Assembly (NCBI RefSeq): GCF_023822025.1
Contig: NZ_CP082909.1
Span: 3,276,001-3,340,000 of the forward strand
Direction of reading: 5' to 3'
Length of the DNA stretch: 64,000 bases
Source of the DNA: Endozoicomonas sp. 4G
Lineage (GTDB): Bacteria; Pseudomonadota; Gammaproteobacteria; Pseudomonadales; Endozoicomonadaceae
Below are positions 1 to 64,000 of the stretch, one piece after another. The notes under the pieces are model-generated. The model was not told where the DNA came from, searched no databases, and was given only the letters and a program-made list of their open reading frames with translations. Position numbers and translations under genes: made by a program. Numbering within the stretch: the stretch's first letter is position 1; each line of letters starts with the position of its first letter.

Positions 1-242
1 TTTTTAAATCCAGCAAATCAGAAAGCAGCGCATCGGTCGCCAAAGAGCGCCTGCAGATATTGGTTGCCCATGAAAGGCTGAACCGTTCTGGTCATGATTT
101 TCTTCCGGCTATGAAACAGGACATACTGAAAGTCGTGGAAAAGTATTTTCAGGTCGCTGATAACACCATCTCCGTCCGGCTGGACAAAGAAGGTGACTGC
201 TCCACCCTGGAAGTCAACGTTCAGTTACCGGAAAAGTCCTGA
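1..242 (+). CDS. minE: Cell division topological specificity factor MinE (5' truncated by window edge)
   Basis: The open frame runs in from the left edge and ends with TGA at 242. The readable 80 residues carry the MinE pattern: a KERLQILVAHER-type MinD-binding helix followed by the C-terminal dimerisation domain (DILKVVEKYFQV, then an LEVNVQLPE strand). MinE drives pole-to-pole oscillation of MinCD so that the Z-ring forms at midcell. Only the first few residues (membrane-targeting helix) are missing, so the gene continues left, presumably after minD and minC. A TTG at 60 is an internal codon and not the start, because the homology extends upstream of it to base 3. Confidence 0.95.
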   Translation, partial: FKSSKSESSASVAKERLQILVAHERLNRSGHDFLPAMKQDILKVVEKYFQVADNTISVRLDKEGDCSTLEVNVQLPEKS

Positions 243-419
243 TCCTCTACTGTTTAACTCACCCGCCTACTCTCCCAACAGTTTGCAACACTTTTTACAT
301 AGCGTTGCAAACTGCAATTGAAACTCTCACTTAAGTACAAATTCAGACTAAACCAACGGTTAAGTTACTGTTACTCTTAAATGGTGTTCATGCAAAAACC
401 AGCACGGTCAGGAAAGACT

Positions 420-590
420 ATGAAACATCACTACTCTGCGCCATTTAAAAACCGGAAAACTCGCCCACAAGGTCGCGCCCATCATTCAGCAGCCTACCCA
501 AAAGGCCTGAAGCCTCTGATGAAAAACAGCAACCAGCTGCCTGCCAGCAAGCCTGAGGGCAATGAATGCTTTGAGCTTGGGTATAACTGA
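420..590 (+). CDS. Small basic hypothetical protein
   Basis: A 56-residue frame beginning at ATG 420 with AGGAAAG just upstream; an alternative ATG lies at 381 (69 aa). The product is rich in Lys, His, Pro and Asn, has no membrane segment or signal peptide, and matches no family I recognise. It lies alone between minE and the convergent quinone oxidoreductase gene. The basic composition would fit a small nucleic-acid or ribosome-associated protein, but that is only a guess. It may also be a chance ORF. Confidence 0.35.
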   Translation: MKHHYSAPFKNRKTRPQGRAHHSAAYPKGLKPLMKNSNQLPASKPEGNECFELGYN

Positions 591-670
591 TCCATTCTGT
601 CAGGCGTTTTTCTGTCCATACCAGAATAACAAGAGGTATCTATGACTGTTTTAAGGCGATTCATAATAGA

Positions 671-1648
671 TTAAGCTGGCAAGGAAAGGATAACCTTGCC
701 TTTTGTTTTATTGGACGCCATCAAATCATAGGCCTTCTGATACTGATCCATGGGAAGCACCCTATCAATAACCGGCTTTAATTGAGCTCGGGCAAACAAA
801 GGCCAAACCTTTTCCATTAACTCTGCTAACAACGTTTCTTTTTCAGTAATAGGTAAAAACCGCAGAGTTGATCCCATCACTTGAATCCGCTTCATTAACA
901 GCAGCCCCATATCCAATTGTGCTTTTCGACCCGCCATTAAGCCAATGGTGACAATTCTTCCGCCGGTATTCATTAAAGGCAGGTATCTTTCCAGCCAGTC
1001 TCCGGCACAGCAATCCAGCACTCCATCAAAAGGGCCAAAAGCCTTAAGCGCCTGCCAGTCCTTTTGCTGTCGATTCCAGCCATTTTTTGCTCCCAGCCCC
1101 CTGCAGAATTGCAACTTCTCATCACTGCCGACCACTACGGTGACATCAATGCCAAAATGAGCGCACAATTGCAGAGCTGCTGTCCCCACACCGCTGGCAC
1201 CAGCCATGAGCAGAACCTTGTCTCCCGCCTTGACACCAATACGATGAAACAGGTTTAGCCAGGCGGTTGTGAAGACCTCGACAATGCCTGCCGCCTGCAC
1301 CAGACTCAGAGTTTCGGGAACTGGTAACAGCAGCCGCTGGTCACACACGACACTGGTCGCCAGCCCTCCACCTGGTAACAGCGCGCACACCTGCTGGCCG
1401 GGCAGCCACTGGCTAACATTAGCTCCCACCGACTCAATGATTCCGGAGCACTCCAGTCCCAAAACAGGTGTTACCCCTTCCGGTGGATTATAAGTTCCAG
1501 CCTGCTGCGAAAGATCGGCACGGTTAAGACCTGCGGCCACCACTCGAACTTTTACCTGATCTTTACCCAGGGGCTGATGGGGAAAGGATTGCCATTGCAG
1601 CACCCTATCAATAGCTACAAGTCCCTGAAAACCTTCGTTCTCTGACAT
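671..1648 (-). CDS. NAD(P)H:quinone oxidoreductase, PIG3-like medium-chain dehydrogenase/reductase
   Basis: A 325-residue zinc-free member of the MDR superfamily. The N-terminal GroES-like catalytic fold (about residues 1-115) holds the LNRADLSQQAGTY segment (41-53) typical of the TP53I3/PIG3 quinone reductase branch. The Rossmann nucleotide-binding loop AGASGVGT is at 149-156. The structural and catalytic zinc cysteines of alcohol dehydrogenases are absent. The family reduces quinones with NADPH, usually in the cytosol; the true substrate here is unknown. The gene is monocistronic and diverges from prc. Confidence 0.85.
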   Translation of the reverse strand: MSENEGFQGLVAIDRVLQWQSFPHQPLGKDQVKVRVVAAGLNRADLSQQAGTYNPPEGVTPVLGLECSGIIESVGANVSQWLPGQQVCALLPGGGLATSVVCDQRLLLPVPETLSLVQAAGIVEVFTTAWLNLFHRIGVKAGDKVLLMAGASGVGTAALQLCAHFGIDVTVVVGSDEKLQFCRGLGAKNGWNRQQKDWQALKAFGPFDGVLDCCAGDWLERYLPLMNTGGRIVTIGLMAGRKAQLDMGLLLMKRIQVMGSTLRFLPITEKETLLAELMEKVWPLFARAQLKPVIDRVLPMDQYQKAYDLMASNKTKGKVILSLPA

Positions 1649-2151
1649 CTTTAACTCACACCTCAGTGATTAAGCCGATACCGGCATCAAAGAAATACTT
1701 CTGTTATCGAGCCTCATTAAATGGGGTTTTATCCGCTCAACAGCCGTTCTGATAACCCCTCCTGACTGGCTGCATTCAGACATAGACTGTATTATGTCTC
1801 AGAAGGTATTCACAATCATTCAAGAAAACTGATTGAGAATACCCTCAAAGCACTGGTAACTTAAAAATAGAAGTCAACCAATGCCTTGTGGTCTATGGAG
1901 CAACTGCCTGATAACCAGCAGCGCTGCATACACCAAACGCAGTACCACCCAGAGGCTAAAAATTATTTCCGGGACAAAACAGGCTTAAGGGCCCGTTCCG
2001 GGTAGTTTGGTACAAGTGTTTCAGGAACGGTGGGATGGAGTGTCCTATAGTCGATAAGAGTCGCTTTAAACACTCTGAGACAGGACGCATTCCTTTAATG
2101 AGCCGAGGCGGCACACCCGATATCGAAAAACGACACGGAGCTTTACAATCC
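1649..2151. promoter_or_regulatory. Divergent upstream region of the quinone oxidoreductase and prc genes
   Basis: About 500 bases without a supported gene; the open frame that continues prc upstream to 2035 is discussed under prc. A dyad with 7-base arms AGACATA and TATGTCT spans 1778-1799 around an 8-base spacer and could be an operator for either divergent gene. No convincing pair of -35 and -10 boxes could be assigned by eye. Confidence 0.3.
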
Positions 2152-4278
2152 ATGATACCGACCCTGCGAAACGCCAGGAAAACACCCTCGGTTTTATTTG
2201 CCCTGTTCACCGCGTTCTTTCTAACCACTGGTTCGGTTTTCGCCGCAGACCAGAATCTTGACCGTCCGATTGATGAACTCAAGCCTAACCTGCAGCAGGC
2301 CATTGCCAGTGTCAATGTGGTGCAACTACTGGAACGCAATCATTACCGCAAAATTGACCTGGACCAGGAGAGTGGTGAGAAAGTCTTTCAGCGCTATCTC
2401 GACCGATTGGATCCCAATCGCAGCTTCTTCCTGCAAAGCGACATCGCTGAGTTTGCCCCTTACAAAAAAAAGCTCGACAGCTCGCTTAAAAGCGGAGACC
2501 TGAAACCTGCTTTTGAAATATTTAATCGATACGCAGTCAGGGCCGAACAGCGTGCCCGCTACATGCTGGCTCTGGTCAAGCAGGGTGTCGACAAACTGGA
2601 CCTGAAAAAGGACGAAGAGCTGATTGTTGACCGTAAGGAGCAGCCCTGGCTGGCCAATAAAAAGGCTCAACGTGACCTCTGGAGAAAGCAGTTCAAAGAC
2701 AGCGTACTGACCCTGAAACTGAACAACAAAACCGATGAAGAAATTGCCGATCAGTTACGCCGACGCAACACCAACCTGTTACGCCGACTGCACCAGAGCA
2801 AAAGCGAAGATGTTTTTCAGACCTACATCAACTCTTTCACCGGCATTTTTGACCCTCACACCCAGTACTTTTCGCCCCAGACTGCCGAGAACTTTGATAT
2901 CAATATGAGCCTTTCTCTGGAAGGTATCGGAGCCGTTCTCTCTTCGGAGGATGAATACACCAAAGTGGTCAGCGTAGTTCCCGGCGGCCCGGCCGACAAA
3001 GCAGGCCAGCTGAAACCTGGCGACAAAATCATCAGCGTCGGCCAGGGTCGTAAAGGCCCGCTGGAAGATGTCGTCGGTATGCGTCTGGACGACGTGGTTA
3101 AGCTGATCCGCGGTAAAAAGAAAACTCAGGTCAGGCTGGAAATCATTCCCGGCTCCAGCAAAAGCAGCAACACCCGCATTTATGAAATTGTTCGTGACAA
3201 GGTCAAGCTGGAAGAACAAGACGCCAAAAGCCATATTCTGGAGTTTAAAGAGAAGGGCAAAACCCAGCGTGTCGGTGTTATCGAAATTCCTACCTTCTAC
3301 ATAGATTTCAAAGCAGCTCAGTCTGGTGACCCCGACTACAAAAGCACGACGCGCGACGTACGAAAACTGCTTGAAAAGCTCAAGAAAGAAAACCTGGACG
3401 GCCTGATCATAGACCTGCGCGGTAATGGTGGTGGCTCTTTACAGGAAGCCAATGAGTTGACTGGCCTGTTTATTGATCAGGGCCCAACGGTTCTGGTCCG
3501 GGACAGCAGAGGCCGCACCGAGCGTCAGCAGGACCCAGATCCGACTCAGGTGTACGGTGGTCCCATGGCTGTCGTGGTTGACCGCCTGAGTGCTTCCGCT
3601 TCAGAAATCTTTGCAGGAGCCATGCAGGACTACGGACGGGCGCTGGTGATTGGCGGTCAAACCTACGGAAAAGGCACTGTTCAGAGCATTCAGCCACTGA
3701 ACCATGGGCAACTTAAACTGACTCTGGCCAAGTTCTATCGCATTTCCGGTCAGAGCACCCAGAACCAGGGTGTACTGCCGGACATTGCCTTCCCATCGCT
3801 GTACGACGGACGTGATATCGGCGAAAGCAAATTGCCTGATGCCCTCCCCTGGGACACCATCAAGCCAATCCCTCACCGCAAGTATGCCGATATGAAACCT
3901 TATCTGGAGTCTCTGGATAAGCAGCACCACCAGCGCACGGACGACAATCCCGATTTCGTCTACCTGAACGAAATGAAGGACTACCTGTCGCGCTACGAAA
4001 ATCAGAAAAAAGTCTCGCTGAACGAAGCCAAGCGCAAGCTCGAAATCCAGACCATGCGCAGCCAGAGACTGGCCATTGAAAACCGGTTAAGAAAGGCTAA
4101 GGGCGAACCCCTGCTAAATAACCTGGATGAACTGGAAGAAGCAGAGCAGGAAGAAGCGGCTGCTGAAGCCAAGAAGAAAAAGAAAGAAGCGGATGCCTTT
4201 ATCAAGGAAGCCGGGATGGTTCTGGTGGATCTGGTGCAAATGCAGAAGAAGCAGCAGAGAGCCACAGCCAGTCGTTGA
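2152..4278 (+). CDS. prc: Carboxy-terminal (tail-specific) processing protease Prc
   Basis: A periplasmic S41A serine protease that degrades or trims envelope proteins from nonpolar C-termini, such as peptidoglycan hydrolases and penicillin-binding protein 3 in E. coli. From ATG 2152 the product has 708 residues with a clear signal peptide ending in a VFAA-type site; the frame stays open upstream to 2035, but that extension would bury the signal. Order: N-terminal helical domain, PDZ domain (SLEGIGAVL onward), then the catalytic core. The catalytic triad maps to Ser482 in SASASEIF, Asp493 in QDYG and Lys507 in YGKGTVQ. The C-terminal DUF3340-type tail is Lys/Glu/Ala rich. Length matches the family (E. 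coli 682). Confidence 0.95.
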   Translation: MIPTLRNARKTPSVLFALFTAFFLTTGSVFAADQNLDRPIDELKPNLQQAIASVNVVQLLERNHYRKIDLDQESGEKVFQRYLDRLDPNRSFFLQSDIAEFAPYKKKLDSSLKSGDLKPAFEIFNRYAVRAEQRARYMLALVKQGVDKLDLKKDEELIVDRKEQPWLANKKAQRDLWRKQFKDSVLTLKLNNKTDEEIADQLRRRNTNLLRRLHQSKSEDVFQTYINSFTGIFDPHTQYFSPQTAENFDINMSLSLEGIGAVLSSEDEYTKVVSVVPGGPADKAGQLKPGDKIISVGQGRKGPLEDVVGMRLDDVVKLIRGKKKTQVRLEIIPGSSKSSNTRIYEIVRDKVKLEEQDAKSHILEFKEKGKTQRVGVIEIPTFYIDFKAAQSGDPDYKSTTRDVRKLLEKLKKENLDGLIIDLRGNGGGSLQEANELTGLFIDQGPTVLVRDSRGRTERQQDPDPTQVYGGPMAVVVDRLSASASEIFAGAMQDYGRALVIGGQTYGKGTVQSIQPLNHGQLKLTLAKFYRISGQSTQNQGVLPDIAFPSLYDGRDIGESKLPDALPWDTIKPIPHRKYADMKPYLESLDKQHHQRTDDNPDFVYLNEMKDYLSRYENQKKVSLNEAKRKLEIQTMRSQRLAIENRLRKAKGEPLLNNLDELEEAEQEEAAAEAKKKKKEADAFIKEAGMVLVDLVQMQKKQQRATASR

Positions 4279-4288
4279 TGTCTTCTCT

Positions 4289-4311
4289 CAGGGCCTGTTT
4301 TTCAGGCCCTG
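4289..4311. terminator. Convergent hairpin between prc and the SpoIIAA-like gene
   Basis: A perfect 9-bp stem (CAGGGCCTG / CAGGCCCTG) with a TTTTT loop lies between the two convergent genes. It lacks a strong U-tract on either side, so it may be a weak bidirectional terminator. Confidence 0.45.
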
Positions 4312-4316
4312 TAGTC

Positions 4317-4685
4317 TCATTCTTCTTCCAAAATCCAGAGTTTGGCCGCCTCCATCTGCTCGTATCTGAAATGCCTGATTTTTGCAGCAATGAAATGACT
4401 GGCCATTTTTTCTCGCAGATCCCCTTCTTTTGCGTTGGTCACAATGGCAATTTTCCTCAAGTGCTTGTGATGATTTTTCACAAACCGGATGTGGCTGACC
4501 AATGCCCGAAAGGATTCCCAGCCGGGAAAATGATCGGTGTGAACAATCAACCCGGCCAGCCCCCCTCTCTCTTCGATAAAGGGATCAATCTGTCGGGCAG
4601 CAGAAACGAAGTCCTCTTTTGAGAGAGGTCCATGGGGTTCCATAAGGGCAATGCCGGTTTTCCTGTCCATTTCGATAGAAAGCAT
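4317..4685 (-). CDS. SpoIIAA-like (STAS-fold, DUF3478-type) protein
   Basis: From the ATG at 4685 the product has 122 residues starting MLSIEMDRKTG. The pattern fits the SpoIIAA-like family: a beta strand, then GPLSKEDF, a GLIVHTDHFPGWESF core and an HHKHLRKIAIVTN strand ending in a FRYEQMEAAKLWI helix. Members are small cytosolic STAS-like proteins of unknown role, proposed to bind lipids or other hydrophobic ligands. The frame is open to 4811, but the extension does not resemble the family and the internal start is preferred. It converges on prc. Confidence 0.75.
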   Translation of the reverse strand: MLSIEMDRKTGIALMEPHGPLSKEDFVSAARQIDPFIEERGGLAGLIVHTDHFPGWESFRALVSHIRFVKNHHKHLRKIAIVTNAKEGDLREKMASHFIAAKIRHFRYEQMEAAKLWILEEE

Positions 4686-4886
4686 ATTGGTTCTCAACGC
4701 CTCCGCATTCGTGACATACAGTTTTACTGCAAACAATAATAGGCCGAATAACTGCCTTATCCACTCGTCACATGGGTCTTTCGGAGATTTCATCCCTTTT
4801 CTGACGGTCATTTTGACAGGTAATCAAGCTAGTGCACGGTTTCAATGTAATTGATGGGTTCCCTCTATTAATGGCACCCAAGCTCC

Positions 4887-4999
4887 GTTCACCCTGAGCG
4901 GAGTCGAAGGGTGCCGGGCACGATCTTTATTGTTGGTTCGGAGCCCACATCCTTCGACCGTGCACCCTGAGCGGAGTCGAAGGGCGCTCAGGATGAACG
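4887..4999. repeat. Palindromic repeat pair with CCCTGAGCGGAGTCGAAGGG core
   Basis: Two direct copies of the 20-base core (4892-4911 and 4965-4984) lie within a larger imperfect palindrome: CGTTCACCCTGAGCG at 4887-4901 is complementary at 14 of 15 positions to CGCTCAGGATGAACG at 4985-4999, and CCTTCGAC at 4951 can pair with GTCGAAGG. This is the architecture of a REP/BIME-like intergenic element. It sits between the SpoIIAA-like and AbrB-like genes in a 390-base stretch with no other content. Confidence 0.7.
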
Positions 5000-5076
5000 T
5001 AGATCGTTCACATCAAACTCATGAAATGATGCACTAGTATTACCTTTAGTCATACCTACTCAGTGAGATCACAGCT

Positions 5077-5316
5077 ATGTCCACCAGCTCCATTACCAGC
5101 AAAGGTCAGGTCACTATTCCCAGTGAGATCAGAGCCAAACTTCAGCTCCAACCCGGCGATAAGGTCATGTTTGAAGAAAAAAATGGCATGATTGTTCTTA
5201 CTCCAATGTCTGATGATATTGAAGCATTGGGAGGATGCCTTGCAGATCATACTAATGGCAAGAAAGCTACTCTGGATGATATGGAGAGGGCTATTCACTT
5301 TTCTCAAGAACTTTGA
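5077..5316 (+). CDS. AbrB/MazE/SpoVT-family DNA-binding protein (orphan antitoxin-like)
   Basis: A 79-residue protein whose first 45 residues form the swapped-hairpin AbrB fold: SSITSKGQVTIPSEIR, then LQLQPGDKVMFEE and GMIVLTPM. This N-terminal form is typical of antitoxins such as VapB/MazE, which repress their own operon and bind a PIN or MazF toxin through the C-terminal tail (here about residues 48-79). No toxin gene follows: the next frame after 5316 closes within about 40 codons and lacks PIN or MazF motifs. It could be a solitary regulator or the remnant of a toxin-antitoxin locus. Confidence 0.8.
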   Translation: MSTSSITSKGQVTIPSEIRAKLQLQPGDKVMFEEKNGMIVLTPMSDDIEALGGCLADHTNGKKATLDDMERAIHFSQEL

Positions 5317-5457
5317 CCACTGACCCAGAATCTTCTGAAGTATTGATCAGAATTCCTAACCCGCAAACCAACGATATCATTTGCCGACACAGCCAATCGC
5401 TCTTACACTTCCATATCATCTGATCTCTTTGACTTGAATCTGATTGTATCCGGTTAG

Positions 5458-7719
<2,262 letters not shown>

Positions 7720-7734
7720 TTGATTCATCACATA

Positions 7735-7768
7735 AAAAAACCGCCAGAATCAGCTGGCGGTTTTTTTA
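7735..7768. terminator. Bidirectional terminator between katG and sstT
   Basis: A-tract, stem CCGCCAG, loop AATCA, stem CTGGCGG, then seven T. Symmetric A and T runs allow it to serve both convergent genes. Confidence 0.9.
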
Positions 7769-7790
7769 TGGACTTAATGAAACTTCAGTC

Positions 7791-9041
7791 TCAGGCGTTA
7801 GCTTCCTGGGTAACATGAACAGCCTGACCATGCTCTTCAGCAGAGATACAGGCTGTAGCCGTAAACAAAACGTCTGTTGAACTGTTCAGAGCGGTTTCAG
7901 CAGAGTCCTGGATAACGCCAATAATAAAGCCGACAGCAACGACCTGCATGGCCACATCGGCAGAGATACCGAACAGGCTGCCAGCCAGAGGAATCAATAG
8001 CAGAGAACCACCGGCCACACCGGAAGCGCCACAGGCAGAAACGGCAGCAATCACACTCAGAATCAGAGCCGTTGGCATGTCCACCTCAATACCCAGGGTA
8101 TTGACCGCCGCCAGGGTCATCACCGTGATAGTGATGGCAGCACCCGCCATATTGATGGTGGCTCCCAGGGGAATGGATACAGAGTAGGTATCTTCATGGA
8201 GGTTCAGTTTCTTGCACAACTCCATGTTCACCGGAATGTTGGCGGCGGAACTGCGGGTGAAGAATGCCGTGACACCACTCTCACGCAGGCACTGGAAAAC
8301 CAGTGGGTATGGGTTGCGCTTGAGTTTGGCAAACACAATCAATGGGTTCACAACCAGGGCAATAATCAACATGCAGCTGATCAGAACCATCAGCAGCTGA
8401 CCGTACTCAGCCAGGGCAGAGAAACCGGTCTTGGCTACCGTGTTGGCAACCAGGCCGAAGATACCGAAAGGCGCCAGCTGGATAATAAACCGCACGACGT
8501 TGGATACTGCATCGGAAAGGTCGTGAACAACACGTTTGGTAGAATCGGAGGCACTGTGCAGAGCAAGACCCAGGGCAATGGCCCAGGCCAGGATACCAAT
8601 AAAGTTACCTGTCATGAGCGCTTCTACAGGATTCTGGACAATATTGAACAGCAGGGTGTTCAGGACTTCGCCAATACCCTGAGGTGGGCTGGCACTGGCT
8701 TCGTGGGTGACCAGAGTCAGGGTGACCGGGAAGGCAAAGCTCATGACAACAGCGGTCAGGGAGGCAGCCAGGGTACCGATCAGATAAAGGCTGATAATAG
8801 GCTTCATATTGGTATGCTGACCTTTTTTCTGGTTAGCAATCGAAGCCGCCACCAGCACAAAGACCAGAACAGGCGCTATGGCTTTCAGGGCATCGACAAA
8901 CAGAGAACCCAGGAGCGAAAATGAGACGGCTGTATCAGGTGCAACCACTGCCAGACCTGCACCCAGCACAATACCAATGACGATCCTCAATACCAGACTC
9001 GTACTGGCCATGCGAGCGAATAGAGATTGAGTTTCAACCAT
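7791..9041 (-). CDS. sstT: Sodium:serine/threonine symporter SstT
   Basis: A 416-residue inner-membrane protein of the dicarboxylate/amino acid:cation symporter family (DAACS). It has the SstT pattern: an [13 protein letters not shown] start, an internal [14 protein letters not shown] re-entrant loop (serine-rich HP motif) and a long series of hydrophobic helices ending in ISAEEHGQ. The family imports L-serine and L-threonine with Na+. It converges on katG and is transcribed alone; its 5' side is a 400-base spacer shared with a divergent peptidase gene. Confidence 0.93.
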
Positions 9042-9437
9042 ACCGTACCACCTTATTTATAATGAAATTCATACCCCCTTCTGATGATCAGAAAAAGGTT
9101 GAATTCACAGCTTTTGGCTGCTTGTTTATGATTACTTTCGTACCCTACTCTGCGTCTGAAGGCTCCAGCAAGCATGGAAACCACCTGCCAGCCGCCTTCT
9201 TTATAGGTAACTTACGCAGATTGAGCGCGCAAAAGTAATGGATCAGCCACTCCATAGCATTGATTTAAGTCAACTCTAGCTCTAAGACCACAAACCTATA
9301 GGGTAAGTTCACTCTCACTCTTCTGCCAGCCAGCCTGATGGTCATTTTTAGGGACACTCAAGCATCTGAAATTTGCAATTAATATGACCAAACGCTAGGT
9401 TAAGCTGCTTGCGATTCTTCAATAAAGGCAAATAATA
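9042..9437. promoter_or_regulatory. Divergent intergenic region sstT / isoaspartyl peptidase
   Basis: Nearly 400 bases without a supported ORF. It must hold the promoters of both divergent genes, but I could not pick out a confident promoter, operator or RNA element by eye. Confidence 0.3.
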
Positions 9438-10508
9438 ATGATAAAACTGCTAGCAGTCCTTTCCACTTTTCTTGTTATGAGCACTCAAGTTATGGCTAAA
9501 AATAAACCAGTCGCCATCGCGATCCACGGCGGTGCGGGCACAATTTTAAAAGCGAATATGACTCCTGAGTTAGAGAAGGCCTACCACGCTGAACTCGAAG
9601 AAGCATTGAAGGCTGGACACAAGGTACTCAAAAAAGGCGGCTCAAGTGTTGAAGCGGTTCAAGCCGCTATCGTCATCATGGAAGACTCGCCTTTATTTAA
9701 TGCGGGTAAAGGTGCAGTATTTACCCACCAAAAAACCAATGAACTCGACGCTTCGATTATGGAAGGCAAGACTCTGAATGCCGGTGCAATCTCCAACGTC
9801 AGCCATATTAAAAACCCGATAAAATTGGCAGCTTTAGTAATGACCGAATCCAGGCACGTCATGCTCAGTGGTGAAGGCGCTGAGCAATTCGCGCAGTCGC
9901 AATCGGTGGAAATGGTTAAACCCGAATACTTTTATACCGATCGTCGTTGGCAGCAACTTCAAAAAGTCCTTAAAGAGGATCCCGACGCTTCTAAATTGTC
10001 AGAAGACAAAGATGACAAGTACGCTAGTACTTCCCATCAACAGCCATCACAAGTATCCACCGCTTCTGATAAGGTGTGGCCAGATGATAAAAAGTTCGGT
10101 ACTGTCGGTGCCGTTGCCCTGGATCAAGATGGCAATCTGGCGGCAGGAACCTCAACCGGCGGCCTGACAAATAAAAAATTTGGGCGGGTCGGAGACTCCC
10201 CCATTATCGGTGCTGGTACTTATGCAGATAATGAATCCTGTGCCATCTCGGCAACTGGGCATGGCGAGTACTTTATTCGTGCAGCGGTCGCCCATGATGT
10301 TTGTGCGCGGGTTAAGTATAAGGGAATTAAGCTCCAAGCGGCGTCCGACGAAGTGATCCTGGATAAGCTGGTTAAAATGGAAGGGCAAGGTGGTGTAGTT
10401 GGAATGACACCACAAGGGGAGGCCGTGTTTTCTTTTAATTCAAAGGGTATGTATCGAGGTTATGTTGACGCGGAAGGCAAAATTTATACAGCAATATACG
10501 AAGAGTAG
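9438..10508 (+). CDS. Secreted isoaspartyl peptidase/L-asparaginase (Ntn hydrolase)
   Basis: A 356-residue plant-type asparaginase. After a signal peptide ending near residue 20 (QVMA), the mature protein opens with the family signature AIAIHGGAGTI. Autocleavage is expected before the nucleophile Thr222 in KKFGTVGAVALD, giving alpha and beta subunits; the beta chain has the substrate loop GTSTGGLTNKKFGRVGDSP. The family hydrolyses beta-aspartyl dipeptides and asparagine. The signal peptide places it in the periplasm, unlike cytoplasmic IaaA of E. coli. A ~45-residue Lys/Asp/Ser-rich linker precedes the cleavage site. The gene converges on the toxin-antitoxin pair. Confidence 0.9.
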   Translation: MIKLLAVLSTFLVMSTQVMAKNKPVAIAIHGGAGTILKANMTPELEKAYHAELEEALKAGHKVLKKGGSSVEAVQAAIVIMEDSPLFNAGKGAVFTHQKTNELDASIMEGKTLNAGAISNVSHIKNPIKLAALVMTESRHVMLSGEGAEQFAQSQSVEMVKPEYFYTDRRWQQLQKVLKEDPDASKLSEDKDDKYASTSHQQPSQVSTASDKVWPDDKKFGTVGAVALDQDGNLAAGTSTGGLTNKKFGRVGDSPIIGAGTYADNESCAISATGHGEYFIRAAVAHDVCARVKYKGIKLQAASDEVILDKLVKMEGQGGVVGMTPQGEAVFSFNSKGMYRGYVDAEGKIYTAIYEE

Positions 10509-10514
10509 CCTTTA

Positions 10515-10582
10515 GGGCGCTCAGGCACCTTCTCTACACCCCGACAAAAAACCACTGCCTGCAATCAGGAGTGGTTTTTTTC
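10515..10582. repeat. Terminator-containing direct repeat, copy 1
   Basis: Nearly identical (about 94%) to 11424-11491: GGGCGCTCAGGCACCTTCTC, then an A-rich run, then the hairpin AACCACT...CAGGAGTGGTT followed by a T-tract. It acts as a likely bidirectional terminator downstream of the isoaspartyl peptidase gene. Together with the second copy it brackets the toxin-antitoxin module, the geometry of a duplicated target or a recombination product. Confidence 0.85.
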
Positions 10583-10614
10583 ATGAAATTGGGCAGGGTG
10601 AAGGATGAGCCTGC

Positions 10615-10722
10615 CTACTCAGGGACATCCTCATCGGCCGGTAACATAATGTCCAGTTCAGCCTCACCGCCGACGAGTTGAGTAGCGCAGCCCCGGAAAG
10701 AACTGGAACCATTGTTATGTTG
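10615..10722 (-). pseudogene. Possible 3' fragment of an unidentified gene
   Basis: The minus strand reads about 35 codons ending in TAG at 10615-10617: a Ser-rich stretch, then CATQLVGGEAELDIMLPADE and a short acidic tail. It has no start and runs upstream into the end of the antitoxin gene. The balanced composition and acidic end look like the C-terminus of a real protein cut off by the toxin-antitoxin insertion. It could equally be chance; no family is recognised. Confidence 0.25.
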
Positions 10723-11014
10723 CAGTTTGTGGCACAAAACTGATTTTTACTTTATACCCAATCGCCTTTGCATAATCTTCGATAGTTGACAACTTTGGAG
10801 ATGTTTTAGAATTTACATTCTCCAAGCGTGAAATATTACTTTTTTGTGTATGCAGAATTTCAGCCAGTTCTTCCTGGGTTAAGCCTGCTTCTTTACGAAG
10901 GGCAATAAGCTGCTTACGTAATTCATAAGCAAGCTCAAGTTCTTCGTACTCTGCCCTCACTTTTGGATTTTTAAGCGCTTTTTTCTTGAAATCAGAAAAT
11001 GTTGGTCTTGTCAT
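10715..11014 (-). CDS. XRE-family antitoxin (HigA-like)
   Basis: A 99-residue protein. Residues about 35-90 form a Cro/C1-type helix-turn-helix (LRKEAGLTQEELAEILHTQKSNISRLEN). The gene starts inside the end of the toxin gene (23-base overlap), the toxin-first order of HigBA loci. By family analogy it neutralises the toxin and represses the operon through the dyad at 11342-11359. The N-terminal 35 residues are a charged helix that probably contacts the toxin. Confidence 0.87.
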   Translation of the reverse strand: MTRPTFSDFKKKALKNPKVRAEYEELELAYELRKQLIALRKEAGLTQEELAEILHTQKSNISRLENVNSKTSPKLSTIEDYAKAIGYKVKISFVPQTAT

Positions 11015-11333
11015 TTTTGACCTCCTTCATTCGCTTTTTGGCAAGATCCAGCTCTTTTTTAGGCGTTTTCTGTGTTTTCTTGATGAAGGAGTTGAGGATG
11101 ACGACCTCTTGCCCCTTGACCTGACAAAACAGAGAACGACCTATGCCTTCTTTGCCTTTTGCTCTGATCTCGAAGAGACCATCACCCATTGGAGCTGTAT
11201 ATGGCTTGCCCAAAGCAGGGCCAAATTCTTCAATTATTTCAGCTATATGGATGAAGTTCGCCAAGATTCCCTCGGGGAAGCTCAGGGTCTCTTCCTCTAC
11301 CTTCTTGCTGTAAAACGTAATTCGCCACTTCAT
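10992..11333 (-). CDS. RelE/HigB-superfamily toxin (Gp49-like)
   Basis: A 113-residue basic protein with the phage-derived Gp49-like/HigB pattern: FYSKKVEEETLSFPEGILANFI, then the GLFEIRAKGKEGIGRSLFC core strand pair and an ILNSFIKKTQKTPKKELDLA helix. Such toxins are ribosome-dependent mRNA interferases; the conserved ...LFEIR...R...F/Y...HgF.KKtqktP layout is intact, so the toxin looks functional. It is followed directly by its antitoxin. Confidence 0.87.
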   Translation of the reverse strand: MKWRITFYSKKVEEETLSFPEGILANFIHIAEIIEEFGPALGKPYTAPMGDGLFEIRAKGKEGIGRSLFCQVKGQEVVILNSFIKKTQKTPKKELDLAKKRMKEVKNDKTNIF

Positions 11334-11341
11334 ACAGAAAG

Positions 11342-11359
11342 GTTATCATACTTGATAAC
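11342..11359. promoter_or_regulatory. Perfect dyad operator upstream of the toxin-antitoxin operon
   Basis: GTTATCA-TACT-TGATAAC, a perfect 7-bp inverted repeat, lies 9 bases upstream of the toxin start codon. Position and symmetry fit the autorepression operator bound by the HigA-like protein. Confidence 0.75.
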
Positions 11360-11423
11360 TATTGCAAGAAATAGCTCCCTGAGATTTGTGAAGAGCCTGC
11401 TTGCTGCAACATAAATCAAACAC

Positions 11424-11491
11424 GGGCGTTCAGGCACCTTCTCTACACCCCAAAAAAAACCACCGCCTGCAATCAGGAGTGGTTTTTTTTC
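11424..11491. repeat. Terminator-containing direct repeat, copy 2
   Basis: Second copy of the element at 10515-10582. Here it lies immediately downstream of the minus-strand M17 aminopeptidase gene, and its hairpin (AACCACC...CAGGAGTGGTT plus eight T) is a plausible terminator for that gene. Confidence 0.85.
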
Positions 11492-11506
11492 AACAAAGAG
11501 ATTCAA

Positions 11507-12871
11507 TTACCGGCCGTAGCGGTTCTGCAACACTTCAAATACCGCACGCATACCGAAAGCTTCCCCACCTACCGGACGACCCGGCTGATTACGAATATTC
11601 CAGGCCATGATATCAAAATGAACCCAGGGAATATCTTTGCCGACAAACTCCTTCAGGTACAGAGCCGCAGTAATAGAACCTCCAAAAGGCTCTTTAGCGC
11701 AGTTGGTCATGTCAGCCACTTCACTCTTGAGCATGTACTTGTAGCCCTTGTGCAGCGGCATGCGCCAGACTGGATCGTCGGTTTTATCACCGGCCTGCAT
11801 CAGTTCACAGGCCAGAGCTGTATCGTCGGTGTAAAAACCGCCTACTTCAGTGCCCAGGGCGACACGGCAGGCTCCGGTCAGGGTGGCGAAATCGACAATC
11901 ATTTCGGGGTTTTCAGTACTAGCTTCCGTCAGGGCTTCACACAGAACCAGACGGCCTTCGGCATCGGTATTGTGAATTTCTACGGTCAGACCCTGACGGG
12001 TTTTAACAACATCACCAGGACGCAGGGCATTACCGGCCACCGCATTTTCAACCGCTGGAATCAGCATTCTCAGACGAACAGGCAGGTTGAAGTCCATAAT
12101 CAGACGTGCCAGCCCGATGACATGAGCGGAACCGCCCATATCTTTTTTCATCAGACGCATGCCAGCTGCGCCCTTCATGTCCAGACCGCCACTGTCGAAG
12201 CAAACCCCCTTACCTACCAGTGTGATTAATGGATGTTTCTCATCACCCCAGGTCATATCGATCAGTCGTGGCGCATGGCAACTGGCACGGCCTACTGCAT
12301 GAATGGTGGGGTAATTTTGGGTCAACAGCTCGTCACCGACAATCTGGCTGACTTTAGCGCCGAACTCTGCGGCCAGTTTTTCTACGGTTTCACCCAGGTG
12401 TTCAGGCATCATATCGCCCGCCGGGGTGTTCACCAGATCACGAACAACAGCCACGGCCTTAACAAACTTTTCAGCTTCTTCAACCTGAGCCTGACTCGGC
12501 AGAATCAATCTTGGACGCTCTTTTTCATCGGCCTTTTTGTAGCGATCGAACTGATAAGCTCCCAGCCCCCAGCTGAATGCCGCCAGTTTCAGCAGGTTTT
12601 CATCACCCTGCAGTCGGTAGTCTCCAGCTGGCAGCTGATTGACCAGATCGCCACAGATAAAGTGACTGGAAAGATCTTCAACCCCGACAACGACCTGGCT
12701 CATGACACCTTCTTCGCCGGGAATCAGACTAATGCCTTTTCCTTTGTAGTCCGTGCAGGTCAGCCAGTTCTGAATAGGTTCTGACTGCTCATCAAACCAG
12801 CGATTGTAATCGGAAGTTTCCACCAGAGTCAGAGGGATACCGTGGTCACCGGCCAGCAAATAGGAAAGCAT
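11507..12871 (-). CDS. M17-family leucyl aminopeptidase
   Basis: A 454-residue cytosolic dizinc aminopeptidase. The metal ligands fit the family: Lys221 and Asp226 (GKGVCFDSGG), Asp244 (MKKDMGG), Asp303 and Glu305 within the signature NTDAEGRL (301-308). The N-terminal ~140 residues are the variable M17 domain and are shorter than in PepA. It releases N-terminal residues in peptide turnover. Length and the short N-terminal domain place it nearer PepB-type proteins than PepA, but I would not fix the symbol. Its 5' side is a 200-base gap before lolD. Confidence 0.9.
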   Translation of the reverse strand: MLSYLLAGDHGIPLTLVETSDYNRWFDEQSEPIQNWLTCTDYKGKGISLIPGEEGVMSQVVVGVEDLSSHFICGDLVNQLPAGDYRLQGDENLLKLAAFSWGLGAYQFDRYKKADEKERPRLILPSQAQVEEAEKFVKAVAVVRDLVNTPAGDMMPEHLGETVEKLAAEFGAKVSQIVGDELLTQNYPTIHAVGRASCHAPRLIDMTWGDEKHPLITLVGKGVCFDSGGLDMKGAAGMRLMKKDMGGSAHVIGLARLIMDFNLPVRLRMLIPAVENAVAGNALRPGDVVKTRQGLTVEIHNTDAEGRLVLCEALTEASTENPEMIVDFATLTGACRVALGTEVGGFYTDDTALACELMQAGDKTDDPVWRMPLHKGYKYMLKSEVADMTNCAKEPFGGSITAALYLKEFVGKDIPWVHFDIMAWNIRNQPGRPVGGEAFGMRAVFEVLQNRYGR

Positions 12872-13070
12872 AGGTCTCTACCATTTGGGAATGTAAGGAA
12901 TTAAAAGACGACAACATCGAGATAAGGTACACAGTAGCAAGATAACTTGCGCACCCGTTGCGGTAGCAGATGCAAGGGCAAACCGCAATATTGCCGTTGC
13001 CCAATGCTATCAAAGCCTCAGTAACCATGCCAGTAGGCGTAGCTTTTTCTGACCTGTTAACCGGTTGGCT

Positions 13071-13763
13071 TTAGTCTAAAACCAGAGTACCAGACTCCAG
13101 TCGATACACCCTGTCCATTTGTCTGGCCAAATTCATGTCATGGGTTACCACAATAAAACTGGTCCTGGACGCTTTGCTGAGCGACGCCATCAAACCATGT
13201 ACTTTTTCTGCCGTGTTAGGATCGAGATTGCCCGTTGGTTCATCCATAAACACCAGGTCAGGTTCTGTGACCAGGGCTCTGGCAATGGCGACACGCTGAC
13301 GTTCCCCACCGGACAGCTCTGCGGGCTTATGTTTGGCTCTGGCCAGCAGTCCGACGGCATCCAGCAAGCGTTCAGCTTTCTCTTTAATCTGCCTGATGGG
13401 CGTTTTCTTTCTTAGCAGCAGCGGCATCGAGACGTTTTCTAAAGCGGTGAATTCGGGCAACAGGTGATGGAACTGGTAAACAAAGCCCAGATGACGATTT
13501 CTCAGCTCATTCTGTTGGGTGTCTTTCATCGTTGCCAGATCATGGCCGCAGACTCTGATTTCACCGGAAGAAGGACGATCCAGTCCGGCCAGCAATTGCA
13601 GTAATGTCGTTTTCCCTGAGCCGGAGCTGCCAACCACCGCTACCCTTTCTGAAGGGCCGACCATCAGATTTAAGTCTTTCAGAACTTCCAGCTTTTCAGG
13701 GCCTTCATCAAAATTCTTGGCAAGTGCCTTGCATTCCAATACCGCGCTCATGGACTCAGTCAT
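13071..13763 (-). CDS. lolD: Lipoprotein-releasing system ATPase LolD
   Basis: A 230-residue ABC ATPase that powers release of outer-membrane lipoproteins from the inner membrane to LolA. Walker A GSSGSGKT is at 45-52, the ABC signature LSGGERQ at 150-156 and Walker B LVFMDEP at 170-176, followed by TGNLD. The gene overlaps the end of lolC by 8 bases and is translated after it. No second permease gene follows. Confidence 0.95.
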
Positions 13764-15000
13764 AACGAAGTGCCTCTGCTGGCTGGGTTTTAGAGGCTCT
13801 CCAGGCAGGGTACAGAGTAGCCAGGAAACTCATGGACAGACCGGCAATACTGATGACAGCAACATCGCGCCATTGCAGTTCAGAAGGCAGGTAACTGATG
13901 AAATAAACATCCGGGCTGAGGAACTGGATACCCAGATAGGACTCAAGGGCTGAGATAATCTCAGGGACGTTCAATGCGGCAATAACACCCAGCACCACGC
14001 CCAATAATGTTCCCACCACGCCAATGAGAGAGCCCTGCACCATAAAAATACCCATAATGGTTTTCGGGCTGGCTCCCAGTGTTCTCAAAATAGCGATATC
14101 CGACTGCTTGTCAGTCACCACCATCACCAGGGTAGAAACGATATTGAAGGCCGCTACTGCAACAATCAGCGTCAACAGCAGGCCCACCATGGTTTTTTCC
14201 ATCTGGATCGCCTGGAACAGTTGCCCCTGGGTACGAGTCCAGTCCTGCACGTAGTAACGCCCCGGCAGCCCAGTAGCAATGTCCCAAGCCAGTCTGGGGG
14301 CGGCAAACAGGTTTTCCATTTTCAGGCGTATGCCTTCAACCCCTTCCGTGACTCTCATGAATCGAGCCGCATCCTGAATATTGATATAGGCCAGACTGCC
14401 ATCCACTTCAGCGCCTACTGAAAAGATGCCGACCACTGTGAAACGTTTGAGCCTGGGGAAAACACCGGCAAGATTGACGTTCGCTTCGGGCAGAACCATG
14501 GTGACCTTGTCACCGAGGGTCACCCCAAGGGACTGAGCCATAATCTCACCCAGCACAATGCCAAACTTGCCGGGTTTCAGGTCTTCAAGAGCCCCCTGCA
14601 CCATATGCTGACCAACAATAGAAACCTTCTCTTCATAGGCCGGATCAATCCCGTAAATCATCGCTCCCCGAACCTGACTGCCATTGGTCAGCATGCCCTG
14701 ACCATCGACAAAAGGAGCAGCAGCAACAATCCCTTCATGCCCTGAGACCTGCTTAAGAATATCCTGCCAGTCTTTCATGCCACCGGATGCCGAAGTAATG
14801 GTGGCATGGGGAACCATACCCAGAATGCGCTGTTTCAGCTCCCGGTCGAAACCGTTCATAACCGACATAACAATGATCAGTACGCAGACCCCTAAGGTCA
14901 GCCCAACCATCGACATGAGTGAAATAAAGGAAATAAAGTGATTCCTTCGTTTGGCCCGGGTATACCTGAGGCCGACAAAAAACGGTAAAGGTCTGAACAT
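13756..15000 (-). CDS. lolC: Lipoprotein-releasing system permease (LolC/LolE family)
   Basis: A 414-residue inner-membrane protein: one N-terminal transmembrane helix (about 22-48), a large periplasmic domain, then three C-terminal helices (about 265-290, 315-345, 375-400). The cytosolic [16 protein letters not shown] end is typical. It partners LolD in the overlapping downstream gene. Since lolE is missing from the operon, the protein may pair with a LolE encoded elsewhere or act as a homodimer (LolF type). Confidence 0.9.
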
Positions 15001-15143
15001 TTAGAATTTATAAGGCGTCAATGGTTGTGAAGCCGGTCATTATAACCCCAACAGGCCGACACGAATAAGACTGTTTGCATTTCCTTGCAAAAACTAAAGT
15101 ACTCAAAAAATATAATGGAAGTCTCGTAACTGATCGCACCATT

Positions 15144-15177
15144 AAAAAAGGCGACCGTCACTGAACAGTCGCCTTTT
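15144..15177 (-). terminator. Terminator downstream of the POT transporter gene
   Basis: Stem AAAAGGCGAC / GTCGCCTTTT with a 12-base loop. On the minus strand it ends the transporter transcript before lolC; flanking A and T runs make it bidirectional in form. Confidence 0.85.
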
Positions 15178-15201
15178 CGTAGCACCAAAATGTCAGAACG
15201 T

Positions 15202-16686
15202 TCAGGCTGTTGCTGTTTCTGCCTGATTTCCCTCTACAGGGTGCATCAGTCTGTTCAGCTTAGGCGCGGTCACAAACATCAGCAGAGCAACCACCGCCGA
15301 AATCAGCCCCATGGTTTCAAAGAAATGACTGTAGACCGGCAGAGTATCCAGTGCGGTCGCTGACTGACCAGAATCCACAGCGGTTAAGCCCGCCACATAA
15401 CCTGCCAAGACAGAAGCTGCTGAAGTCGTCAGGAACCAGGCTCCCATTATGAAGCCATGCATACGTGAAGGTACCAGCATAGCCACCATCGCCAGACCAA
15501 GACCACTGATCAGCAACTCTCCCAGTGCCTGAACCAGATAAGAACCGACAATCCAGCCCGGAGCCACCAGCCCCTCAGCGCTGGCAAACTTAGCGGCCAG
15601 AGGAATCAGCAGGAAGCTCGCTGATGTCAGAGCCATACCCAGGGCAAACTTGGCTGGCATGCTCATGGCTTTACCGGTCACACCACTGCGGTTGTAGAGG
15701 TAAGCCAGAATCGGGCTGGCTACCATGATCCAGAATGGGTTAAGTGACTGGAAGGAAATCGGGTTAATGTCAAAACCAAAAACAGTATGCTCAACATTAT
15801 GAATAGTGAAGAAATTCAAAGAGGTCGGCATCTGGTAGTACATCACCCAGAAGACAATCGCTTCCAGCATCAACACCAGGGCGACAATCATCTTGCCACG
15901 CTCAACACCGGTAGAAGCCAGAATCTCCCTCAGGAAGATTAATACCACACCGCTACCGACAATCGCCAACAGGATATTAGCAATAACCAGATGGTTCAGG
16001 ATAAAGGCACAGGCAAAACAGGCAGCAATAGCACTGACAAAAACCAGCCCAAACTTCCTATAGTCCAGAGGTTTAAAGTCAGGTTCAGAGCCATAATCAG
16101 CGACCCAGTGACGAATGATGAAATAGTTAGCCAGAGCCACGAACAGACCCAGCGCGCTGACCATGAAGCCTACGCTCCAGCCAAAATGATCCGCCACATA
16201 AGGTACGCTCAGCAGAGAAATGAAGGAACCTATATTGATCGCCATGTAGTACATGGTAAAGGCGCCGCTCAGACGACTGTCGCCTTCTTTATAACACTTG
16301 GCCAGAAGGCTGGAAGGATTGGCTTTGAACAGCCCATTACCCACGGCAACAGTACCCAGGGCAAGGTATACCATCTGGATGTCTTCGCCTGCTGTGGCCA
16401 TGATGGCATAACCGGCCATCAACATCAGAGCCCCGAACACGATAGTCCGCTTGGTACCCAGTACCTTGTCTCCCAGAAAGCCACCTACTGCCACCAGACC
16501 GTAGACAAGGGCGTTGAAAGAACCGAAGATAATAAAGGATTCAGACTCCGAAACACCCAGTTCACGAACCAGATAGACGGCCAGGATGGCCTGAAGTCCG
16601 TAGTAACCAAAACGTTCCCATAGCTCAAGAAAAAAGATCAGATAAAACGGTCTGGGCTGTTTCAGTACGTTCAAAGATTGCGACAT
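15202..16686 (-). CDS. Proton-dependent oligopeptide transporter (POT/PTR2 family)
   Basis: A 494-residue inner-membrane MFS carrier of about 14 helices. The PTR2 signature ELWERFGYYGLQAIL is near residue 21, followed by the AxYLV helix-1 end, a GSFNALVYGL helix and the second signature region around MYYMAINIGSF. Such carriers import di- and tripeptides with protons. It is closest in layout to the DtpA/DtpB group. It is monocistronic, with a 400-base upstream region. Confidence 0.9.
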   Translation of the reverse strand: MSQSLNVLKQPRPFYLIFFLELWERFGYYGLQAILAVYLVRELGVSESESFIIFGSFNALVYGLVAVGGFLGDKVLGTKRTIVFGALMLMAGYAIMATAGEDIQMVYLALGTVAVGNGLFKANPSSLLAKCYKEGDSRLSGAFTMYYMAINIGSFISLLSVPYVADHFGWSVGFMVSALGLFVALANYFIIRHWVADYGSEPDFKPLDYRKFGLVFVSAIAACFACAFILNHLVIANILLAIVGSGVVLIFLREILASTGVERGKMIVALVLMLEAIVFWVMYYQMPTSLNFFTIHNVEHTVFGFDINPISFQSLNPFWIMVASPILAYLYNRSGVTGKAMSMPAKFALGMALTSASFLLIPLAAKFASAEGLVAPGWIVGSYLVQALGELLISGLGLAMVAMLVPSRMHGFIMGAWFLTTSAASVLAGYVAGLTAVDSGQSATALDTLPVYSHFFETMGLISAVVALLMFVTAPKLNRLMHPVEGNQAETATA

Positions 16687-17004
16687 ATAAAATCTATCCC
16701 CTTGTTCCGATGCTCGACAGTGAATGACCGTATCCCTGGTATTGCTCGATCTTCCTGAACTTGAGAAGCCTTCCAGACATAAGCCGACAGACTTCAGGCG
16801 GGGGAGATTTCAATAAGTTTATAGAAACATTCTTTGTTATTTATAAGCTTATTGAGAACTCTCCCTTTGATTTTTTGATGGATCAGCAAAAAAACCTTTT
16901 TCATTAAGTCTTATTAAGAATCGTTCCAACACCTGTAATTTGCACAGGCTGATAAGGGGATACCGATACACGACAAAGTTATAAAACCTAAATATGAGTG
17001 CTGA
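16687..17004. promoter_or_regulatory. Upstream region of the POT transporter gene
   Basis: About 320 bases without a gene; AT-rich between 16805 and 16930 (TTTATAGAAACATTC, TTATTTATAAGC). It should contain the transporter promoter on the minus strand; no specific operator is recognised. Its right end abuts the rlmKL remnant at 17005. Confidence 0.3.
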
Positions 17005-17058
17005 TTACTTTTTCATGACCTTCCAGTTTCGATGAATACCTTTTCGTCGCTGGAAACC
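17005..17058 (-). pseudogene. Terminal remnant of a second rlmKL copy
   Basis: The minus strand encodes GFQRRKGIHRNWKVMKK followed by TAA, differing at 3 of 17 residues from the true RlmKL end (DFQRRKGIHRSWKIMKK, 19023-19073). Nucleotide identity over about 60 bases is about 83%, and most differences are synonymous third-position transitions. It therefore diverged as a functional gene before being orphaned, more likely in another lineage than by recent local duplication. It marks the distal end of the cassette array. Confidence 0.8.
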
Positions 17059-17102
17059 ACAACAGCCATAAAGCCATAAGCCAACCAAACACTGTTCCGC
17101 TG

Positions 17103-17624
17103 TCAATCCTGGAAATTATCCCGGAAATTGTCGTGTCTGCATTTACCACCTGAACCGGCCACATTCTGACCCACAACGAGCATTACATCATTGGTATATC
17201 CGTAATGATCAAAGGGGCACTGCAATATATTGGTAGGATCATATTTAGTCTCAGCCCGGGGCCCACGGGATTCAGATAATGGCATATGCCATCTAACGAC
17301 AGCGGTCGCCTTGGGCGGGGTATCCCGGGATATGACGATATCCTGATATCGCGGTACGTATTCATTGGAACAGACTGAAAATACGGAAGCAATGTAATGG
17401 AGGCCAAGTTTGCTGATGTTTAAGTAATATGGTGGCATTGAGTCAGTCGCTGGAGAGTATACCCCGTACATGCAATGGCTGTCTTTCCCAGCCTTGAAAG
17501 AGTAGGACACGTTATGGTCGGAATCATAGTTTCTTATAAAATAAATATCCCGATCCAGTGCGTGAACACTTCCGAATGCGAGCGCAAGAATCGTTGATCC
17601 TGCCAGTCTGGAAATCAGCTTCAT
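17103..17624 (-). CDS. Small secreted four-cysteine protein, tandem copy 1
   Basis: A 173-residue protein with a signal peptide cleaved after SVHA (residue 22). The mature part begins LDRDIYFIRNYDSD and carries four cysteines conserved in all three copies (CMYGVY, C before the RYQDIVISRD block, LQC, C near the end), suggesting two disulfides. No known domain is recognised. This copy has an altered end, NFRD duplicated as NFRDNFQD, and lacks the CDDCDP motif of copies 2 and 3. Exact repeats of the signal peptide and promoter side suggest the copies are expressed alike. Confidence 0.75.
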   Translation of the reverse strand: MKLISRLAGSTILALAFGSVHALDRDIYFIRNYDSDHNVSYSFKAGKDSHCMYGVYSPATDSMPPYYLNISKLGLHYIASVFSVCSNEYVPRYQDIVISRDTPPKATAVVRWHMPLSESRGPRAETKYDPTNILQCPFDHYGYTNDVMLVVGQNVAGSGGKCRHDNFRDNFQD

Positions 17625-17712
17625 ACTTCTTACCTACTAACTTTTTACCTACTGATTGGAGTTAGAAAAAGTGAGTCGCAATCAATGGTTTGATGAGTGA
17701 TCTCTTCCGCTG
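17625..17712. repeat. Inter-cassette spacer with rlmKL-derived fragments (1/2)
   Basis: Read on the minus strand after gene copy 2, this spacer encodes EEITHQTIDCD, matching RlmKL VEEITHQTIDRD, and then a TFSNS-like stretch (CTTTTTCTAACTCC) matching RlmKL PTFSNS, before the SD and start of copy 1. In RlmKL those two segments lie in the opposite order, so the spacer is the junction of two tandem units. Confidence 0.75.
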
Positions 17713-18222
17713 TCAATCCCGGAAATTGTTGTGTGTGCAGCTATTAACTGAACCGGGCAAATCCCGGCCCACAACGAGCATTACATCACTGGTATATCCG
17801 TAACGATCATTGGCACACTGTAATATCTTGGCAGGATCTGATCTAGTCTCAACCCAGGGATCACAATCGTCACATACTGGCATGTGCCATCTAACGACAG
17901 TGGTCGCCTTGGGCGGGGTATCCCGGGATATGACGATATCCTGATATCGCGGTTTATCGCCAATGTCACATTTCGAAAATATGACAGCCTTGTAATGGAG
18001 GCCAAGTTTGCTGATGTTTAAGTAACCTGGCGGCATTGAGTCAGTCATTGGAGCATATACCCCGTACATGCAAGAGCTATCTGACCCAGCCTTGAAAGAG
18101 TAGGACGCGCCCAAGTCAGAATCATAATTTCTTATAAAATAAATATCCCGATCCAGTGCGTGAACACTTCCGAACGCGAGCGCAAGAATCGTTGACCCTG
18201 CTAGTCTGGAAATCAGCTTCAT
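17713..18222 (-). CDS. Small secreted four-cysteine protein, tandem copy 2
   Basis: A 169-residue paralogue of the flanking genes. The signal peptide is identical to that of copy 1. The mature protein keeps the DIVISRDTPPKAT core but differs in short clusters: after IRNYDSD, around FSKCDIGDKPRY and in VCDDCDPWVETRSD. It ends CTHNNFRD, where NNFR coincides with the NNFRKFRLDD segment of RlmKL. The start is set by SD sequence AGGTAAGAAGT just upstream. Function is unknown; export to the periplasm or beyond is expected. Confidence 0.75.
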   Translation of the reverse strand: MKLISRLAGSTILALAFGSVHALDRDIYFIRNYDSDLGASYSFKAGSDSSCMYGVYAPMTDSMPPGYLNISKLGLHYKAVIFSKCDIGDKPRYQDIVISRDTPPKATTVVRWHMPVCDDCDPWVETRSDPAKILQCANDRYGYTSDVMLVVGRDLPGSVNSCTHNNFRD

Positions 18223-18310
18223 ACTTCTTACCTACTAACTTCTTACCTACTGATTGGAGTTAGAAAAAGTGAGTCGCAACCAATGGTTTGATGAGTGATA
18301 TCTTCCGCCG
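18223..18310. repeat. Inter-cassette spacer with rlmKL-derived fragments (2/2)
   Basis: Nearly identical to 17625-17712. The minus strand reads EDITHQTIGCD, a decayed form of RlmKL EEITHQTIDRD, then the TFSNS-like stretch and the SD of copy 2. The two spacers share substitutions against rlmKL, so they arose by duplication of one already diverged unit. Confidence 0.75.
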
Positions 18311-18823
18311 TCAATCCCGGAAATTGTTGTGTCTGCAGCTACCACCGGAACCGGGCACATTCTCACCCACAACAAGCATTACATCAGTGCTATTTCCGTA
18401 ATGATCAAAGGAACACTGCAATATATTGACAGGATCAGATTTAGTCTCAGCCCAAGGGTCACAATCGTCACTTATTGGCATGTGCCATCTAACGACAGCG
18501 GTCGCCTTGGGCGGCGGGGTATCCCGGGATATGACGATATCCTGATATCGCGGTAAATCGCCATCGCCACATTTTGTAAATATGGCATTCATATAATGAA
18601 GGCCAAGCTTGCTGATGTTTAAGTAATAAGGTGGCATTGAGTCAGTCCCTGGAGAGTATACCCCGTACATGCAAGAGCTGTCTGACCCAGCTTTGAAGGA
18701 GTAGGACATGCTATGGTCAGAATCATAGTTTCTTATAAAATAAATATATTGATCCAGTGCGTGAACACTTCCGAACGCGAGCGCAAGAATCGTTGACCCT
18801 GCTAGTCTGGAAATCAGCTTCAT
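18311..18823 (-). CDS. Small secreted four-cysteine protein, tandem copy 3
   Basis: From ATG 18823 (AGGTGAG upstream) the product has 170 residues; a GTG nine bases earlier is in frame but overlaps the ribosome-binding site. Signal peptide as in the other copies, cleavage after SVHA. It has one extra Pro (TPPPKAT) and a distinctive FTKCGDGDLPRY loop. Starts of the three genes are spaced 601 and 598 bases apart, showing ~600-base tandem units. This copy is nearest the intact rlmKL and is preceded by the rlmKL remnant at 18908-18991. Confidence 0.75.
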   Translation of the reverse strand: MKLISRLAGSTILALAFGSVHALDQYIYFIRNYDSDHSMSYSFKAGSDSSCMYGVYSPGTDSMPPYYLNISKLGLHYMNAIFTKCGDGDLPRYQDIVISRDTPPPKATAVVRWHMPISDDCDPWAETKSDPVNILQCSFDHYGNSTDVMLVVGENVPGSGGSCRHNNFRD

Positions 18824-18907
18824 ACTTCTCACCTACTGATGTCAACCAGGCAGACAGGGCATGAGACCTCATACCCTGTTGTCGCCCTAGCGGAAATTAT
18901 AGCTCTG

Positions 18908-18991
18908 ATTGACTACCAAGCTAATTAACCTGAAGTGATCGTTCTGAACATCAAAAAACCCTTTCAATTTCCTGGAGTTGGAAAAAGTAGG
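18908..18991 (-). pseudogene. Internal remnant of a second rlmKL copy (RlmK motif IV region)
   Basis: The minus strand encodes 28 in-frame codons beginning PTFSNSRKLKGFFDVQ and continuing NDHFRLISLVV. They align to RlmKL PTFSNSKKLKGVFDVQKDHYRLIALAV with 6 conservative changes in 27 residues. It lies between the stop of the intact rlmKL and secreted-gene copy 3. With the fragments at 17005-17058 and in the spacers it is a piece of one decayed rlmKL 3' end, interrupted by the secreted-protein genes. Confidence 0.8.
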
Positions 18992-19019
18992 ATAACCAAT
19001 ACCTGAAGCTCAGTACCGA

Positions 19020-21206
19020 TTATTTCTTCATAATCTTCCAGCTTCGATGAATACCTTTTCGCCGTTGAAAATCACGGTCAATGGTTTGATGCGTAATTTC
19101 TTCCACAAGAAATTCTGACTCAACGCAATCATCCAACCTGAACTTTCGGAAATTATTAGAAAAATAGAGAGTACCACCTTCAGACAGTCTTTTGACTGCC
19201 AGTGCAATTAACCGGTAATGGTCTTTTTGAACATCAAAAACCCCTTTTAGCTTCTTGGAGTTGGAAAAAGTAGGGGGATCCATAAAAATCAGCTCATACT
19301 CGCTGGTGTCTTTTTCCAGCCATTTCAGGCAATCCTCCCGCTCCAACCGGTGTCGGCGCTCACTCAGGCCGTTCAGGGCCAGATTCTTTTTACCCCAATC
19401 CAGGTAAGTGTTAGACAGATCGACACTGGTAGACGACACAGCCCCACCCATGGCGGCATGAACCGTCGCGGTAGCGGTATAACAGAACAGATTAAGGAAG
19501 CGCTTGCCTACCGCTTCCTGCTGGAGTCTCATTCGCATCAGGCGATGATCCAGAAACAGGCCGGTATCGAGATAATCATGCAGATTCACCAGTAAACGAC
19601 ATCCGCCCTCTTTGATTTCCATCATCTGTTTCTGTTCGTCCTGCCGGACATACTGACTCGAACCTGATTGCCGCTGGCGTCGTTTCAGGACAATATTTTC
19701 ATCCGGTATATTGAGCACCTCAGGCGTCACTGCCAGCGCCTCTATTAACCGCTCCTGAGCTTTTTCTTCACTAATGGATTTAGGGGCTGCGTATTCCTGA
19801 ACATGCACCCAGTCACGATAAACATCGACGGCTACAGCGTATTCCGGCATGTCGGCATCGTAGAGGCGATAGCAGTCAATGTGGTTTTTTCTGGCCCACT
19901 TGCTCATCTGCCTGAGATTTTTTTTCAGGCGATTGGCAAACATGGTGGCCCCTTCGGAGATATAGGTAACCGTTCTGGTCTCTGATGAATGGCTTTCCTG
20001 CTTTTCTGAAACAGCCTCCCTCGCTTCGCGGCTGCGAATATCATAAAGAAAGAGCTTACAGGGCAGCGCACCGTTAAAGAGTGAATAACTCTTTTTTGGT
20101 CCCATTCCGAGATTTTTCACCAAACTGGCTGTACCAGTAAAAATGCCTGCTTCCCAGCCCGGACAATTCTGCTTCAGTTTTTCACCCAGATGTTTGTAGA
20201 GATAGACCAGGCTGGCTTCATCCCCCATACGTTCACCGTAGGGTGGATTACAAACCACCAACCCGGTGTCTACGTCAGAATCCATGGCCAGATCCTTGAG
20301 TTCCTGCTGTCGTATCTTAACCCTTCTGGCCAGCCCGACCCTTTCAAGGTTGGATTGGGCACGACGGGCAACAGAACCCAGGCCTTCAAAGCCAATAATG
20401 TCCGAGTTCATGGCAGCCAGCCCCTGTTGACGACGCTCTCTGGCTTCCTCCAGCACGCTCATCCATACCTTTGGCACATGCCCTATCCAGCGATCAAAGC
20501 CAAAGCGGGCCCGAAGCAGGCCGGGGGCAATGTCCGCCGCCATCATGGCCCCTTCGATCAACAGCGTGCCAGCACCGCACATGGGGTCCATTAAGGGTTT
20601 ACCCCGAGCCGCCATTTCAGGCCAGCCCGCTCTTATCAGAATGGCGGCCGCCAGATTTTCCTTCAGAGGCGCTTCACCGGATTCCTGACGATAACCCCGC
20701 TGATGCAAACTCTGACCTGACAGGTCAATGGATACAAAAGCAGTTTTTCCCCTGGCATGAACATTGATTCGTATATCGGGGTTAGAGGCGCTCACGGACG
20801 GTCGCCAGCCATGCTCATCTCTTAACTGATCAACGATGGCGTCTTTAACGACCTGGGCACCGAATCGGGTGTGATTAATATCGGGCGTGGAACCGGTGAA
20901 ATCGACCCGGAAGCTGCCCTGACGGTCGAGATGATCATCCCATTCAAAGGTTCTGACACCCTGATAAAGATCGTCTTTGTTCTCGGATCGAATCTCACCC
21001 AGCCGTAGCAGAATCCGGCTTGCCAGCCTCGACCAGAGACAACTGCGATAAGCCACTTCAAGACGACCCTTGAAGCTCACTCCAGCGACAGTTTCCTGAA
21101 CCGATTCTGCACCCAAATCCTTTAACTCCCGGGCCAGCAATATTTCCAGCCCCTTGGGGCAGCTGGCAAAGAGTTCCAGAGAACGCTCAGCAAGAGGCGT
21201 ATTCAT
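19020..21206 (-). CDS. rlmKL: Bifunctional 23S rRNA methyltransferase RlmKL
   Basis: A 728-residue fusion that makes m2G2445 (RlmL half) and m7G2069 (RlmK half) in 23S rRNA. Order: N-terminal ferredoxin-like plus THUMP domain (about 1-160), RlmL methyltransferase with the catalytic NPPYGERMG motif near residue 320, then the RlmK methyltransferase with FMDPPTFSNS near residue 645. The frame is intact and the length usual (E. coli 702). The 3' end is the source or homologue of the rlmKL fragments found downstream. Its 5' neighbour is the divergent rmf gene. Confidence 0.95.
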   Translation of the reverse strand: MNTPLAERSLELFASCPKGLEILLARELKDLGAESVQETVAGVSFKGRLEVAYRSCLWSRLASRILLRLGEIRSENKDDLYQGVRTFEWDDHLDRQGSFRVDFTGSTPDINHTRFGAQVVKDAIVDQLRDEHGWRPSVSASNPDIRINVHARGKTAFVSIDLSGQSLHQRGYRQESGEAPLKENLAAAILIRAGWPEMAARGKPLMDPMCGAGTLLIEGAMMAADIAPGLLRARFGFDRWIGHVPKVWMSVLEEARERRQQGLAAMNSDIIGFEGLGSVARRAQSNLERVGLARRVKIRQQELKDLAMDSDVDTGLVVCNPPYGERMGDEASLVYLYKHLGEKLKQNCPGWEAGIFTGTASLVKNLGMGPKKSYSLFNGALPCKLFLYDIRSREAREAVSEKQESHSSETRTVTYISEGATMFANRLKKNLRQMSKWARKNHIDCYRLYDADMPEYAVAVDVYRDWVHVQEYAAPKSISEEKAQERLIEALAVTPEVLNIPDENIVLKRRQRQSGSSQYVRQDEQKQMMEIKEGGCRLLVNLHDYLDTGLFLDHRLMRMRLQQEAVGKRFLNLFCYTATATVHAAMGGAVSSTSVDLSNTYLDWGKKNLALNGLSERRHRLEREDCLKWLEKDTSEYELIFMDPPTFSNSKKLKGVFDVQKDHYRLIALAVKRLSEGGTLYFSNNFRKFRLDDCVESEFLVEEITHQTIDRDFQRRKGIHRSWKIMKK

Positions 21207-21477
21207 AACCTATATTCCAATATCATTTAAAAACCCAATAATTAATTAAGATTGATTTCTCGACAGCCTGATCAAACTTGGTTAGAACTTAAAACGTAGA
21301 CTCTCCCTGTATGTTGGCTCTCTGGTTTTTTCCCTGCCCTCTGTTTAGCGATAACTTTAGCGATAACAGGGGCACCCGGAGCGGTAACAACGAACCGGAT
21401 CAGGGAATCTTCCAAGTGCTGTAACAGGGTGCCAGGGAGGCGTTGGTAAACGAATCAGCAAGAGGCAGTACCACATG

Positions 21478-21690
21478 ATGAAAAGACAAAAAAGGGATAT
21501 GACAGACAGAGCCTTTACCAAAGGATATCAGACAGGTGCGTCTGGACGTTCGAAGGATATCTGCCCACATACGGAACCCCAACTTCGTCAGGCCTGGCTA
21601 TCGGGCTGGCGGGAAGGTCGCGTAGACAACTGGGACGGCCTGATTGGCATTTCTGGCCTGCAACGGGCCAATAATGCTTCCTTTCTCTGA
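21478..21690 (+). CDS. rmf: Ribosome modulation factor RMF
   Basis: A 70-residue protein starting MKRQKRD with the RMF core: GYQTGASGRSKDICPH, then QAWLSGWREGRVD. RMF dimerises 70S ribosomes to 100S particles in stationary phase. ATG ATG at 21475/21478 leaves the first codon uncertain by one. It is longer than E. coli RMF (55 residues), with a ~16-residue C-terminal extension ending NNASFL. The rmf-pyrD convergent pairing is common in Gammaproteobacteria. Confidence 0.93.
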   Translation: MKRQKRDMTDRAFTKGYQTGASGRSKDICPHTEPQLRQAWLSGWREGRVDNWDGLIGISGLQRANNASFL

Positions 21691-21713
21691 GTCGTCCTAT
21701 TGTTAAAGCCTAT

Positions 21714-21735
21714 AAGCCCCGGATTTCCGGGGCTT
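21714..21735. terminator. Bidirectional terminator between rmf and pyrD
   Basis: A perfect stem AAGCCCCGGA / TCCGGGGCTT with a 2-base loop, then CTTTC. It lies between two convergent genes. Confidence 0.8.
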
Positions 21736-21753
21736 CTTTCATTGAGAACTTTC

Positions 21754-22779
21754 TTAACCGTGATCGCAAGAGTAAACGGCCTCTGCCGCTTCACGAATCA
21801 AGGAAGGCCCCTTGTAAATAAAGCCTGAATACAACTGAACCAGGCTGGCCCCGGCCCTGATCTTGTCTGCTGCGGTTCTGGCATCCATTACTCCACCCAC
21901 ACCAATAATGGGCAGCTTTCCGGAAAGTTCGGAAGACAACAGCTTGATGACTTCAGTCGAGCGGTCACTTAACGGCGCACCACTGAGTCCGCCCTGCTCA
22001 TCGGCATTAGGCAAACCCTCAACAGCATCCCTTGACAGCGTGGTGTTGGTCGCAATCACTCCATCCATCTCGCAGGCAGCCAGTTCACGGGCGATATCAG
22101 CAATTTCAACTTCATCTATATCCGGTGCAATCTTGATGGCCACCGGTACCCTGCGACCGAACTTTTCGGTCAATAAAGCCTGTTCTTTCTTCAAGGCGTC
22201 CAGCAGACTCTTCAGGGCATCACCAAACTGCAATTTACGCAGCCCCGGAGTATTAGGGGATGAGAGATTGACTGTGATGTAGCTGGCATGAGGGTACACT
22301 TTTCGCAGGCACGTCAGGTAATCACTTTCAGCGTCTTCCACAGGCGTATCAAAGTTTTTGCCAATGTTAATGCCAATAATGCCCTGATAATTGCACTTGC
22401 GGACATTCTCAACCAGATGATCAACCCCTTTGTTGTTGAACCCCATACGGTTAATCAACGCCTGACGCTCTGGAATACGGAAGGAGCGGGGTTTCGGATT
22501 GCCCGGTTGAGGACGGGGAGTCACGGTACCCAGTTCAATATGACCAAAACCCAGGCTGCCAAGGCCATCGATAAAGTCTGCATTTTTATCAAGACCCGCG
22601 GCCAGACCCACGGGGTTTTCAAAAGTCAGCCCCATAACTTCCCTGGGACGGGAAGGCACAGATGGCACAAAAGCATGGGTTAGGCCAAGCCGCTGACCCG
22701 CCCCTATCATCTCTAATGCTACGTCGTGTGCATTTTCAGCAGAGAGACAAAATAACAACTTTCGGCCCAGTTGATACAT
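21754..22779 (-). CDS. pyrD: Quinone-dependent dihydroorotate dehydrogenase (class 2)
   Basis: A 341-residue FMN flavoprotein of the inner-membrane face that oxidises dihydroorotate to orotate in pyrimidine synthesis. The N-terminal membrane-associating helices (residues 1-40) mark class 2. The FMN/substrate region GLAAGLDKN is near 58-66, and the catalytic serine is Ser174 in [11 protein letters not shown]. The C-terminal phosphate-binding loop [10 protein letters not shown] and [13 protein letters not shown] are intact. Confidence 0.96.
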
Positions 22780-22986
22780 GAAAAGTCCCGGATAATTTAG
22801 ATAAACCCGCGAAATTATACGCAGCTTCGTCTTGAAAACCAGTGCTGCACCGGGTTTTTTATAACTTTCGACGTTATCTTCTTAACCAGACGGTCAGTGA
22901 TTCTGACCAAAAAGAGAATCTCCGACCATTCAGGGTGTCTTAAACAACAGAGGATCCTAATACCCGATATTGGCAGGAGGTCAGGA

Positions 22987-25900
22987 ATGTCAGAAGCACT
23001 GATGGGAAGCCTTCCCACAAGCAGCCACTTTACAGGCAATCCACACGCCGGCCTGAATCCCGTGCAAAGCCCTCTGGAAGATGCGTCCACACACTTGCCC
23101 TGTGAAAAGACCAGAAGCCACTCTGTACCTTTATCAAAACCTCTCTCGGACCATCAGGTCACCCCGTCTTCAGCCTCGGTACTTGTTGGTAAAACCCCCA
23201 TCTCTGTCCCTGCTCCCGATGACGAGGATGATATTTTTGAGGATGCCCAGGATAACCCGGACTGGATACAGGATTACGATGCCAGACTGGCGGCAAAGGA
23301 TCACTGGTGCTTTTCAGCCTGCGACAGGGACACCCTGATTCATGAGTATTCCGATTTGCTGGACAGGTTCAGGCAGGAAGGCATGGACGCAGACATTATC
23401 TCCATGATGCACCCTTTTGGCATTCTCGAACGGATTCTGGATGAGTGCCCGCAAAGCGGTTTTGCCCTGTTACAACAAAGATTGCTGGCACTGGCCAGCG
23501 ACGTAGAAAAAAACTGGTGGGGCATCACCTCCAGCAAACCGGAAGCCAGAAAACAGCTGGAGGCTTTATTCAGCCTGTTGGCCGCTCATGATTACAAGGC
23601 CCTGCTTGATGAGTTGCTTAAATTTGAAACCCGGCATGGCAAAACACCTTTCTACCAAGTGCTGCAAGAGTGCTTCGTACAGAACACAATGACCGATCCC
23701 TTCAAACCCAAAAATGCCGGAGCCAACCCGTCTGTCGGGACGTTGAAAAAAATGAACGCCCAAAAAGCTCTGGAAGGGCTCTATTTTCCAGCACCCGATG
23801 ACTGGAATAACCGCTCAGAGTTAACCGGAACAATGATTCGGAAAACACCGCAAATCGTCCACAAACTACTGCTGGATCGCTGCTGCTCGGATATCCATGA
23901 AGCTCGAAAAAAGATGCACAGTGGGCAATCGCAAAGTCGTCAGCACCTGCAAATGTTATCGGACCGTCTCAAGTGTCTTGCCCAGATGCCCGGCACGCCA
24001 GAAAACCTGACGGACTTCATTGAACATCCTGAATATCAAGAGGTCCGGGACTTTCTGGAAATGGAATGCCAGAAGCTCTACTTCAATCTGCGCTATCAAC
24101 ATTTAATGTCAACAGAGTTATCGAAGCTCTCTATCAACGAGCTTAATCAGGCAGAGCAGCAGGTTGGCGATATGCTGCTTATAGAAGGGCATCAACAAAT
24201 GTCGGCAGATGTCTCAGCTGACATGCTGCAACCGTTAAAACACTTCCATCATGCCATTCAACTGGTTCGTTTTATGAAACTGGAACTGGAAGCGCCTCTT
24301 TCAGAAAGAACTTTTATGCTCAAGCCTCCCGCCACCCGGCATCTCATGGAAAAGCTGAGTAACTGCAAGCAACAGTCAGATACAGAAATGAAGCTGTATC
24401 ACGCTATCAAACAATACAGTGATCACTTGCAGGCTTATCATAAAAACCCAAGTTACTCATCCATAGTCGCTTACCAGCAAAAACATCACGACCTGCGACT
24501 GGCTCAGGAAGAACAGCTGATGGCAGAGACCAGAGCTTTGATAGAACACCCTGAAATACCGCCCGTCATGAGTGCCGGTGATTATCAGGAAAACCTGCAA
24601 CTGCTGAAAGCCATGGATCGGGCATTACAGGAAACAGCCCCGGTCAGACCCGTCCATTCAGGCACAGAGGCTATCATGGCAGTGGGACATCAAATCGTCT
24701 GGCCCCACAGAAAATCACTTGATAGCAAACTGGTCGAACTTCAGCACCTTAAAGACCTGAAAGCCGTAGGTTACTCATTCAGGGAAGAGCTTCTGAAAAC
24801 CTGCGTGGCCATTCCCGGCTCCAGCATTGATCTCCTTGACCGGGTGTCCAACATTGTCCAGCCAACCGCGACCACCGTTCAGAACTGGTACAGCGGTAAA
24901 GGCAGTGCCTGGAGTGTACTGACCGGGGTAAATGGCAGTTACGCAGAGTTGGAAAAACAGGCCTGTGAGACACTTTCGGGGGTACTGGCAATGGCCCAAA
25001 GCCACCCACATCTGTTCCGACGCCTGGTCGGCGACTCTGCCCAGACTATTGAGCAGTTAAAAATCCTGGTGGGAGCCGAATCAGGGCTGGTTTCACAACT
25101 TCAGGCAAGGCTGTCGGCTGAATCAGCCGCCTCATACTTCGCTGGTGATGCAGGTGATAAAGCCGTTAATGACACATTCGACCACACCAACAGCTATGCA
25201 AAACACCCTGAACAGGCGGCGTTGTTAAAACAGTTCCAGTTTCTGCTACAGGTTTCTGACCTGGCTCTGAAAGGCTCTGTCGCCCTGAACTTCTTTGCCG
25301 ATCTGTCCAATCATACGGCAGGTTCCAGACTGGGTAATGTCATCGGACTGACTACCGGCGCACTGATTGCCGGACCCGCAGGTGCCGTATTGGGCTGGAC
25401 GACTGGCGGATGGGCTGGCGCGGTGGCTACGGCAACCGTTCATGCCACCGGAGCCATTGCCATCCGTGAAGGCGTCAATCAACTGGATGGTCGTCAGGTT
25501 CGAACCCTGAATCAGTTAATCAACTATGGACCGACCTTTGCCAACGCAACCAGCCCCATGGATGAGCTGGCGCTGATTGCCAGGGGCGTTGCTAAACAGG
25601 AAGGTCTGGCCAGAAGCGTCTTTAACGCCTGCTACAACCCCTTTCATTTGCGCTACAACCGATTGGCAGAAGCGATTCATGCCTACCACAACAGGGAGGC
25701 GGGAGCCTTTAGCCGGCTGGCCACTGAAGGTGCCAAATGCCTGATGGTTCTGGGAGGTTCAGTCGCCACCGGAGCCCTGGTAGCCGGTGGCACTCTCTAC
25801 GGGGGCTTACTGACTGTGGCATTATGGCCCATAGCCACCGCCAGCTTCGAATTGATGGTCACAACACTGGCTGCCGGCAATGTTCTCAGTCGACTCTTTA

Positions 25901-26943
25901 ACTCTTGGGATCATGTCGAGACCCTGATGTGTTCGGCCAATGACGGTTATCACTATTATCAGATGCTGCTGCCGGAAGGCTCCGATGAAAGAGCCCGGAT
26001 TGAAGCCCATTGCATGGAATCATCAAGACAGATGATGGCTAAAATGACCGCCCAGAGCCCTTTCAGGCAATACCTGCGGGAAACCATCACCGCCGAAGTG
26101 GCCAATACCCACTGGGACGCATGGCGTGACGCTGAAGAGAACAAACATCTGGTTGATACCGTTAACACCGGCGTGGAAAAAGAAGTCAGTGAATTGGCTG
26201 AAGCCAGAAAAGAGCTGGCAGAAAACATTCTGAAACACCAGAAAGCCCTGATGATCTTCCAGAGCTATAAAGACCAGGCCGGTACTCTGGCCAAAGACAC
26301 CAAAGCCTTTAACACATTCAAGAGCAAACTCAGGGAAGTGGGGCTTAACCCGCCAGAAATCAGCCGTGGCATTGGCTATTACATTCAGGATCAGTTACTG
26401 GAGATTCCTCTGGCCATCCATCGTCATTGTGGTACTCCCAACCCTGGCATCACCCGGCTGGCTATTGAGAAAACTCTGGAGGATACTTTGAGACAGACGA
26501 TCAGGGGCCACTATTTGCTGAAAATGGCCACTCTGGGGCGACCCATCAAAAGCGTTTTAGACGAGGATGGTCGTGTTTCACTCCAACCTCTCAGTCGTGA
26601 TGACCTGCAGATCATCAAAAACCGTGTGATGAGTCAGTTGCACAACTATCTGGAGAAGGAAATTTCATCAGCGGCGCTTGAGCGGCTGCAACTGGCAGTT
26701 AATACAGCAGCAAAAAGTGTTGAGGAGGACTTTGGCAAGGGTCAAAAGGTGAACCTTAAGCAAATGAGCACAGCCATGGCCAACCGGCTGGAAGATCAGG
26801 GTCGAGCCATGGAAGACGTTGAAAGACTCAGGGTTGCCCGTTTCCGACAGCAACTGAAAGAGAACCCTGATTTTCAGAATATGACCGAAGAAGAGCAGGC
26901 TTTGATTATTGATCAAGCCGTTATTGCTCTGCCTGGGGAATAG
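22987..26943 (+). CDS. Giant hypothetical protein with glycine-rich hydrophobic hairpins
   Basis: ATG 22987 follows GGCAGGAGGTCAGGA and gives 1318 residues; the open frame extends 30 codons upstream without a better start. No signal peptide. Visible layout: a Ser/Thr-rich N-terminus, an acidic patch near residues 75-90 (DDEDDIFED), a long alpha-helical charged region to about 770, and two Gly/Ala-rich hydrophobic segments at about 780-825 and 915-968, each able to form a membrane hairpin. A helical C-terminus rich in Lys, Glu and Gln follows. No family is recognised. The layout resembles large secreted effectors or pore-forming toxins, but secretion cannot be shown. It converges on the FAD protein with only 10 bases between stops. 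Confidence 0.8.
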   Translation: MSEALMGSLPTSSHFTGNPHAGLNPVQSPLEDASTHLPCEKTRSHSVPLSKPLSDHQVTPSSASVLVGKTPISVPAPDDEDDIFEDAQDNPDWIQDYDARLAAKDHWCFSACDRDTLIHEYSDLLDRFRQEGMDADIISMMHPFGILERILDECPQSGFALLQQRLLALASDVEKNWWGITSSKPEARKQLEALFSLLAAHDYKALLDELLKFETRHGKTPFYQVLQECFVQNTMTDPFKPKNAGANPSVGTLKKMNAQKALEGLYFPAPDDWNNRSELTGTMIRKTPQIVHKLLLDRCCSDIHEARKKMHSGQSQSRQHLQMLSDRLKCLAQMPGTPENLTDFIEHPEYQEVRDFLEMECQKLYFNLRYQHLMSTELSKLSINELNQAEQQVGDMLLIEGHQQMSADVSADMLQPLKHFHHAIQLVRFMKLELEAPLSERTFMLKPPATRHLMEKLSNCKQQSDTEMKLYHAIKQYSDHLQAYHKNPSYSSIVAYQQKHHDLRLAQEEQLMAETRALIEHPEIPPVMSAGDYQENLQLLKAMDRALQETAPVRPVHSGTEAIMAVGHQIVWPHRKSLDSKLVELQHLKDLKAVGYSFREELLKTCVAIPGSSIDLLDRVSNIVQPTATTVQNWYSGKGSAWSVLTGVNGSYAELEKQACETLSGVLAMAQSHPHLFRRLVGDSAQTIEQLKILVGAESGLVSQLQARLSAESAASYFAGDAGDKAVNDTFDHTNSYAKHPEQAALLKQFQFLLQVSDLALKGSVALNFFADLSNHTAGSRLGNVIGLTTGALIAGPAGAVLGWTTGGWAGAVATATVHATGAIAIREGVNQLDGRQVRTLNQLINYGPTFANATSPMDELALIARGVAKQEGLARSVFNACYNPFHLRYNRLAEAIHAYHNREAGAFSRLATEGAKCLMVLGGSVATGALVAGGTLYGGLLTVALWPIATASFELMVTTLAAGNVLSRLFNSWDHVETLMCSANDGYHYYQMLLPEGSDERARIEAHCMESSRQMMAKMTAQSPFRQYLRETITAEVANTHWDAWRDAEENKHLVDTVNTGVEKEVSELAEARKELAENILKHQKALMIFQSYKDQAGTLAKDTKAFNTFKSKLREVGLNPPEISRGIGYYIQDQLLEIPLAIHRHCGTPNPGITRLAIEKTLEDTLRQTIRGHYLLKMATLGRPIKSVLDEDGRVSLQPLSRDDLQIIKNRVMSQLHNYLEKEISSAALERLQLAVNTAAKSVEEDFGKGQKVNLKQMSTAMANRLEDQGRAMEDVERLRVARFRQQLKENPDFQNMTEEEQALIIDQAVIALPGE

Positions 26944-26953
26944 AATCGTGCCT

Positions 26954-29713
26954 TCACCTCCTCAGAAGCACTCTGCCTCGCCCAACAATGTATTCAGCCG
27001 TTCTCTTGTGTTTGGCTTCGAGCTCTGCCTGATGTAAAGCCGGATCAAATGAATCGGTCTCTTTGGCCGTTTTTTGGGTGAAGTTCTGCAAATGCAGAAT
27101 ATGTTCCCTTGCGCCAGTCAGTCCACTGGCAGTCATAAAATGAGGGCTGACTGCAGCGTCACCTGCTGCCGTCACTACCAAATTATGTCCGTGGGCTTGC
27201 TTAGTAATAACATTTTTATCAGTCCGGTTCTGTTCCACTGGAAAGGCCGAAACAAACTTTTGATTGATTTTGTCCGATGTGGCTCCCAATGAATCGGGTT
27301 GATCGATTCCATAATAATGAGCGACCGCCTGAAACCAGGCTTTGTGAACCAGCTTGAGGCTCTCTTTGGCTTTTTTCTTAGCCCGTTTATTAGCCTCTTC
27401 CAGGTTGATGGCATCCGATCCAAACATCAGGCTGGCCAATACCTTCTGCCTGATTTTTGCTTCCAGTTTTTTACAATAACGATCAAAGGGCTCTGGCAAC
27501 TCCATACCAATATAAACCAGATTCTTGTTCTCAAAACAGCGGGTCTGCACACCTTTATCCCGCGTCAGGCGCTCTAACTTTGCCAGATCTCTGGAGATAA
27601 CAGCGCTCTTTATCGCGTCATCAATTGCATCATCAATTGCGTCATCAGGCTCTTGTAAAAACAACAGCTCTTCCTGAAGCTGCTTCCTGAAATGCTGATG
27701 AAAACCTTTATTGAAAACCACCATCTCCCTGAAATCCTGAAAGGTGTTCAGCCCCTGGTTAGGTAACTCCTCACCTTTCTTGCCTTCCCAGCTGCAGACA
27801 CCATAGGGCTTCTCAGGGGTGACCGTATAAGTCCTCATATATTTTTTTCGCAAACTGCTATTATTACCGCCAGCACAAATAAGCATATCCACAGGCCGGT
27901 GCTTTACCGACTCCTCAGGAGTTTTATGCTCTGCTTTTCCCTGTCCCGCAACATCATAAGCAGGATTGTAACGAGCTCTGATCTTGTAGCCCTCTACTCC
28001 CGGCTCAATCTCTTCAAGCTCAAAAGCAGCCATTCTTTCCAGACTCGGTGGCTCGTCAGTATCACTGGTTTGATGATAATTCCTGGCCATCAACTCGGTC
28101 AGTCGATCATGTAATGCTTCTTCCAGACGATGTATCACTATCTCGCCAAAGCCGTCGGGACGAACAACGCCCTTACCTTCCTCGCCTTCTCCAAAAAGCT
28201 CGTAGTAGTGCTCACCGAGATAAAACTTCAGCATACCCATCCATTTGGGGTCCAGCCGAACCACCTGAACCCTGTCGTATTCAGTGCTTCTCTTCTCAAA
28301 GACGGAAACATTGGCACCGACCTCGAACTGTGACAAGGCCAGGGTCAGCCCCGTGGGACCTGCCCCTTCGATAGCTACCCGGGGGTGATTTTTGGCATCA
28401 TCGTGCTGCTTAATCAGCCAGTCGAGCTGGGCCAGATCAATCTCCTGCCCTCTTAAAGTCCCGACTTCCTGAATCTTTAACAGCTTGTTGAGATAACCCT
28501 GTTCACCACGCCAATGTTCAGGCAGCGAGAGCATGTTGAGATCCCAGCGTCTACCTGCCGTCAATTGGATATCAAGCAATACACGTCGTGACTCTGCTAT
28601 CAGCTGCCCTTCTTCTTTGGTCAACTCTTCGCCGGCTTTCAGGCGTTCTCTGATGGTATCTACATCTAACTGAGTGACTTCAGCACTCAGTCGATCCAGT
28701 TCAACTCTCACCTGAGCCATATCCTGATCTAACTGCCTCTTCAGCCGACCATCTGCTCTGGCAAGATCGTATAGTGCTGCCAGTGTCGGATTGCCGCTAA
28801 TGGCTTGAAGAAAACGGTAGCTTTTTGCTTGTACCAAATCTCTTGGATGGCCGGTGAAGGAAGGCTCTGGGCGGGTGACATTAAACGATATCTGAGCCAA
28901 TAGTTTGCTAAGGGGGCTGTAACGGTATCTACTGGGAAAGTCATGCCAGCTTGATATTAGCTCGCTGTATTCATCCTGCGACAAGCGTTCTGGGAAAGAA
29001 TGAACAATTTCCTGAATCACGTCATTGACCAGATCCTCATAACCACCTGGTTGACGAGTGTCGTTAAAATGCTTTTCCAGCTGCCAAATATCCCGATGCA
29101 ATCTGCTACTTTCCGGTATTCGTTCAGGAGCGAGCAGCAACGTTGTGTAGTAGCCTTTAATCGCCTCACGGGTGTCGTATAGAGATACCGCTGGAATGCT
29201 TTTAGTCAGCCTCGGAAAGGCTTTCATACCCTGTTCCGCCTCACTGAGCATCGTTTGCATGGACTCAGAATCGGGAACAGGATTAAGCACTTTACCTCTT
29301 ATCCCTTGCCTTTCCGAACGGCTGAAACCGGGAATAATCCCGCTAGCCACATCACCTACCAATCGTCTTACGACCTGTTTATCCAGCTTTCTGTCGCTAA
29401 GAGCCTGTAACACCTGGTCATGCAACAAAACCTCTGCTTCACGCTCCCGGGCCCTTTGTTCTCTTGCACTGCGGGTGGGAGAAAGAAAGGCAATCAGCCT
29501 TCTGAGGAAGTTCCCACGGGGTTCGACACGGATCACCTTCCTGCCCCTGAAAGTAGCCGAAGCATCCTGCCCTGCTGTCCCAGAATCATTAATCACTTCA
29601 AGCCGACAGGCTTTTCCTTTTTTGCGAAACGTCTCGAGCTTTGAAATATTCTCCATTAAATCAGCGAACTGAAGACTCGTCCCTGTTGGCTTATCTTCGT
29701 TTCCAATACTCAT
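26954..29713 (-). CDS. Large FAD-dependent monooxygenase-like protein with helical N-terminal extension
   Basis: ATG 29713 follows GGGAGG; 919 residues. Residues about 1-440 are charged, helical and unrecognised. The C-terminal half is a group A flavoprotein hydroxylase fold: the dinucleotide motif GAGPTGLTLALSQFEVGA with EKR at the end of beta-2, an Arg-containing RVQVVRLDPKW segment, and the late GDAAVSPHFMTASGL motif that binds the FAD ribityl chain. A putative substrate-channel helix follows. The EKR and downstream spacing are reminiscent of the MICAL actin-oxidising monooxygenases, but a distant resemblance to ubiquinone or aromatic hydroxylases is equally possible. A 12-base unit repeats three times at 27615-27650, encoding a DDAI run. 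Confidence 0.7.
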   Translation of the reverse strand: MSIGNEDKPTGTSLQFADLMENISKLETFRKKGKACRLEVINDSGTAGQDASATFRGRKVIRVEPRGNFLRRLIAFLSPTRSAREQRAREREAEVLLHDQVLQALSDRKLDKQVVRRLVGDVASGIIPGFSRSERQGIRGKVLNPVPDSESMQTMLSEAEQGMKAFPRLTKSIPAVSLYDTREAIKGYYTTLLLAPERIPESSRLHRDIWQLEKHFNDTRQPGGYEDLVNDVIQEIVHSFPERLSQDEYSELISSWHDFPSRYRYSPLSKLLAQISFNVTRPEPSFTGHPRDLVQAKSYRFLQAISGNPTLAALYDLARADGRLKRQLDQDMAQVRVELDRLSAEVTQLDVDTIRERLKAGEELTKEEGQLIAESRRVLLDIQLTAGRRWDLNMLSLPEHWRGEQGYLNKLLKIQEVGTLRGQEIDLAQLDWLIKQHDDAKNHPRVAIEGAGPTGLTLALSQFEVGANVSVFEKRSTEYDRVQVVRLDPKWMGMLKFYLGEHYYELFGEGEEGKGVVRPDGFGEIVIHRLEEALHDRLTELMARNYHQTSDTDEPPSLERMAAFELEEIEPGVEGYKIRARYNPAYDVAGQGKAEHKTPEESVKHRPVDMLICAGGNNSSLRKKYMRTYTVTPEKPYGVCSWEGKKGEELPNQGLNTFQDFREMVVFNKGFHQHFRKQLQEELLFLQEPDDAIDDAIDDAIKSAVISRDLAKLERLTRDKGVQTRCFENKNLVYIGMELPEPFDRYCKKLEAKIRQKVLASLMFGSDAINLEEANKRAKKKAKESLKLVHKAWFQAVAHYYGIDQPDSLGATSDKINQKFVSAFPVEQNRTDKNVITKQAHGHNLVVTAAGDAAVSPHFMTASGLTGAREHILHLQNFTQKTAKETDSFDPALHQAELEAKHKRTAEYIVGRGRVLLRR
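27615..27650. repeat. 12-bp in-frame microsatellite inside the FAD protein gene
   Basis: Three units of GCRTCATCAATT-type sequence (the last ends GGC) encode a DAIDDAIDDAI stretch. Perfect frame preservation suggests replication slippage in a flexible surface loop. Confidence 0.75.
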
Positions 29714-29781
29714 AGCTACAGGCCTCCCTGCCTGAACCATTCACCCTATACGACAATGGAAAAACATTCTCGCTCAGGCTG

Positions 29782-32700
29782 TTAGCGGCTGGTAGCCTGG
29801 GCCAGCCCCATCAGCTCCCGGTTGGCGACAGTAAACATCACCATTTCGTGCACACTGGCATTACGAATTTCAGATAACATTGTCTGCCAGCGAGCTACCA
29901 GCCCCTGGTGCTGCACCATCCACTCATCCAGCTTCAGAGTAAGGTCTTCCTCTTCACTGCCGGTATTGAGCAATGCAACTGTCAAAGCAATCTGCTGCCA
30001 GGTCAATTCGTCACGAATACTGTTACGGGCTAATGACTGCCAATGATTGGTAATCTCTATGTTGCCCAACTGTGCGCTGTACCAGTTCAGCTCCAGCCGC
30101 TCACCCACTGCAAAGTAAGTCCGGGCGACCTTTTCTATGGGTTGCCCGGTCTGGTCGGCGGCCTGAATAATTGACAGGGCACTCAACAGGTGTCTCAGGC
30201 CACAAACGACTTTGGCCAGATTTTTTGGCACCTGATGACTGATCATCTCAGCCATTTTGCTATCCAGCTCTTCTCGCTCGGACTCACTGAGGTATTCAGT
30301 GAACGACTCGACAAAGCTACTGACCAGTGGGCCAAAATGTTCAATACACTCTGCTGCTACCAGGTCCTGACGTTTGAGCCGGATAAACCAGCGGCTGGCA
30401 CGACGGGTCAGTTTGATCAACGACACCATCATTTGTTGCTGCACACTGCTGGGAATCTGGTTATCCATACTTTCGATGGCCTGCCAGTAATCAGAAATAC
30501 CGAAGACCTCCCGACTGACCATAAAGGCCCGGGCAATCTCCGCCGCACTGGCACCGGTGGTCTGATGAAGCCTGAGCACATGAGTGATCCCCATCATGTC
30601 AATCATATGATTGGCTGTCTGGGTGGCTACAATTTCCCTTCTCAGACGGTGTTGATCAATTTGCTCTGAAAACTTTTCTACCAGAGTATCAGGGAAAGAG
30701 GTATGCAATTCACGGGTCATATAAGGCTCATCAATAACATCCGAGCTGATCAATGCTTCCTTGAGGTCTGCTTTACTGTATGAGATCAGCAACGACAATT
30801 CCGGACGGGTTAACCCCTGACCCGCTGCCAACCGTTCTGCAAGGCCTTCATTATCGGGCAGGAACTCAATAGACCGGTCGAGTTTGCCTTCCCCTTCCAG
30901 GTACTCCATGAAACGCCGGTATTCATCCATGCGATTACGGACTTCCAGTTCTGCCAGGGAAAGCGCCTGAGTCTGGCGATAGTTATTGGAAAGAACCAGC
31001 CTGGAAACATCGTCGGTCATGCGTTCCAGTAAGGCATTGCGCTGTTTCACGGTCATATCACCACTGGCGACAATATCGTTGAGAAGAATCTTGATATTGA
31101 CTTCATGGTCAGAGCAGTCAACCCCGCCAGAATTATCAATAAAGTCGGTATTCAGTGCGCCACCCTGCAGGGAATACTCAACCCGTCCCAACTGACTGAG
31201 CCCCAGGTTACCACCTTCACCCACCACTTTGGCCCTGAGTTCACAGCCGTTAATACGCAGTGGGTCATTGGCCTTGTCACCGACATCGGCATGAGTTTCA
31301 TTAATGGCTTTCACATAGGTGCCAATACCACCATTCCAGATCAAATCGACGGGAGCCCTTAACAGCGAACGAATCAATTCATTAGGCGTCATTCGGCCTG
31401 CTTTGATATCAAAGCGCTCCTTCATTTCGTTTGATATCGTTACCGACTTGGCGTTGCGAGAGAAGATCCCACCGCCCTTGGAAATCAGCGACTTGTCATA
31501 ATCCTGCCAGCTGGAACGGGGAAGATTAAATAACCTCAGTCGTTCAAGATAACTGCGTTTTACATCAGGGTTTGGATCCACGAATATATGTTGATGGTTA
31601 AAGGCAGCAACCATTTCCAACGTTTCAGAAGAGAGCATACCATTGCCAAAAACATCCCCGGACATATCTCCGACGCCAATGACCGAGATGGGATCTTCCT
31701 GAACATTCACTCCCCGCTCACGGAAATGACGCTGTACCGAAACCCAAGCCCCTTTGGCGGTGATACCCATTTTCTTATGGTCGTAACCGACACTGCCACC
31801 GGAGGCAAAAGCATCGCCCAACCAGAAGTCGTATTCGTGAGCAATCTCATTGGCAACGTCTGAGAAAGTAGCGGTTCCCTTATCAGCTGCCACTACCAGG
31901 TAAGTATCATCATCGTCATAAAATACGACAGACTTCGGATGGATAACATCGGATTCAGAAAGATTATCAGTGATATCCAACAACGCACGAATAAATGTCT
32001 GATAACAGGCCACCCCTTCTTCCATGATGGCTTCCCGATGACCATCCACCGGCAGCTGCTTGGCAACAAAACCTCCTTTGGCACCCACCGGAACAATCAG
32101 GGCATTCTTGACCTGCTGAGCCTTGACCAGACCCAGAACCTCAGTCCGGTAATCTTCCACCCGGTCAGACCAGCGCAGTCCTCCCCGTGCCACTTTGCCG
32201 CCCCGGAGATGGATACCTTCTACCCTGGGCGAGTAAACAAAAATTTCGTAAAGTGGCACCGGTTTTGGAATGTCAGGAATTTCTCGTGGTGACAACTTAT
32301 AAGAAATATACGGCTTTGTATTACCATCAGAATCAAGCTGGTAGAAATTGGTTCTCAGGGTGGCCATGATCACACTCTGAAAACGGCGAACAATCTGGTC
32401 TTCAGTAAGCACCGTCACCTGATCCAGAGCCTCAAGGATCGCTTGCTGAATCTGCTGCTGTCGTCCAAGCCTTTGGGAGTTGGACAGAGACAACTCAGGG
32501 TTAAAGCGGGTTTCGAACAACGCCACCAGCATGCGGGTAATTTCTATATTGTTGCATAAGGTTTCGGCAATATAAGTTTGACTGAACCCCATCCGAATCT
32601 GTTTGATATACCGGGAGTAGGATCGCAGCATGGCTACCTGACGCCAGCTCATACCACAGGCCAGCACCAGCAGATTAAACCGGTCATTCTCAGCTTCCCC

Positions 32701-34593
32701 GAACCAGACCTTTTCAAATGCCTCCTTGAAGGTCTTGTCAACTTTCTGGATATCCATCGACTTTTGTGGGTCATAGCACAGCAGAAAGTCATGAATCCAG
32801 ATGAGCTGACCATCGCTCTTGCGAATCAGGTAGGGATACTCAGCCAGCACCCTCAGCCCCAGGTTCTCAATAATCGGGATCTGGTCAGCCAGTGGCAATG
32901 GTTCGATATAGTGATACAGCTTGAAGTGAATACGGCCAGGCTCATCATCCAGGGAACGGTAGAATCCCATGGACAGTGATGACTTTTCATTGATGCGCTC
33001 AAAGTGTTCAACATCAACAACCGCTGACTCTGGCGAAAATGCCTCCTTGTAACCGGCAGAAAATCCTGAGGCATATCTGGCAACCAAGTGATTGCCCTTG
33101 GCTTCGCCATTGGATTCCAGAAGCGCTGAACGAAACTCATCAATCCAGGAGCGGGTGGCCAGGGTCAGCTCATCATTGATCGCCTCCAGGTCATACTCAA
33201 TTCGCCCACGCAGCTTGAATATAAAATGCACCCTGGCCAGAACAGACTCGGAAAAATACGTAGTGAACTCCGAGTCAACCGCACAGAGCCGCTGGCAGAG
33301 AATCTCTTCCATCTTGAGACGCAGGCTGGTGCTGTAGACATCTCGGGGGACAAACACCAGTGCTGAACAAAAAGTGCCATAAGGATCCTGACGGATATAA
33401 ATCCGGATCTTCTTGCGCTCCTGAATCCTGAGGATGGACATTGCCGTGGTGAACAGCTGCTCTCTGGGTGTCTGAAACAGTTCATCACGGGGAAAAACTT
33501 CCAGAACCTGTTCCAGATCCTTGCCATGATGACTTTTGGGATCCAGCTCGGAACGCTCAATCACTTCCCGGGCCTTATGATTGATATAAGGTATTGAGAA
33601 AGGGCTCTGACGATAAACCGGAGAGGTATACAGACCCACAATTCTGGTCTCACCCACCACCGAGCCGTCCTTGGCAAATTGTCTTACGGTGATGAAGTCA
33701 GGATAAGCAGGACGATGAACACTGGATCGAACAGCCGCCTTGGAGAAGGAAAGCCAGTCTTTCTGCTCAAAAAAGTCTTTTTCTATAAAAGGCTCCAGTT
33801 CGTGCTGGCCAATTTCGCCTTTGTGAGTGGTTCTCAACAGTCCCAGCAGTGAATCGGAGGGACGAATAATCTGTCGCCGACCTTCATTTTCCACCACTTT
33901 GAGCTCTTCATAGCCAAGAAACGTAAAGTTGTTGTCCAGCAGCCAGCTCAGAAACTCCTTAACCTGCTCAGCCTGCCCTCCTACCATGGTACTGGCCAAG
34001 TGCTCGACACGGCTGTACATAAGTCGGTAGTCTTCGACTACCCTGGCCACATCGGCCATCACCGCAGCCACCTGATCGGTAATGATATCCAGCTCCTCTT
34101 CATTGTCCTGACGATCAATCTCTACGTAGATGACCGCTTCCCTGTGAACCGTTGCCTCAGCGTCCTTATCGAACACCAGGTTAAACTGGCTGTCCCTGCG
34201 GTTATGAATAACGGTATTGCGCAGGTTGTGGACGGTCAGCCCACGCTCATTCAATTTGATTCTCAGGGAGTCCACCAGGAAAGGCATATCCCGGTGAATC
34301 AAGCGAAGTATGGTATGGGTCGAATGCCAGCCATGGTGAGGGTAATCCGGATTCAATACCTCTATTTCCGGACGCTCAGGATCGTGATACTGAATAAACT
34401 TCCAAAACGAGAGGGTAGAGCCTATCAGGTCCCGACGCTTGCACTTGCTTAACTCACGACGGGTGTCCATGGAGTAATACTGGTAAGCAAACTCACGAAA
34501 AGCTTCTTTCTGCTGCTCGGGTATCTGGTTACTTAACTCCTCAACAATTTTGTCTAAATACTGCTTTCGTTCCAAAATCTCTTGATGGCCCAT
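29782..34593 (-). CDS. gdhB: NAD-specific glutamate dehydrogenase, large (180 kDa) class
   Basis: A 1603-residue enzyme converting glutamate to 2-oxoglutarate and ammonium with NAD+. The large class has N-terminal ACT-like and helical regulatory domains (about 1-700), a central catalytic domain and a C-terminal helical tail. The catalytic region shows VGAKGGFVAKQLP near residue 835, FYDDDDTYLVVAADKGTA near 890 and VIGVGDMSGDVFGNGML near 970. Length matches Pseudomonas GdhB (about 1620). It runs alone on the minus strand and diverges from the moxR operon. Usually it serves amino acid catabolism. Confidence 0.95.
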   Translation of the reverse strand: MGHQEILERKQYLDKIVEELSNQIPEQQKEAFREFAYQYYSMDTRRELSKCKRRDLIGSTLSFWKFIQYHDPERPEIEVLNPDYPHHGWHSTHTILRLIHRDMPFLVDSLRIKLNERGLTVHNLRNTVIHNRRDSQFNLVFDKDAEATVHREAVIYVEIDRQDNEEELDIITDQVAAVMADVARVVEDYRLMYSRVEHLASTMVGGQAEQVKEFLSWLLDNNFTFLGYEELKVVENEGRRQIIRPSDSLLGLLRTTHKGEIGQHELEPFIEKDFFEQKDWLSFSKAAVRSSVHRPAYPDFITVRQFAKDGSVVGETRIVGLYTSPVYRQSPFSIPYINHKAREVIERSELDPKSHHGKDLEQVLEVFPRDELFQTPREQLFTTAMSILRIQERKKIRIYIRQDPYGTFCSALVFVPRDVYSTSLRLKMEEILCQRLCAVDSEFTTYFSESVLARVHFIFKLRGRIEYDLEAINDELTLATRSWIDEFRSALLESNGEAKGNHLVARYASGFSAGYKEAFSPESAVVDVEHFERINEKSSLSMGFYRSLDDEPGRIHFKLYHYIEPLPLADQIPIIENLGLRVLAEYPYLIRKSDGQLIWIHDFLLCYDPQKSMDIQKVDKTFKEAFEKVWFGEAENDRFNLLVLACGMSWRQVAMLRSYSRYIKQIRMGFSQTYIAETLCNNIEITRMLVALFETRFNPELSLSNSQRLGRQQQIQQAILEALDQVTVLTEDQIVRRFQSVIMATLRTNFYQLDSDGNTKPYISYKLSPREIPDIPKPVPLYEIFVYSPRVEGIHLRGGKVARGGLRWSDRVEDYRTEVLGLVKAQQVKNALIVPVGAKGGFVAKQLPVDGHREAIMEEGVACYQTFIRALLDITDNLSESDVIHPKSVVFYDDDDTYLVVAADKGTATFSDVANEIAHEYDFWLGDAFASGGSVGYDHKKMGITAKGAWVSVQRHFRERGVNVQEDPISVIGVGDMSGDVFGNGMLSSETLEMVAAFNHQHIFVDPNPDVKRSYLERLRLFNLPRSSWQDYDKSLISKGGGIFSRNAKSVTISNEMKERFDIKAGRMTPNELIRSLLRAPVDLIWNGGIGTYVKAINETHADVGDKANDPLRINGCELRAKVVGEGGNLGLSQLGRVEYSLQGGALNTDFIDNSGGVDCSDHEVNIKILLNDIVASGDMTVKQRNALLERMTDDVSRLVLSNNYRQTQALSLAELEVRNRMDEYRRFMEYLEGEGKLDRSIEFLPDNEGLAERLAAGQGLTRPELSLLISYSKADLKEALISSDVIDEPYMTRELHTSFPDTLVEKFSEQIDQHRLRREIVATQTANHMIDMMGITHVLRLHQTTGASAAEIARAFMVSREVFGISDYWQAIESMDNQIPSSVQQQMMVSLIKLTRRASRWFIRLKRQDLVAAECIEHFGPLVSSFVESFTEYLSESEREELDSKMAEMISHQVPKNLAKVVCGLRHLLSALSIIQAADQTGQPIEKVARTYFAVGERLELNWYSAQLGNIEITNHWQSLARNSIRDELTWQQIALTVALLNTGSEEEDLTLKLDEWMVQHQGLVARWQTMLSEIRNASVHEMVMFTVANRELMGLAQATSR

Positions 34594-35021
34594 GCTGGCA
34601 TCTCCGGATAATAAATGTATTGCCAGGAACCGTTGACATCCTTGTCAGCCTTGAATTGACCCTGTCAACAGCGTCTGATTAAAAGTTAATCCTGTGATTT
34701 GTCGACCTGATTAACAACTTATCGACCTTTTTGTTCTTATAAAAGCACTTGCAGCCTGTCTGTCTAGAAATTGAAAAGAAGCTGAATAGCTTCCCTCAAA
34801 TTACTAGACCTGAGCGCACACTGAACCTATATTACAAGGTCTCTAATTGAACTATAGGTAAAGGCCTTGGGCTTTGCCCAACGGGACTTCCATCATAAAA
34901 ATAAATGATTAAGGTACCTATTTGCGCTGTTCGACTACAATAACGAACTCACATAACCACAGGCAGCTGTCAGACCTATTGGTGGTTCAGCTGTCAGAAG
35001 CTATCCGGGATTCAAGATTTT
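34594..35021. promoter_or_regulatory. Divergent intergenic region gdhB / moxR operon
   Basis: About 430 bases without a supported ORF. A long-spaced dyad GTTGACA (34632-34638) and TGTCAAC (34663-34669) and AT-rich stretches near 34690-34750 and 34890-34920 are visible. It should hold both divergent promoters; none can be assigned firmly. Confidence 0.35.
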
Positions 35022-35984
35022 ATGTCTAACAATTCAGTACTGAATGAACTCAGACAATACCTCTGTAGCTGTATTATCGGGCAGGAGCACCTGGTTGACC
35101 GTTTATTAATTACCCTGCTGGCTGATGGACATCTGTTGGTTGAAGGAGCTCCCGGTCTGGCAAAAACCCGGGCTGTTAAAGCTCTGGCCGATGGTCTGGA
35201 GGCTGGTTTCCACCGTATTCAATTCACGCCGGACCTGCTGCCCGCAGACGTCACCGGTACCGATATTTATAGCCCCGAAGACGGCAGTTTCCGTTTCCAG
35301 CCTGGACCTATCTTCCAGAACCTGGTGTTGGCCGATGAGATCAACCGCTCGCCTGCCAAAGTTCAGTCCGCTTTGCTGGAAGCCATGGCTGAACGACAGG
35401 TCAGCGTGGGTCGAAAAACCTACCCACTCCCGAAAGTGTTTATGGTTATGGCCACCCAGAACCCTATTGAGCAGGAAGGCACTTACCCTCTGCCGGAAGC
35501 TCAGCTGGACCGTTTCCTGATGCACGTTCGGGTCAGTTACCCTGATGTAGAAGCCGAGCGCCAGATTCTCACACTCGCCCGTGGCGAAGCCATGAAACAG
35601 CCTCCGGTAAAACCGGTGACGCCCCTGACCCAGGCAAACGTTTTGGCTGCAAGACAGGAAGCACTGGCGGTTCATATGGAACCTGTGGTTGAGGAATACA
35701 TCGTTCAACTGATCAATGGCACCCGCCACCCGGCCCTCTACAATGATCGTCTGAGTGAATATCTGGATTACGGTGCCAGCCCCCGGGGTACGATTGCCCT
35801 GGATCGATGCGCTCGCGCCAGAGCCTGGCTCAGCGGCAAAGACTTTGTCAGCCCCGATGACGTTCAGGCGGTTGCTCACGACGTCCTTCGTCATCGGCTG
35901 TTGCTGACTTTTGAAGCCGAAGCCGAAGGAAAAGATGCTGATCAGGTTATTGATCAGTTGCTGAATCTGGTTCCCGTTGCCTGA
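35022..35984 (+). CDS. MoxR-family AAA+ ATPase
   Basis: A 320-residue AAA+ protein. Walker A is GAPGLAKT (42-49), Walker B VLADEINR near 102-110, followed by sensor 1 in MVMATQNPIEQEGTYPLPEAQLDRF. MoxR ATPases act as chaperones for complexes containing VWA-domain proteins. It heads an operon of six genes all on the plus strand with gaps or overlaps of at most 14 bases, which links it to the downstream VWA proteins. Confidence 0.95.
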   Translation: MSNNSVLNELRQYLCSCIIGQEHLVDRLLITLLADGHLLVEGAPGLAKTRAVKALADGLEAGFHRIQFTPDLLPADVTGTDIYSPEDGSFRFQPGPIFQNLVLADEINRSPAKVQSALLEAMAERQVSVGRKTYPLPKVFMVMATQNPIEQEGTYPLPEAQLDRFLMHVRVSYPDVEAERQILTLARGEAMKQPPVKPVTPLTQANVLAARQEALAVHMEPVVEEYIVQLINGTRHPALYNDRLSEYLDYGASPRGTIALDRCARARAWLSGKDFVSPDDVQAVAHDVLRHRLLLTFEAEAEGKDADQVIDQLLNLVPVA

Positions 35985-35998
35985 GCCAGGAGCAAAAA

Positions 35999-36934
35999 AT
36001 GAGTGGAGCGTACTCACAACTGAAAGAACTGGTCAGCCTCCGTTTACAGGCCAGGGAACTGGTTATTTTTCGTCAAAATCACTCCCGCAGCCTGCTGGCA
36101 GGCACAGGCTATTCGCCTTTCAAGGGCAGAGGGATCGACTTTGAGGAAGTGCGGGCTTATCAACCGGGTGACGATATCCGGTCCATTGACTGGCGTGTCA
36201 CCGCACGCAGGATGAAGCCTCATACCAAACTGTTCCGGGAAGAACGAGAGCGTCCGGTTCTGGTTATGGTTGACCAAAGCCATTCCATGTTTTTTGGCAG
36301 TCAGTTGAACTTCAAGTCCGTCACAGCAGCAGAAGCTGGAGCCCTGCTGGCCTGGGCCACCCTGCAGCACAGTGACCGTATTGGCGGTCTGGTTTTTGAT
36401 GAGCAGGAATTTAGCGAAATTCGCCCCAAACGTTCCAAAAAAAACCTGATGCATTTACTCAACAAGCTTGAACACCATAATAAAAACCTCAAGGCTGAAA
36501 CCATTCCCCACCAAAAACAGGACAACTACCTGAGCAAGGCCTTACGGCACGCTCGCAGGGTGGCCCATCCGGGCACTCATATTTTCATGATCAGTGATTT
36601 CCAACAGCTGGATGAAGAGGGCTTTCGCCACCTGTCCCAACTTTCAAGACACTGTCAATTGATGGCCATACAGGTAACAGACCCTTTGGAATCCGAGCTG
36701 CCCAGACCTGGTCGCTATGACATTACCAACGGTATACATCGGCAGACCATCAATACCCGATCCAGAGACCTGCGCCAGAAATACCGATCCCGGCATCATC
36801 GCTTTCAGACCTCTCTGAAAGACCAGCTGGCCAGTATCAGAGTACCGCTTCTGGAGCTTGGCGCTGATCAGGATACAGGCCCTCAACTTCAAGTCTGGTT
36901 CGGCTCCCGGATAAATCCCCGGAGGCCGTTATGA
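35999..36934 (+). CDS. DUF58 domain protein of the MoxR/Bat operon
   Basis: A 311-residue cytosolic protein. The DUF58 signature YQPGDDIRSIDWRVTARR is at about 54-71, followed by a VWA-like fold (VMVDQSHSMFFGS) typical of the family. The role is unknown, but the gene almost always sits between moxR and the VWA genes. It starts 14 bases after moxR and its last codon overlaps the next start by 4 bases, indicating translational coupling. Confidence 0.9.
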   Translation: MSGAYSQLKELVSLRLQARELVIFRQNHSRSLLAGTGYSPFKGRGIDFEEVRAYQPGDDIRSIDWRVTARRMKPHTKLFREERERPVLVMVDQSHSMFFGSQLNFKSVTAAEAGALLAWATLQHSDRIGGLVFDEQEFSEIRPKRSKKNLMHLLNKLEHHNKNLKAETIPHQKQDNYLSKALRHARRVAHPGTHIFMISDFQQLDEEGFRHLSQLSRHCQLMAIQVTDPLESELPRPGRYDITNGIHRQTINTRSRDLRQKYRSRHHRFQTSLKDQLASIRVPLLELGADQDTGPQLQVWFGSRINPRRPL

Positions 36935-37494
36935 CCCCAAATCCTCTGGACCAACTCCGGCCCAATCATCTGCCCGATCCGGTCAGCTTCTGGCCACCCG
37001 CTCCTGGCTGGTGGCTGTCTGCCGTTCTGGTTATAGTGGTGATCACTCTGACGACCTGGTTGGTAACCCGCTCTATTCGTCGCAATCGCTATCGCAGACA
37101 GGCACGTAAACAGGCCCATATTATTTTCAGTGCCTACCGGAACCATCAGAATTCATTACAGTTTGCCAACGACTGCAATCGTTTATTAAAACAGACAGCA
37201 CTGCACGCCTATCCCGCCGAACAGGTCGCTCCTCTTCATGGCGATCGCTGGCTGGACTTTCTCTCTCGGAAAAGTGGCATCCGTGCATTCAATGAGCAGC
37301 CCGGAGAGGCCCTGGGAGACACCCGTTTTCAAAAAGTGCCTACGGCGAAAGAAATGCCTATGGCGCAAAAAATGCCTATGGCAAAAGAAATGCCCATAGC
37401 GCAAGAAATGCCCACAGAGAAAAAATCACCAGAGGTTGATGTGAACCAGCTCCATAAACTGACCGTCCGCTGGATCAGGAAACACCATGCTTGA
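36931..37494 (+). CDS. DUF4381 membrane protein of the MoxR/Bat operon
   Basis: A 187-residue protein with the LRPNHLPDPVSFWPPAPGWW N-terminal signature and one transmembrane helix at about 28-46. A cytosolic helical domain holds the FANDCNRLLKQTAL motif. Near the C-terminus an 18-base tandem repeat (37337-37414) inserts about four copies of a Met-Pro-(Met/Ile)-Ala-(Gln/Lys)-(Glu/Lys) unit, which is not part of the family core. It overlaps both neighbours. Confidence 0.87.
   Translation: MTPNPLDQLRPNHLPDPVSFWPPAPGWWLSAVLVIVVITLTTWLVTRSIRRNRYRRQARKQAHIIFSAYRNHQNSLQFANDCNRLLKQTALHAYPAEQVAPLHGDRWLDFLSRKSGIRAFNEQPGEALGDTRFQKVPTAKEMPMAQKMPMAKEMPIAQEMPTEKKSPEVDVNQLHKLTVRWIRKHHA
37337..37414 (+). 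repeat. 18-bp tandem repeat in the DUF4381 gene
   Basis: About four units of the type GCGMAARAAATGCCYATR, each six codons, encoding an EMPMAQ-like hexapeptide. It is in frame and slightly degenerate between copies. Confidence 0.85.
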
Positions 37495-38518
37495 GTTGCA
37501 ATGGCCCTGGATGTTACTGGCCGCCCCCCTCCCCTGGCTGGTTTACCGTTTTGCCAGCCCCGTTGCCCGCTCCTCTGGTGCTGCTTTAAGAATCCCGTTT
37601 TATCGGGGTCTGGCCGATATTGCCGGTGAGCACTCAGAACACCGGGAAACACTTAAGCGCTGGCAAACCCTGATGCTTTGGTTAATCTGGCTGCTACTGG
37701 TGGTTGCCGCTTCAAAACCGGTCTGGCTGGGAGAACCCGTTCAGATAGAGCGATCAGGAAGAGACTTGATGATCGCCGTCGACCTGTCCGGCAGTATGGA
37801 AATCGCCGACATGGAACTGAATGGCCATCCAGTGGATCGTCTGGTGGTGACCAAACATGTATTGAACGACTTTATTGATAGACGCAAGGGTGACCGACTT
37901 GGACTGATTCTGTTTGGCACTCAGGCCTACCTGCAAGCTCCTCTCACCTTCGACCTGAAAACCATTGACACCCTGATGAACGAGGCCGCAATTGGCATGG
38001 CAGGCAATAAAACCGCCATCGGTGATGCCCTGGGTCTGGCAGTAAAGCACCTTCGTAAACGACCCCAGGACAGCCGGATACTGATATTAATGACCGATGG
38101 AGCCAACACCGGCGGAGAGATTACCCCTATTCAGGCAGCAAAGCTGGCCGCTCTGGAAAATATTCGCATTTATACCATTGGCCTGGGAGCGGATGAAATG
38201 ATTCAGCCGGGTCTCTTTGGTTCATCCATTGGCGCACGGCGGATCAACCCTTCTGAAGACCTGGACGAAAAAACCCTGAAAGAGATTGCAGAACTCACAG
38301 GTGGTCAGTATTTCCGGGCAAAAAACACCCAGGGGCTTGAAAAAATCTACGACGAACTCGACCAACTGGAGCCTGTTAAACAGAACAAAGAACGCTTCAG
38401 GCCCAGCATAGCGCTGTTTTTCTGGCCTCTGGCTGTGGCCCTGATGCTGAGCCTGCTGATGGCAATACTGAGAGCCTTCCCTGAAACATCCATTAGCCAG
38501 AGGAGGAATCGCCAGTGA
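37487..38518 (+). CDS. batA: VWA-domain membrane protein BatA
   Basis: A 343-residue inner-membrane protein. N-terminal helices (about 5-22 and 60-78) precede a von Willebrand A domain with an intact MIDAS DLSGS (Asp99, Ser101, Ser103), and a helix near 305-328 closes the protein. TDGANTGG provides the third MIDAS segment. It overlaps the DUF4381 gene by 8 bases and batB by 4. Bat proteins were first linked to aerotolerance and stress; the exact role is unsettled. Confidence 0.9.
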   Translation: MLELQWPWMLLAAPLPWLVYRFASPVARSSGAALRIPFYRGLADIAGEHSEHRETLKRWQTLMLWLIWLLLVVAASKPVWLGEPVQIERSGRDLMIAVDLSGSMEIADMELNGHPVDRLVVTKHVLNDFIDRRKGDRLGLILFGTQAYLQAPLTFDLKTIDTLMNEAAIGMAGNKTAIGDALGLAVKHLRKRPQDSRILILMTDGANTGGEITPIQAAKLAALENIRIYTIGLGADEMIQPGLFGSSIGARRINPSEDLDEKTLKEIAELTGGQYFRAKNTQGLEKIYDELDQLEPVKQNKERFRPSIALFFWPLAVALMLSLLMAILRAFPETSISQRRNRQ

Positions 38519-40491
38519 GTGAGTTTATCAGCCAATTCCATTTTCTACGCCCTCTGTGGTTGCTGGCCTTCATACCCTGTCTGCTTCTGCTCAGTGCTTT
38601 CTGGCGACAACAGCAGCGGACCGGAGACTGGCAACGGGTGATCGCCCCTGAATTACTGCAACACCTGTTACAGGGTCGTAGTGAAAAACAGAGCCGACTC
38701 CCCGTCTACCTGCTTCTGGCAGGCTGGACACTGGCCGTTCTGGCACTGGCTGGCCCCACCTGGCAAAAGATTCCCACCCCTGTTAACAAGAGTCTTCAAC
38801 CACTGGTCGTGGTCGTGGATATGTCGTACAAAATGTATGCTGAAGACGTTAAACCCAATCGACTTTCCAGAGTTCGTTATAAGTTGCTGGATCTGTTTAA
38901 AATGCGCAGCGACGGACTTTCAGCCCTGGTTGCCTATGCAGGCTCAGCACACACGGTTGCTCCCTTAACAGATGACAACAATACTCTGGCCAATCTGGTC
39001 CCGGCAATGAGCCCCCAGATCATGCCGGAACAGGGAGATAATCCCCTCAAGGGCATTGAACAAGCCATTCAATTGCTGAAGCAGGGAGCCGGAGAGGCCG
39101 GTGATATCCTCCTGATTACCGACCAGATTCCTGACAGCCAGGTCAGCGAGATACGCTCACTGCTCCAGAAGAGCGGCAATACCCTTTCAATTCTTGGCAT
39201 TGGCAGCGACAAAGGTGCTCCCATCGGCCTGCCCGGAGGCGGCTTCCTCAAAGACCAGCAGGGCACCATTATTGTTCCGAAAAAGGAACCTCAGCAGCTC
39301 CGCCAGCTCGCACAATCGACAAGCGGTGTCTATGCCGACATGACTTTAGACGACAGTGATTTGAAGGCTGTTCTGCCAAAAACGGCAATCGATGACCATT
39401 CAGTCAAGGTTGAGAGGCAATTTGACCAATGGCAAGACGCTGGCTTCTGGCTGGTACTGCTGTTATTGCCTCTGGCACTGGCCGGCTTCAGAAAAGGCTG
39501 GTTAACCGTCTTCCTGGTGGCAGCCGTACTCCCCTCTCCTCCAGCGCAAGCTGTGGAATGGAACGACCTCTGGCAAAACAGCAACCAACAGGCCATGGAA
39601 GCACTTAATAACAAAAAGCCTGAACAGGCTGTTGAAAAGTTCACCCGTCCGGACTGGAAAGCTGAAGCTCTCTATCAGGCGGGTAAGTACGAGGAAGCAG
39701 CCACTGAGTTTGCCCAATCCAACACCGCTGACGGCTTTTACAACCAGGGTAATGCTCTGGCTAAGGCCGGTAAGCTGGATCAAGCGCAAGCCGCCTACGA
39801 CAAAGCCCTCAAGCTAAACCCCGATATGAAAGATGCCATCGCCAATAAAAAGCTGATTGAAGAGCTGAAAAAGCAACAGCAACAGCAACAAAATCAACAG
39901 AATCAACAGCAGAACCAACAGCAGAACTCCGAGAATAGACAGCAGAACTCTGAGAACCAACAGCAGAACTCTGAGAACCAACAGCAGAACTCTGAAAACC
40001 AACAGCAGAATTCTGAGAACCAACAGCAGAATTCTGCGAACCAACAGCAGAATTCTGAGAACCAACAGCAGAATTCTGAGAACCAACAGCAGAATTCTGA
40101 GAACCAACAGCAGAACTCTGAGAACCGGCAAAACTCTGCCCAGCAGAATCAGGAGCCAGAATCCTCTTCTCAATCCCGCTCGGGCCAGCAGCAGGAAAAT
40201 CAGGAACAGCCCTCTAACCCTGATCAACGACATCAAGCGTCTGAACAACAGAATCCTGCTGAAAACACACAGCAACAACAGGCTCAGGCTGAAAAACCTG
40301 AAAAGCAAGGTGATCAGGAACAACAGACACTGCGTTCCCTTGAACAACAGCAAACCACCAGCCCGGACCAACAGGCCATTGAAAACTGGTTAAAAACCAT
40401 ACCGGACGACCCCGGTGGTTTGCTCAGGCGCAAATTCCTTCAACAGCAACAACAGAGAGAGCAAAAAAGACAACAGGAGCAGTCATGGTGA
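38515..40491 (+). CDS. VWA and TPR protein (BatB/BatC fusion) with Gln/Asn-rich repeats
   Basis: A 658-residue protein. Two N-terminal helices (about 12-28, 65-82) and a VWA domain (about 95-300) are followed by two more membrane helices (about 303-335) and a TPR region at about 380-440 (AEALYQAGKYEEAATEFAQ, then KAGKLDQAQAAYDKALKLNP). After that comes a ~200-residue low-complexity Gln/Asn/Glu tail including ten QQNSENQ-type heptads. The MIDAS reads DMSYK, so the second serine of DxSxS is replaced by Lys106 and metal binding may be lost. It overlaps batA and batD. Confidence 0.88.
   Translation: MSEFISQFHFLRPLWLLAFIPCLLLLSAFWRQQQRTGDWQRVIAPELLQHLLQGRSEKQSRLPVYLLLAGWTLAVLALAGPTWQKIPTPVNKSLQPLVVVVDMSYKMYAEDVKPNRLSRVRYKLLDLFKMRSDGLSALVAYAGSAHTVAPLTDDNNTLANLVPAMSPQIMPEQGDNPLKGIEQAIQLLKQGAGEAGDILLITDQIPDSQVSEIRSLLQKSGNTLSILGIGSDKGAPIGLPGGGFLKDQQGTIIVPKKEPQQLRQLAQSTSGVYADMTLDDSDLKAVLPKTAIDDHSVKVERQFDQWQDAGFWLVLLLLPLALAGFRKGWLTVFLVAAVLPSPPAQAVEWNDLWQNSNQQAMEALNNKKPEQAVEKFTRPDWKAEALYQAGKYEEAATEFAQSNTADGFYNQGNALAKAGKLDQAQAAYDKALKLNPDMKDAIANKKLIEELKKQQQQQQNQQNQQQNQQQNSENRQQNSENQQQNSENQQQNSENQQQNSENQQQNSANQQQNSENQQQNSENQQQNSENQQQNSENRQNSAQQNQEPESSSQSRSGQQQENQEQPSNPDQRHQASEQQNPAENTQQQQAQAEKPEKQGDQEQQTLRSLEQQQTTSPDQQAIENWLKTIPDDPGGLLRRKFLQQQQQREQKRQQEQSW
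39916..40130 (+). repeat. 21-bp tandem repeat (ten units) encoding QQNSENQ
   Basis: Ten 21-base units with the consensus CAGCAGAAYTCTGAGAACCA. Variation is mostly the AAC/AAT of the Asn codon, plus single SAN and ENR variants; the reading frame is maintained throughout. Confidence 0.95.
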
Positions 40492-42212
40492 ACCCGATCT
40501 TTTCCAAACTCAGTAAAATAATGGTCCTGCTGACAGGATTGTTTCTCTCTATACAGGCAATGGCTGCCCTGACCGCCTCTGTTGACCGGACTCATCTGGC
40601 AGAGTACGAAACCCTGGAACTCACTCTCAGAACCGACAGTAATACCAGCGCCGCTCCCGATTTATCTCCCCTGGAAAATGACTTTGACGTACTGGGGACT
40701 CGCCAAAGTCGCCAGATTCGTATTATTAACGGTCAAAACGAATCCTGGCGAGACTGGGTTATCACCCTTGCCCCTAAAAAATCCGGCCGCCTGCTGATCC
40801 CTAGCCTGCATTTGGACGGCATGACGTCCAAAGCTATCCGGTTGGAAGTATCCAATACCCCCACTGAACAACAAACCGGATCAGAGGGTATCGGCCCGGT
40901 TTTCATCCGTAGTGAAATCAGTAATGAAACACCCTATATACAGGAAGAAGTGACCCTGACCCTGAAAATTTACTACCGGGTCCAGCTTTACGACGACCGT
41001 CGACTTTCACCCCTGAATATCGACGGTGCCATTGTTCAGCAACTGGGTGAAACCCGAAACTATGAAACAGTTCTGGACGGAACCCGATACGGTGTCTTTG
41101 AGCTGAATTTCTCGATTCATCCGCAAAAGCCGGGTCCGATGGACATCCCGGGCCTGACCTTTTCAGCCACCATGCCAGACCGCCGGGACACCTTTGGCAG
41201 TATTTTTTCAATGAGTGGCAAACCCGTTGCCGCCCGGTCGGCTGAAATCACCCTCAACGTCAAGCCACAGCCAGACAGTTTTAAAGGCCCGGTCTGGCTG
41301 CCTGCCCGAAACCTGACCCTGACCGATGGCTGGAGTGCCCCGCTGGACAAGGTCAAAGTTGGCGAAGCTATCACTCGAACCATTGTCGTAAAAGCCGAAG
41401 GACTGACCGGTGTCCAGCTGCCCGCTGTCACTATGCCTCAACTCGATGGCGTCAGTGCCTACCCGGACAAGTCTACTACCGATGACAAAGCGACTGATTC
41501 AGGTATTATTGGCAGTCGAATAGAAGCCATCGCCCTGATTCCAACCCGTCCCGGAAAAATTGAACTTCCTCCGGTACAGTACCAATGGTTTGACACTAAA
41601 ACTCAGACCGCGAAAGTCGCTACCATTCCAGCCAAAACCATCACCGTGCTTCCATCCGAAAACGCCGAAGTACTGTCAACGACGCCTGAAATTCCAGCAC
41701 AGGCCACCGGAAAAACTGAACAAGCCGTTTGTCCTCCCGCTCATATCACAACGCAGGGACCGGGCTGGCTTTGGCCTGCTTTATCGGCCCTGTTTGGATT
41801 ACTCTGGCTAATCACTTTATTGGCTTTGTGGCGATGCCGATCCTCTCAAAAGCCAGCGACTGAGTCTCCTGCTGCCACCGAGCCTCGGGGATTCAGTGAG
41901 AAAGCAACCTGGCAGAGGTTTGAAAACACCTGCAACACCGGTGACCTCCATCAGATCCGCCAATGCTTTATTGACTGGGTACAGGCTCTTTCTGGTAACG
42001 CTACATTGACGACCATGGATAGATGTTTGAAAAAACTCAACAGTGAGCCATTAGTGGCTTCCTTCAAACAGCTTGAAGCCAGCCTCTATTCCGGTCACAA
42101 GCAAAATCTTGATACCAAGGCTCTGATAACGCTGTGTACACAGCTGCGTAAAGAACAAAAAAAGAGCCAATCAAACCGTCAAAATGGACTGAATAATCTC
42201 TATCCCGGTTAA
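40485..42212 (+). CDS. batD: BatD-family (oxygen tolerance) protein
   Basis: A 575-residue protein with an N-terminal signal peptide (to about residue 27), repeated Ig-like periplasmic beta domains (start ALTASVDRTHLAEYETLELTL; later RRLSPLNIDGAIVQQLG and VGEAITRTIVVKAEGL), a single transmembrane helix at about 426-450 (GWLWPALSALFGLLW) and a cytosolic helical tail. It overlaps the preceding gene by 7 bases and is the last gene of the moxR operon. A hairpin at 42221-42243 follows. Confidence 0.9.
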   Translation: MVNPIFSKLSKIMVLLTGLFLSIQAMAALTASVDRTHLAEYETLELTLRTDSNTSAAPDLSPLENDFDVLGTRQSRQIRIINGQNESWRDWVITLAPKKSGRLLIPSLHLDGMTSKAIRLEVSNTPTEQQTGSEGIGPVFIRSEISNETPYIQEEVTLTLKIYYRVQLYDDRRLSPLNIDGAIVQQLGETRNYETVLDGTRYGVFELNFSIHPQKPGPMDIPGLTFSATMPDRRDTFGSIFSMSGKPVAARSAEITLNVKPQPDSFKGPVWLPARNLTLTDGWSAPLDKVKVGEAITRTIVVKAEGLTGVQLPAVTMPQLDGVSAYPDKSTTDDKATDSGIIGSRIEAIALIPTRPGKIELPPVQYQWFDTKTQTAKVATIPAKTITVLPSENAEVLSTTPEIPAQATGKTEQAVCPPAHITTQGPGWLWPALSALFGLLWLITLLALWRCRSSQKPATESPAATEPRGFSEKATWQRFENTCNTGDLHQIRQCFIDWVQALSGNATLTTMDRCLKKLNSEPLVASFKQLEASLYSGHKQNLDTKALITLCTQLRKEQKKSQSNRQNGLNNLYPG

Positions 42213-42220
42213 ACCTCGCT

Positions 42221-42243
42221 GGAGGCTTTCAGGAGCCTCCTTT
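42221..42243 (+). terminator. Hairpin after batD
   Basis: Stem GGAGGCT / AGCCTCC with loop TTCAGG and a short TTTAA tail. A weak intrinsic terminator ending the moxR operon. Confidence 0.6.
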
Positions 42244-42459
42244 AAGTACTCAGCCATACGAATCGAATATTTCTGGCTTATTGGGCAGCTGCCCTGCAGG
42301 CGCAATGGCGGGAGCATGGCTGGCTATGTGACTAGAGTTGCAAGGCAGCACGTATGACCTGAATTCAGAACTGTCTTAAAAATTCTATCAATCCTTAATA
42401 AGCACGTAACAAAACAAATACAACATGTGCTTTTCTGTTGGACTGAGTCAGAAGTAACA

Positions 42460-44247
42460 ATGAAAACAAAAAGCATATCCCGTCGGCATTTTTTGAAGCT
42501 GACCTCTCGCGGTATCGGATTAGCGGTTGTTTCAAACGGTTTGATTGCTTGCACGGATACGAATACTGAGTCTCTCGCACCCACCCCCATTTCGGTGGAA
42601 TTTCAACACGGCGTGGCCAGTGGTGACCCCACACAAGAGGCCGTTATTCTTTGGACACGGGTAACACCGACGGAAGAAGGGTACACCGGTGAAGTACTGG
42701 TAAGATGGGAAGTAGCCACTGATAAAGCATTCACAGACCTGGTCACAAACGGCGCCGCCAGAGTCAGTGGCGCAACGGATTACACCCTCAAGGTCGACGC
42801 GATAAACCTGACATCTGGCACAACCTATTACTACCGCTTTATTGCCGAAGGTGTTACGTCCAGCGTCGGTACTACCAGAACACTGCCCGAGGTCGATGTT
42901 GAGTCAGTCACGCTTGCGGTGATGTCCTGTTCAAATTACCCTGCCGGCCATTTTAACGTTTATGACATGGCTGCGAAAAAACCAAACCTGGACGCAGTAC
43001 TGCACCTGGGGGACTACATCTATGAATATGGGCCTGAAGACTCCGCAGCCGGCGATGCCGAAAAACTGGGACGTGTCGCTAATCCTGCCCACGAGATCAT
43101 AACGCTGACAGATTATCGTACCCGCTACGCACAATATCGAACGGACGAATCACTACAAACATTACACGCCACGGTACCCTTTATTGTTGTCTGGGATGAC
43201 CATGAAGTAGCCAACGATACCTGGCTGGAGGGCGCCGGAAATCATCAGGAAGAGGAAGGTTCATTCGAACAACGCAAGCTGGCAGCACTGCAAGCGTATT
43301 TTGAATGGCTGCCCATTCGTCCTGTTGTTGAAGGTGATAACGAAATTATCCATCGTAAGTTTCGCTTCGGTCAGTTAGTCGACTTGTACATGCTGGATAC
43401 CCGGGTGGTGGCACGTGCCCAACAGTTGAACTACGGCACTTATCTTAATGAAACGACCGGGGAAATTGATATTGATCAACTCAATGCTGATCTTTACAGA
43501 GAAGACCGGGCTTTGCTGGGGTCAGACCAATTATCCTGGTTGCACGATGAAATGTCTGTCGCCACAGCAACCTGGCAGGTATTAGGCCAGCAAATTCTGA
43601 TGGGAAGAATGAGCATACCAGCCGCTATAGCAACACGACAAATGACGATTGATATGTATGCCGAGTTCGTCGCCCTTACCGTTTTAAAGAAAAGGGCAGA
43701 AATCGGATACCCACCCCTCACTGACGAGGAGCAGGCTCATTTAGACGAAAATGAACACCGATTAACCGACAGAGTATTAACACTGTTACAAGCGCCACAC
43801 GTGCCCTACAACCTGGATGCCTGGGACGGTTACGCTTACGAAAGAGAAGTGGTGCTCAGCATGGCTAAAAAACTTAGTAAAAACTTTGTTGTTCTTGCCG
43901 GTGACACACACAATGCCTGGGCCAATGACCTGAAAGACAGTCACGGCGATCTGGTAGGCGTTGAGTTTGCGTCCGCCTCCGTCACTTCACCCGGATTAGA
44001 GAGTTACCTGAGCATTGCTCCCGAGGATGTTGTTCCTACAGAGGAGTGGATCGTAAATACCGTTGATGACCTGAAATACGCCAATGCCAATAACCGTGGA
44101 TTTATGACGGTGACCTTTACGCCAGAAAAGGTTTCTTCAATATGGAATTTTGTCGATACCATTGGTTCAACGGACTACAAAGAGTTGGAAGAAAGACGTC
44201 AGTGTGCAGAGAGTCTGGCTCATAACCCCGGGATTCAGTTGACTTGA
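42460..44247 (+). CDS. PhoD-like alkaline phosphatase/phosphodiesterase, Tat lipoprotein
   Basis: A metal-dependent phosphatase of the PhoD family, 595 residues from ATG 42460 (GAAGTAACA precedes). The N-terminus has a Tat motif SRRHFLK (Arg8-Arg9) and a lipobox LIAC with Cys31, so export folded and lipid anchoring are expected. Then come the PhoD N-terminal domain (FQHGVASGDPTQEAVILWTRV) and metal-site motifs HLGDYIYEYG, WDDHEVANDTW and LAGDTHNAWANDL. It may serve phosphate acquisition, but no Pho box was identified. Confidence 0.9.
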   Translation: MKTKSISRRHFLKLTSRGIGLAVVSNGLIACTDTNTESLAPTPISVEFQHGVASGDPTQEAVILWTRVTPTEEGYTGEVLVRWEVATDKAFTDLVTNGAARVSGATDYTLKVDAINLTSGTTYYYRFIAEGVTSSVGTTRTLPEVDVESVTLAVMSCSNYPAGHFNVYDMAAKKPNLDAVLHLGDYIYEYGPEDSAAGDAEKLGRVANPAHEIITLTDYRTRYAQYRTDESLQTLHATVPFIVVWDDHEVANDTWLEGAGNHQEEEGSFEQRKLAALQAYFEWLPIRPVVEGDNEIIHRKFRFGQLVDLYMLDTRVVARAQQLNYGTYLNETTGEIDIDQLNADLYREDRALLGSDQLSWLHDEMSVATATWQVLGQQILMGRMSIPAAIATRQMTIDMYAEFVALTVLKKRAEIGYPPLTDEEQAHLDENEHRLTDRVLTLLQAPHVPYNLDAWDGYAYEREVVLSMAKKLSKNFVVLAGDTHNAWANDLKDSHGDLVGVEFASASVTSPGLESYLSIAPEDVVPTEEWIVNTVDDLKYANANNRGFMTVTFTPEKVSSIWNFVDTIGSTDYKELEERRQCAESLAHNPGIQLT

Positions 44248-44277
44248 TTCGGTTATTGCCACACATCTGTATTGGAT

Positions 44278-44303
44278 AAGGCGGAGCTATAAGCTCCGTC
44301 CTT
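44278..44303. terminator. Hairpin between phoD-like and pepN genes
   Basis: A near-perfect stem GGCGGAGCT / AAGCTCCGTCC lies between the two convergent genes. It lacks a clear U-tract, so efficiency is doubtful. Confidence 0.5.
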
Positions 44304-44321
44304 ACGTTAGAGAGGCAAGAG

Positions 44322-46958
44322 TTACAAGCTCTTGGTCACTACTTCATAAATATCAGTAGACAAATCAGGCACCGCCTTGATCCGCTCCAGTGCTTTTCTC
44401 ATGCGTTCCCGCACCACCGGCTCGAATTTCTTCCAGCGTGTCAGTGGGGTCATCAGACGTGAAGCGGTTTGTGGGTTCTGTTTGTCCAGGGTGATGATCC
44501 AGTCTGCCAGGAACTCATAGCCTTCACCGGTGCCAGAATGGAACTGCTTCATATTTCCGCTGGTAAACCCGGCAATCAACGCTCTCAGCTTGTTCGGGCT
44601 GGTGCTGTCGAAAGATTTATGGGCCTGAAGTGCTTTTACATGCTCCAGTGTACCCAGAGACGGGCTGCTGCTTTGCAGCATAAACCAACTGTCCATGACC
44701 ACGGCATCCTCCTGGTAACGACTCAGATAGTCATTCAGCAGCGAATCAATGGTTTCCCGGTTCTGATAGCTGGAATTAACCACGGCTCCCAGGGCAGCAC
44801 GCAGGTCGGTCATATTGCTGGCCTTTCTGTACTGGTCTTCAGCCAGTTGTTGCAGACTGTCGTCTTCCAGTTCAACCAGGTAGCCGAGGCAGATATTTCT
44901 CAGGGTACGTCTGGCAATATCCCCGGCTTGCGGGCGGTAATCGCCTTTGAGCTCCAGAGTTCGATAGAGCTCAAGCAGTTTGTCTTTATGAGCCTCAGCA
45001 ATGGCTTTGCGAACACGACTTCTGGATTCACAGATTTGCAGAGGGTGAATTTCTTCAGCCTGCTCTGCCAGGCTCGCTTCGGAGGGCAGTTTCAACATTT
45101 CTGCTTTAACGGCTTTATCCAGCTCTTCGTCGGCCAGAACGACACCAAAAGCTTCAATCAGTCTTGAATCAATTGCAGAGTCTTCTTCATTCAACTGGCC
45201 TTTAACCAGATCTTCGATCACCGCAGTGGCCAGACGCTGGCCTGCATCCCAGCGATTGTAACCGTCGCTGTCGTACATCATCAGGAATACCAGGTCTTCA
45301 CGACGGTAGTCGTAGTTAACACGAACGGGCGCAGAAAAGTTTCTGAGAATAGAAGGCAATGGCTTTTCAGTCAGCCCTTCAAAAGTCCAGGTTTCTTCAG
45401 CCGCTGTCAGATGCAGAACCTGCTCAGTGTCTCCGGCTTCGTTCAAAGGCAGAGCCCTGCCTTCCTTGTCCAGCAGGGCAACCGCTACAGGAATATGGAA
45501 AGACAGCTTGCTGTCCTGACCCGGAGTAGCCGGACAACTCTGGGCGATTGTCAGAACGTATTGACCTGAGTCCTTGTCAAAATGATCGGTCACGGTAACA
45601 ACCGGCGTTCCCGCCTGATTATACCAGTGACGGAACTGACCAAGATCGACACCGGAAGCATCCTCCATGGCTTTTACAAAGTCTTCACAGGTCGCTGCCT
45701 GGCCGTCAAAACGGTCAAAGTACAGGTCTGAACCTTTGCGGAAATTATCTTTACCGACAATGGTCTGAATCATGCGAACCACTTCACAACCCTTTTCGTA
45801 AACGGTCAGGGTGTAAAAGTTGGAAATCTCAATAAACGACTGCGGACGGATCGGATGGGCCATGGGGCCTGCATCTTCAGCAAACTGTGCCGTCTTCATT
45901 ATCGAAGCGTCTTCAATCCGCTTGACGCCCCGTGAATTCATATCGGCCGAAAATTCAGCATCACGGAATACGGTGAAACCTTCTTTCAGGCTCAGCTGGA
46001 ACCAGTCACGACAGGTGACCCTGTTACCAGACCAGTTATGGAAATACTCATGGGCAACGATCGCTTCTACACGCTGATAGCTGGCGTCAGTAGCGGTATC
46101 GGGGCTGGCCAGTACGCAGGAAGAGTTGAAGATGTTCAAACCCTTGTTTTCCATCGCCCCCATATTGAAATGATCCACCGCGACGATCATGAAAATATCC
46201 AGATCGTACTCACGGCCATACACTTCCTCGTCCCATTTCATGGACTTTTTCAGGGAAAGCATGGCGTGGTCACACTTGTCGATATTGTGAGACTCGGTGA
46301 AAATACGCAGCGCCACTTCCCTGCCACTCATGGTCGTGAAGGTGTCTTCTACCACTTCCAGATCACCGCCAACCAGGGCAAACAGGTAGCTGGGCTTTTT
46401 AAATGGGTCTTCCCAGGTGACCCAGTGTCGTCCACCTTCAAACTCACCACGGGCAATATCATTACCGTTGGACAGCAGCACCGGGTAACGGCCCTTATCA
46501 GCAATCACCTTAGTGGTGAATTTGGACATGACATCCGGGCGATCCAGGTAATAGGTGATTTTACGGAAACCTTCTGCTTCACACTGGGTGCAGAACATGC
46601 CGTTGGATTTATACAGTCCTTCCAGAGACGTGTTTTCCTGGGGACGAATACGGGTCACCACCGTCAGGGTGAACGCCTTGCGGGTAACCGGGACAGTCAG
46701 GCTTTCAGAACCCTGGATATACTGCTCTGATGTCAGCTCAGCGCCGTCGATAAAGACACTGATCAGCTCCAGGTCGATGCCCACCAGAGTCAGATCAGGG
46801 GTATCCTGCCCATGTTCTTCATTACGACGCACGCCGAGTACCGAGGTCACCAGTGCATGATCTTCGAACAGGTCGAAAGTCAGGTCAGTGGTATCAATCC
46901 AATAATTGGGAGCCTGATAATCTTTCAGGTAAATGGCTCTGGGTTGGGCATCTTTCAT
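44322..46958 (-). CDS. pepN: Aminopeptidase N (M1 family)
   Basis: An 878-residue zinc aminopeptidase of broad specificity in the cytosol. The exopeptidase motif [11 protein letters not shown] lies near residue 265, and the zinc site [21 protein letters not shown] with downstream Glu in KEGFT follows near 300. The C-terminal helical domain (about 550-878) ends [16 protein letters not shown]. It keeps the usual length (E. coli 870). The next gene on the same strand (DUF2797) ends 24 bases upstream of it. Confidence 0.96.
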
Positions 46959-46982
46959 ATTCTATTTTCCTCTCCGTGCAGA

Positions 46983-47822
46983 TCAGGCAGCGATTGATAC
47001 ATTGACTTGATAAGCAGTGTGTTTGCGAATATTGATCACGCCGGTATCAAGGATCAGGTATTGCCCCTTGATACCCATGAGTACACCTTCAATAACCGGT
47101 TTTTTATCAAAGGACATAGACGTCACTTTCACAGGATATTGCTCTACCGGATAACGAATATCAACGACTTCCGGATCAGTCACCGGTGTTATGGCCTGCA
47201 ATCCAAACTGTTCCTGCAGGGCTTCCAGCCGTGAACGGTTCATCTCCAGCAGATCGCTGGCCTGGGTTTTGAGATCCAGGGGATCTGCCGTTCCTTTCAA
47301 CATGGCACGCCAGTTGGTTCGATCATTCACAAACTCTTTGAACAGGGTTTCGATTAAACCGGACTGTTGTCGTGTAGAAACCCTGATAAAAGGCAGGGCC
47401 TGTGTCGCCCCCTGATCCACCCAGCGGGTTGGTACCTGGGTCGCGCGGGTGATGCCTACCTTTAGTCCCGAAGAGTTGGCCAGATAGACGACATGATCGG
47501 TCATACAGAACTGTTCACCCCAGGCGGCATCCCGACAGGTGCCTTCGTGATAATGACACTTTTCAGGACTCATAATACAGCTGTCACACTGGGGCAGCTT
47601 TTTGAAACAGGGATAACAAAAACCCTGGCTGAAGCTTTTTTTGGTCTTGCGGCCACAGTGACAGCAGTTAATTTCACCCTGGTATTCCAGGGTCAGCTTT
47701 TGTCCCATCAGTTCGTTCAGGGGCAACAGTTCATCGCCCACAGGCAACTGGTACTCCACCGGCTGACCGTCTTTCAGTACGGATTCCATCTTGCGCAATG
47801 CGCCATTCAGGCTTTGTGTCAC
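46983..47822 (-). CDS. DUF2797 zinc-ribbon protein
   Basis: A GTG at 47822, preceded by GAGGTAGAGAAC, gives 279 residues (TQSLNGALRKMES...). The frame is open to 47900, but that part overlaps yeaC. It has clustered cysteines, CCHCGRKT, then CYPCFKKLPQCDSC and a CHYHEGTC block, that look like zinc ribbons. Then HVVYLANSSGLKVGITR and WVDQGATQALPF resemble a GIY-YIG-like fold, as described for this family. The cellular role is unknown. It follows yeaC closely. Confidence 0.82.
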   Translation of the reverse strand: MTQSLNGALRKMESVLKDGQPVEYQLPVGDELLPLNELMGQKLTLEYQGEINCCHCGRKTKKSFSQGFCYPCFKKLPQCDSCIMSPEKCHYHEGTCRDAAWGEQFCMTDHVVYLANSSGLKVGITRATQVPTRWVDQGATQALPFIRVSTRQQSGLIETLFKEFVNDRTNWRAMLKGTADPLDLKTQASDLLEMNRSRLEALQEQFGLQAITPVTDPEVVDIRYPVEQYPVKVTSMSFDKKPVIEGVLMGIKGQYLILDTGVINIRKHTAYQVNVSIAA

Positions 47823-47832
47823 GTTCTCTACC

Positions 47833-48105
47833 TCAGTCTTTAAAGCGCAAAATGGTGGTTTCAGGCTTATACTGTGCGGGTGCGCTCTTATCAGGTGCAC
47901 TCTTGCAGCTCACAGGCATATAACCAGTACGCTCTTCTTCCGGCAGGTTGTCGTGCTCCCAGGCAATCAGGGCTTCCAGAATGCCTTCTCTCTGATCCGG
48001 TGTCAGCCTGTCACCGTTAGGCCAGCGGCTCAGCTCCAGTGACTGCTTCATGTTCTGATAGATTTCCGGCGTCATCTGAGCCAGAAAGTCTTTTAACTGC
48101 ATCAA
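47833..48105 (-). CDS. yeaC: YeaC family protein (DUF1315)
   Basis: A 90-residue small soluble protein. The YeaC pattern is clear: MTPEIYQNMKQSLELSRWPNGDRLTPDQREGI in pieces, then ALIAWEHDNLPEEERTGYM. The function is unknown; it is conserved in Gammaproteobacteria. The DUF2797 gene begins 11 bases after its stop. The first two codons are both ATG, so the start is uncertain by one. It diverges from the first AbgT gene across 96 bases. Confidence 0.9.
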   Translation of the reverse strand: MMQLKDFLAQMTPEIYQNMKQSLELSRWPNGDRLTPDQREGILEALIAWEHDNLPEEERTGYMPVSCKSAPDKSAPAQYKPETTILRFKD

Positions 48106-48201
48106 ATCCTCTTACCCTCATCTGTAAATAGGAAAGGATGATACTACCAAATCGCCGCAAGCGAAAAACGCAGTCTGCACTGCCCCATCGGAAAAAATAC
48201 C

Positions 48202-49767
48202 ATGAGCCAGACACCTCCTCTGCCGAATGATCCAGATCATAACAGTCGGATGGACCGATTCCTTAATACCGTTGAGCGAATTGGTGACAAACTTCCCGAG
48301 CCTGCGTTGATATTTCTTTACGGAATGATCATTGTCTGGCTCTGTTCAGCGGTTCTGTCGCAATTTCACTTTGATGTCATTCATCCCATTAAAGGCCATC
48401 CCATTGGTATCAACAATTTACTGACCGGCGAAGCCATGGCCAAATTTTTGTCCACCATGGTGAAAAACTTTACCGATTTTGCTCCTCTAGGCATTATTCT
48501 GGTCGCCATGCTGGGCGTGGGTGTAGCGGAAAAATCAGGCTTTATTAATACCGGCCTGAAAAAGCTGCTTAGGCAAACACCCGACAAGTTACTGACTCCG
48601 GTGCTGGTTGTTGTTGCCATACTGAGTCACGTGGCTTCTAATGCTGGCTATGTATTGGTTATTCCCCTGGGAGGCATTATTTTTCATGCCGCAGGCCGTC
48701 ACCCTCTGGCCGGCATTGTCACTGCTTTTGCCGGCGTTTCCGGAACCTATTCGGCTTGCTTTGTGCCCACCAGTACCGACCCGCTTTTACAGGCTTTCAC
48801 CCAATCTGCCGCCCAGACTTTTGATCCTGACTATAAGGTGAATCCGCTCTGTAATTATTTCTTTACAGCGTCATCGTGCGTATTGCTGGTGCTGGTGATT
48901 TGGTTTGTTACCGACAAGATCGTGGAGCCCCGACTCAAATGGCATGCTCCTATCGATCACGATATTGAAAAAGCCACAGATATGAGGAGCTATACCTCTC
49001 TGGAAAGCAAAGCTTTTAAAATAGCCTGCCTCGCCTTGTTCGCAGGCCTGTTGTTGCTGGCCTTTTTTATATTTCCGAAAGATTCACCTATGCGTTCGCC
49101 TGATGGAGACCTGACTACTCTGGACGCCCCCCTGATGGAATCCATCGTACCCCTGATTTTCCTGATCTTTGTGGTACCGGGTATTGTTTATGGATTAGTG
49201 GCAGGTACTTTTGAAAAAGCCAAAGATGTTATTAGCGCCATGGGTGAGACGATATCGAAAATATCAAGTTACATGATAATGGCCTTTTTCTGCTCCCAGT
49301 TCCTGGCCTCTTTTGATGACTCTAACCTGGGAACTCTACTGGCACTAAGCAGTGCAGGGGCGCTTAAAGCCCTGAACTTGTCAGGGCAGTTCACCATCGT
49401 TCTCATGATTCTTCTCACCGCTACTATCAATGTTCTGATCAGCTCGGCTTCTGCCAAATGGGCTATGATTGCCCCCATTCTGGTCCCTATGCTGATGGCT
49501 GTTGGTATTGCGCCTGAGCTAGCTCAGGCGGCCTATCGTGTGGGCGACTCAGCCACCGACACTATCTCACCCCTGATGAATTTCTTTCCGTTAATGGTCG
49601 TTTATTGCCAACGTTATGTTAAAGATACCGGCATTGGCAGCCTGGCTTCATTGATGGTTCCTTACTGTATCTATATGCTGCTTTTCTGGTCTGTTTACCT
49701 GCTGATTTACTGGGTTCTGGACCTGCCGCTGGGTATCCAGGGACATTACGGATACCCTCCGCATTAA
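48202..49767 (+). CDS. AbgT-family transporter, paralogue 1
   Basis: A 521-residue inner-membrane protein with 9-11 hydrophobic helices. The family pattern shows in DRFLNTVERIGDKLPEPALIFLYG, GVGVAEKSGFINTGLKKLL and a C-terminal RVGDSATDTISPLMNFFPL segment (substrate and ion site). AbgT proteins transport p-aminobenzoyl-glutamate or export sulfonamides, energised by H+ or Na+. The N-terminal 25 residues are nearly identical to the second copy 2.3 kb downstream. The gene diverges from yeaC. Confidence 0.92.
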   Translation: MSQTPPLPNDPDHNSRMDRFLNTVERIGDKLPEPALIFLYGMIIVWLCSAVLSQFHFDVIHPIKGHPIGINNLLTGEAMAKFLSTMVKNFTDFAPLGIILVAMLGVGVAEKSGFINTGLKKLLRQTPDKLLTPVLVVVAILSHVASNAGYVLVIPLGGIIFHAAGRHPLAGIVTAFAGVSGTYSACFVPTSTDPLLQAFTQSAAQTFDPDYKVNPLCNYFFTASSCVLLVLVIWFVTDKIVEPRLKWHAPIDHDIEKATDMRSYTSLESKAFKIACLALFAGLLLLAFFIFPKDSPMRSPDGDLTTLDAPLMESIVPLIFLIFVVPGIVYGLVAGTFEKAKDVISAMGETISKISSYMIMAFFCSQFLASFDDSNLGTLLALSSAGALKALNLSGQFTIVLMILLTATINVLISSASAKWAMIAPILVPMLMAVGIAPELAQAAYRVGDSATDTISPLMNFFPLMVVYCQRYVKDTGIGSLASLMVPYCIYMLLFWSVYLLIYWVLDLPLGIQGHYGYPPH

Positions 49768-49803
49768 AAGGAACTACAGGGGACAGGCACTGGGCATTAA
49801 ATC

Positions 49804-50337
49804 TTATTCAACGTAAGGGTAGGCCAGTTTCATTTGGTGGTTAGCAAGCGTTATAGTGACTCTGGATTGCCATGAAGGGTCGTATCGCTCCACCCTGCCT
49901 CGCACTTTCAGATAGTCCTTATAACCCGCTGCAATGAATTCCCCATTAATCTCCCCGCTTAGCTTTTTCCCATGTAGGTTGATGTTTTGAAACCAAAAGC
50001 TGAAAGAATTGCCAGTGCACAGGTTGCTTAAATCCGCTGAGTTGCCATAGGGATTCACCAAAAAATTCTCTTCTCTGCCATTCGGTTTTAATTGCAGGGT
50101 CAGAACCATAAGGCCACCAGGATTTACATGCAGTTTCAGGATCAGTTTGTTGATACTGATGTTATGTAATCTGGCCATATATTGAGCATCCAGCCTGTAG
50201 GTACCTGCTGGAATGGCACACGGAGTAATCCCACGCCCATAAAAAGCTGTGTCGTAGCTCGGATAAGGTGGAACCTCAAAGCCAATTGCAAAAACCAACG
50301 GTGAAAGAACCAACAGGCTGTACCCATATTTTTTCAT
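49804..50337 (-). CDS. Small secreted protein between the AbgT paralogues
   Basis: A 177-residue protein with an N-terminal signal peptide (about residues 1-19; MKKYGYSLLVLSPLVFA). The mature part is beta-rich with two cysteines (TPCAIPAG and LCTGNS), which may pair. No family recognised. It opposes the AbgT genes and lies exactly between the duplicates, so it may have been inserted or left when the transporter duplicated. Confidence 0.6.
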   Translation of the reverse strand: MKKYGYSLLVLSPLVFAIGFEVPPYPSYDTAFYGRGITPCAIPAGTYRLDAQYMARLHNISINKLILKLHVNPGGLMVLTLQLKPNGREENFLVNPYGNSADLSNLCTGNSFSFWFQNINLHGKKLSGEINGEFIAAGYKDYLKVRGRVERYDPSWQSRVTITLANHQMKLAYPYVE

Positions 50338-50545
50338 GACGCATTACCCTATCTGAGAGTTATCGTTTATTAATGAGACTCTCAGCATAGGCGAAAGATA
50401 AGATCTGTGGCGCTTGAACAGGCTGCTAGAATGAATACTCAACAGCCATCAGGTGGATCAATCTCAGCCTGCACCCCGCTCATTTTTGTCTATCATTGAT
50501 CTTCCTGTCTGGTTGAGCCCCTTTCACTCAAGCTGTTGAAATACC

Positions 50546-52111
50546 ATGAGCCAGACACCCCCCCTGCCAAATGATCCAGACCATAACAGCTGGATGGACC
50601 GGTTCCTTAACACTGTTGAGCGAGTTGGTAACAAACTTCCCGATCCTGCATTGATGTTCTTCTATGGCATGATCATTGTGTGGATCTGTTCCGCTGTTCT
50701 GGCGCAATTCCACATTGAAATGATTCATCCCACTACGGGCCAGACCATTGCCGTCAACAATTTATTGACCGGCAATGCGATGGCCAACGCCCTGTCCACG
50801 ATGGTGAATAACTTTACCCATTTTGCTCCCCTTGGCATTGTTCTTGTCGCCATGTTGGGCGTGGGTGTGTCGGAAAAGTCAGGCTTTATTAACACCGGTC
50901 TGAAAAAACTACTCAGAGTCACACACACAAAGCTGCTGACCCCGATACTGGTCGTCGTTGCCATACTGAGCCATCTGGCTGCCGATGCAGGCTACGTGTT
51001 GGTTATTCCCCTGGGAGGGATTATTTTTCATGCCGCTGGCCGACACCCTCTGGCCGGCATTGTCACTGCCTTTGCGGGTGTGTCGGGAGGTTTTTCGGCT
51101 TGTTTTGTACCTACAGGAACCGACCCACTTTTGCAGGGTTTTACCCAATCGGCCGCTCAGATTTTTGACCCTGATTATCAGGTGAATCCACTGTGCAACT
51201 ACTTCTTCACAGCAGCATCGAGCCTGTTGGTGGTTCTGGTGGTCTGGTTTATTACCGACAAAATAGTAGAGCCCCGTCTGGACTGGCATGTACCTGTTGA
51301 TCACGACGCTGATGAAGCGACCGATATGGGCAGCTACACCAAGCTGGAGAGCAAGGCTTTCAAACTGGCCAGCCTTGCCATGTTTGTGGGTCTGTTATTA
51401 CTGGCTCTCTATATTTTCCCGGAGGATTCACCCATGCGTTCGCCGGATGGAGAACTGACCAGTCTGGCTGCCCCCCTGATGAAGTCTATTGTCCCCCTGA
51501 TTTTCCTGATCTTTGTGTTGCCGGGCATTGTTTACGGATTAGTGGCCGGCACCTACGAAAATGCTAAAGATGTTATTAATGCCATGGGGGAAACCATGTC
51601 AGACATGGGGTCTTATATGGTGATGTCCTTTTTCTGTGCCCAGTTTCTGGCTTCTTTTGATGACTCCAACCTGGGAACTCTGCTGGCGCTGAGCGGTGCA
51701 GAGGTGCTTGAGGCCATGAACCTGTCAGGACAGGTCACCATTATTTTTATGATTCTTTTGACCGCTATCATCAATCTTCTGATCGGCTCGGCTTCCGCCA
51801 AATGGGCTCTGATTGGCCCGATCCTGATTCCCATACTGATGGCGGTCGGTATTGCCCCTGAGCTGACCCAGGCGGCTTATCGTGTAGGAGACTCAGTCTC
51901 CAATATTATCTCCCCCCTGATGGTCTTCTTCCCCCTGATTGTTGTCTATTGCCAGCGTTATGTTAAAGATACCGGCATTGGCAGTCTGGCCTCGTTGATG
52001 ATGCCTTACTCTCTGAGCTTGCTGGTGCTTTGGTCTGTTTTTCTGCTGATTTACTGGGCTCTGGGCCTGCCACTGGGTATCCAGGGACATTATGTCTACC
52101 CTCCGCATTAA
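50546..52111 (+). CDS. AbgT-family transporter, paralogue 2
   Basis: A 521-residue near-copy of the transporter at 48202-49767, with the same ends (MSQTPPLPNDPDHN and HYVYPPH against HYGYPPH). Substitutions are spread over the protein, often conservative, with many synonymous changes, so it is an old duplication rather than a recent one. Differences cluster in the second half of TM regions and in the linker after EPRL. No frameshift is seen, so both copies are probably functional and may differ in substrate. Confidence 0.92.
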   Translation: MSQTPPLPNDPDHNSWMDRFLNTVERVGNKLPDPALMFFYGMIIVWICSAVLAQFHIEMIHPTTGQTIAVNNLLTGNAMANALSTMVNNFTHFAPLGIVLVAMLGVGVSEKSGFINTGLKKLLRVTHTKLLTPILVVVAILSHLAADAGYVLVIPLGGIIFHAAGRHPLAGIVTAFAGVSGGFSACFVPTGTDPLLQGFTQSAAQIFDPDYQVNPLCNYFFTAASSLLVVLVVWFITDKIVEPRLDWHVPVDHDADEATDMGSYTKLESKAFKLASLAMFVGLLLLALYIFPEDSPMRSPDGELTSLAAPLMKSIVPLIFLIFVLPGIVYGLVAGTYENAKDVINAMGETMSDMGSYMVMSFFCAQFLASFDDSNLGTLLALSGAEVLEAMNLSGQVTIIFMILLTAIINLLIGSASAKWALIGPILIPILMAVGIAPELTQAAYRVGDSVSNIISPLMVFFPLIVVYCQRYVKDTGIGSLASLMMPYSLSLLVLWSVFLLIYWALGLPLGIQGHYVYPPH

Positions 52112-52277
52112 ACGGAATTACAGGGAAATAGGTCGCGGCTATGTCTCAAAGGGAACTCACGCCTCTGCAGCCACTCTAATTAATCAGTGTGATGACCGTG
52201 CGCTTTCCTTAAGCCGGTCTATGCTGCACTAGTGTTAAAAGACATGGATTATAAAATTCAATATCTAAGAGGCTGTA

Positions 52278-52478
52278 ATGTTCAATCTGCATCAAATTCT
52301 TGAAGAAATGTCGATCACTGGCTGGATTGTTCTGGCTGTGGGCTTGCTGGTCTGGATTGCCGCTACCTACATAATGGGAGAAATCTCCGATAGGCGCTGG
52401 GGCGACAGGGAATCCGGTGCCCTACTGGGCTTCTTCCTGCCGGGCATTGTTTTTGTGATTGGTCTTTATATGTTCTGA
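52278..52478 (+). CDS. Small two-helix membrane protein
   Basis: A 66-residue product with two transmembrane segments (about 13-33 and 48-66) joined by a charged loop (GEISDRRWGDRESG). AAGAGGCTGTA upstream of ATG 52278 is a reasonable ribosome-binding site. No family recognised. It sits between the second AbgT gene and the tRNA array. Confidence 0.55.
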   Translation: MFNLHQILEEMSITGWIVLAVGLLVWIAATYIMGEISDRRWGDRESGALLGFFLPGIVFVIGLYMF

Positions 52479-52493
52479 TTTCGGAAGGAAATA

Positions 52494-52569
52494 TGGCATC
52501 CCGTAGGGGACTCGAACCCCTGTTACTGCCGTGAAAGGGCAGTGTCCTAGGCCACTAGACGAACGGGAC
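52494..52569 (-). tRNA. tRNA-Glu(UUC)
   Basis: 76 bases with encoded CCA. The anticodon loop CTTTCAC gives UUC; the T-arm GGTTCGAGTCC is intact. Last member of the array. Confidence 0.97.
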
Positions 52570-52612
52570 ACAATCTTTTGTGTCTGTATGCGTTTGCATA
52601 CAGCCTTTGATC

Positions 52613-52688
<76 letters not shown>

Positions 52689-52720
52689 AATGAAGATGAT
52701 TTGGGACTTCTTCGAAGTCC

Positions 52721-52805
52721 GGAGCGGGAAACGAGACTCACTCTCTAACTCTGAGGCGACCCCAACCTTGGCAAGGTTGTGCTCTACCAAATGAGCTATT
52801 CCCGC
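52721..52805 (-). pseudogene. Rearranged tRNA-Gly(GCC) pseudogene
   Basis: The acceptor, D-arm and anticodon arm are those of tRNA-Gly(GCC), but the T-arm is destroyed: the normal GCGAGTTCGAGTCTCG is replaced by about 10 extra bases (CTCAGAGTTAGAGAGTGAG core). The D-loop has AGTTGG changed to ATTTGG and the 3' end reads CCG, not CCA. A functional T-loop cannot form, so it is not expected to be charged. It lies in the array between two intact units. Confidence 0.9.
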
Positions 52806-52842
52806 AATGAAGATAATTTGGGACTTCTTCAAAGTCTTAAAA

Positions 52843-52918
52843 TGGCATCCCGTAGGGGACTCGAACCCCTGTTACTGCCGTGAAAGGGCAGTGTCCTAGG
52901 CCACTAGACGAACGGGAC
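52843..52918 (-). tRNA. tRNA-Glu(UUC)
   Basis: Sequence identical to the other Glu copies; CCA encoded. Confidence 0.97.
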
Positions 52919-52961
52919 ACAATCTTTTGTGTCTGTATACGTTTGCATACAGCCTTTGATC

Positions 52962-53037
<76 letters not shown>

Positions 53038-53074
53038 AGTGAAGATATTTAGTGACTTCTTCAAGGTCTTAAAA

Positions 53075-53150
53075 TGGCATCCCGTAGGGGACTCGAACCC
53101 CTGTTACTGCCGTGAAAGGGCAGTGTCCTAGGCCACTAGACGAACGGGAC
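53075..53150 (-). tRNA. tRNA-Glu(UUC)
   Basis: Identical Glu copy; CCA encoded. Followed upstream by the spacer to tRNA-Ala. Confidence 0.97.
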
Positions 53151-53198
53151 ACATTATCTTGATAACACGATCTTAATAAAACCAAGAAAGTGTAATAT

Positions 53199-53274
53199 TG
53201 GTGGAGCTAAGCGGGATCGAACCGCTGACCTCAACACTGCCAGTGTTGCGCTCTCCCAGCTGAGCTATAGCCCC
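53199..53274 (-). tRNA. tRNA-Ala(GGC)
   Basis: 76 bases with CCA. The anticodon loop CTGGCAG gives GGC; the T-arm GCGGTTCGATCCCGC is intact. Confidence 0.97.
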
Positions 53275-53279
53275 AAAAT

Positions 53280-53355
53280 TGGCATCCCGTAGGGGACTCG
53301 AACCCCTGTTACTGCCGTGAAAGGGCAGTGTCCTAGGCCACTAGACGAACGGGAC
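53280..53355 (-). tRNA. tRNA-Glu(UUC)
   Basis: Identical Glu copy, only five bases from the upstream-side tRNA-Ala gene. Confidence 0.97.
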
Positions 53356-53398
53356 ACAATCTTTTGTGTCAGTATGCTTTTGCATACAGCCTTTAATC

Positions 53399-53474
<76 letters not shown>

Positions 53475-53506
53475 AGTGAAGATAATTTAGGACTTCTTCA
53501 AAGTCC

Positions 53507-53523
53507 GGAGCGGGAAACGAGAC
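53507..53523 (-). pseudogene. 3' fragment of a tRNA-Gly gene
   Basis: Only the 3' acceptor and T-arm edge (GTCTCGTTTCCCGCTCC in the minus sense) remain; it ends in CCG rather than CCA, like the pseudogene at 52721-52805. The flank GACTTTG on the minus strand is also shared with that pseudogene, so both derive from the same damaged unit. Confidence 0.8.
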
Positions 53524-53629
53524 CCACCTCCCATTTAATCAATCCATTCAACGATGAACTGAGCGACGCAGTTTAATGACTTATCCGGTCATGAAAATCA
53601 GTAAAAATACTACTCACTGACTTTGAAGA

Positions 53630-53705
53630 TGGCATCCCGTAGGGGACTCGAACCCCTGTTACTGCCGTGAAAGGGCAGTGTCCTAGGCCACTAGACGAAC
53701 GGGAC
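53630..53705 (-). tRNA. tRNA-Glu(UUC)
   Basis: Identical Glu copy. It forms the first Ala-Glu pair with the tRNA at 53754. Confidence 0.97.
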
Positions 53706-53753
53706 ACACTATCTTGATAACACCATCTTAATAAAACCAAGAAGGTGTAATAT

Positions 53754-53829
53754 TGGTGGAGCTAAGCGGGATCGAACCGCTGACCTCAACACTGCCAGTG
53801 TTGCGCTCTCCCAGCTGAGCTATAGCCCC
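53754..53829 (-). tRNA. tRNA-Ala(GGC), first gene of the array
   Basis: Identical to the Ala copy at 53199. It is nearest the promoter at 53902-53930. Confidence 0.97.
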
Positions 53830-53901
53830 AAAACCTTTAATCGCTCCGGCTTGCCCTTCTCTTTCCGAGAAGTTGTTTGGCTGCCCCGAAACGCAGGGCG
53901 A

Positions 53902-53930
53902 ATAATATGGATACCCCCCCAACCTGTCAA
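53902..53930 (-). promoter_or_regulatory. Sigma-70 promoter of the tRNA array with GC-rich discriminator
   Basis: On the minus strand the -35 TTGACA (53925-53930) and the -10 TATTAT (53902-53907) are separated by exactly 17 bases, and the discriminator TCGCCCTGCG follows. The sequence is near consensus, and the GC-rich discriminator is the hallmark of stringently controlled stable RNA promoters. Transcription should start near 53895 and read into tRNA-Ala at 53829 through a 65-base leader. Confidence 0.9.
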
Positions 53931-54030
53931 GCTCACTTATGAAAAAATGTTTAATGGAAGCAGATGGTTATACAGTTTTTCTCGCTGGATGCTTTACCGC
54001 TCAGGCTTCACAGAAAACTTCCCGCCCTGA

Positions 54031-54064
54031 AAAAGAAAAAGCCGGAAAAAACCGGCCTTTTCTG
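54031..54064 (-). terminator. Terminator of gltX
   Basis: In the minus sense AAAGGCCGG, TTTTTT loop, CCGGC then TTTTTCTTTTT. It ends gltX before the tRNA promoter. Confidence 0.85.
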
Positions 54065-54081
54065 AAAAGAATAAGTCCGAT

Positions 54082-55575
54082 TTACTCAGACTCGGTCCCC
54101 AAGGCTCTGAACTCTTTTTCGAAACGCTTGGTTTCTTTTTTGGACAATCCGCCCAGAACATTGACCCCGTGACGCAGACGGGCACGGGTCATATCAGCGC
54201 CCAGAATGGCCATGGAATCCATGACCGACCAGGAGTTGGGTGTACCGGCAATGGCAATAAAGATAGGTGGGTTAAAATCTCCCAGCTTTAATCCCATTTC
54301 CCCGGCAAGGGTTTTCACTTGCGCAAAAATGTTTTCTTTGTTCCATTGCCTGAGTTGTTCCAGTCTCCAAAGGGTGAACTGCAACACTTTCTTCACCTCA
54401 GTCGGCTCAAGCTTTTTATGGGCAAAGTCTTCTTCTGACAGTTCCAACATTCCGGAGAACATAAAGCTGGCCATGGGAGCGAAGTCAGCCAGGGTTTCTA
54501 CACGCCCTTGGGCGAATGGCAGAAATTTCATAATGTAGTCGCTGTTGAGCAACCATTGGTGGAGGCGGTCAGCAAACTGCTCTGTGCTGAGATCCTCACG
54601 AATCCAGCTGGCGTTCAGCCAGGACAGTTTTTCCTGGTCGAAAATCGGCCCACCCAAAGAAACGCGCTGGATATCGAAGTTTGCAACCATCTCATTCAGG
54701 TTAAACTTCTCACGCTCATCCGGCATCGACCAGCCCATTCGAGCCAGGTAGTTCAGGAGTGCTTCTGGCAGGTAACCGGCATCCCGGTAGTAGGTAATGC
54801 TGGTTGGGTTCTTGCGCTTGGATAGTTTGCTCTTGTCCGGGTTTCGCAGTAGCGGCATGTGGCAGAGCGTTGGCATATCCCACTCAAAGTATTGGTAAAG
54901 CAGCTGATGTTTGGGTGCAGAACTGATCCATTCTTCACCCCTGATGACATGGGTAATGCCCATCAGGTGATCATCAACCACATTAGCCAGGTGGTAAGTC
55001 GGCATACCGTCCGCTTTGACCAGAACCTGCATATCCACCTGAGACCATTCAATCTCAATAGTGCCACGCAACATATCTTCTACTTTGCTGCTGCCTTCGG
55101 AAGGCACCTTCATGCGAATAACATGGGGCTCGCCTGCAGCCATTTTGCTCTGCACTTCTTCTTCAGACAGATGCAAGCAATGGCCGTCATAACCCGAACC
55201 CTGCTTGGTTTCGGCCTGCTCGGCTCTCAGGGCATCCAGCCGCTCAGCGGTGCAGAAGCAACGGAAAGCATGACCCTTATCCAGCAGCGTTTGTGCATGT
55301 TCATCGTAAATTTCACGTCTTTCACTCTGGCGATAAGGACCGTGAGGACCACCCACATCAGGACCTTCATCCCAGTTCAGACCCAGCCAGCGCAGGGAGT
55401 CCAGAATCTGCTGTTCAGATTCTGGTGTGCTTCGCGCCTGATCGGTGTCTTCAATACGAAGCAGAAACTGCCCCCCCTGACTCTTGGCAAACGCCATATT
55501 AAACAGGGCAATATAGGCCGTTCCCACATGGGGGTCGCCGGTCGGTGAAGGAGCTACGCGAGTACGAACAGTCAT
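54082..55575 (-). CDS. gltX: Glutamyl-tRNA synthetase
   Basis: A 497-residue class I synthetase that charges tRNA-Glu. The HIGH-type motif is HVGT (16-19) in [11 protein letters not shown] and the KMSKS-type loop is KLSKRK near 247-252. The [10 protein letters not shown] region is a zinc-free insertion; the anticodon-binding C-terminal domain ends in [14 protein letters not shown]. The tRNA array just downstream contains five tRNA-Glu genes, but has its own promoter. Confidence 0.96.
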
Positions 55576-55671
55576 GATTTATTAACGAGTACAGTTTAAG
55601 TGGGCGCTAGTCTACACCCAGCAGGACCTTATCGACAATGAATCGACGACTGAGCACTAATAGCTGCCGGG

Positions 55672-56964
55672 CTATCCCCCCAGCTTTTTCATGGCTGCCC
55701 TGACAATATTGTACTGCTGATTGACTCCCAGCTTACTCATCAGCCAGTTGACTGTGGTGCCCTGAACCAGAAGAGAGAACAGAATGACGGCCAGCGTCAT
55801 ATCAATAATCAGCTTTTTCTCAGGAATACTGTCAGGAATCGACAGCATCAGTGCGACAGGCACAACCCCTCTCAAGCCACCCCAAAACATAATAGCCTTG
55901 GTTTTATTGTCCACAGGACGACCCACCGGCAGGCGGTTAGAGATCGGCAGGAGCAGATAGACGACCACCAGACGCCCAATCAGAACGGCAGCAATGGCGA
56001 TCAACAGGTAGGGATAGTAGATCTTCAAATGCTCCAGATTTCTGAACAGCAGGTTTTCTTTCATCCCCAGCAACAGGAAAATCAAGCTGTTGGCGATAAA
56101 AGCCATAAACTCCCAATACGGTGTAATAAAACTGCGCACCTGTTCAGACAACACAGCCCCTGACTTTGAGCGAGTGACAATGCCCGCAGCAATGGTCGAC
56201 ATAACACCGGACACTCCCAGCACATGATCAGCAATAATAAAGCTGCCATAGGCCAGAATAGTGGTATGGGCAATCTGCACAAAAGGCTCGTCTCTGCCCA
56301 GTCTCAACAGCCAGTGCATACCGATACCCATGACGCCACCGACCAGTATCCCACCAAAGAAAACCTCTATAAATGACCAGACGCCACTCAACAGCACACC
56401 ACCACCAACACCGCCACCGGCCTGAATGACGGCAAGCACAATCCCGAAAATAACGATGGCGGTGGCATCATTAAACAGACTCTCGGCATCCATCAGCATG
56501 GACATACGCGCCGGTGCTCCCACTTCCTTAAACAGCGCAATAACCGCCACGGGGTCCGTTGCTGAAATCAATGCACCAAACAGCATGGCTCCCGCCAAAC
56601 TGAGGGGAGTCAGTACATTCATAATGACCCCAATCACCAGCATGGAAAGAATGACACCAAAGATGGCCAGATTAAGCACCGACGTCATCTCTCGAAACAG
56701 ATGTGGAGGCTTTATATTGATGGCCGCATCAAATATCAGCACCGGAAGCAGAATATACATGATCAGGTCATGGGACAGATCGATCTTCAATACCGGCTCT
56801 AATGCATCGGTATACTGCGCCAGAATGCCCAGCCCCATACCGATCACCACCAGGCCAATGGTATAAGGAAACCGCAGTTTTTTTAATAATATGGATGAGC
56901 TGGTAGCCAGCAGCAGCAGACCAGCCAGTATCAGGACCGGTGTAGCGAGGCCGGTTTCGTGCAT
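55672..56964 (-). CDS. CPA1-family Na+/H+ antiporter (NhaP-type)
   Basis: A 430-residue inner-membrane antiporter of about 12 helices. The ion-binding helix shows ALISATDPVAVIALFKEVGAP in parts, and MDAESLFNDATAIVIF contains the conserved ND pair. The product lacks the cytosolic C-terminal tail found in plant and many bacterial NhaP proteins. It exchanges Na+ or K+ for H+ in pH and salt control. Its own transcript is read from the 470-base region upstream. Confidence 0.9.
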   Translation of the reverse strand: MHETGLATPVLILAGLLLLATSSSILLKKLRFPYTIGLVVIGMGLGILAQYTDALEPVLKIDLSHDLIMYILLPVLIFDAAINIKPPHLFREMTSVLNLAIFGVILSMLVIGVIMNVLTPLSLAGAMLFGALISATDPVAVIALFKEVGAPARMSMLMDAESLFNDATAIVIFGIVLAVIQAGGGVGGGVLLSGVWSFIEVFFGGILVGGVMGIGMHWLLRLGRDEPFVQIAHTTILAYGSFIIADHVLGVSGVMSTIAAGIVTRSKSGAVLSEQVRSFITPYWEFMAFIANSLIFLLLGMKENLLFRNLEHLKIYYPYLLIAIAAVLIGRLVVVYLLLPISNRLPVGRPVDNKTKAIMFWGGLRGVVPVALMLSIPDSIPEKKLIIDMTLAVILFSLLVQGTTVNWLMSKLGVNQQYNIVRAAMKKLGG

Positions 56965-57435
56965 TTCAAAACCTCTGGAAACGATTCAGTAAGACATACC
57001 AGGATTATGTCGGTTTGGGTGAACCAGGAAGAACAATTGCGTCCGGGGTACAGACAGAAAGATAGCAGCCCACAGAAGAATAGACAGCTCGACCGGGAGA
57101 ATGGTGCAGAGTCTACCCTAGCCTTTAACACGATGGGTTATAAGGATTTCTGTTAAAGGCTATAAGGGAACCTTATCTCTTACCTTAATCTTGGCAGACA
57201 CATTAAACCAACCTTGAAAAGCTTTTAAAGGAGTTCAGGTTTGGATAGTGTTTCAGAGTTCGTAGTCTGAAAACCCTTTTTTCTAAGCTGCCTGTGCGGC
57301 AGTGAACTCAAGCTCGGGTAATTCCAGATTATTTATAGTGAAGTGGTTATAGTTCTCCGAACACATCATCTACAGATTCAGTCTTACGCCCAACCAGTAT
57401 AAAATACCAACCGTCACCCTAACCAGAACCTCAAC
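56965..57435. promoter_or_regulatory. Divergent intergenic region nhaP-type / lysR-type
   Basis: About 470 bases with only chance ORFs. It holds the promoters of the antiporter (minus) and the LysR gene (plus). AT-rich stretch near 57150-57240 and 57270-57350; no LysR T-N11-A site was assigned with confidence. Confidence 0.3.
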
Positions 57436-58317
57436 ATGCACATCACTCTAAAACAGCTCAAGACCTTCCGGGCTGTCGCAAGTCTCGGACAGGTTCGCCT
57501 GGCGGCGCAACAGCTCAGCCTTTCCCAACCGGCTACCAGCATGGCCATTGCCGAGCTGGAAAACCAGCTGGGCTGCCAGCTGTTTGACCGAACCGGCAAC
57601 AAACTGCTGATCAATCATCAGGGCGAGCTGCTGATGCCCCTGGCCTCTGAGTTGCTGGATCGTACCTCTGAAATAGAAACCCTGTTCAGAGATGTGCAAA
57701 ACACCGAATCGGGCCACCTTCGAATCGGAGCCAGCACCACGATCGGCAACTATCTTTTACCCGATATCCTGGCCCGGGTCAGCGCTGACTTTCCCAAAAT
57801 CAGCTTTAACATGGATATCCGCAATACCGAGAGCATCATCAACCGCGTCACCAGTTTTGATCTGGATATTGGCTGCGTTGAAGGCCCCTGCCAACATGAA
57901 GATATTGACGTCATTCCCTGGAAAGAAGACGAACTGCTGATCATCTGTGACCCCGATCACCCTCTGGCCAAACAGGGCGAAGCTTCGATAGAGGAACTGA
58001 ATCAACAGAGCTGGATTCTCAGGGAACCCGGCTCCGGAACCCGTAATATTTTTGATCAGCATCTGGGTCAAAAGCTAACTAACCTGAGCATCAAGATGGA
58101 ACTGAACCAGTCAGAAGCCATCAAAAAGCTGGTACGGTACGGCCAGGGCATTAGCTGCGTGTCCCAACTCTGCGTCAGCCATGAGCTGGAGTTGGGTGAG
58201 CTGGTTTCTGTCAAAGTATCCGGAATCACATTAAAGAGAGGACTTTCTCTACTGCTGCACAAGAAAAAGTATCAAAGCCACATCATTCAGCTGATGCTGA
58301 AAGCCCTGGGAGCCTGA
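57436..58317 (+). CDS. LysR-family transcriptional regulator
   Basis: A 293-residue regulator. The N-terminal winged helix-turn-helix (about 3-62) contains FRAVASLGQVRLAAQQLSLSQ, then a linker helix and the periplasmic-binding-like effector domain (LRIGASTTIGNYLLP onward, about 92-293). The layout resembles YeiE/CysB-like members, but the effector is unknown. The target may be the divergent antiporter gene or its own promoter. Confidence 0.9.
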   Translation: MHITLKQLKTFRAVASLGQVRLAAQQLSLSQPATSMAIAELENQLGCQLFDRTGNKLLINHQGELLMPLASELLDRTSEIETLFRDVQNTESGHLRIGASTTIGNYLLPDILARVSADFPKISFNMDIRNTESIINRVTSFDLDIGCVEGPCQHEDIDVIPWKEDELLIICDPDHPLAKQGEASIEELNQQSWILREPGSGTRNIFDQHLGQKLTNLSIKMELNQSEAIKKLVRYGQGISCVSQLCVSHELELGELVSVKVSGITLKRGLSLLLHKKKYQSHIIQLMLKALGA

Positions 58318-58380
58318 CAGAAACCGGAATATTGACTACTTTTAGTGGGCTACCGATGAACAGAACACAAGGAAAATACC

Positions 58381-59289
58381 TTGCAGCCCACGCCAAAGCA
58401 TTCCCGTTTACCACGAAACGTTTCCCGCAAGACGATTCAGGCTGTTGCCGTGCTGCTTCTGGCGGTTGGTCTGCTGACAGGTTGCACGTCCGGACCAGCA
58501 CCGAAAAGCAGCGATGCAGCACTGGCAAAGCTGGATACCAATGAACTGAAAATGACCATACTGGCCGATATCTCCAGCACAATCCTCAGTGACGAAGGGC
58601 TGGACAGCAGTATCAAGGCCGATATTGCCCATCAGATCACCACGCCCCTGTTGGACTCGTCAGAAGTCCAGGTTGTCGGCGATGATGCAATAACACGCCC
58701 GGTAGCGGTCGACTTTCAGAAGGCCTTTGAACAAAGCCTGATGAATGCGGTCGACAAGGGCCAGCTCAGCCATGCCGTAGCCATTATCCATACCCGTAAA
58801 CCGACCACCCCCCTGTGCAATCCTGCTGGCAAAGCATTGAGGCAGACTATGTCTGTCTCCATGCAGGATGACCCGAACCGGGTTAAAACCATTGAAGACA
58901 GAACCATCACTTTGCGCAGGATGGCACAGGGCGGCCCCCTTATTGATCTGTATGTGGCTTATATAAAAGGTGGCCTGAATAAACGCTCTCCCGAAGAACA
59001 GCAGATTTATAAAAAAGAGATCAATAATCCTGCTGATACCAGCCTTCATGACGCAGAGATGGCCTGCACCGAGATGCCAGATGATATAGTAGGAGCCTCC
59101 TATGTGCTGACCACCAAACGCGGAAACACCCTCTACTTCGGCACCAATGGCACTCAGGCGGCGGACGCAGCTGGCAGCACCGTCTGGCGATTCTGGTTTG
59201 GAAGCCTGAAAAATACTTCGGTCGAAAGGCGCTACCAAGAGGTATTCCAGTACCTGAATGGGTGCGGTCTGGGTATTCCTTTTAAGTAA
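58381..59289 (+). CDS. Hypothetical lipoprotein
   Basis: A TTG at 58381, preceded by AAGGAAAATACC, starts a 302-residue product with a hydrophobic N-terminus and lipobox LLTGC (Cys35). The mature region is soluble, alternates helices and strands, and includes a paired cysteine arrangement (LCNPAG and MACTEM). No ATG in this frame precedes the lipobox. No family recognised; the location beyond the inner membrane is inferred from the lipobox. It lies between the LysR gene and ridA on the same strand. Confidence 0.75.
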   Translation: MQPTPKHSRLPRNVSRKTIQAVAVLLLAVGLLTGCTSGPAPKSSDAALAKLDTNELKMTILADISSTILSDEGLDSSIKADIAHQITTPLLDSSEVQVVGDDAITRPVAVDFQKAFEQSLMNAVDKGQLSHAVAIIHTRKPTTPLCNPAGKALRQTMSVSMQDDPNRVKTIEDRTITLRRMAQGGPLIDLYVAYIKGGLNKRSPEEQQIYKKEINNPADTSLHDAEMACTEMPDDIVGASYVLTTKRGNTLYFGTNGTQAADAAGSTVWRFWFGSLKNTSVERRYQEVFQYLNGCGLGIPFK

Positions 59290-59398
59290 TTGTACCGAAA
59301 TAGGCCCGTTACTCCCTCCTTCCACGATGACAAAGCCTCATCAGGTGATTAGAATCCATGACTACAAGCAATAAATCTCCCCAGGTAACTGAACCATT

Positions 59399-59776
59399 AT
59401 GCATAAAGTCATCGAGACCCCGGATGCACCACCTGCCATTGGCCCGTACTCTCAGGGGATTCAATTTGGCAATCTGATTTTCACCTCCGGCCAACTCCCC
59501 ATTGATCCTGAGTCTGGGGAAATGCCTGAAGATACCAAGAAACAGGCTCACCAATGCCTGAAAAACCTTAGGTCCGTTCTGGAAGCAGCAGGCAGCAGCC
59601 TAAGCAATGTCAAGAAGGCGACCGTGTTCGTAAAAGATATGAACGACTTCACTGACATTAATGAAGTGTACAAGCAGTACTTTACTTTCCCTTTCCCTGC
59701 TCGCAGCCTGGTAGAAGTGGCTCGCCTGCCTAAAGATGTGAAGGTAGAAATTGAAGTTATCGCTGCTACTGAGTGA
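59399..59776 (+). CDS. ridA: RidA-family enamine/imine deaminase
   Basis: A 125-residue protein that deaminates reactive 2-aminoacrylate and protects PLP enzymes. The signature [19 protein letters not shown] (split at 14-33), the catalytic Arg102 in [12 protein letters not shown] and Glu119 in EIEVIA are all present. The length is usual for the family. It begins after a short leader following the lipoprotein gene. Confidence 0.95.
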
Positions 59777-59791
59777 GCAGTTTCGTCAGCA

Positions 59792-59811
59792 AGGGGGCCT
59801 GAAAACCCCCT
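59792..59811. terminator. Hairpin between ridA and the DUF2058 gene
   Basis: Stem AGGGGG / CCCCCT around CTGAAAA, without a strong T-tract, between convergent genes. Confidence 0.45.
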
Positions 59812-59817
59812 GATGCC

Positions 59818-60378
59818 TTACCACATTAAATCGTCCGGGATTTCATAATCCGCATACCACTCCTGCTCTTCCTCGGTTAACTCACTCTGGCTTTCAGACT
59901 GAACAACCACGGCAGCAGGTTCACGCTCTTCGATCTTTCTGGCCACTGTGGCGGGAATCACCCGGTACTCTTCCTCATCTCCCTGACTCAGAATACCGAT
60001 GGCAAAAAGCCCCCGGCTCAGTCTGTTTTGCATATCTTCAGAAACATAGATCTTTTTAACTTTGTCACCCACAACAAAGTTATAACCCACATCACCTGCT
60101 TCCCGGGGAATGCTGTTCATCTCAATCAGCTGACACACTTGTGCGGCAAGCGCCTTTTGTTGACGCTCTTCTTCCAGTTTTCGATTGAGCTGACGATCTC
60201 GCTCTACCTGCTCAGCTTTCTGTTTTTCTAGCTCAATGCGACGCTTTTCCTGGTCGGTCAGCTCACCGCTTCTGGCAGCCTGTTTTTTCTTTTTCTTGTT
60301 ACTGGTTTTAGCTTTCAGCGCCTGTTGTTTAGTCGCCAGGCCAGCGCCCATCAGCTGGTCTCTTAATGATTTACTCAT
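59818..60378 (-). CDS. DUF2058 protein (YaiL-like)
   Basis: A 186-residue soluble protein. The DUF2058 N-terminal pattern is SLRDQLMGAGLATKQQALKAK followed by a KKKKKQAA basic stretch, then a charged coiled coil (RIELEKQKAEQVERDRQLNRK), and a globular region with YNFVVGDKVKKIYVS. The C-terminus is acidic (EEQEWYADYEIPDDLMW). Its function is unknown; it is conserved in Gammaproteobacteria. Confidence 0.9.
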   Translation of the reverse strand: MSKSLRDQLMGAGLATKQQALKAKTSNKKKKKQAARSGELTDQEKRRIELEKQKAEQVERDRQLNRKLEEERQQKALAAQVCQLIEMNSIPREAGDVGYNFVVGDKVKKIYVSEDMQNRLSRGLFAIGILSQGDEEEYRVIPATVARKIEEREPAAVVVQSESQSELTEEEQEWYADYEIPDDLMW

Positions 60379-60516
60379 GGATTGCTCAAAATAGATGGAT
60401 CAAAGATCGAAGGAGTTTGAAGGGTAGCATATTAGCAGCCAAAGACTTGAAGTTGAACGCCAGCACGTTTGAAAATAGACTGTCAAAATCTGGAAAGCAG
60501 TCAAGGGCGACTAAAA

Positions 60517-61032
60517 ATGAAAACTAATATCACACTGATCGGCATGCCAGGTGCGGGGAAAAGCACCATCGGCATTATTCTGGCCAAAGACCTGGCCTTT
60601 GGCTTTCTGGACACTGATGTACTGATACAGATCAGCCAACAGAAAACCCTGCAGGAAATTGTTAACGAGTCAGGTTACATGTCACTTCGAGACATTGAAG
60701 AAGCAGAGCTGCTCAAGGTTAATCTCAAACGGCATATAATTGCCACAGGGGGCTCCGCTGTCTACAGCGAAACCGCTATGAAACATCTTGCTGAAGAATC
60801 CATCATTGTTTTCCTGGATCTGGATCTTGAGCAGATTCGTGAGCGCATTCATAACTTTGATACACGAGGTATCGCTCGCGCTGAAGATCAAACCATTGAG
60901 GATCTGTTTGAAGAACGGGTGATGCTGTACAAGAAATACGCTGATGTGACCATTGATTGCCGAACCCTGTGTCAGGATTCACTGGCACTGGAAATTGTTG
61001 ACCAGGTTAAAGCGTTTCTTCAAGTCGACTGA
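60517..61032 (+). CDS. Shikimate kinase-like P-loop kinase
   Basis: ATG 60517 begins 171 residues (48 codons shorter at the nucleotide level than the longest frame). Walker A GMPGAGKST is at 9-17 and the shikimate-site Asp34 (LDTD), Arg58, Arg117 (LID) and Arg134 are in register with AroK. The usual GGG loop reads GGS at 78-80. The family phosphorylates shikimate in chorismate synthesis, but aroK proper, usually with aroB, is not seen here, so this may be a second isozyme or a kinase with another substrate. Confidence 0.75.
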   Translation: MKTNITLIGMPGAGKSTIGIILAKDLAFGFLDTDVLIQISQQKTLQEIVNESGYMSLRDIEEAELLKVNLKRHIIATGGSAVYSETAMKHLAEESIIVFLDLDLEQIRERIHNFDTRGIARAEDQTIEDLFEERVMLYKKYADVTIDCRTLCQDSLALEIVDQVKAFLQVD

Positions 61033-61062
61033 GCCACCGCAAATCTCTACAGGGAAGACAGC

Positions 61063-61100
61063 AAAAAGCCCATGACAGTTACACTGGCATGGGCTTTTTT
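61063..61100. terminator. Bidirectional terminator between the kinase gene and petC
   Basis: AAAAAGCCCATG / CATGGGCTTTTTT stem with a 13-base loop and A/T runs on both sides, between convergent genes. Confidence 0.9.
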
Positions 61101-61118
61101 ATGCTGGCAGACCGTCAA

Positions 61119-61874
61119 TCAGTGAATATCTTTCCAGTATTCACGCTTGAGCAGCAGAGCAACGATGAAGAGTAAAATCAGGAACAGCAGGACATAGATT
61201 CCCAGCCCCTCACGCTTTTGCTTCACCGGATCAGCAGAGTATGACAGGAAGTTGGTCAGGTCATACATGGCCTGATCAAACTGCGCCGGAGTCATGGAGC
61301 CTTTACGCTCAGGATCCACCACCAGGCCGCAGATCATTTCACCGGTCAGAGGATCACGCTCAGTGGGACTGGCCCCCTGACAGCTGTCAATCTGAACACC
61401 CTGAAGCTGCATCAGAACATGAGGCATACCCACATCAGGGAACACCTTGTTATTCACACCCCATGGACGCTTTGGATCTTCGTAGAAAGTACGCAGGTAA
61501 GTGTATATCCAATCTTCACCACGGACACGGGTCACCATGGTCAGATCTGGTGGTGCAGCACCAAACCATACCTTGGCTTCATCCTTGCGCATGCCGTTGA
61601 TCATCAGATCACCGATTTTGGCAGAGGCTGGCATCAGGCTAGCCATCATCAGATCGTGTGGAATTCCGATGTCATCAGCAACACGTTCATAACGCTGAAA
61701 CTGGGTTGCGTGACAACCTGCACAGAAGTTCTGGTAATACATGGCACCACGTTGTAATGATGCCTTGTCAGAATGATCCGTCTCGATCGGGTCCAGAGGA
61801 TAACCTGAATCACCAGCCGCAAATCCAAGCACAGGGATCAGCGAAAACAACAGGGTAATTATTGTTTTTTTCAT
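61119..61874 (-). CDS. petC: Ubiquinol-cytochrome c reductase, cytochrome c1
   Basis: From ATG 61874 the product has 251 residues (a longer frame to 62114 overlaps petB). Signal peptide to about residue 20, haem-binding CAGCH at 51-55, then the GVNNKVFPDVGMP region and a single C-terminal membrane anchor (GIYVLLFLILLFIVALLL) before the tail KREYWKDIH. Part of the bc1 complex that oxidises ubiquinol and reduces cytochrome c. The start ATG shares its A with the petB stop TAA. Confidence 0.96.
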   Translation of the reverse strand: MKKTIITLLFSLIPVLGFAAGDSGYPLDPIETDHSDKASLQRGAMYYQNFCAGCHATQFQRYERVADDIGIPHDLMMASLMPASAKIGDLMINGMRKDEAKVWFGAAPPDLTMVTRVRGEDWIYTYLRTFYEDPKRPWGVNNKVFPDVGMPHVLMQLQGVQIDSCQGASPTERDPLTGEMICGLVVDPERKGSMTPAQFDQAMYDLTNFLSYSADPVKQKREGLGIYVLLFLILLFIVALLLKREYWKDIH

Positions 61875-63106
61875 TATCCGGTCACCCTCTCCGGTACAGG
61901 TTTGGTTTTTTCCCATCGTGTATAAAACGGCATTAACAGGAAGAATGCGAAGTAAAACAGGGTGCAAAGCTGTGCAATCAGCGTGTAGGTCACCGTTGCC
62001 GGCTGAGTGCCCAGCCAGGTCAGTAACGCAAAGACCATGGCAAACAGGAAGATGCCGACCTTGCTGATAACACCCTTGTAGCGCCAGGACCTGACCGGAC
62101 TGCGATCCAGCCATGGCAGGACAAAAAGGATAGCAATCGCTGCGCCCATCATGATGACCCCGCCGAGCTTGGAGTCGATCGGACCAATATCAAAGGTAAT
62201 CGCACGCAGGATGGAGTAGAACGCACCGAAGTACCATACCGGTGCAATATGCGCCGGAGTCTTCAAAGCATCAGCCTGTTCAAAGTTGGCATGCTCCAGG
62301 AAGTAGCCACCCATTTCCGGGAAGAAGAACATGACACTACAGAATACAAACAGGAAGACAGCCACCCCTACCAGATCTTTCACGGTGTAATACGGATGGA
62401 AAGGAATACCGTCCAGAGGCACGCCGTCCTTGTCTTTCAGCTTCTTGATCTCGACGCCGTCAGGGTTGTTAGAGCCCACTTCGTGCAGAGCAATAATATG
62501 CAGAACCACCAAGCCCAGGATAACGATGGGCAGAGCAACAACATGCAAGGCAAAGAAACGGTTCAGGGTGATGCCAGAGATCAGGAAGTCACCCCGGATC
62601 CACTGCTGCAGGTCCGGGCCAATAACAGGAATAGCACCAAACAGCGAGATAATAACCTGAGCACCCCAGTAAGACATCTGACCCCATGGCAGCAGATAGC
62701 CCATGAAAGCTTCAGCCATCAGTGCCAGGTAAATGGCCATACCGAAGATCCACACCAGCTCCCTTGGCGCACGGTAAGAACCGTAAATCAGGCCTCGGAA
62801 CATGTGAAGGTAGACAACGATAAAGAAGAAAGATGCCCCCGTAGAGTGCATATAGCGAATCAGCCAGCCGTATTCCACATCACGCATGATGTATTCAACG
62901 GAAGCAAACGCCTGCTCGGCACTGGGCACGTAACTCATGGTCAGCCAGATACCGGTCAGCAACTGGTTAACCAGAACCAGCAGCGCCAGGGAGCCGAAGA
63001 AGTACCAGAAGTTAAAGTTCTTTGGTGCGTAGTATTTACTGAGATGATCTTCCCAAACCTGGGTGACAGGTAGCCTGGAGTTGAGCCAATCCATGAAGTT
63101 ACCCAT
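61874..63106 (-). CDS. petB: Ubiquinol-cytochrome c reductase, cytochrome b
   Basis: A 410-residue inner-membrane protein with eight or nine helices carrying the two haem b groups. The Qo-site region contains GAIPVIGPDLQQWI and PEW-equivalent segments, and the N-terminus WEDHLSKYYAPKNFNFWYFFG is typical. It overlaps petC and petA by single-base stop/start sharing, giving a tight petA-petB-petC operon. Confidence 0.97.
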   Translation of the reverse strand: MGNFMDWLNSRLPVTQVWEDHLSKYYAPKNFNFWYFFGSLALLVLVNQLLTGIWLTMSYVPSAEQAFASVEYIMRDVEYGWLIRYMHSTGASFFFIVVYLHMFRGLIYGSYRAPRELVWIFGMAIYLALMAEAFMGYLLPWGQMSYWGAQVIISLFGAIPVIGPDLQQWIRGDFLISGITLNRFFALHVVALPIVILGLVVLHIIALHEVGSNNPDGVEIKKLKDKDGVPLDGIPFHPYYTVKDLVGVAVFLFVFCSVMFFFPEMGGYFLEHANFEQADALKTPAHIAPVWYFGAFYSILRAITFDIGPIDSKLGGVIMMGAAIAILFVLPWLDRSPVRSWRYKGVISKVGIFLFAMVFALLTWLGTQPATVTYTLIAQLCTLFYFAFFLLMPFYTRWEKTKPVPERVTG

Positions 63107-63699
63107 TACGCATTCTCCTCATCTTGGCCGACAATAATCAACGTGTCGCTCTCAAAGGTATAAGGAGGCACTTCCAGGTTGGTGGGCGCAGGCACCCCCT
63201 TGTATACACGACCGGCCAGATCAAACTTGGAACCGTGGCATGGGCAGTGATAACCCCCCTTCCACTCAGGATCAAATTCCATCGGCTTGACTTCAGGCAT
63301 GTATTTGGGCGAACACCCAAGGTGGGTACACAGACCTACCAGAATCAGATACTCGTCCTTTACAGAACGGTACTCATTGGCTGCGTACGCGGGCTGTTCT
63401 GATTTCTCGGATTTGGGGTCTCTCAACTGGTCGTCCAGAGACCGGATATTATCCAGCATGGCCTGAGTTCGTCTTACCACAAACACAGGTTTACCGCGCC
63501 ATTCAACTACAATCTGCTGTCCCGGCTCCAACTTGCTGAGGTTCACCTTTACCGGAGCACCAGCTGCCTTTGCTTTGGCACTGGGATTCCATGACTTGAT
63601 AAAAGGTGTGGCGACCCCAACGGCCCCGGCGGCCCCCACCACCGAAGTCGCAGCCACGAGAAAGCGGCGCCGGCTGTTATTTACGCCGTTGTCACTCAT
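63106..63699 (-). CDS. petA: Ubiquinol-cytochrome c reductase, Rieske iron-sulfur protein
   Basis: A 197-residue Tat substrate: NSRRRFLVAAT near residue 8-18 forms the twin-arginine signal-anchor. The [2Fe-2S] ligands lie in CTHLGC (Cys124, His126) and CPCHGS (Cys152, His155), with the disulfide Cys129-Cys154. The C-terminus ends SDTLIIVGQDEENA. Operon leader; upstream is a ~300-base region at the window edge. Confidence 0.97.
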   Translation of the reverse strand: MSDNGVNNSRRRFLVAATSVVGAAGAVGVATPFIKSWNPSAKAKAAGAPVKVNLSKLEPGQQIVVEWRGKPVFVVRRTQAMLDNIRSLDDQLRDPKSEKSEQPAYAANEYRSVKDEYLILVGLCTHLGCSPKYMPEVKPMEFDPEWKGGYHCPCHGSKFDLAGRVYKGVPAPTNLEVPPYTFESDTLIIVGQDEENA

Positions 63700-64000
63700 T
63701 TAACCTACTCTCCCCATCCAGGCATATGCCCAAAAACTTCTTTTAATTCACGAGTGGGATTTTAGCAGGGAGCACAAGAGTTGCATCTTTCTCCTAACCC
63801 CCTGTCAAAGCTACGTCTGATTATATTTCCCACCTAGGCAGCAATGCGTAATGATACTGGTTTTGCTTTCTATACAAAAGCCTTACATGAAGTTTTCCCG
63901 AACATCAGAATCAAATCCGGCTACCGTCATTCATTAGCAAGTTCATTATTTACACAACCCGCCTCTCCGGCAACAAAAGACATTAGTGGTCGTATAGTTT
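63700..64000. promoter_or_regulatory. Upstream region of petABC at the window edge
   Basis: 300 bases without a supported ORF. It should carry the pet operon promoter on the minus strand. In many relatives rplM and rpsI lie next, but neither is visible here. AT-rich from about 63815; no motif assigned. Confidence 0.3.

Follow-up and report, generated by a model that had tools for sequence, protein, structure and literature searches.

The window analyzed here is a 64-kb stretch of the genome of Endozoicomonas sp. 4G (genome G000). It carries an intact rlmKL gene with the Pfam domains RlmL_1st, THUMP, UPF0020, and Methyltrans_SAM; all 10 genomes compared within the genus have a full-length match to it. 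Between rlmKL and a POT/PTR2 transporter lie three small paralogous genes, arranged head to tail and in register, with ATG starts 601 and 598 nt apart; the ORFs agree exactly with the first-pass annotation on this point. Copy 2 shares 80% identity with copy 1 and 75% with copy 3. A Pfam scan of the three copies gave no family above the cutoff and no recombinase domain, and a search of PDB profiles with the small-gene protein returned nothing meaningful (best E value, 0.16). Other listed ORFs in the interval are at most 75 amino acids long, none of transposase size, and neither an integrase nor other capture machinery was seen there. A fourth copy of the gene, which carries a scrap of rlmKL, lies at a distant locus beside a moxR-like gene, giving two loci in the G000 genome. 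The three genes had been described as encoding secreted four-cysteine proteins. Four cysteines are indeed invariant among the four aligned members, but the individual copies have more; the N termini of all three resemble signal peptides when judged by eye, but a crude signal-peptide script flagged none of them. The three paralogues probably encode secreted proteins.

Table 1. Features of the rlmKL locus (window coordinates)
Feature	Position	Strand	Basis
rlmKL, intact, 728 aa, 23S rRNA methyltransferase RlmK/L	19020..21206	-	Pfam and genus-wide match
Native NNFR codons of rlmKL, AATAATTTCCG; the second copy has the insert joined at that sequence	19147..19157	-	Pattern search
Remnant, rlmKL codons 645-672, 81% nt identity	18909..18991	-	Self-blastn
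Short repeat ATAATTTCCG, upstream side of insert	18891..18900	-	Pattern search
Imperfect palindrome GGGCATGAGACCTCATACCC, upstream of copy 1	18857..18876	.	Genome pattern search
Gene copy 1, 170 aa, ATG 18823; N terminus resembles a signal peptide by eye; C terminus NNFRD	18311..18823	-	ORF list
Remnant, rlmKL codons 702-709 (EEITHQTI), first spacer	18281..18306	-	Self-blastn
Probable remnant, rlmKL PTFSNS codons, first spacer, 16/17 nt, E 0.58	18254..18270	-	Self-blastn
Gene copy 2, 169 aa, ATG 18222	17713..18222	-	ORF list, paralogue search
Remnant, rlmKL codons 702-709, second spacer	17682..17708	-	Self-blastn
Probable remnant, rlmKL PTFSNS codons, second spacer, 16/17 nt, E 0.58	17656..17672	-	Self-blastn
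Gene copy 3, 173 aa, ATG 17624, ends HDNFRDNFQD	17103..17624	-	ORF list, paralogue search
Remnant, rlmKL codons 711-728 with the stop and the next 22 nt of flank	16983..17060	-	Self-blastn and G001 flank
POT/PTR2 transporter; directly after rlmKL in the empty-site genome G001	15202..16686	-	Pfam and genome comparison

A decayed second copy of the rlmKL 3′ end, interleaved with the three genes downstream of the intact rlmKL, was confirmed by self-blastn. In a search of the whole window, the 28-codon piece recognized earlier (18909-18991) aligned with rlmKL positions 19192-19274 at 67 of 83 nt (E value, 7.6e-15); the terminal piece (16983-17060) aligned with 18998-19075 at 62 of 78 nt (E value, 3.9e-12). 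The latter match extends 22 nt beyond the rlmKL stop codon, so that the final codons and stop, correctly identified as a remnant, belong to a longer piece than the 17005-17058 first assigned to it. The repeated EEITHQTI pieces were also borne out, with matches in a 7.5-kb search of 24/27 nt in the second spacer (17682-17708 against 19078-19104; E value, 0.001) and 23/26 nt in the first (18281-18306, within 19078-19104; E value, 0.004). Both spacers contain a short PTFSNS piece matching 19255-19271; each match is weak alone, and the two spacers are mutual duplicates. The similarity of the fragments to rlmKL is real; with E values reaching this low in the window, and with two other genomes showing this kind of structure as well, the probability of chance similarity or an assembly artifact is negligible.

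The first-pass annotation held that the second copy had diverged as a working gene, citing mainly synonymous changes in its last piece. In that piece, however, differences fall in 5 synonymous and 4 nonsynonymous codons in G000, and the corresponding ratios for the orthologous tails are 3:11 in G008 and 1:10 in G009. The six long remnants of these three genomes, when pooled, have 27 synonymous- versus 52 nonsynonymous-codon differences, and single-base gaps are present in the G009 remnants; the G000 pieces alone (13:12) are ambiguous. The pooled pattern is thus one of pseudogene-like decay, with no coding constraint, and does not support the idea of a working second copy. The fragments could have been retained as functional elements that serve the array as a promoter, a terminator, or a site of recombination, and their persistence in 20 spacers of a separate array in G002 (see below) would fit such a role. 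Their extents differ among G000, G009, and G002, however, and, in addition to the decay pattern, promoter and terminator sites are not in excess (3 and 2 sites versus 5.0 and 2.2 in shuffled sequences), and positions 16600-21300 contain no Rfam match, a result that led us to reject an RNA element. We therefore regard a functional role for the fragments as highly improbable.

The C-terminal NNFRD motif of the small genes had been noted to coincide with the NNFRK position of RlmKL, and this holds at the DNA level. The pattern AAYAATTTCCG occurs three times in the 64 kb, all at this locus (0.10 expected), and the looser AYAATTTYCG matches six times in the window, five of them in this locus (0.39 expected); because both patterns were derived from these very sites, the expected counts are post hoc. 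In G000, the ∼10-bp AYAATTTYCG is now found on both sides of the insert. The palindrome upstream of copy 1 recurs, as a variant, upstream of the distant fourth copy, and these are its only two positions in G000; no attC-like site was found after each cassette. A dispersed or REP-type repeat was also considered and rejected, as GGGTATGAGGCCTCATACCC (≤3 mismatches) occurs at just two G000 positions, each next to a copy of the gene. The direct repeat at the joints, the palindrome near one end at two gene-bearing loci, and the presence of the unit at a second locus could be explained by a transposon-like unit that duplicated a ∼10-bp target when it inserted at AYAATTTYCG. The lack of a transposase-sized ORF besides the three genes speaks against such a site-specific element, as do the absence of an inverted repeat at the insert's ends from the repeat listing and the restriction of the unit to two loci in the genome. 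Moreover, the fourth copy carries its rlmKL scrap beyond the repeat, which means that the unit did not move from repeat to repeat. A mobile element of this kind is very unlikely.

Number and kind of genes at the rlmKL 3′ flank vary among relatives, as had been anticipated: the secreted-protein gene is absent from G001, single in G008 and G009, and present in three copies in G000, and the interval in G009 also contains another gene, unrelated to it, whose N terminus resembles a signal peptide (judged by eye). In G002, which belongs to the same genus, the rlmKL 3′ flank is occupied by an ∼118-kb array of 27 close paralogues from a different family (the one member examined is a RING-ankyrin protein), together with 21 rlmKL fragments: 20 (133 to 212 nt) occupy the spacers, and a 53-nt fragment follows the last gene. 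These fragments are 88 to 95% identical to native rlmKL. The sequence resumes 226 nt past the native stop in 14 of the 20 spacer fragments and 242 to 244 nt past it in the other 6, so that loss of the rlmKL end by deletion is common to the units. The G002 array arose independently, with an unrelated family, and one junction has thus been used twice. Among 37 family genomes searched, rlmKL 3′ fragments were found in these four (G000, G008, G009, and G002), and a match of any kind was found in 32. Variability does not, however, set the rlmKL flank apart as a special site, since 6 or 7 of 19 conserved junctions in the window, this one included, vary by about 1 kb or more. The remnant tail of G008 is identical to the native rlmKL end of G009 over at least 25 nt, and the native end of G008 itself differs; this is suggestive and is what a model with a restoring end delivered with the cassette would predict, but the stretch is very short.

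Synonymous divergence, estimated with our own Nei-Gojobori script, is lower between the paralogues (dS, 0.18 to 0.20) than between orthologues (0.25 to 0.41), which argues for tandem amplification. A gene tree of the six copies resolved none of its three inner branches, so dS is the one line of evidence that places the amplification after the split from G008 and G009, and gene conversion could mimic it. Among the same species, dS for rlmKL is 0.46 to 0.61, above that of the orthologous small genes; gene exchange between lineages would also fit this difference.

The first-pass annotation proposed a capture site, with a cassette recombining into the rlmKL 3′ end and bringing a restoring copy of it. 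In a general model of this kind, secreted genes together with a housekeeping 3′ end would integrate by homologous recombination, restore the reading frame, and leave the old end downstream. The remnant tail of G000 and G008 aligns with the G001 flank and is contiguous with the ancestral flank, as expected for an element at a gene 3′ end. Capture would also account for the differences in gene number and kind at this flank among G000, G008, G009, and G002, the mosaic tail sequences in G008 and G009, the low dS of the gene relative to rlmKL between species, and the presence of 3′-end copies beside amplified genes at ribA, a glutathione S-transferase (GST) gene, a MATE transporter gene, and pepN. 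The GST site and one of the two MATE copies read, by eye, as ordinary tandem duplications of a 3′ end, its flank, and a gene. Simple tandem duplication does not explain the ribA site, where DNA that matched no relative lies beyond the distal copy, and the other MATE copy is flanked differently. Against capture, one zinc-finger family is found at both ribA and MATE, accompanied at each site by the end of the local gene and not by a traveling end. The three genes contain no recombinase domain, the palindrome is confined in G000 to two gene-bearing loci, the rlmKL junction is not unusually variable, and the tail region is too short to decide. The need for a capture device is not supported, and we consider capture unlikely. 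The broader proposal that housekeeping 3′ ends (rlmKL, ribA, pepN, and others) anchor a transposase-free exchange of effectors in Endozoicomonas, with strains storing different secreted genes there, is quite unlikely.

Partial gene copies within 8 kb were surveyed in 100 pieces of 20 kb (60 from G000, 20 from G009, and 20 from G005; 747, 226, and 271 ORFs of ≥150 amino acids), with matches of ≥30 nt at 75% identity and an E value of 1e-5, and tallied by the number of genes in each class. A gene was dropped when over half of its length was duplicated nearby, so whole-gene arrays are outside these counts; a first, looser pass (297 and 489 ORFs, window included) had given more weak matches. The 3′ end was copied downstream in 8 genes (4, 3, and 1 in G000, G009, and G005, respectively), one of which we take, from its motif, to be a transposase, and the 5′ end was copied upstream in 2 (0, 1, and 1), one of them presumably a pilin paralogue, again by motif. 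Such an 8-versus-2 distribution of neighboring-gene copies is not in itself required by random tandem duplication. The 3′ end was copied upstream in 6 genes (5, 1, and 0), the 5′ end downstream in 6 (5, 1, and 0), and internal parts upstream in 9 (7, 1, and 1) and downstream in 10 (6, 3, and 1). By the crude script, all five G000 genes in each of the 3′-upstream and 5′-downstream classes were flagged for a signal peptide, versus one of four in the 3′-downstream class (three of four were unflagged). Overall, 3′-downstream copies are thus not the commonest, and the 3′ bias is limited to neighboring nonsecreted genes. An array of secreted-looking paralogues was absent between the copies in two of the seven nontransposase 3′-downstream cases (an epimerase and MarC). 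In an E. coli MG1655 control (16 pieces of 20 kb taken from 8 of 50 kb), none of 228 ORFs fell in any end class and 4 had internal copies, a difference from Endozoicomonas that is small in numbers.

We conclude that the locus is probably a small tandem array of a lineage-specific, likely secreted-protein gene, with scraps of the upstream gene passively coduplicated. The units are in register, share a neighbor fragment, and vary in copy number, and the fragments are without constraint in the pooled comparison, all as tandem amplification predicts. In clade A, the gene is followed by the tail piece, which is joined to the ancestral flank, so that simple duplication of a 3′ end plus gene is insufficient; the account also needs either an insertion into the second copy or an integration of the Campbell type. 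The best reading is that a local duplication came first, then a single insertion at the NNFR codons, where the ∼10-bp repeat marks it, and then amplification. The rlmKL 3′ end would have been duplicated beside the intact gene in an ancestor of G000, G008, and G009, and the secreted-protein gene would have joined the redundant copy at its NNFR codons, apparently by recombination or end joining at the ∼10-bp AYAATTTYCG. The redundant copy would then have decayed. In G000, the unit of PTFSNS piece, gene, and EEITHQTI piece, with both ends in the remnant, may have been tandemly triplicated after the split from G008 and G009, and one unit with its rlmKL scrap may have reached the second locus beside the moxR-like gene. 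The array presumably persists owing to a benefit that this host-associated bacterium draws from additional, diverging secreted proteins, with the rlmKL scraps as hitchhikers. In this account, the structure, the copy-number variation, the pooled decay pattern, and the parallel sites are observed, and the order of events, the mechanism, secretion, and selection are inferred.

Genomic islands at the 3′ ends of genes and tRNAs restore the end that they interrupt and leave a 3′-end copy on the far side, contiguous with the old flank. The rlmKL locus likewise has a 3′-end copy beyond the inserted DNA, joined to the old flank, but no integrase was seen in the interval, its pieces are decayed and internal, the unit holds a single gene, and the repeat at the joint is only ∼10 bp. 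Integrons and superintegrons hold variable numbers of small genes in a row, as this locus does; in contrast to them, no repeated site was found after each gene, and its copies are paralogues rather than diverse cassettes. A further likeness is to the betaproteobacterium "Ca. Ichthyocystis," in which tandem families of putative effectors are accompanied by housekeeping pseudogenes attributed to amplification (13 of enolase, 5 of thioredoxin reductase, and 2 of a 23S rRNA methyltransferase, with intact copies elsewhere), and one family rises from one copy to three between species (PMC4943182). The passages on these hitchhiking pseudogenes describe neither 3′-end fragments nor an insertion inside a duplicated gene end. 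A literature search that left preprints aside found no paper on gene-end copies beside secreted genes in Endozoicomonas, and a word search of the main text of a 2025 review of the family found no "duplicat," "tandem," or "paralog."

The rlmKL array thus looks like ordinary local amplification rather than a special capture system, and for the most part it adds one more bacterial group to those in which such a process is known. Scraps of neighboring genes mark duplication breakpoints and provide a readable fossil record of how secreted-looking and eukaryote-like proteins multiply in a group of marine symbionts, here at a junction used independently by two unrelated families, one of which reached 27 genes over ∼118 kb. 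If gene 3′ ends do serve as recombination anchors, they would offer these bacteria a machinery-free route for shuffling effector repertoires.

Between rlmKL and a gene for a POT-family transporter in the Endozoicomonas sp. 4G genome, which is assembled as a single contig of 6.0 Mb (window, G000:C1:3276001-3340000), three paralogous small genes (genes 1 to 3, with start codons at 18823, 18222, and 17624) lie among decayed pieces of a second rlmKL 3' end. This arrangement, which the first-pass annotation described well, is real, and the rlmKL pieces named there were recovered with slight shifts in coordinates and one short extra piece per spacer. The N-termini of the three proteins, judged by eye, suggest secretion; none of the three was flagged by a crude signal-peptide script. 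Elsewhere in the window, two genes of 521 aa each make up a pair of 1.6-kb direct repeats of 81% identity (48195-49781 and 50539-52125), and 52489-53833 is a region of complex repeats.

Features of the rlmKL locus, in window coordinates
Feature	Position	Strand	Remarks
rlmKL, intact	19020-21206	minus	
Remnant of rlmKL codons 645-672	18909-18991		Starts 28 nt past the rlmKL stop
Short repeat ATAATTTCCG	18891-18900		Between the codon 645-672 remnant and the palindrome
Imperfect palindrome	18857-18876		Between the short repeat and gene 1
Spacer, gene 1/gene 2			rlmKL codons 702-709 and, less surely, PTFSNS codons
Spacer, gene 2/gene 3			Same content as the gene 1/gene 2 spacer
Remnant of rlmKL codons 711-728 with the stop codon and 22 nt of flanking DNA	16983-17060		Past gene 3; followed by the POT-family transporter

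The gene was found in three of ten Endozoicomonas genomes, with four copies in strain 4G and one each in two relatives, G008 and G009. Another relative, G001, has an empty site, with ∼285 nt from rlmKL to the transporter; the remnant tails of strain 4G and G008 both align with this flank, and the distal tail is therefore the piece joined to ancestral flank. Between rlmKL and the gene, G009 has a longer remnant that begins at codon ∼629, along with a second, unrelated ORF of 315 aa with a signal-peptide-like start (by eye) and no Pfam match. The fourth strain 4G copy, also accompanied by an rlmKL scrap, occupies a second locus (G000:C1:2303662-2305842), flanked by moxR-like and stomatin-like genes (both identified by eye). 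It is situated within a tandem duplication that comprises part of the moxR-like gene and a different small gene, whose start resembles a signal peptide. Across the family, a search of 37 genomes gave any match in 32 and detected rlmKL 3' fragments in 4.

At its end, each of the genes passes into rlmKL's NNFR codons. The pattern AAYAATTTCCG occurs three times in 64 kb (0.10 expected): once at native rlmKL and once each where gene 1 and gene 2 end. AYAATTTYCG occurs six times (0.39 expected), five of them in this locus (at native rlmKL, upstream of the first gene, and where each of the three genes ends). Both patterns were drawn from the very sites counted. Since AYAATTTYCG is present at both sides, the insert is flanked by two copies of a ∼10-bp sequence owned by rlmKL. 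Either the last protein residues are derived from rlmKL, or the sequence was already part of the gene and served as the point of joining.

The first-pass annotation suggested that the second copy diverged as a working gene, given mainly synonymous changes in its last piece. Scored against each genome's own rlmKL over fragment plus tail, the ratio of synonymous to nonsynonymous codon differences was 13:12 in strain 4G (2:1 and 3:0 in the two short spacer pieces); the orthologous remnants do not show the proposed pattern, with 6:16 in G008 and 8:24, with single-base gaps, in G009. The dS values were 0.18 to 0.20 among the three strain 4G copies, 0.25 to 0.41 between these and the G008 or G009 copy, and 0.46 to 0.61 for rlmKL among the three genomes; dN/dS was 0.60 to 0.96 among the strain 4G copies and 0.26 to 0.57 whenever the G008 or G009 copy was part of the comparison. 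By these values, the array either postdates the species split or was homogenized, and its copies diverge rapidly. Exchange between lineages would likewise be compatible with a between-species dS that is lower for the gene than for rlmKL.

A parallel array lies directly downstream of rlmKL (523967-526120) in the genome G002, where 27 close homologues (at least 94% identity where aligned to a 400-aa N-terminal query) span ∼118 kb, at about G002:C1:405293-523586. One has internal stops, the last two were flagged for signal peptides by the crude script, and the one member scanned contains a RING domain and ankyrin repeats (Pfam); two other flagged genes and lolC lie at the far end. Of 21 rlmKL fragments, 20 lie in spacers (133 to 212 nt) and one, of 53 nt, past the last gene, with 88 to 95% identity to native rlmKL. 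Beyond the native stop, the match is taken up again at 226 nt in 14 of the 20 spacer fragments and at 242 to 244 nt in 6. Because the fragments match G002's own rlmKL (67 to 88% of residues) better than the window rlmKL (48 to 63%), the array is read as an independent event. Three identical-looking 419-aa ORFs near its far end are, by motif, putative IS110-like transposases.

Partial gene copies were surveyed in sampled 20-kb pieces of strain 4G, G009, and a further relative, G005; in the E. coli MG1655 control, 0 of 228 ORFs had such a copy of an end. In strain 4G, the 3' end of ribA is copied downstream of that gene, next to a C2H2 zinc-finger gene with a signal peptide. The copy retains ∼15 nt of native flank (by eye) before DNA without a match in any relative; neither flank of the site matched in blastn. 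Within this region (G000:C1:111141-113811), the copy (40 nt, 97.5%) is downstream of the zinc-finger gene, and a scrap of the latter's own 3' end lies between them. A GST-like gene has a downstream 3'-end copy between two flagged paralogues; after the copy come, by eye, the flank as in the original and the second paralogue; a different gene adjoins GST in G008 and G009. The 3' end of a MATE transporter is copied twice downstream (G000:C1:1101140-1109420), beside flagged zinc-finger genes, one copy continuing into native flank and the other into a different flank (by eye). To the eye, the GST copy and the first-named MATE copy carry the mark of plain tandem duplication. Downstream 3'-end copies were also found for an epimerase gene (strain 4G), pepN (within an array of six paralogues, none flagged) and an ABC ATPase gene (both G009), and a MarC gene (G005); other kinds of genes occupy the epimerase and MarC intervals. 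The pepN region (G009:C1:4781707-4792233) holds at least six paralogues (MDQI...) after pepN, and two pepN 3'-region copies lie inside this array. Three strain 4G regions, L074, L084, and L085, are dense tandem arrays of repeat genes. By eye, the members read begin with signal-peptide-like sequences; they carry C2H2-like repeats in L074 (Pfam score below cutoff) and L084 and a RING domain, above cutoff, in L085.

The 3'-downstream class is not the most frequent when all genes are counted. The 3' bias of neighboring genes may arise because a useful duplicate must include the promoter of the amplified gene, so that the left breakpoint tends toward the end of the upstream gene. For 19 junctions of 20 conserved neighbors, a hand count across strain 4G, G008, and G009 gave six with differences of >1 kb and a seventh, with a partly aligned ORF, that differs by about 1 kb; the rlmKL junction belongs to the variable ones. 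A capture system, in which a cassette recombines into the rlmKL 3' end and brings a restoring end, is possible but not needed; passive amplification, together with a single insertion into a gene end that was redundant, accounts better for the data. The phenomenon is more widespread than the window sequence alone reveals and, given the precedent in "Candidatus Ichthyocystis" (PMC4943182), is of an already known kind.
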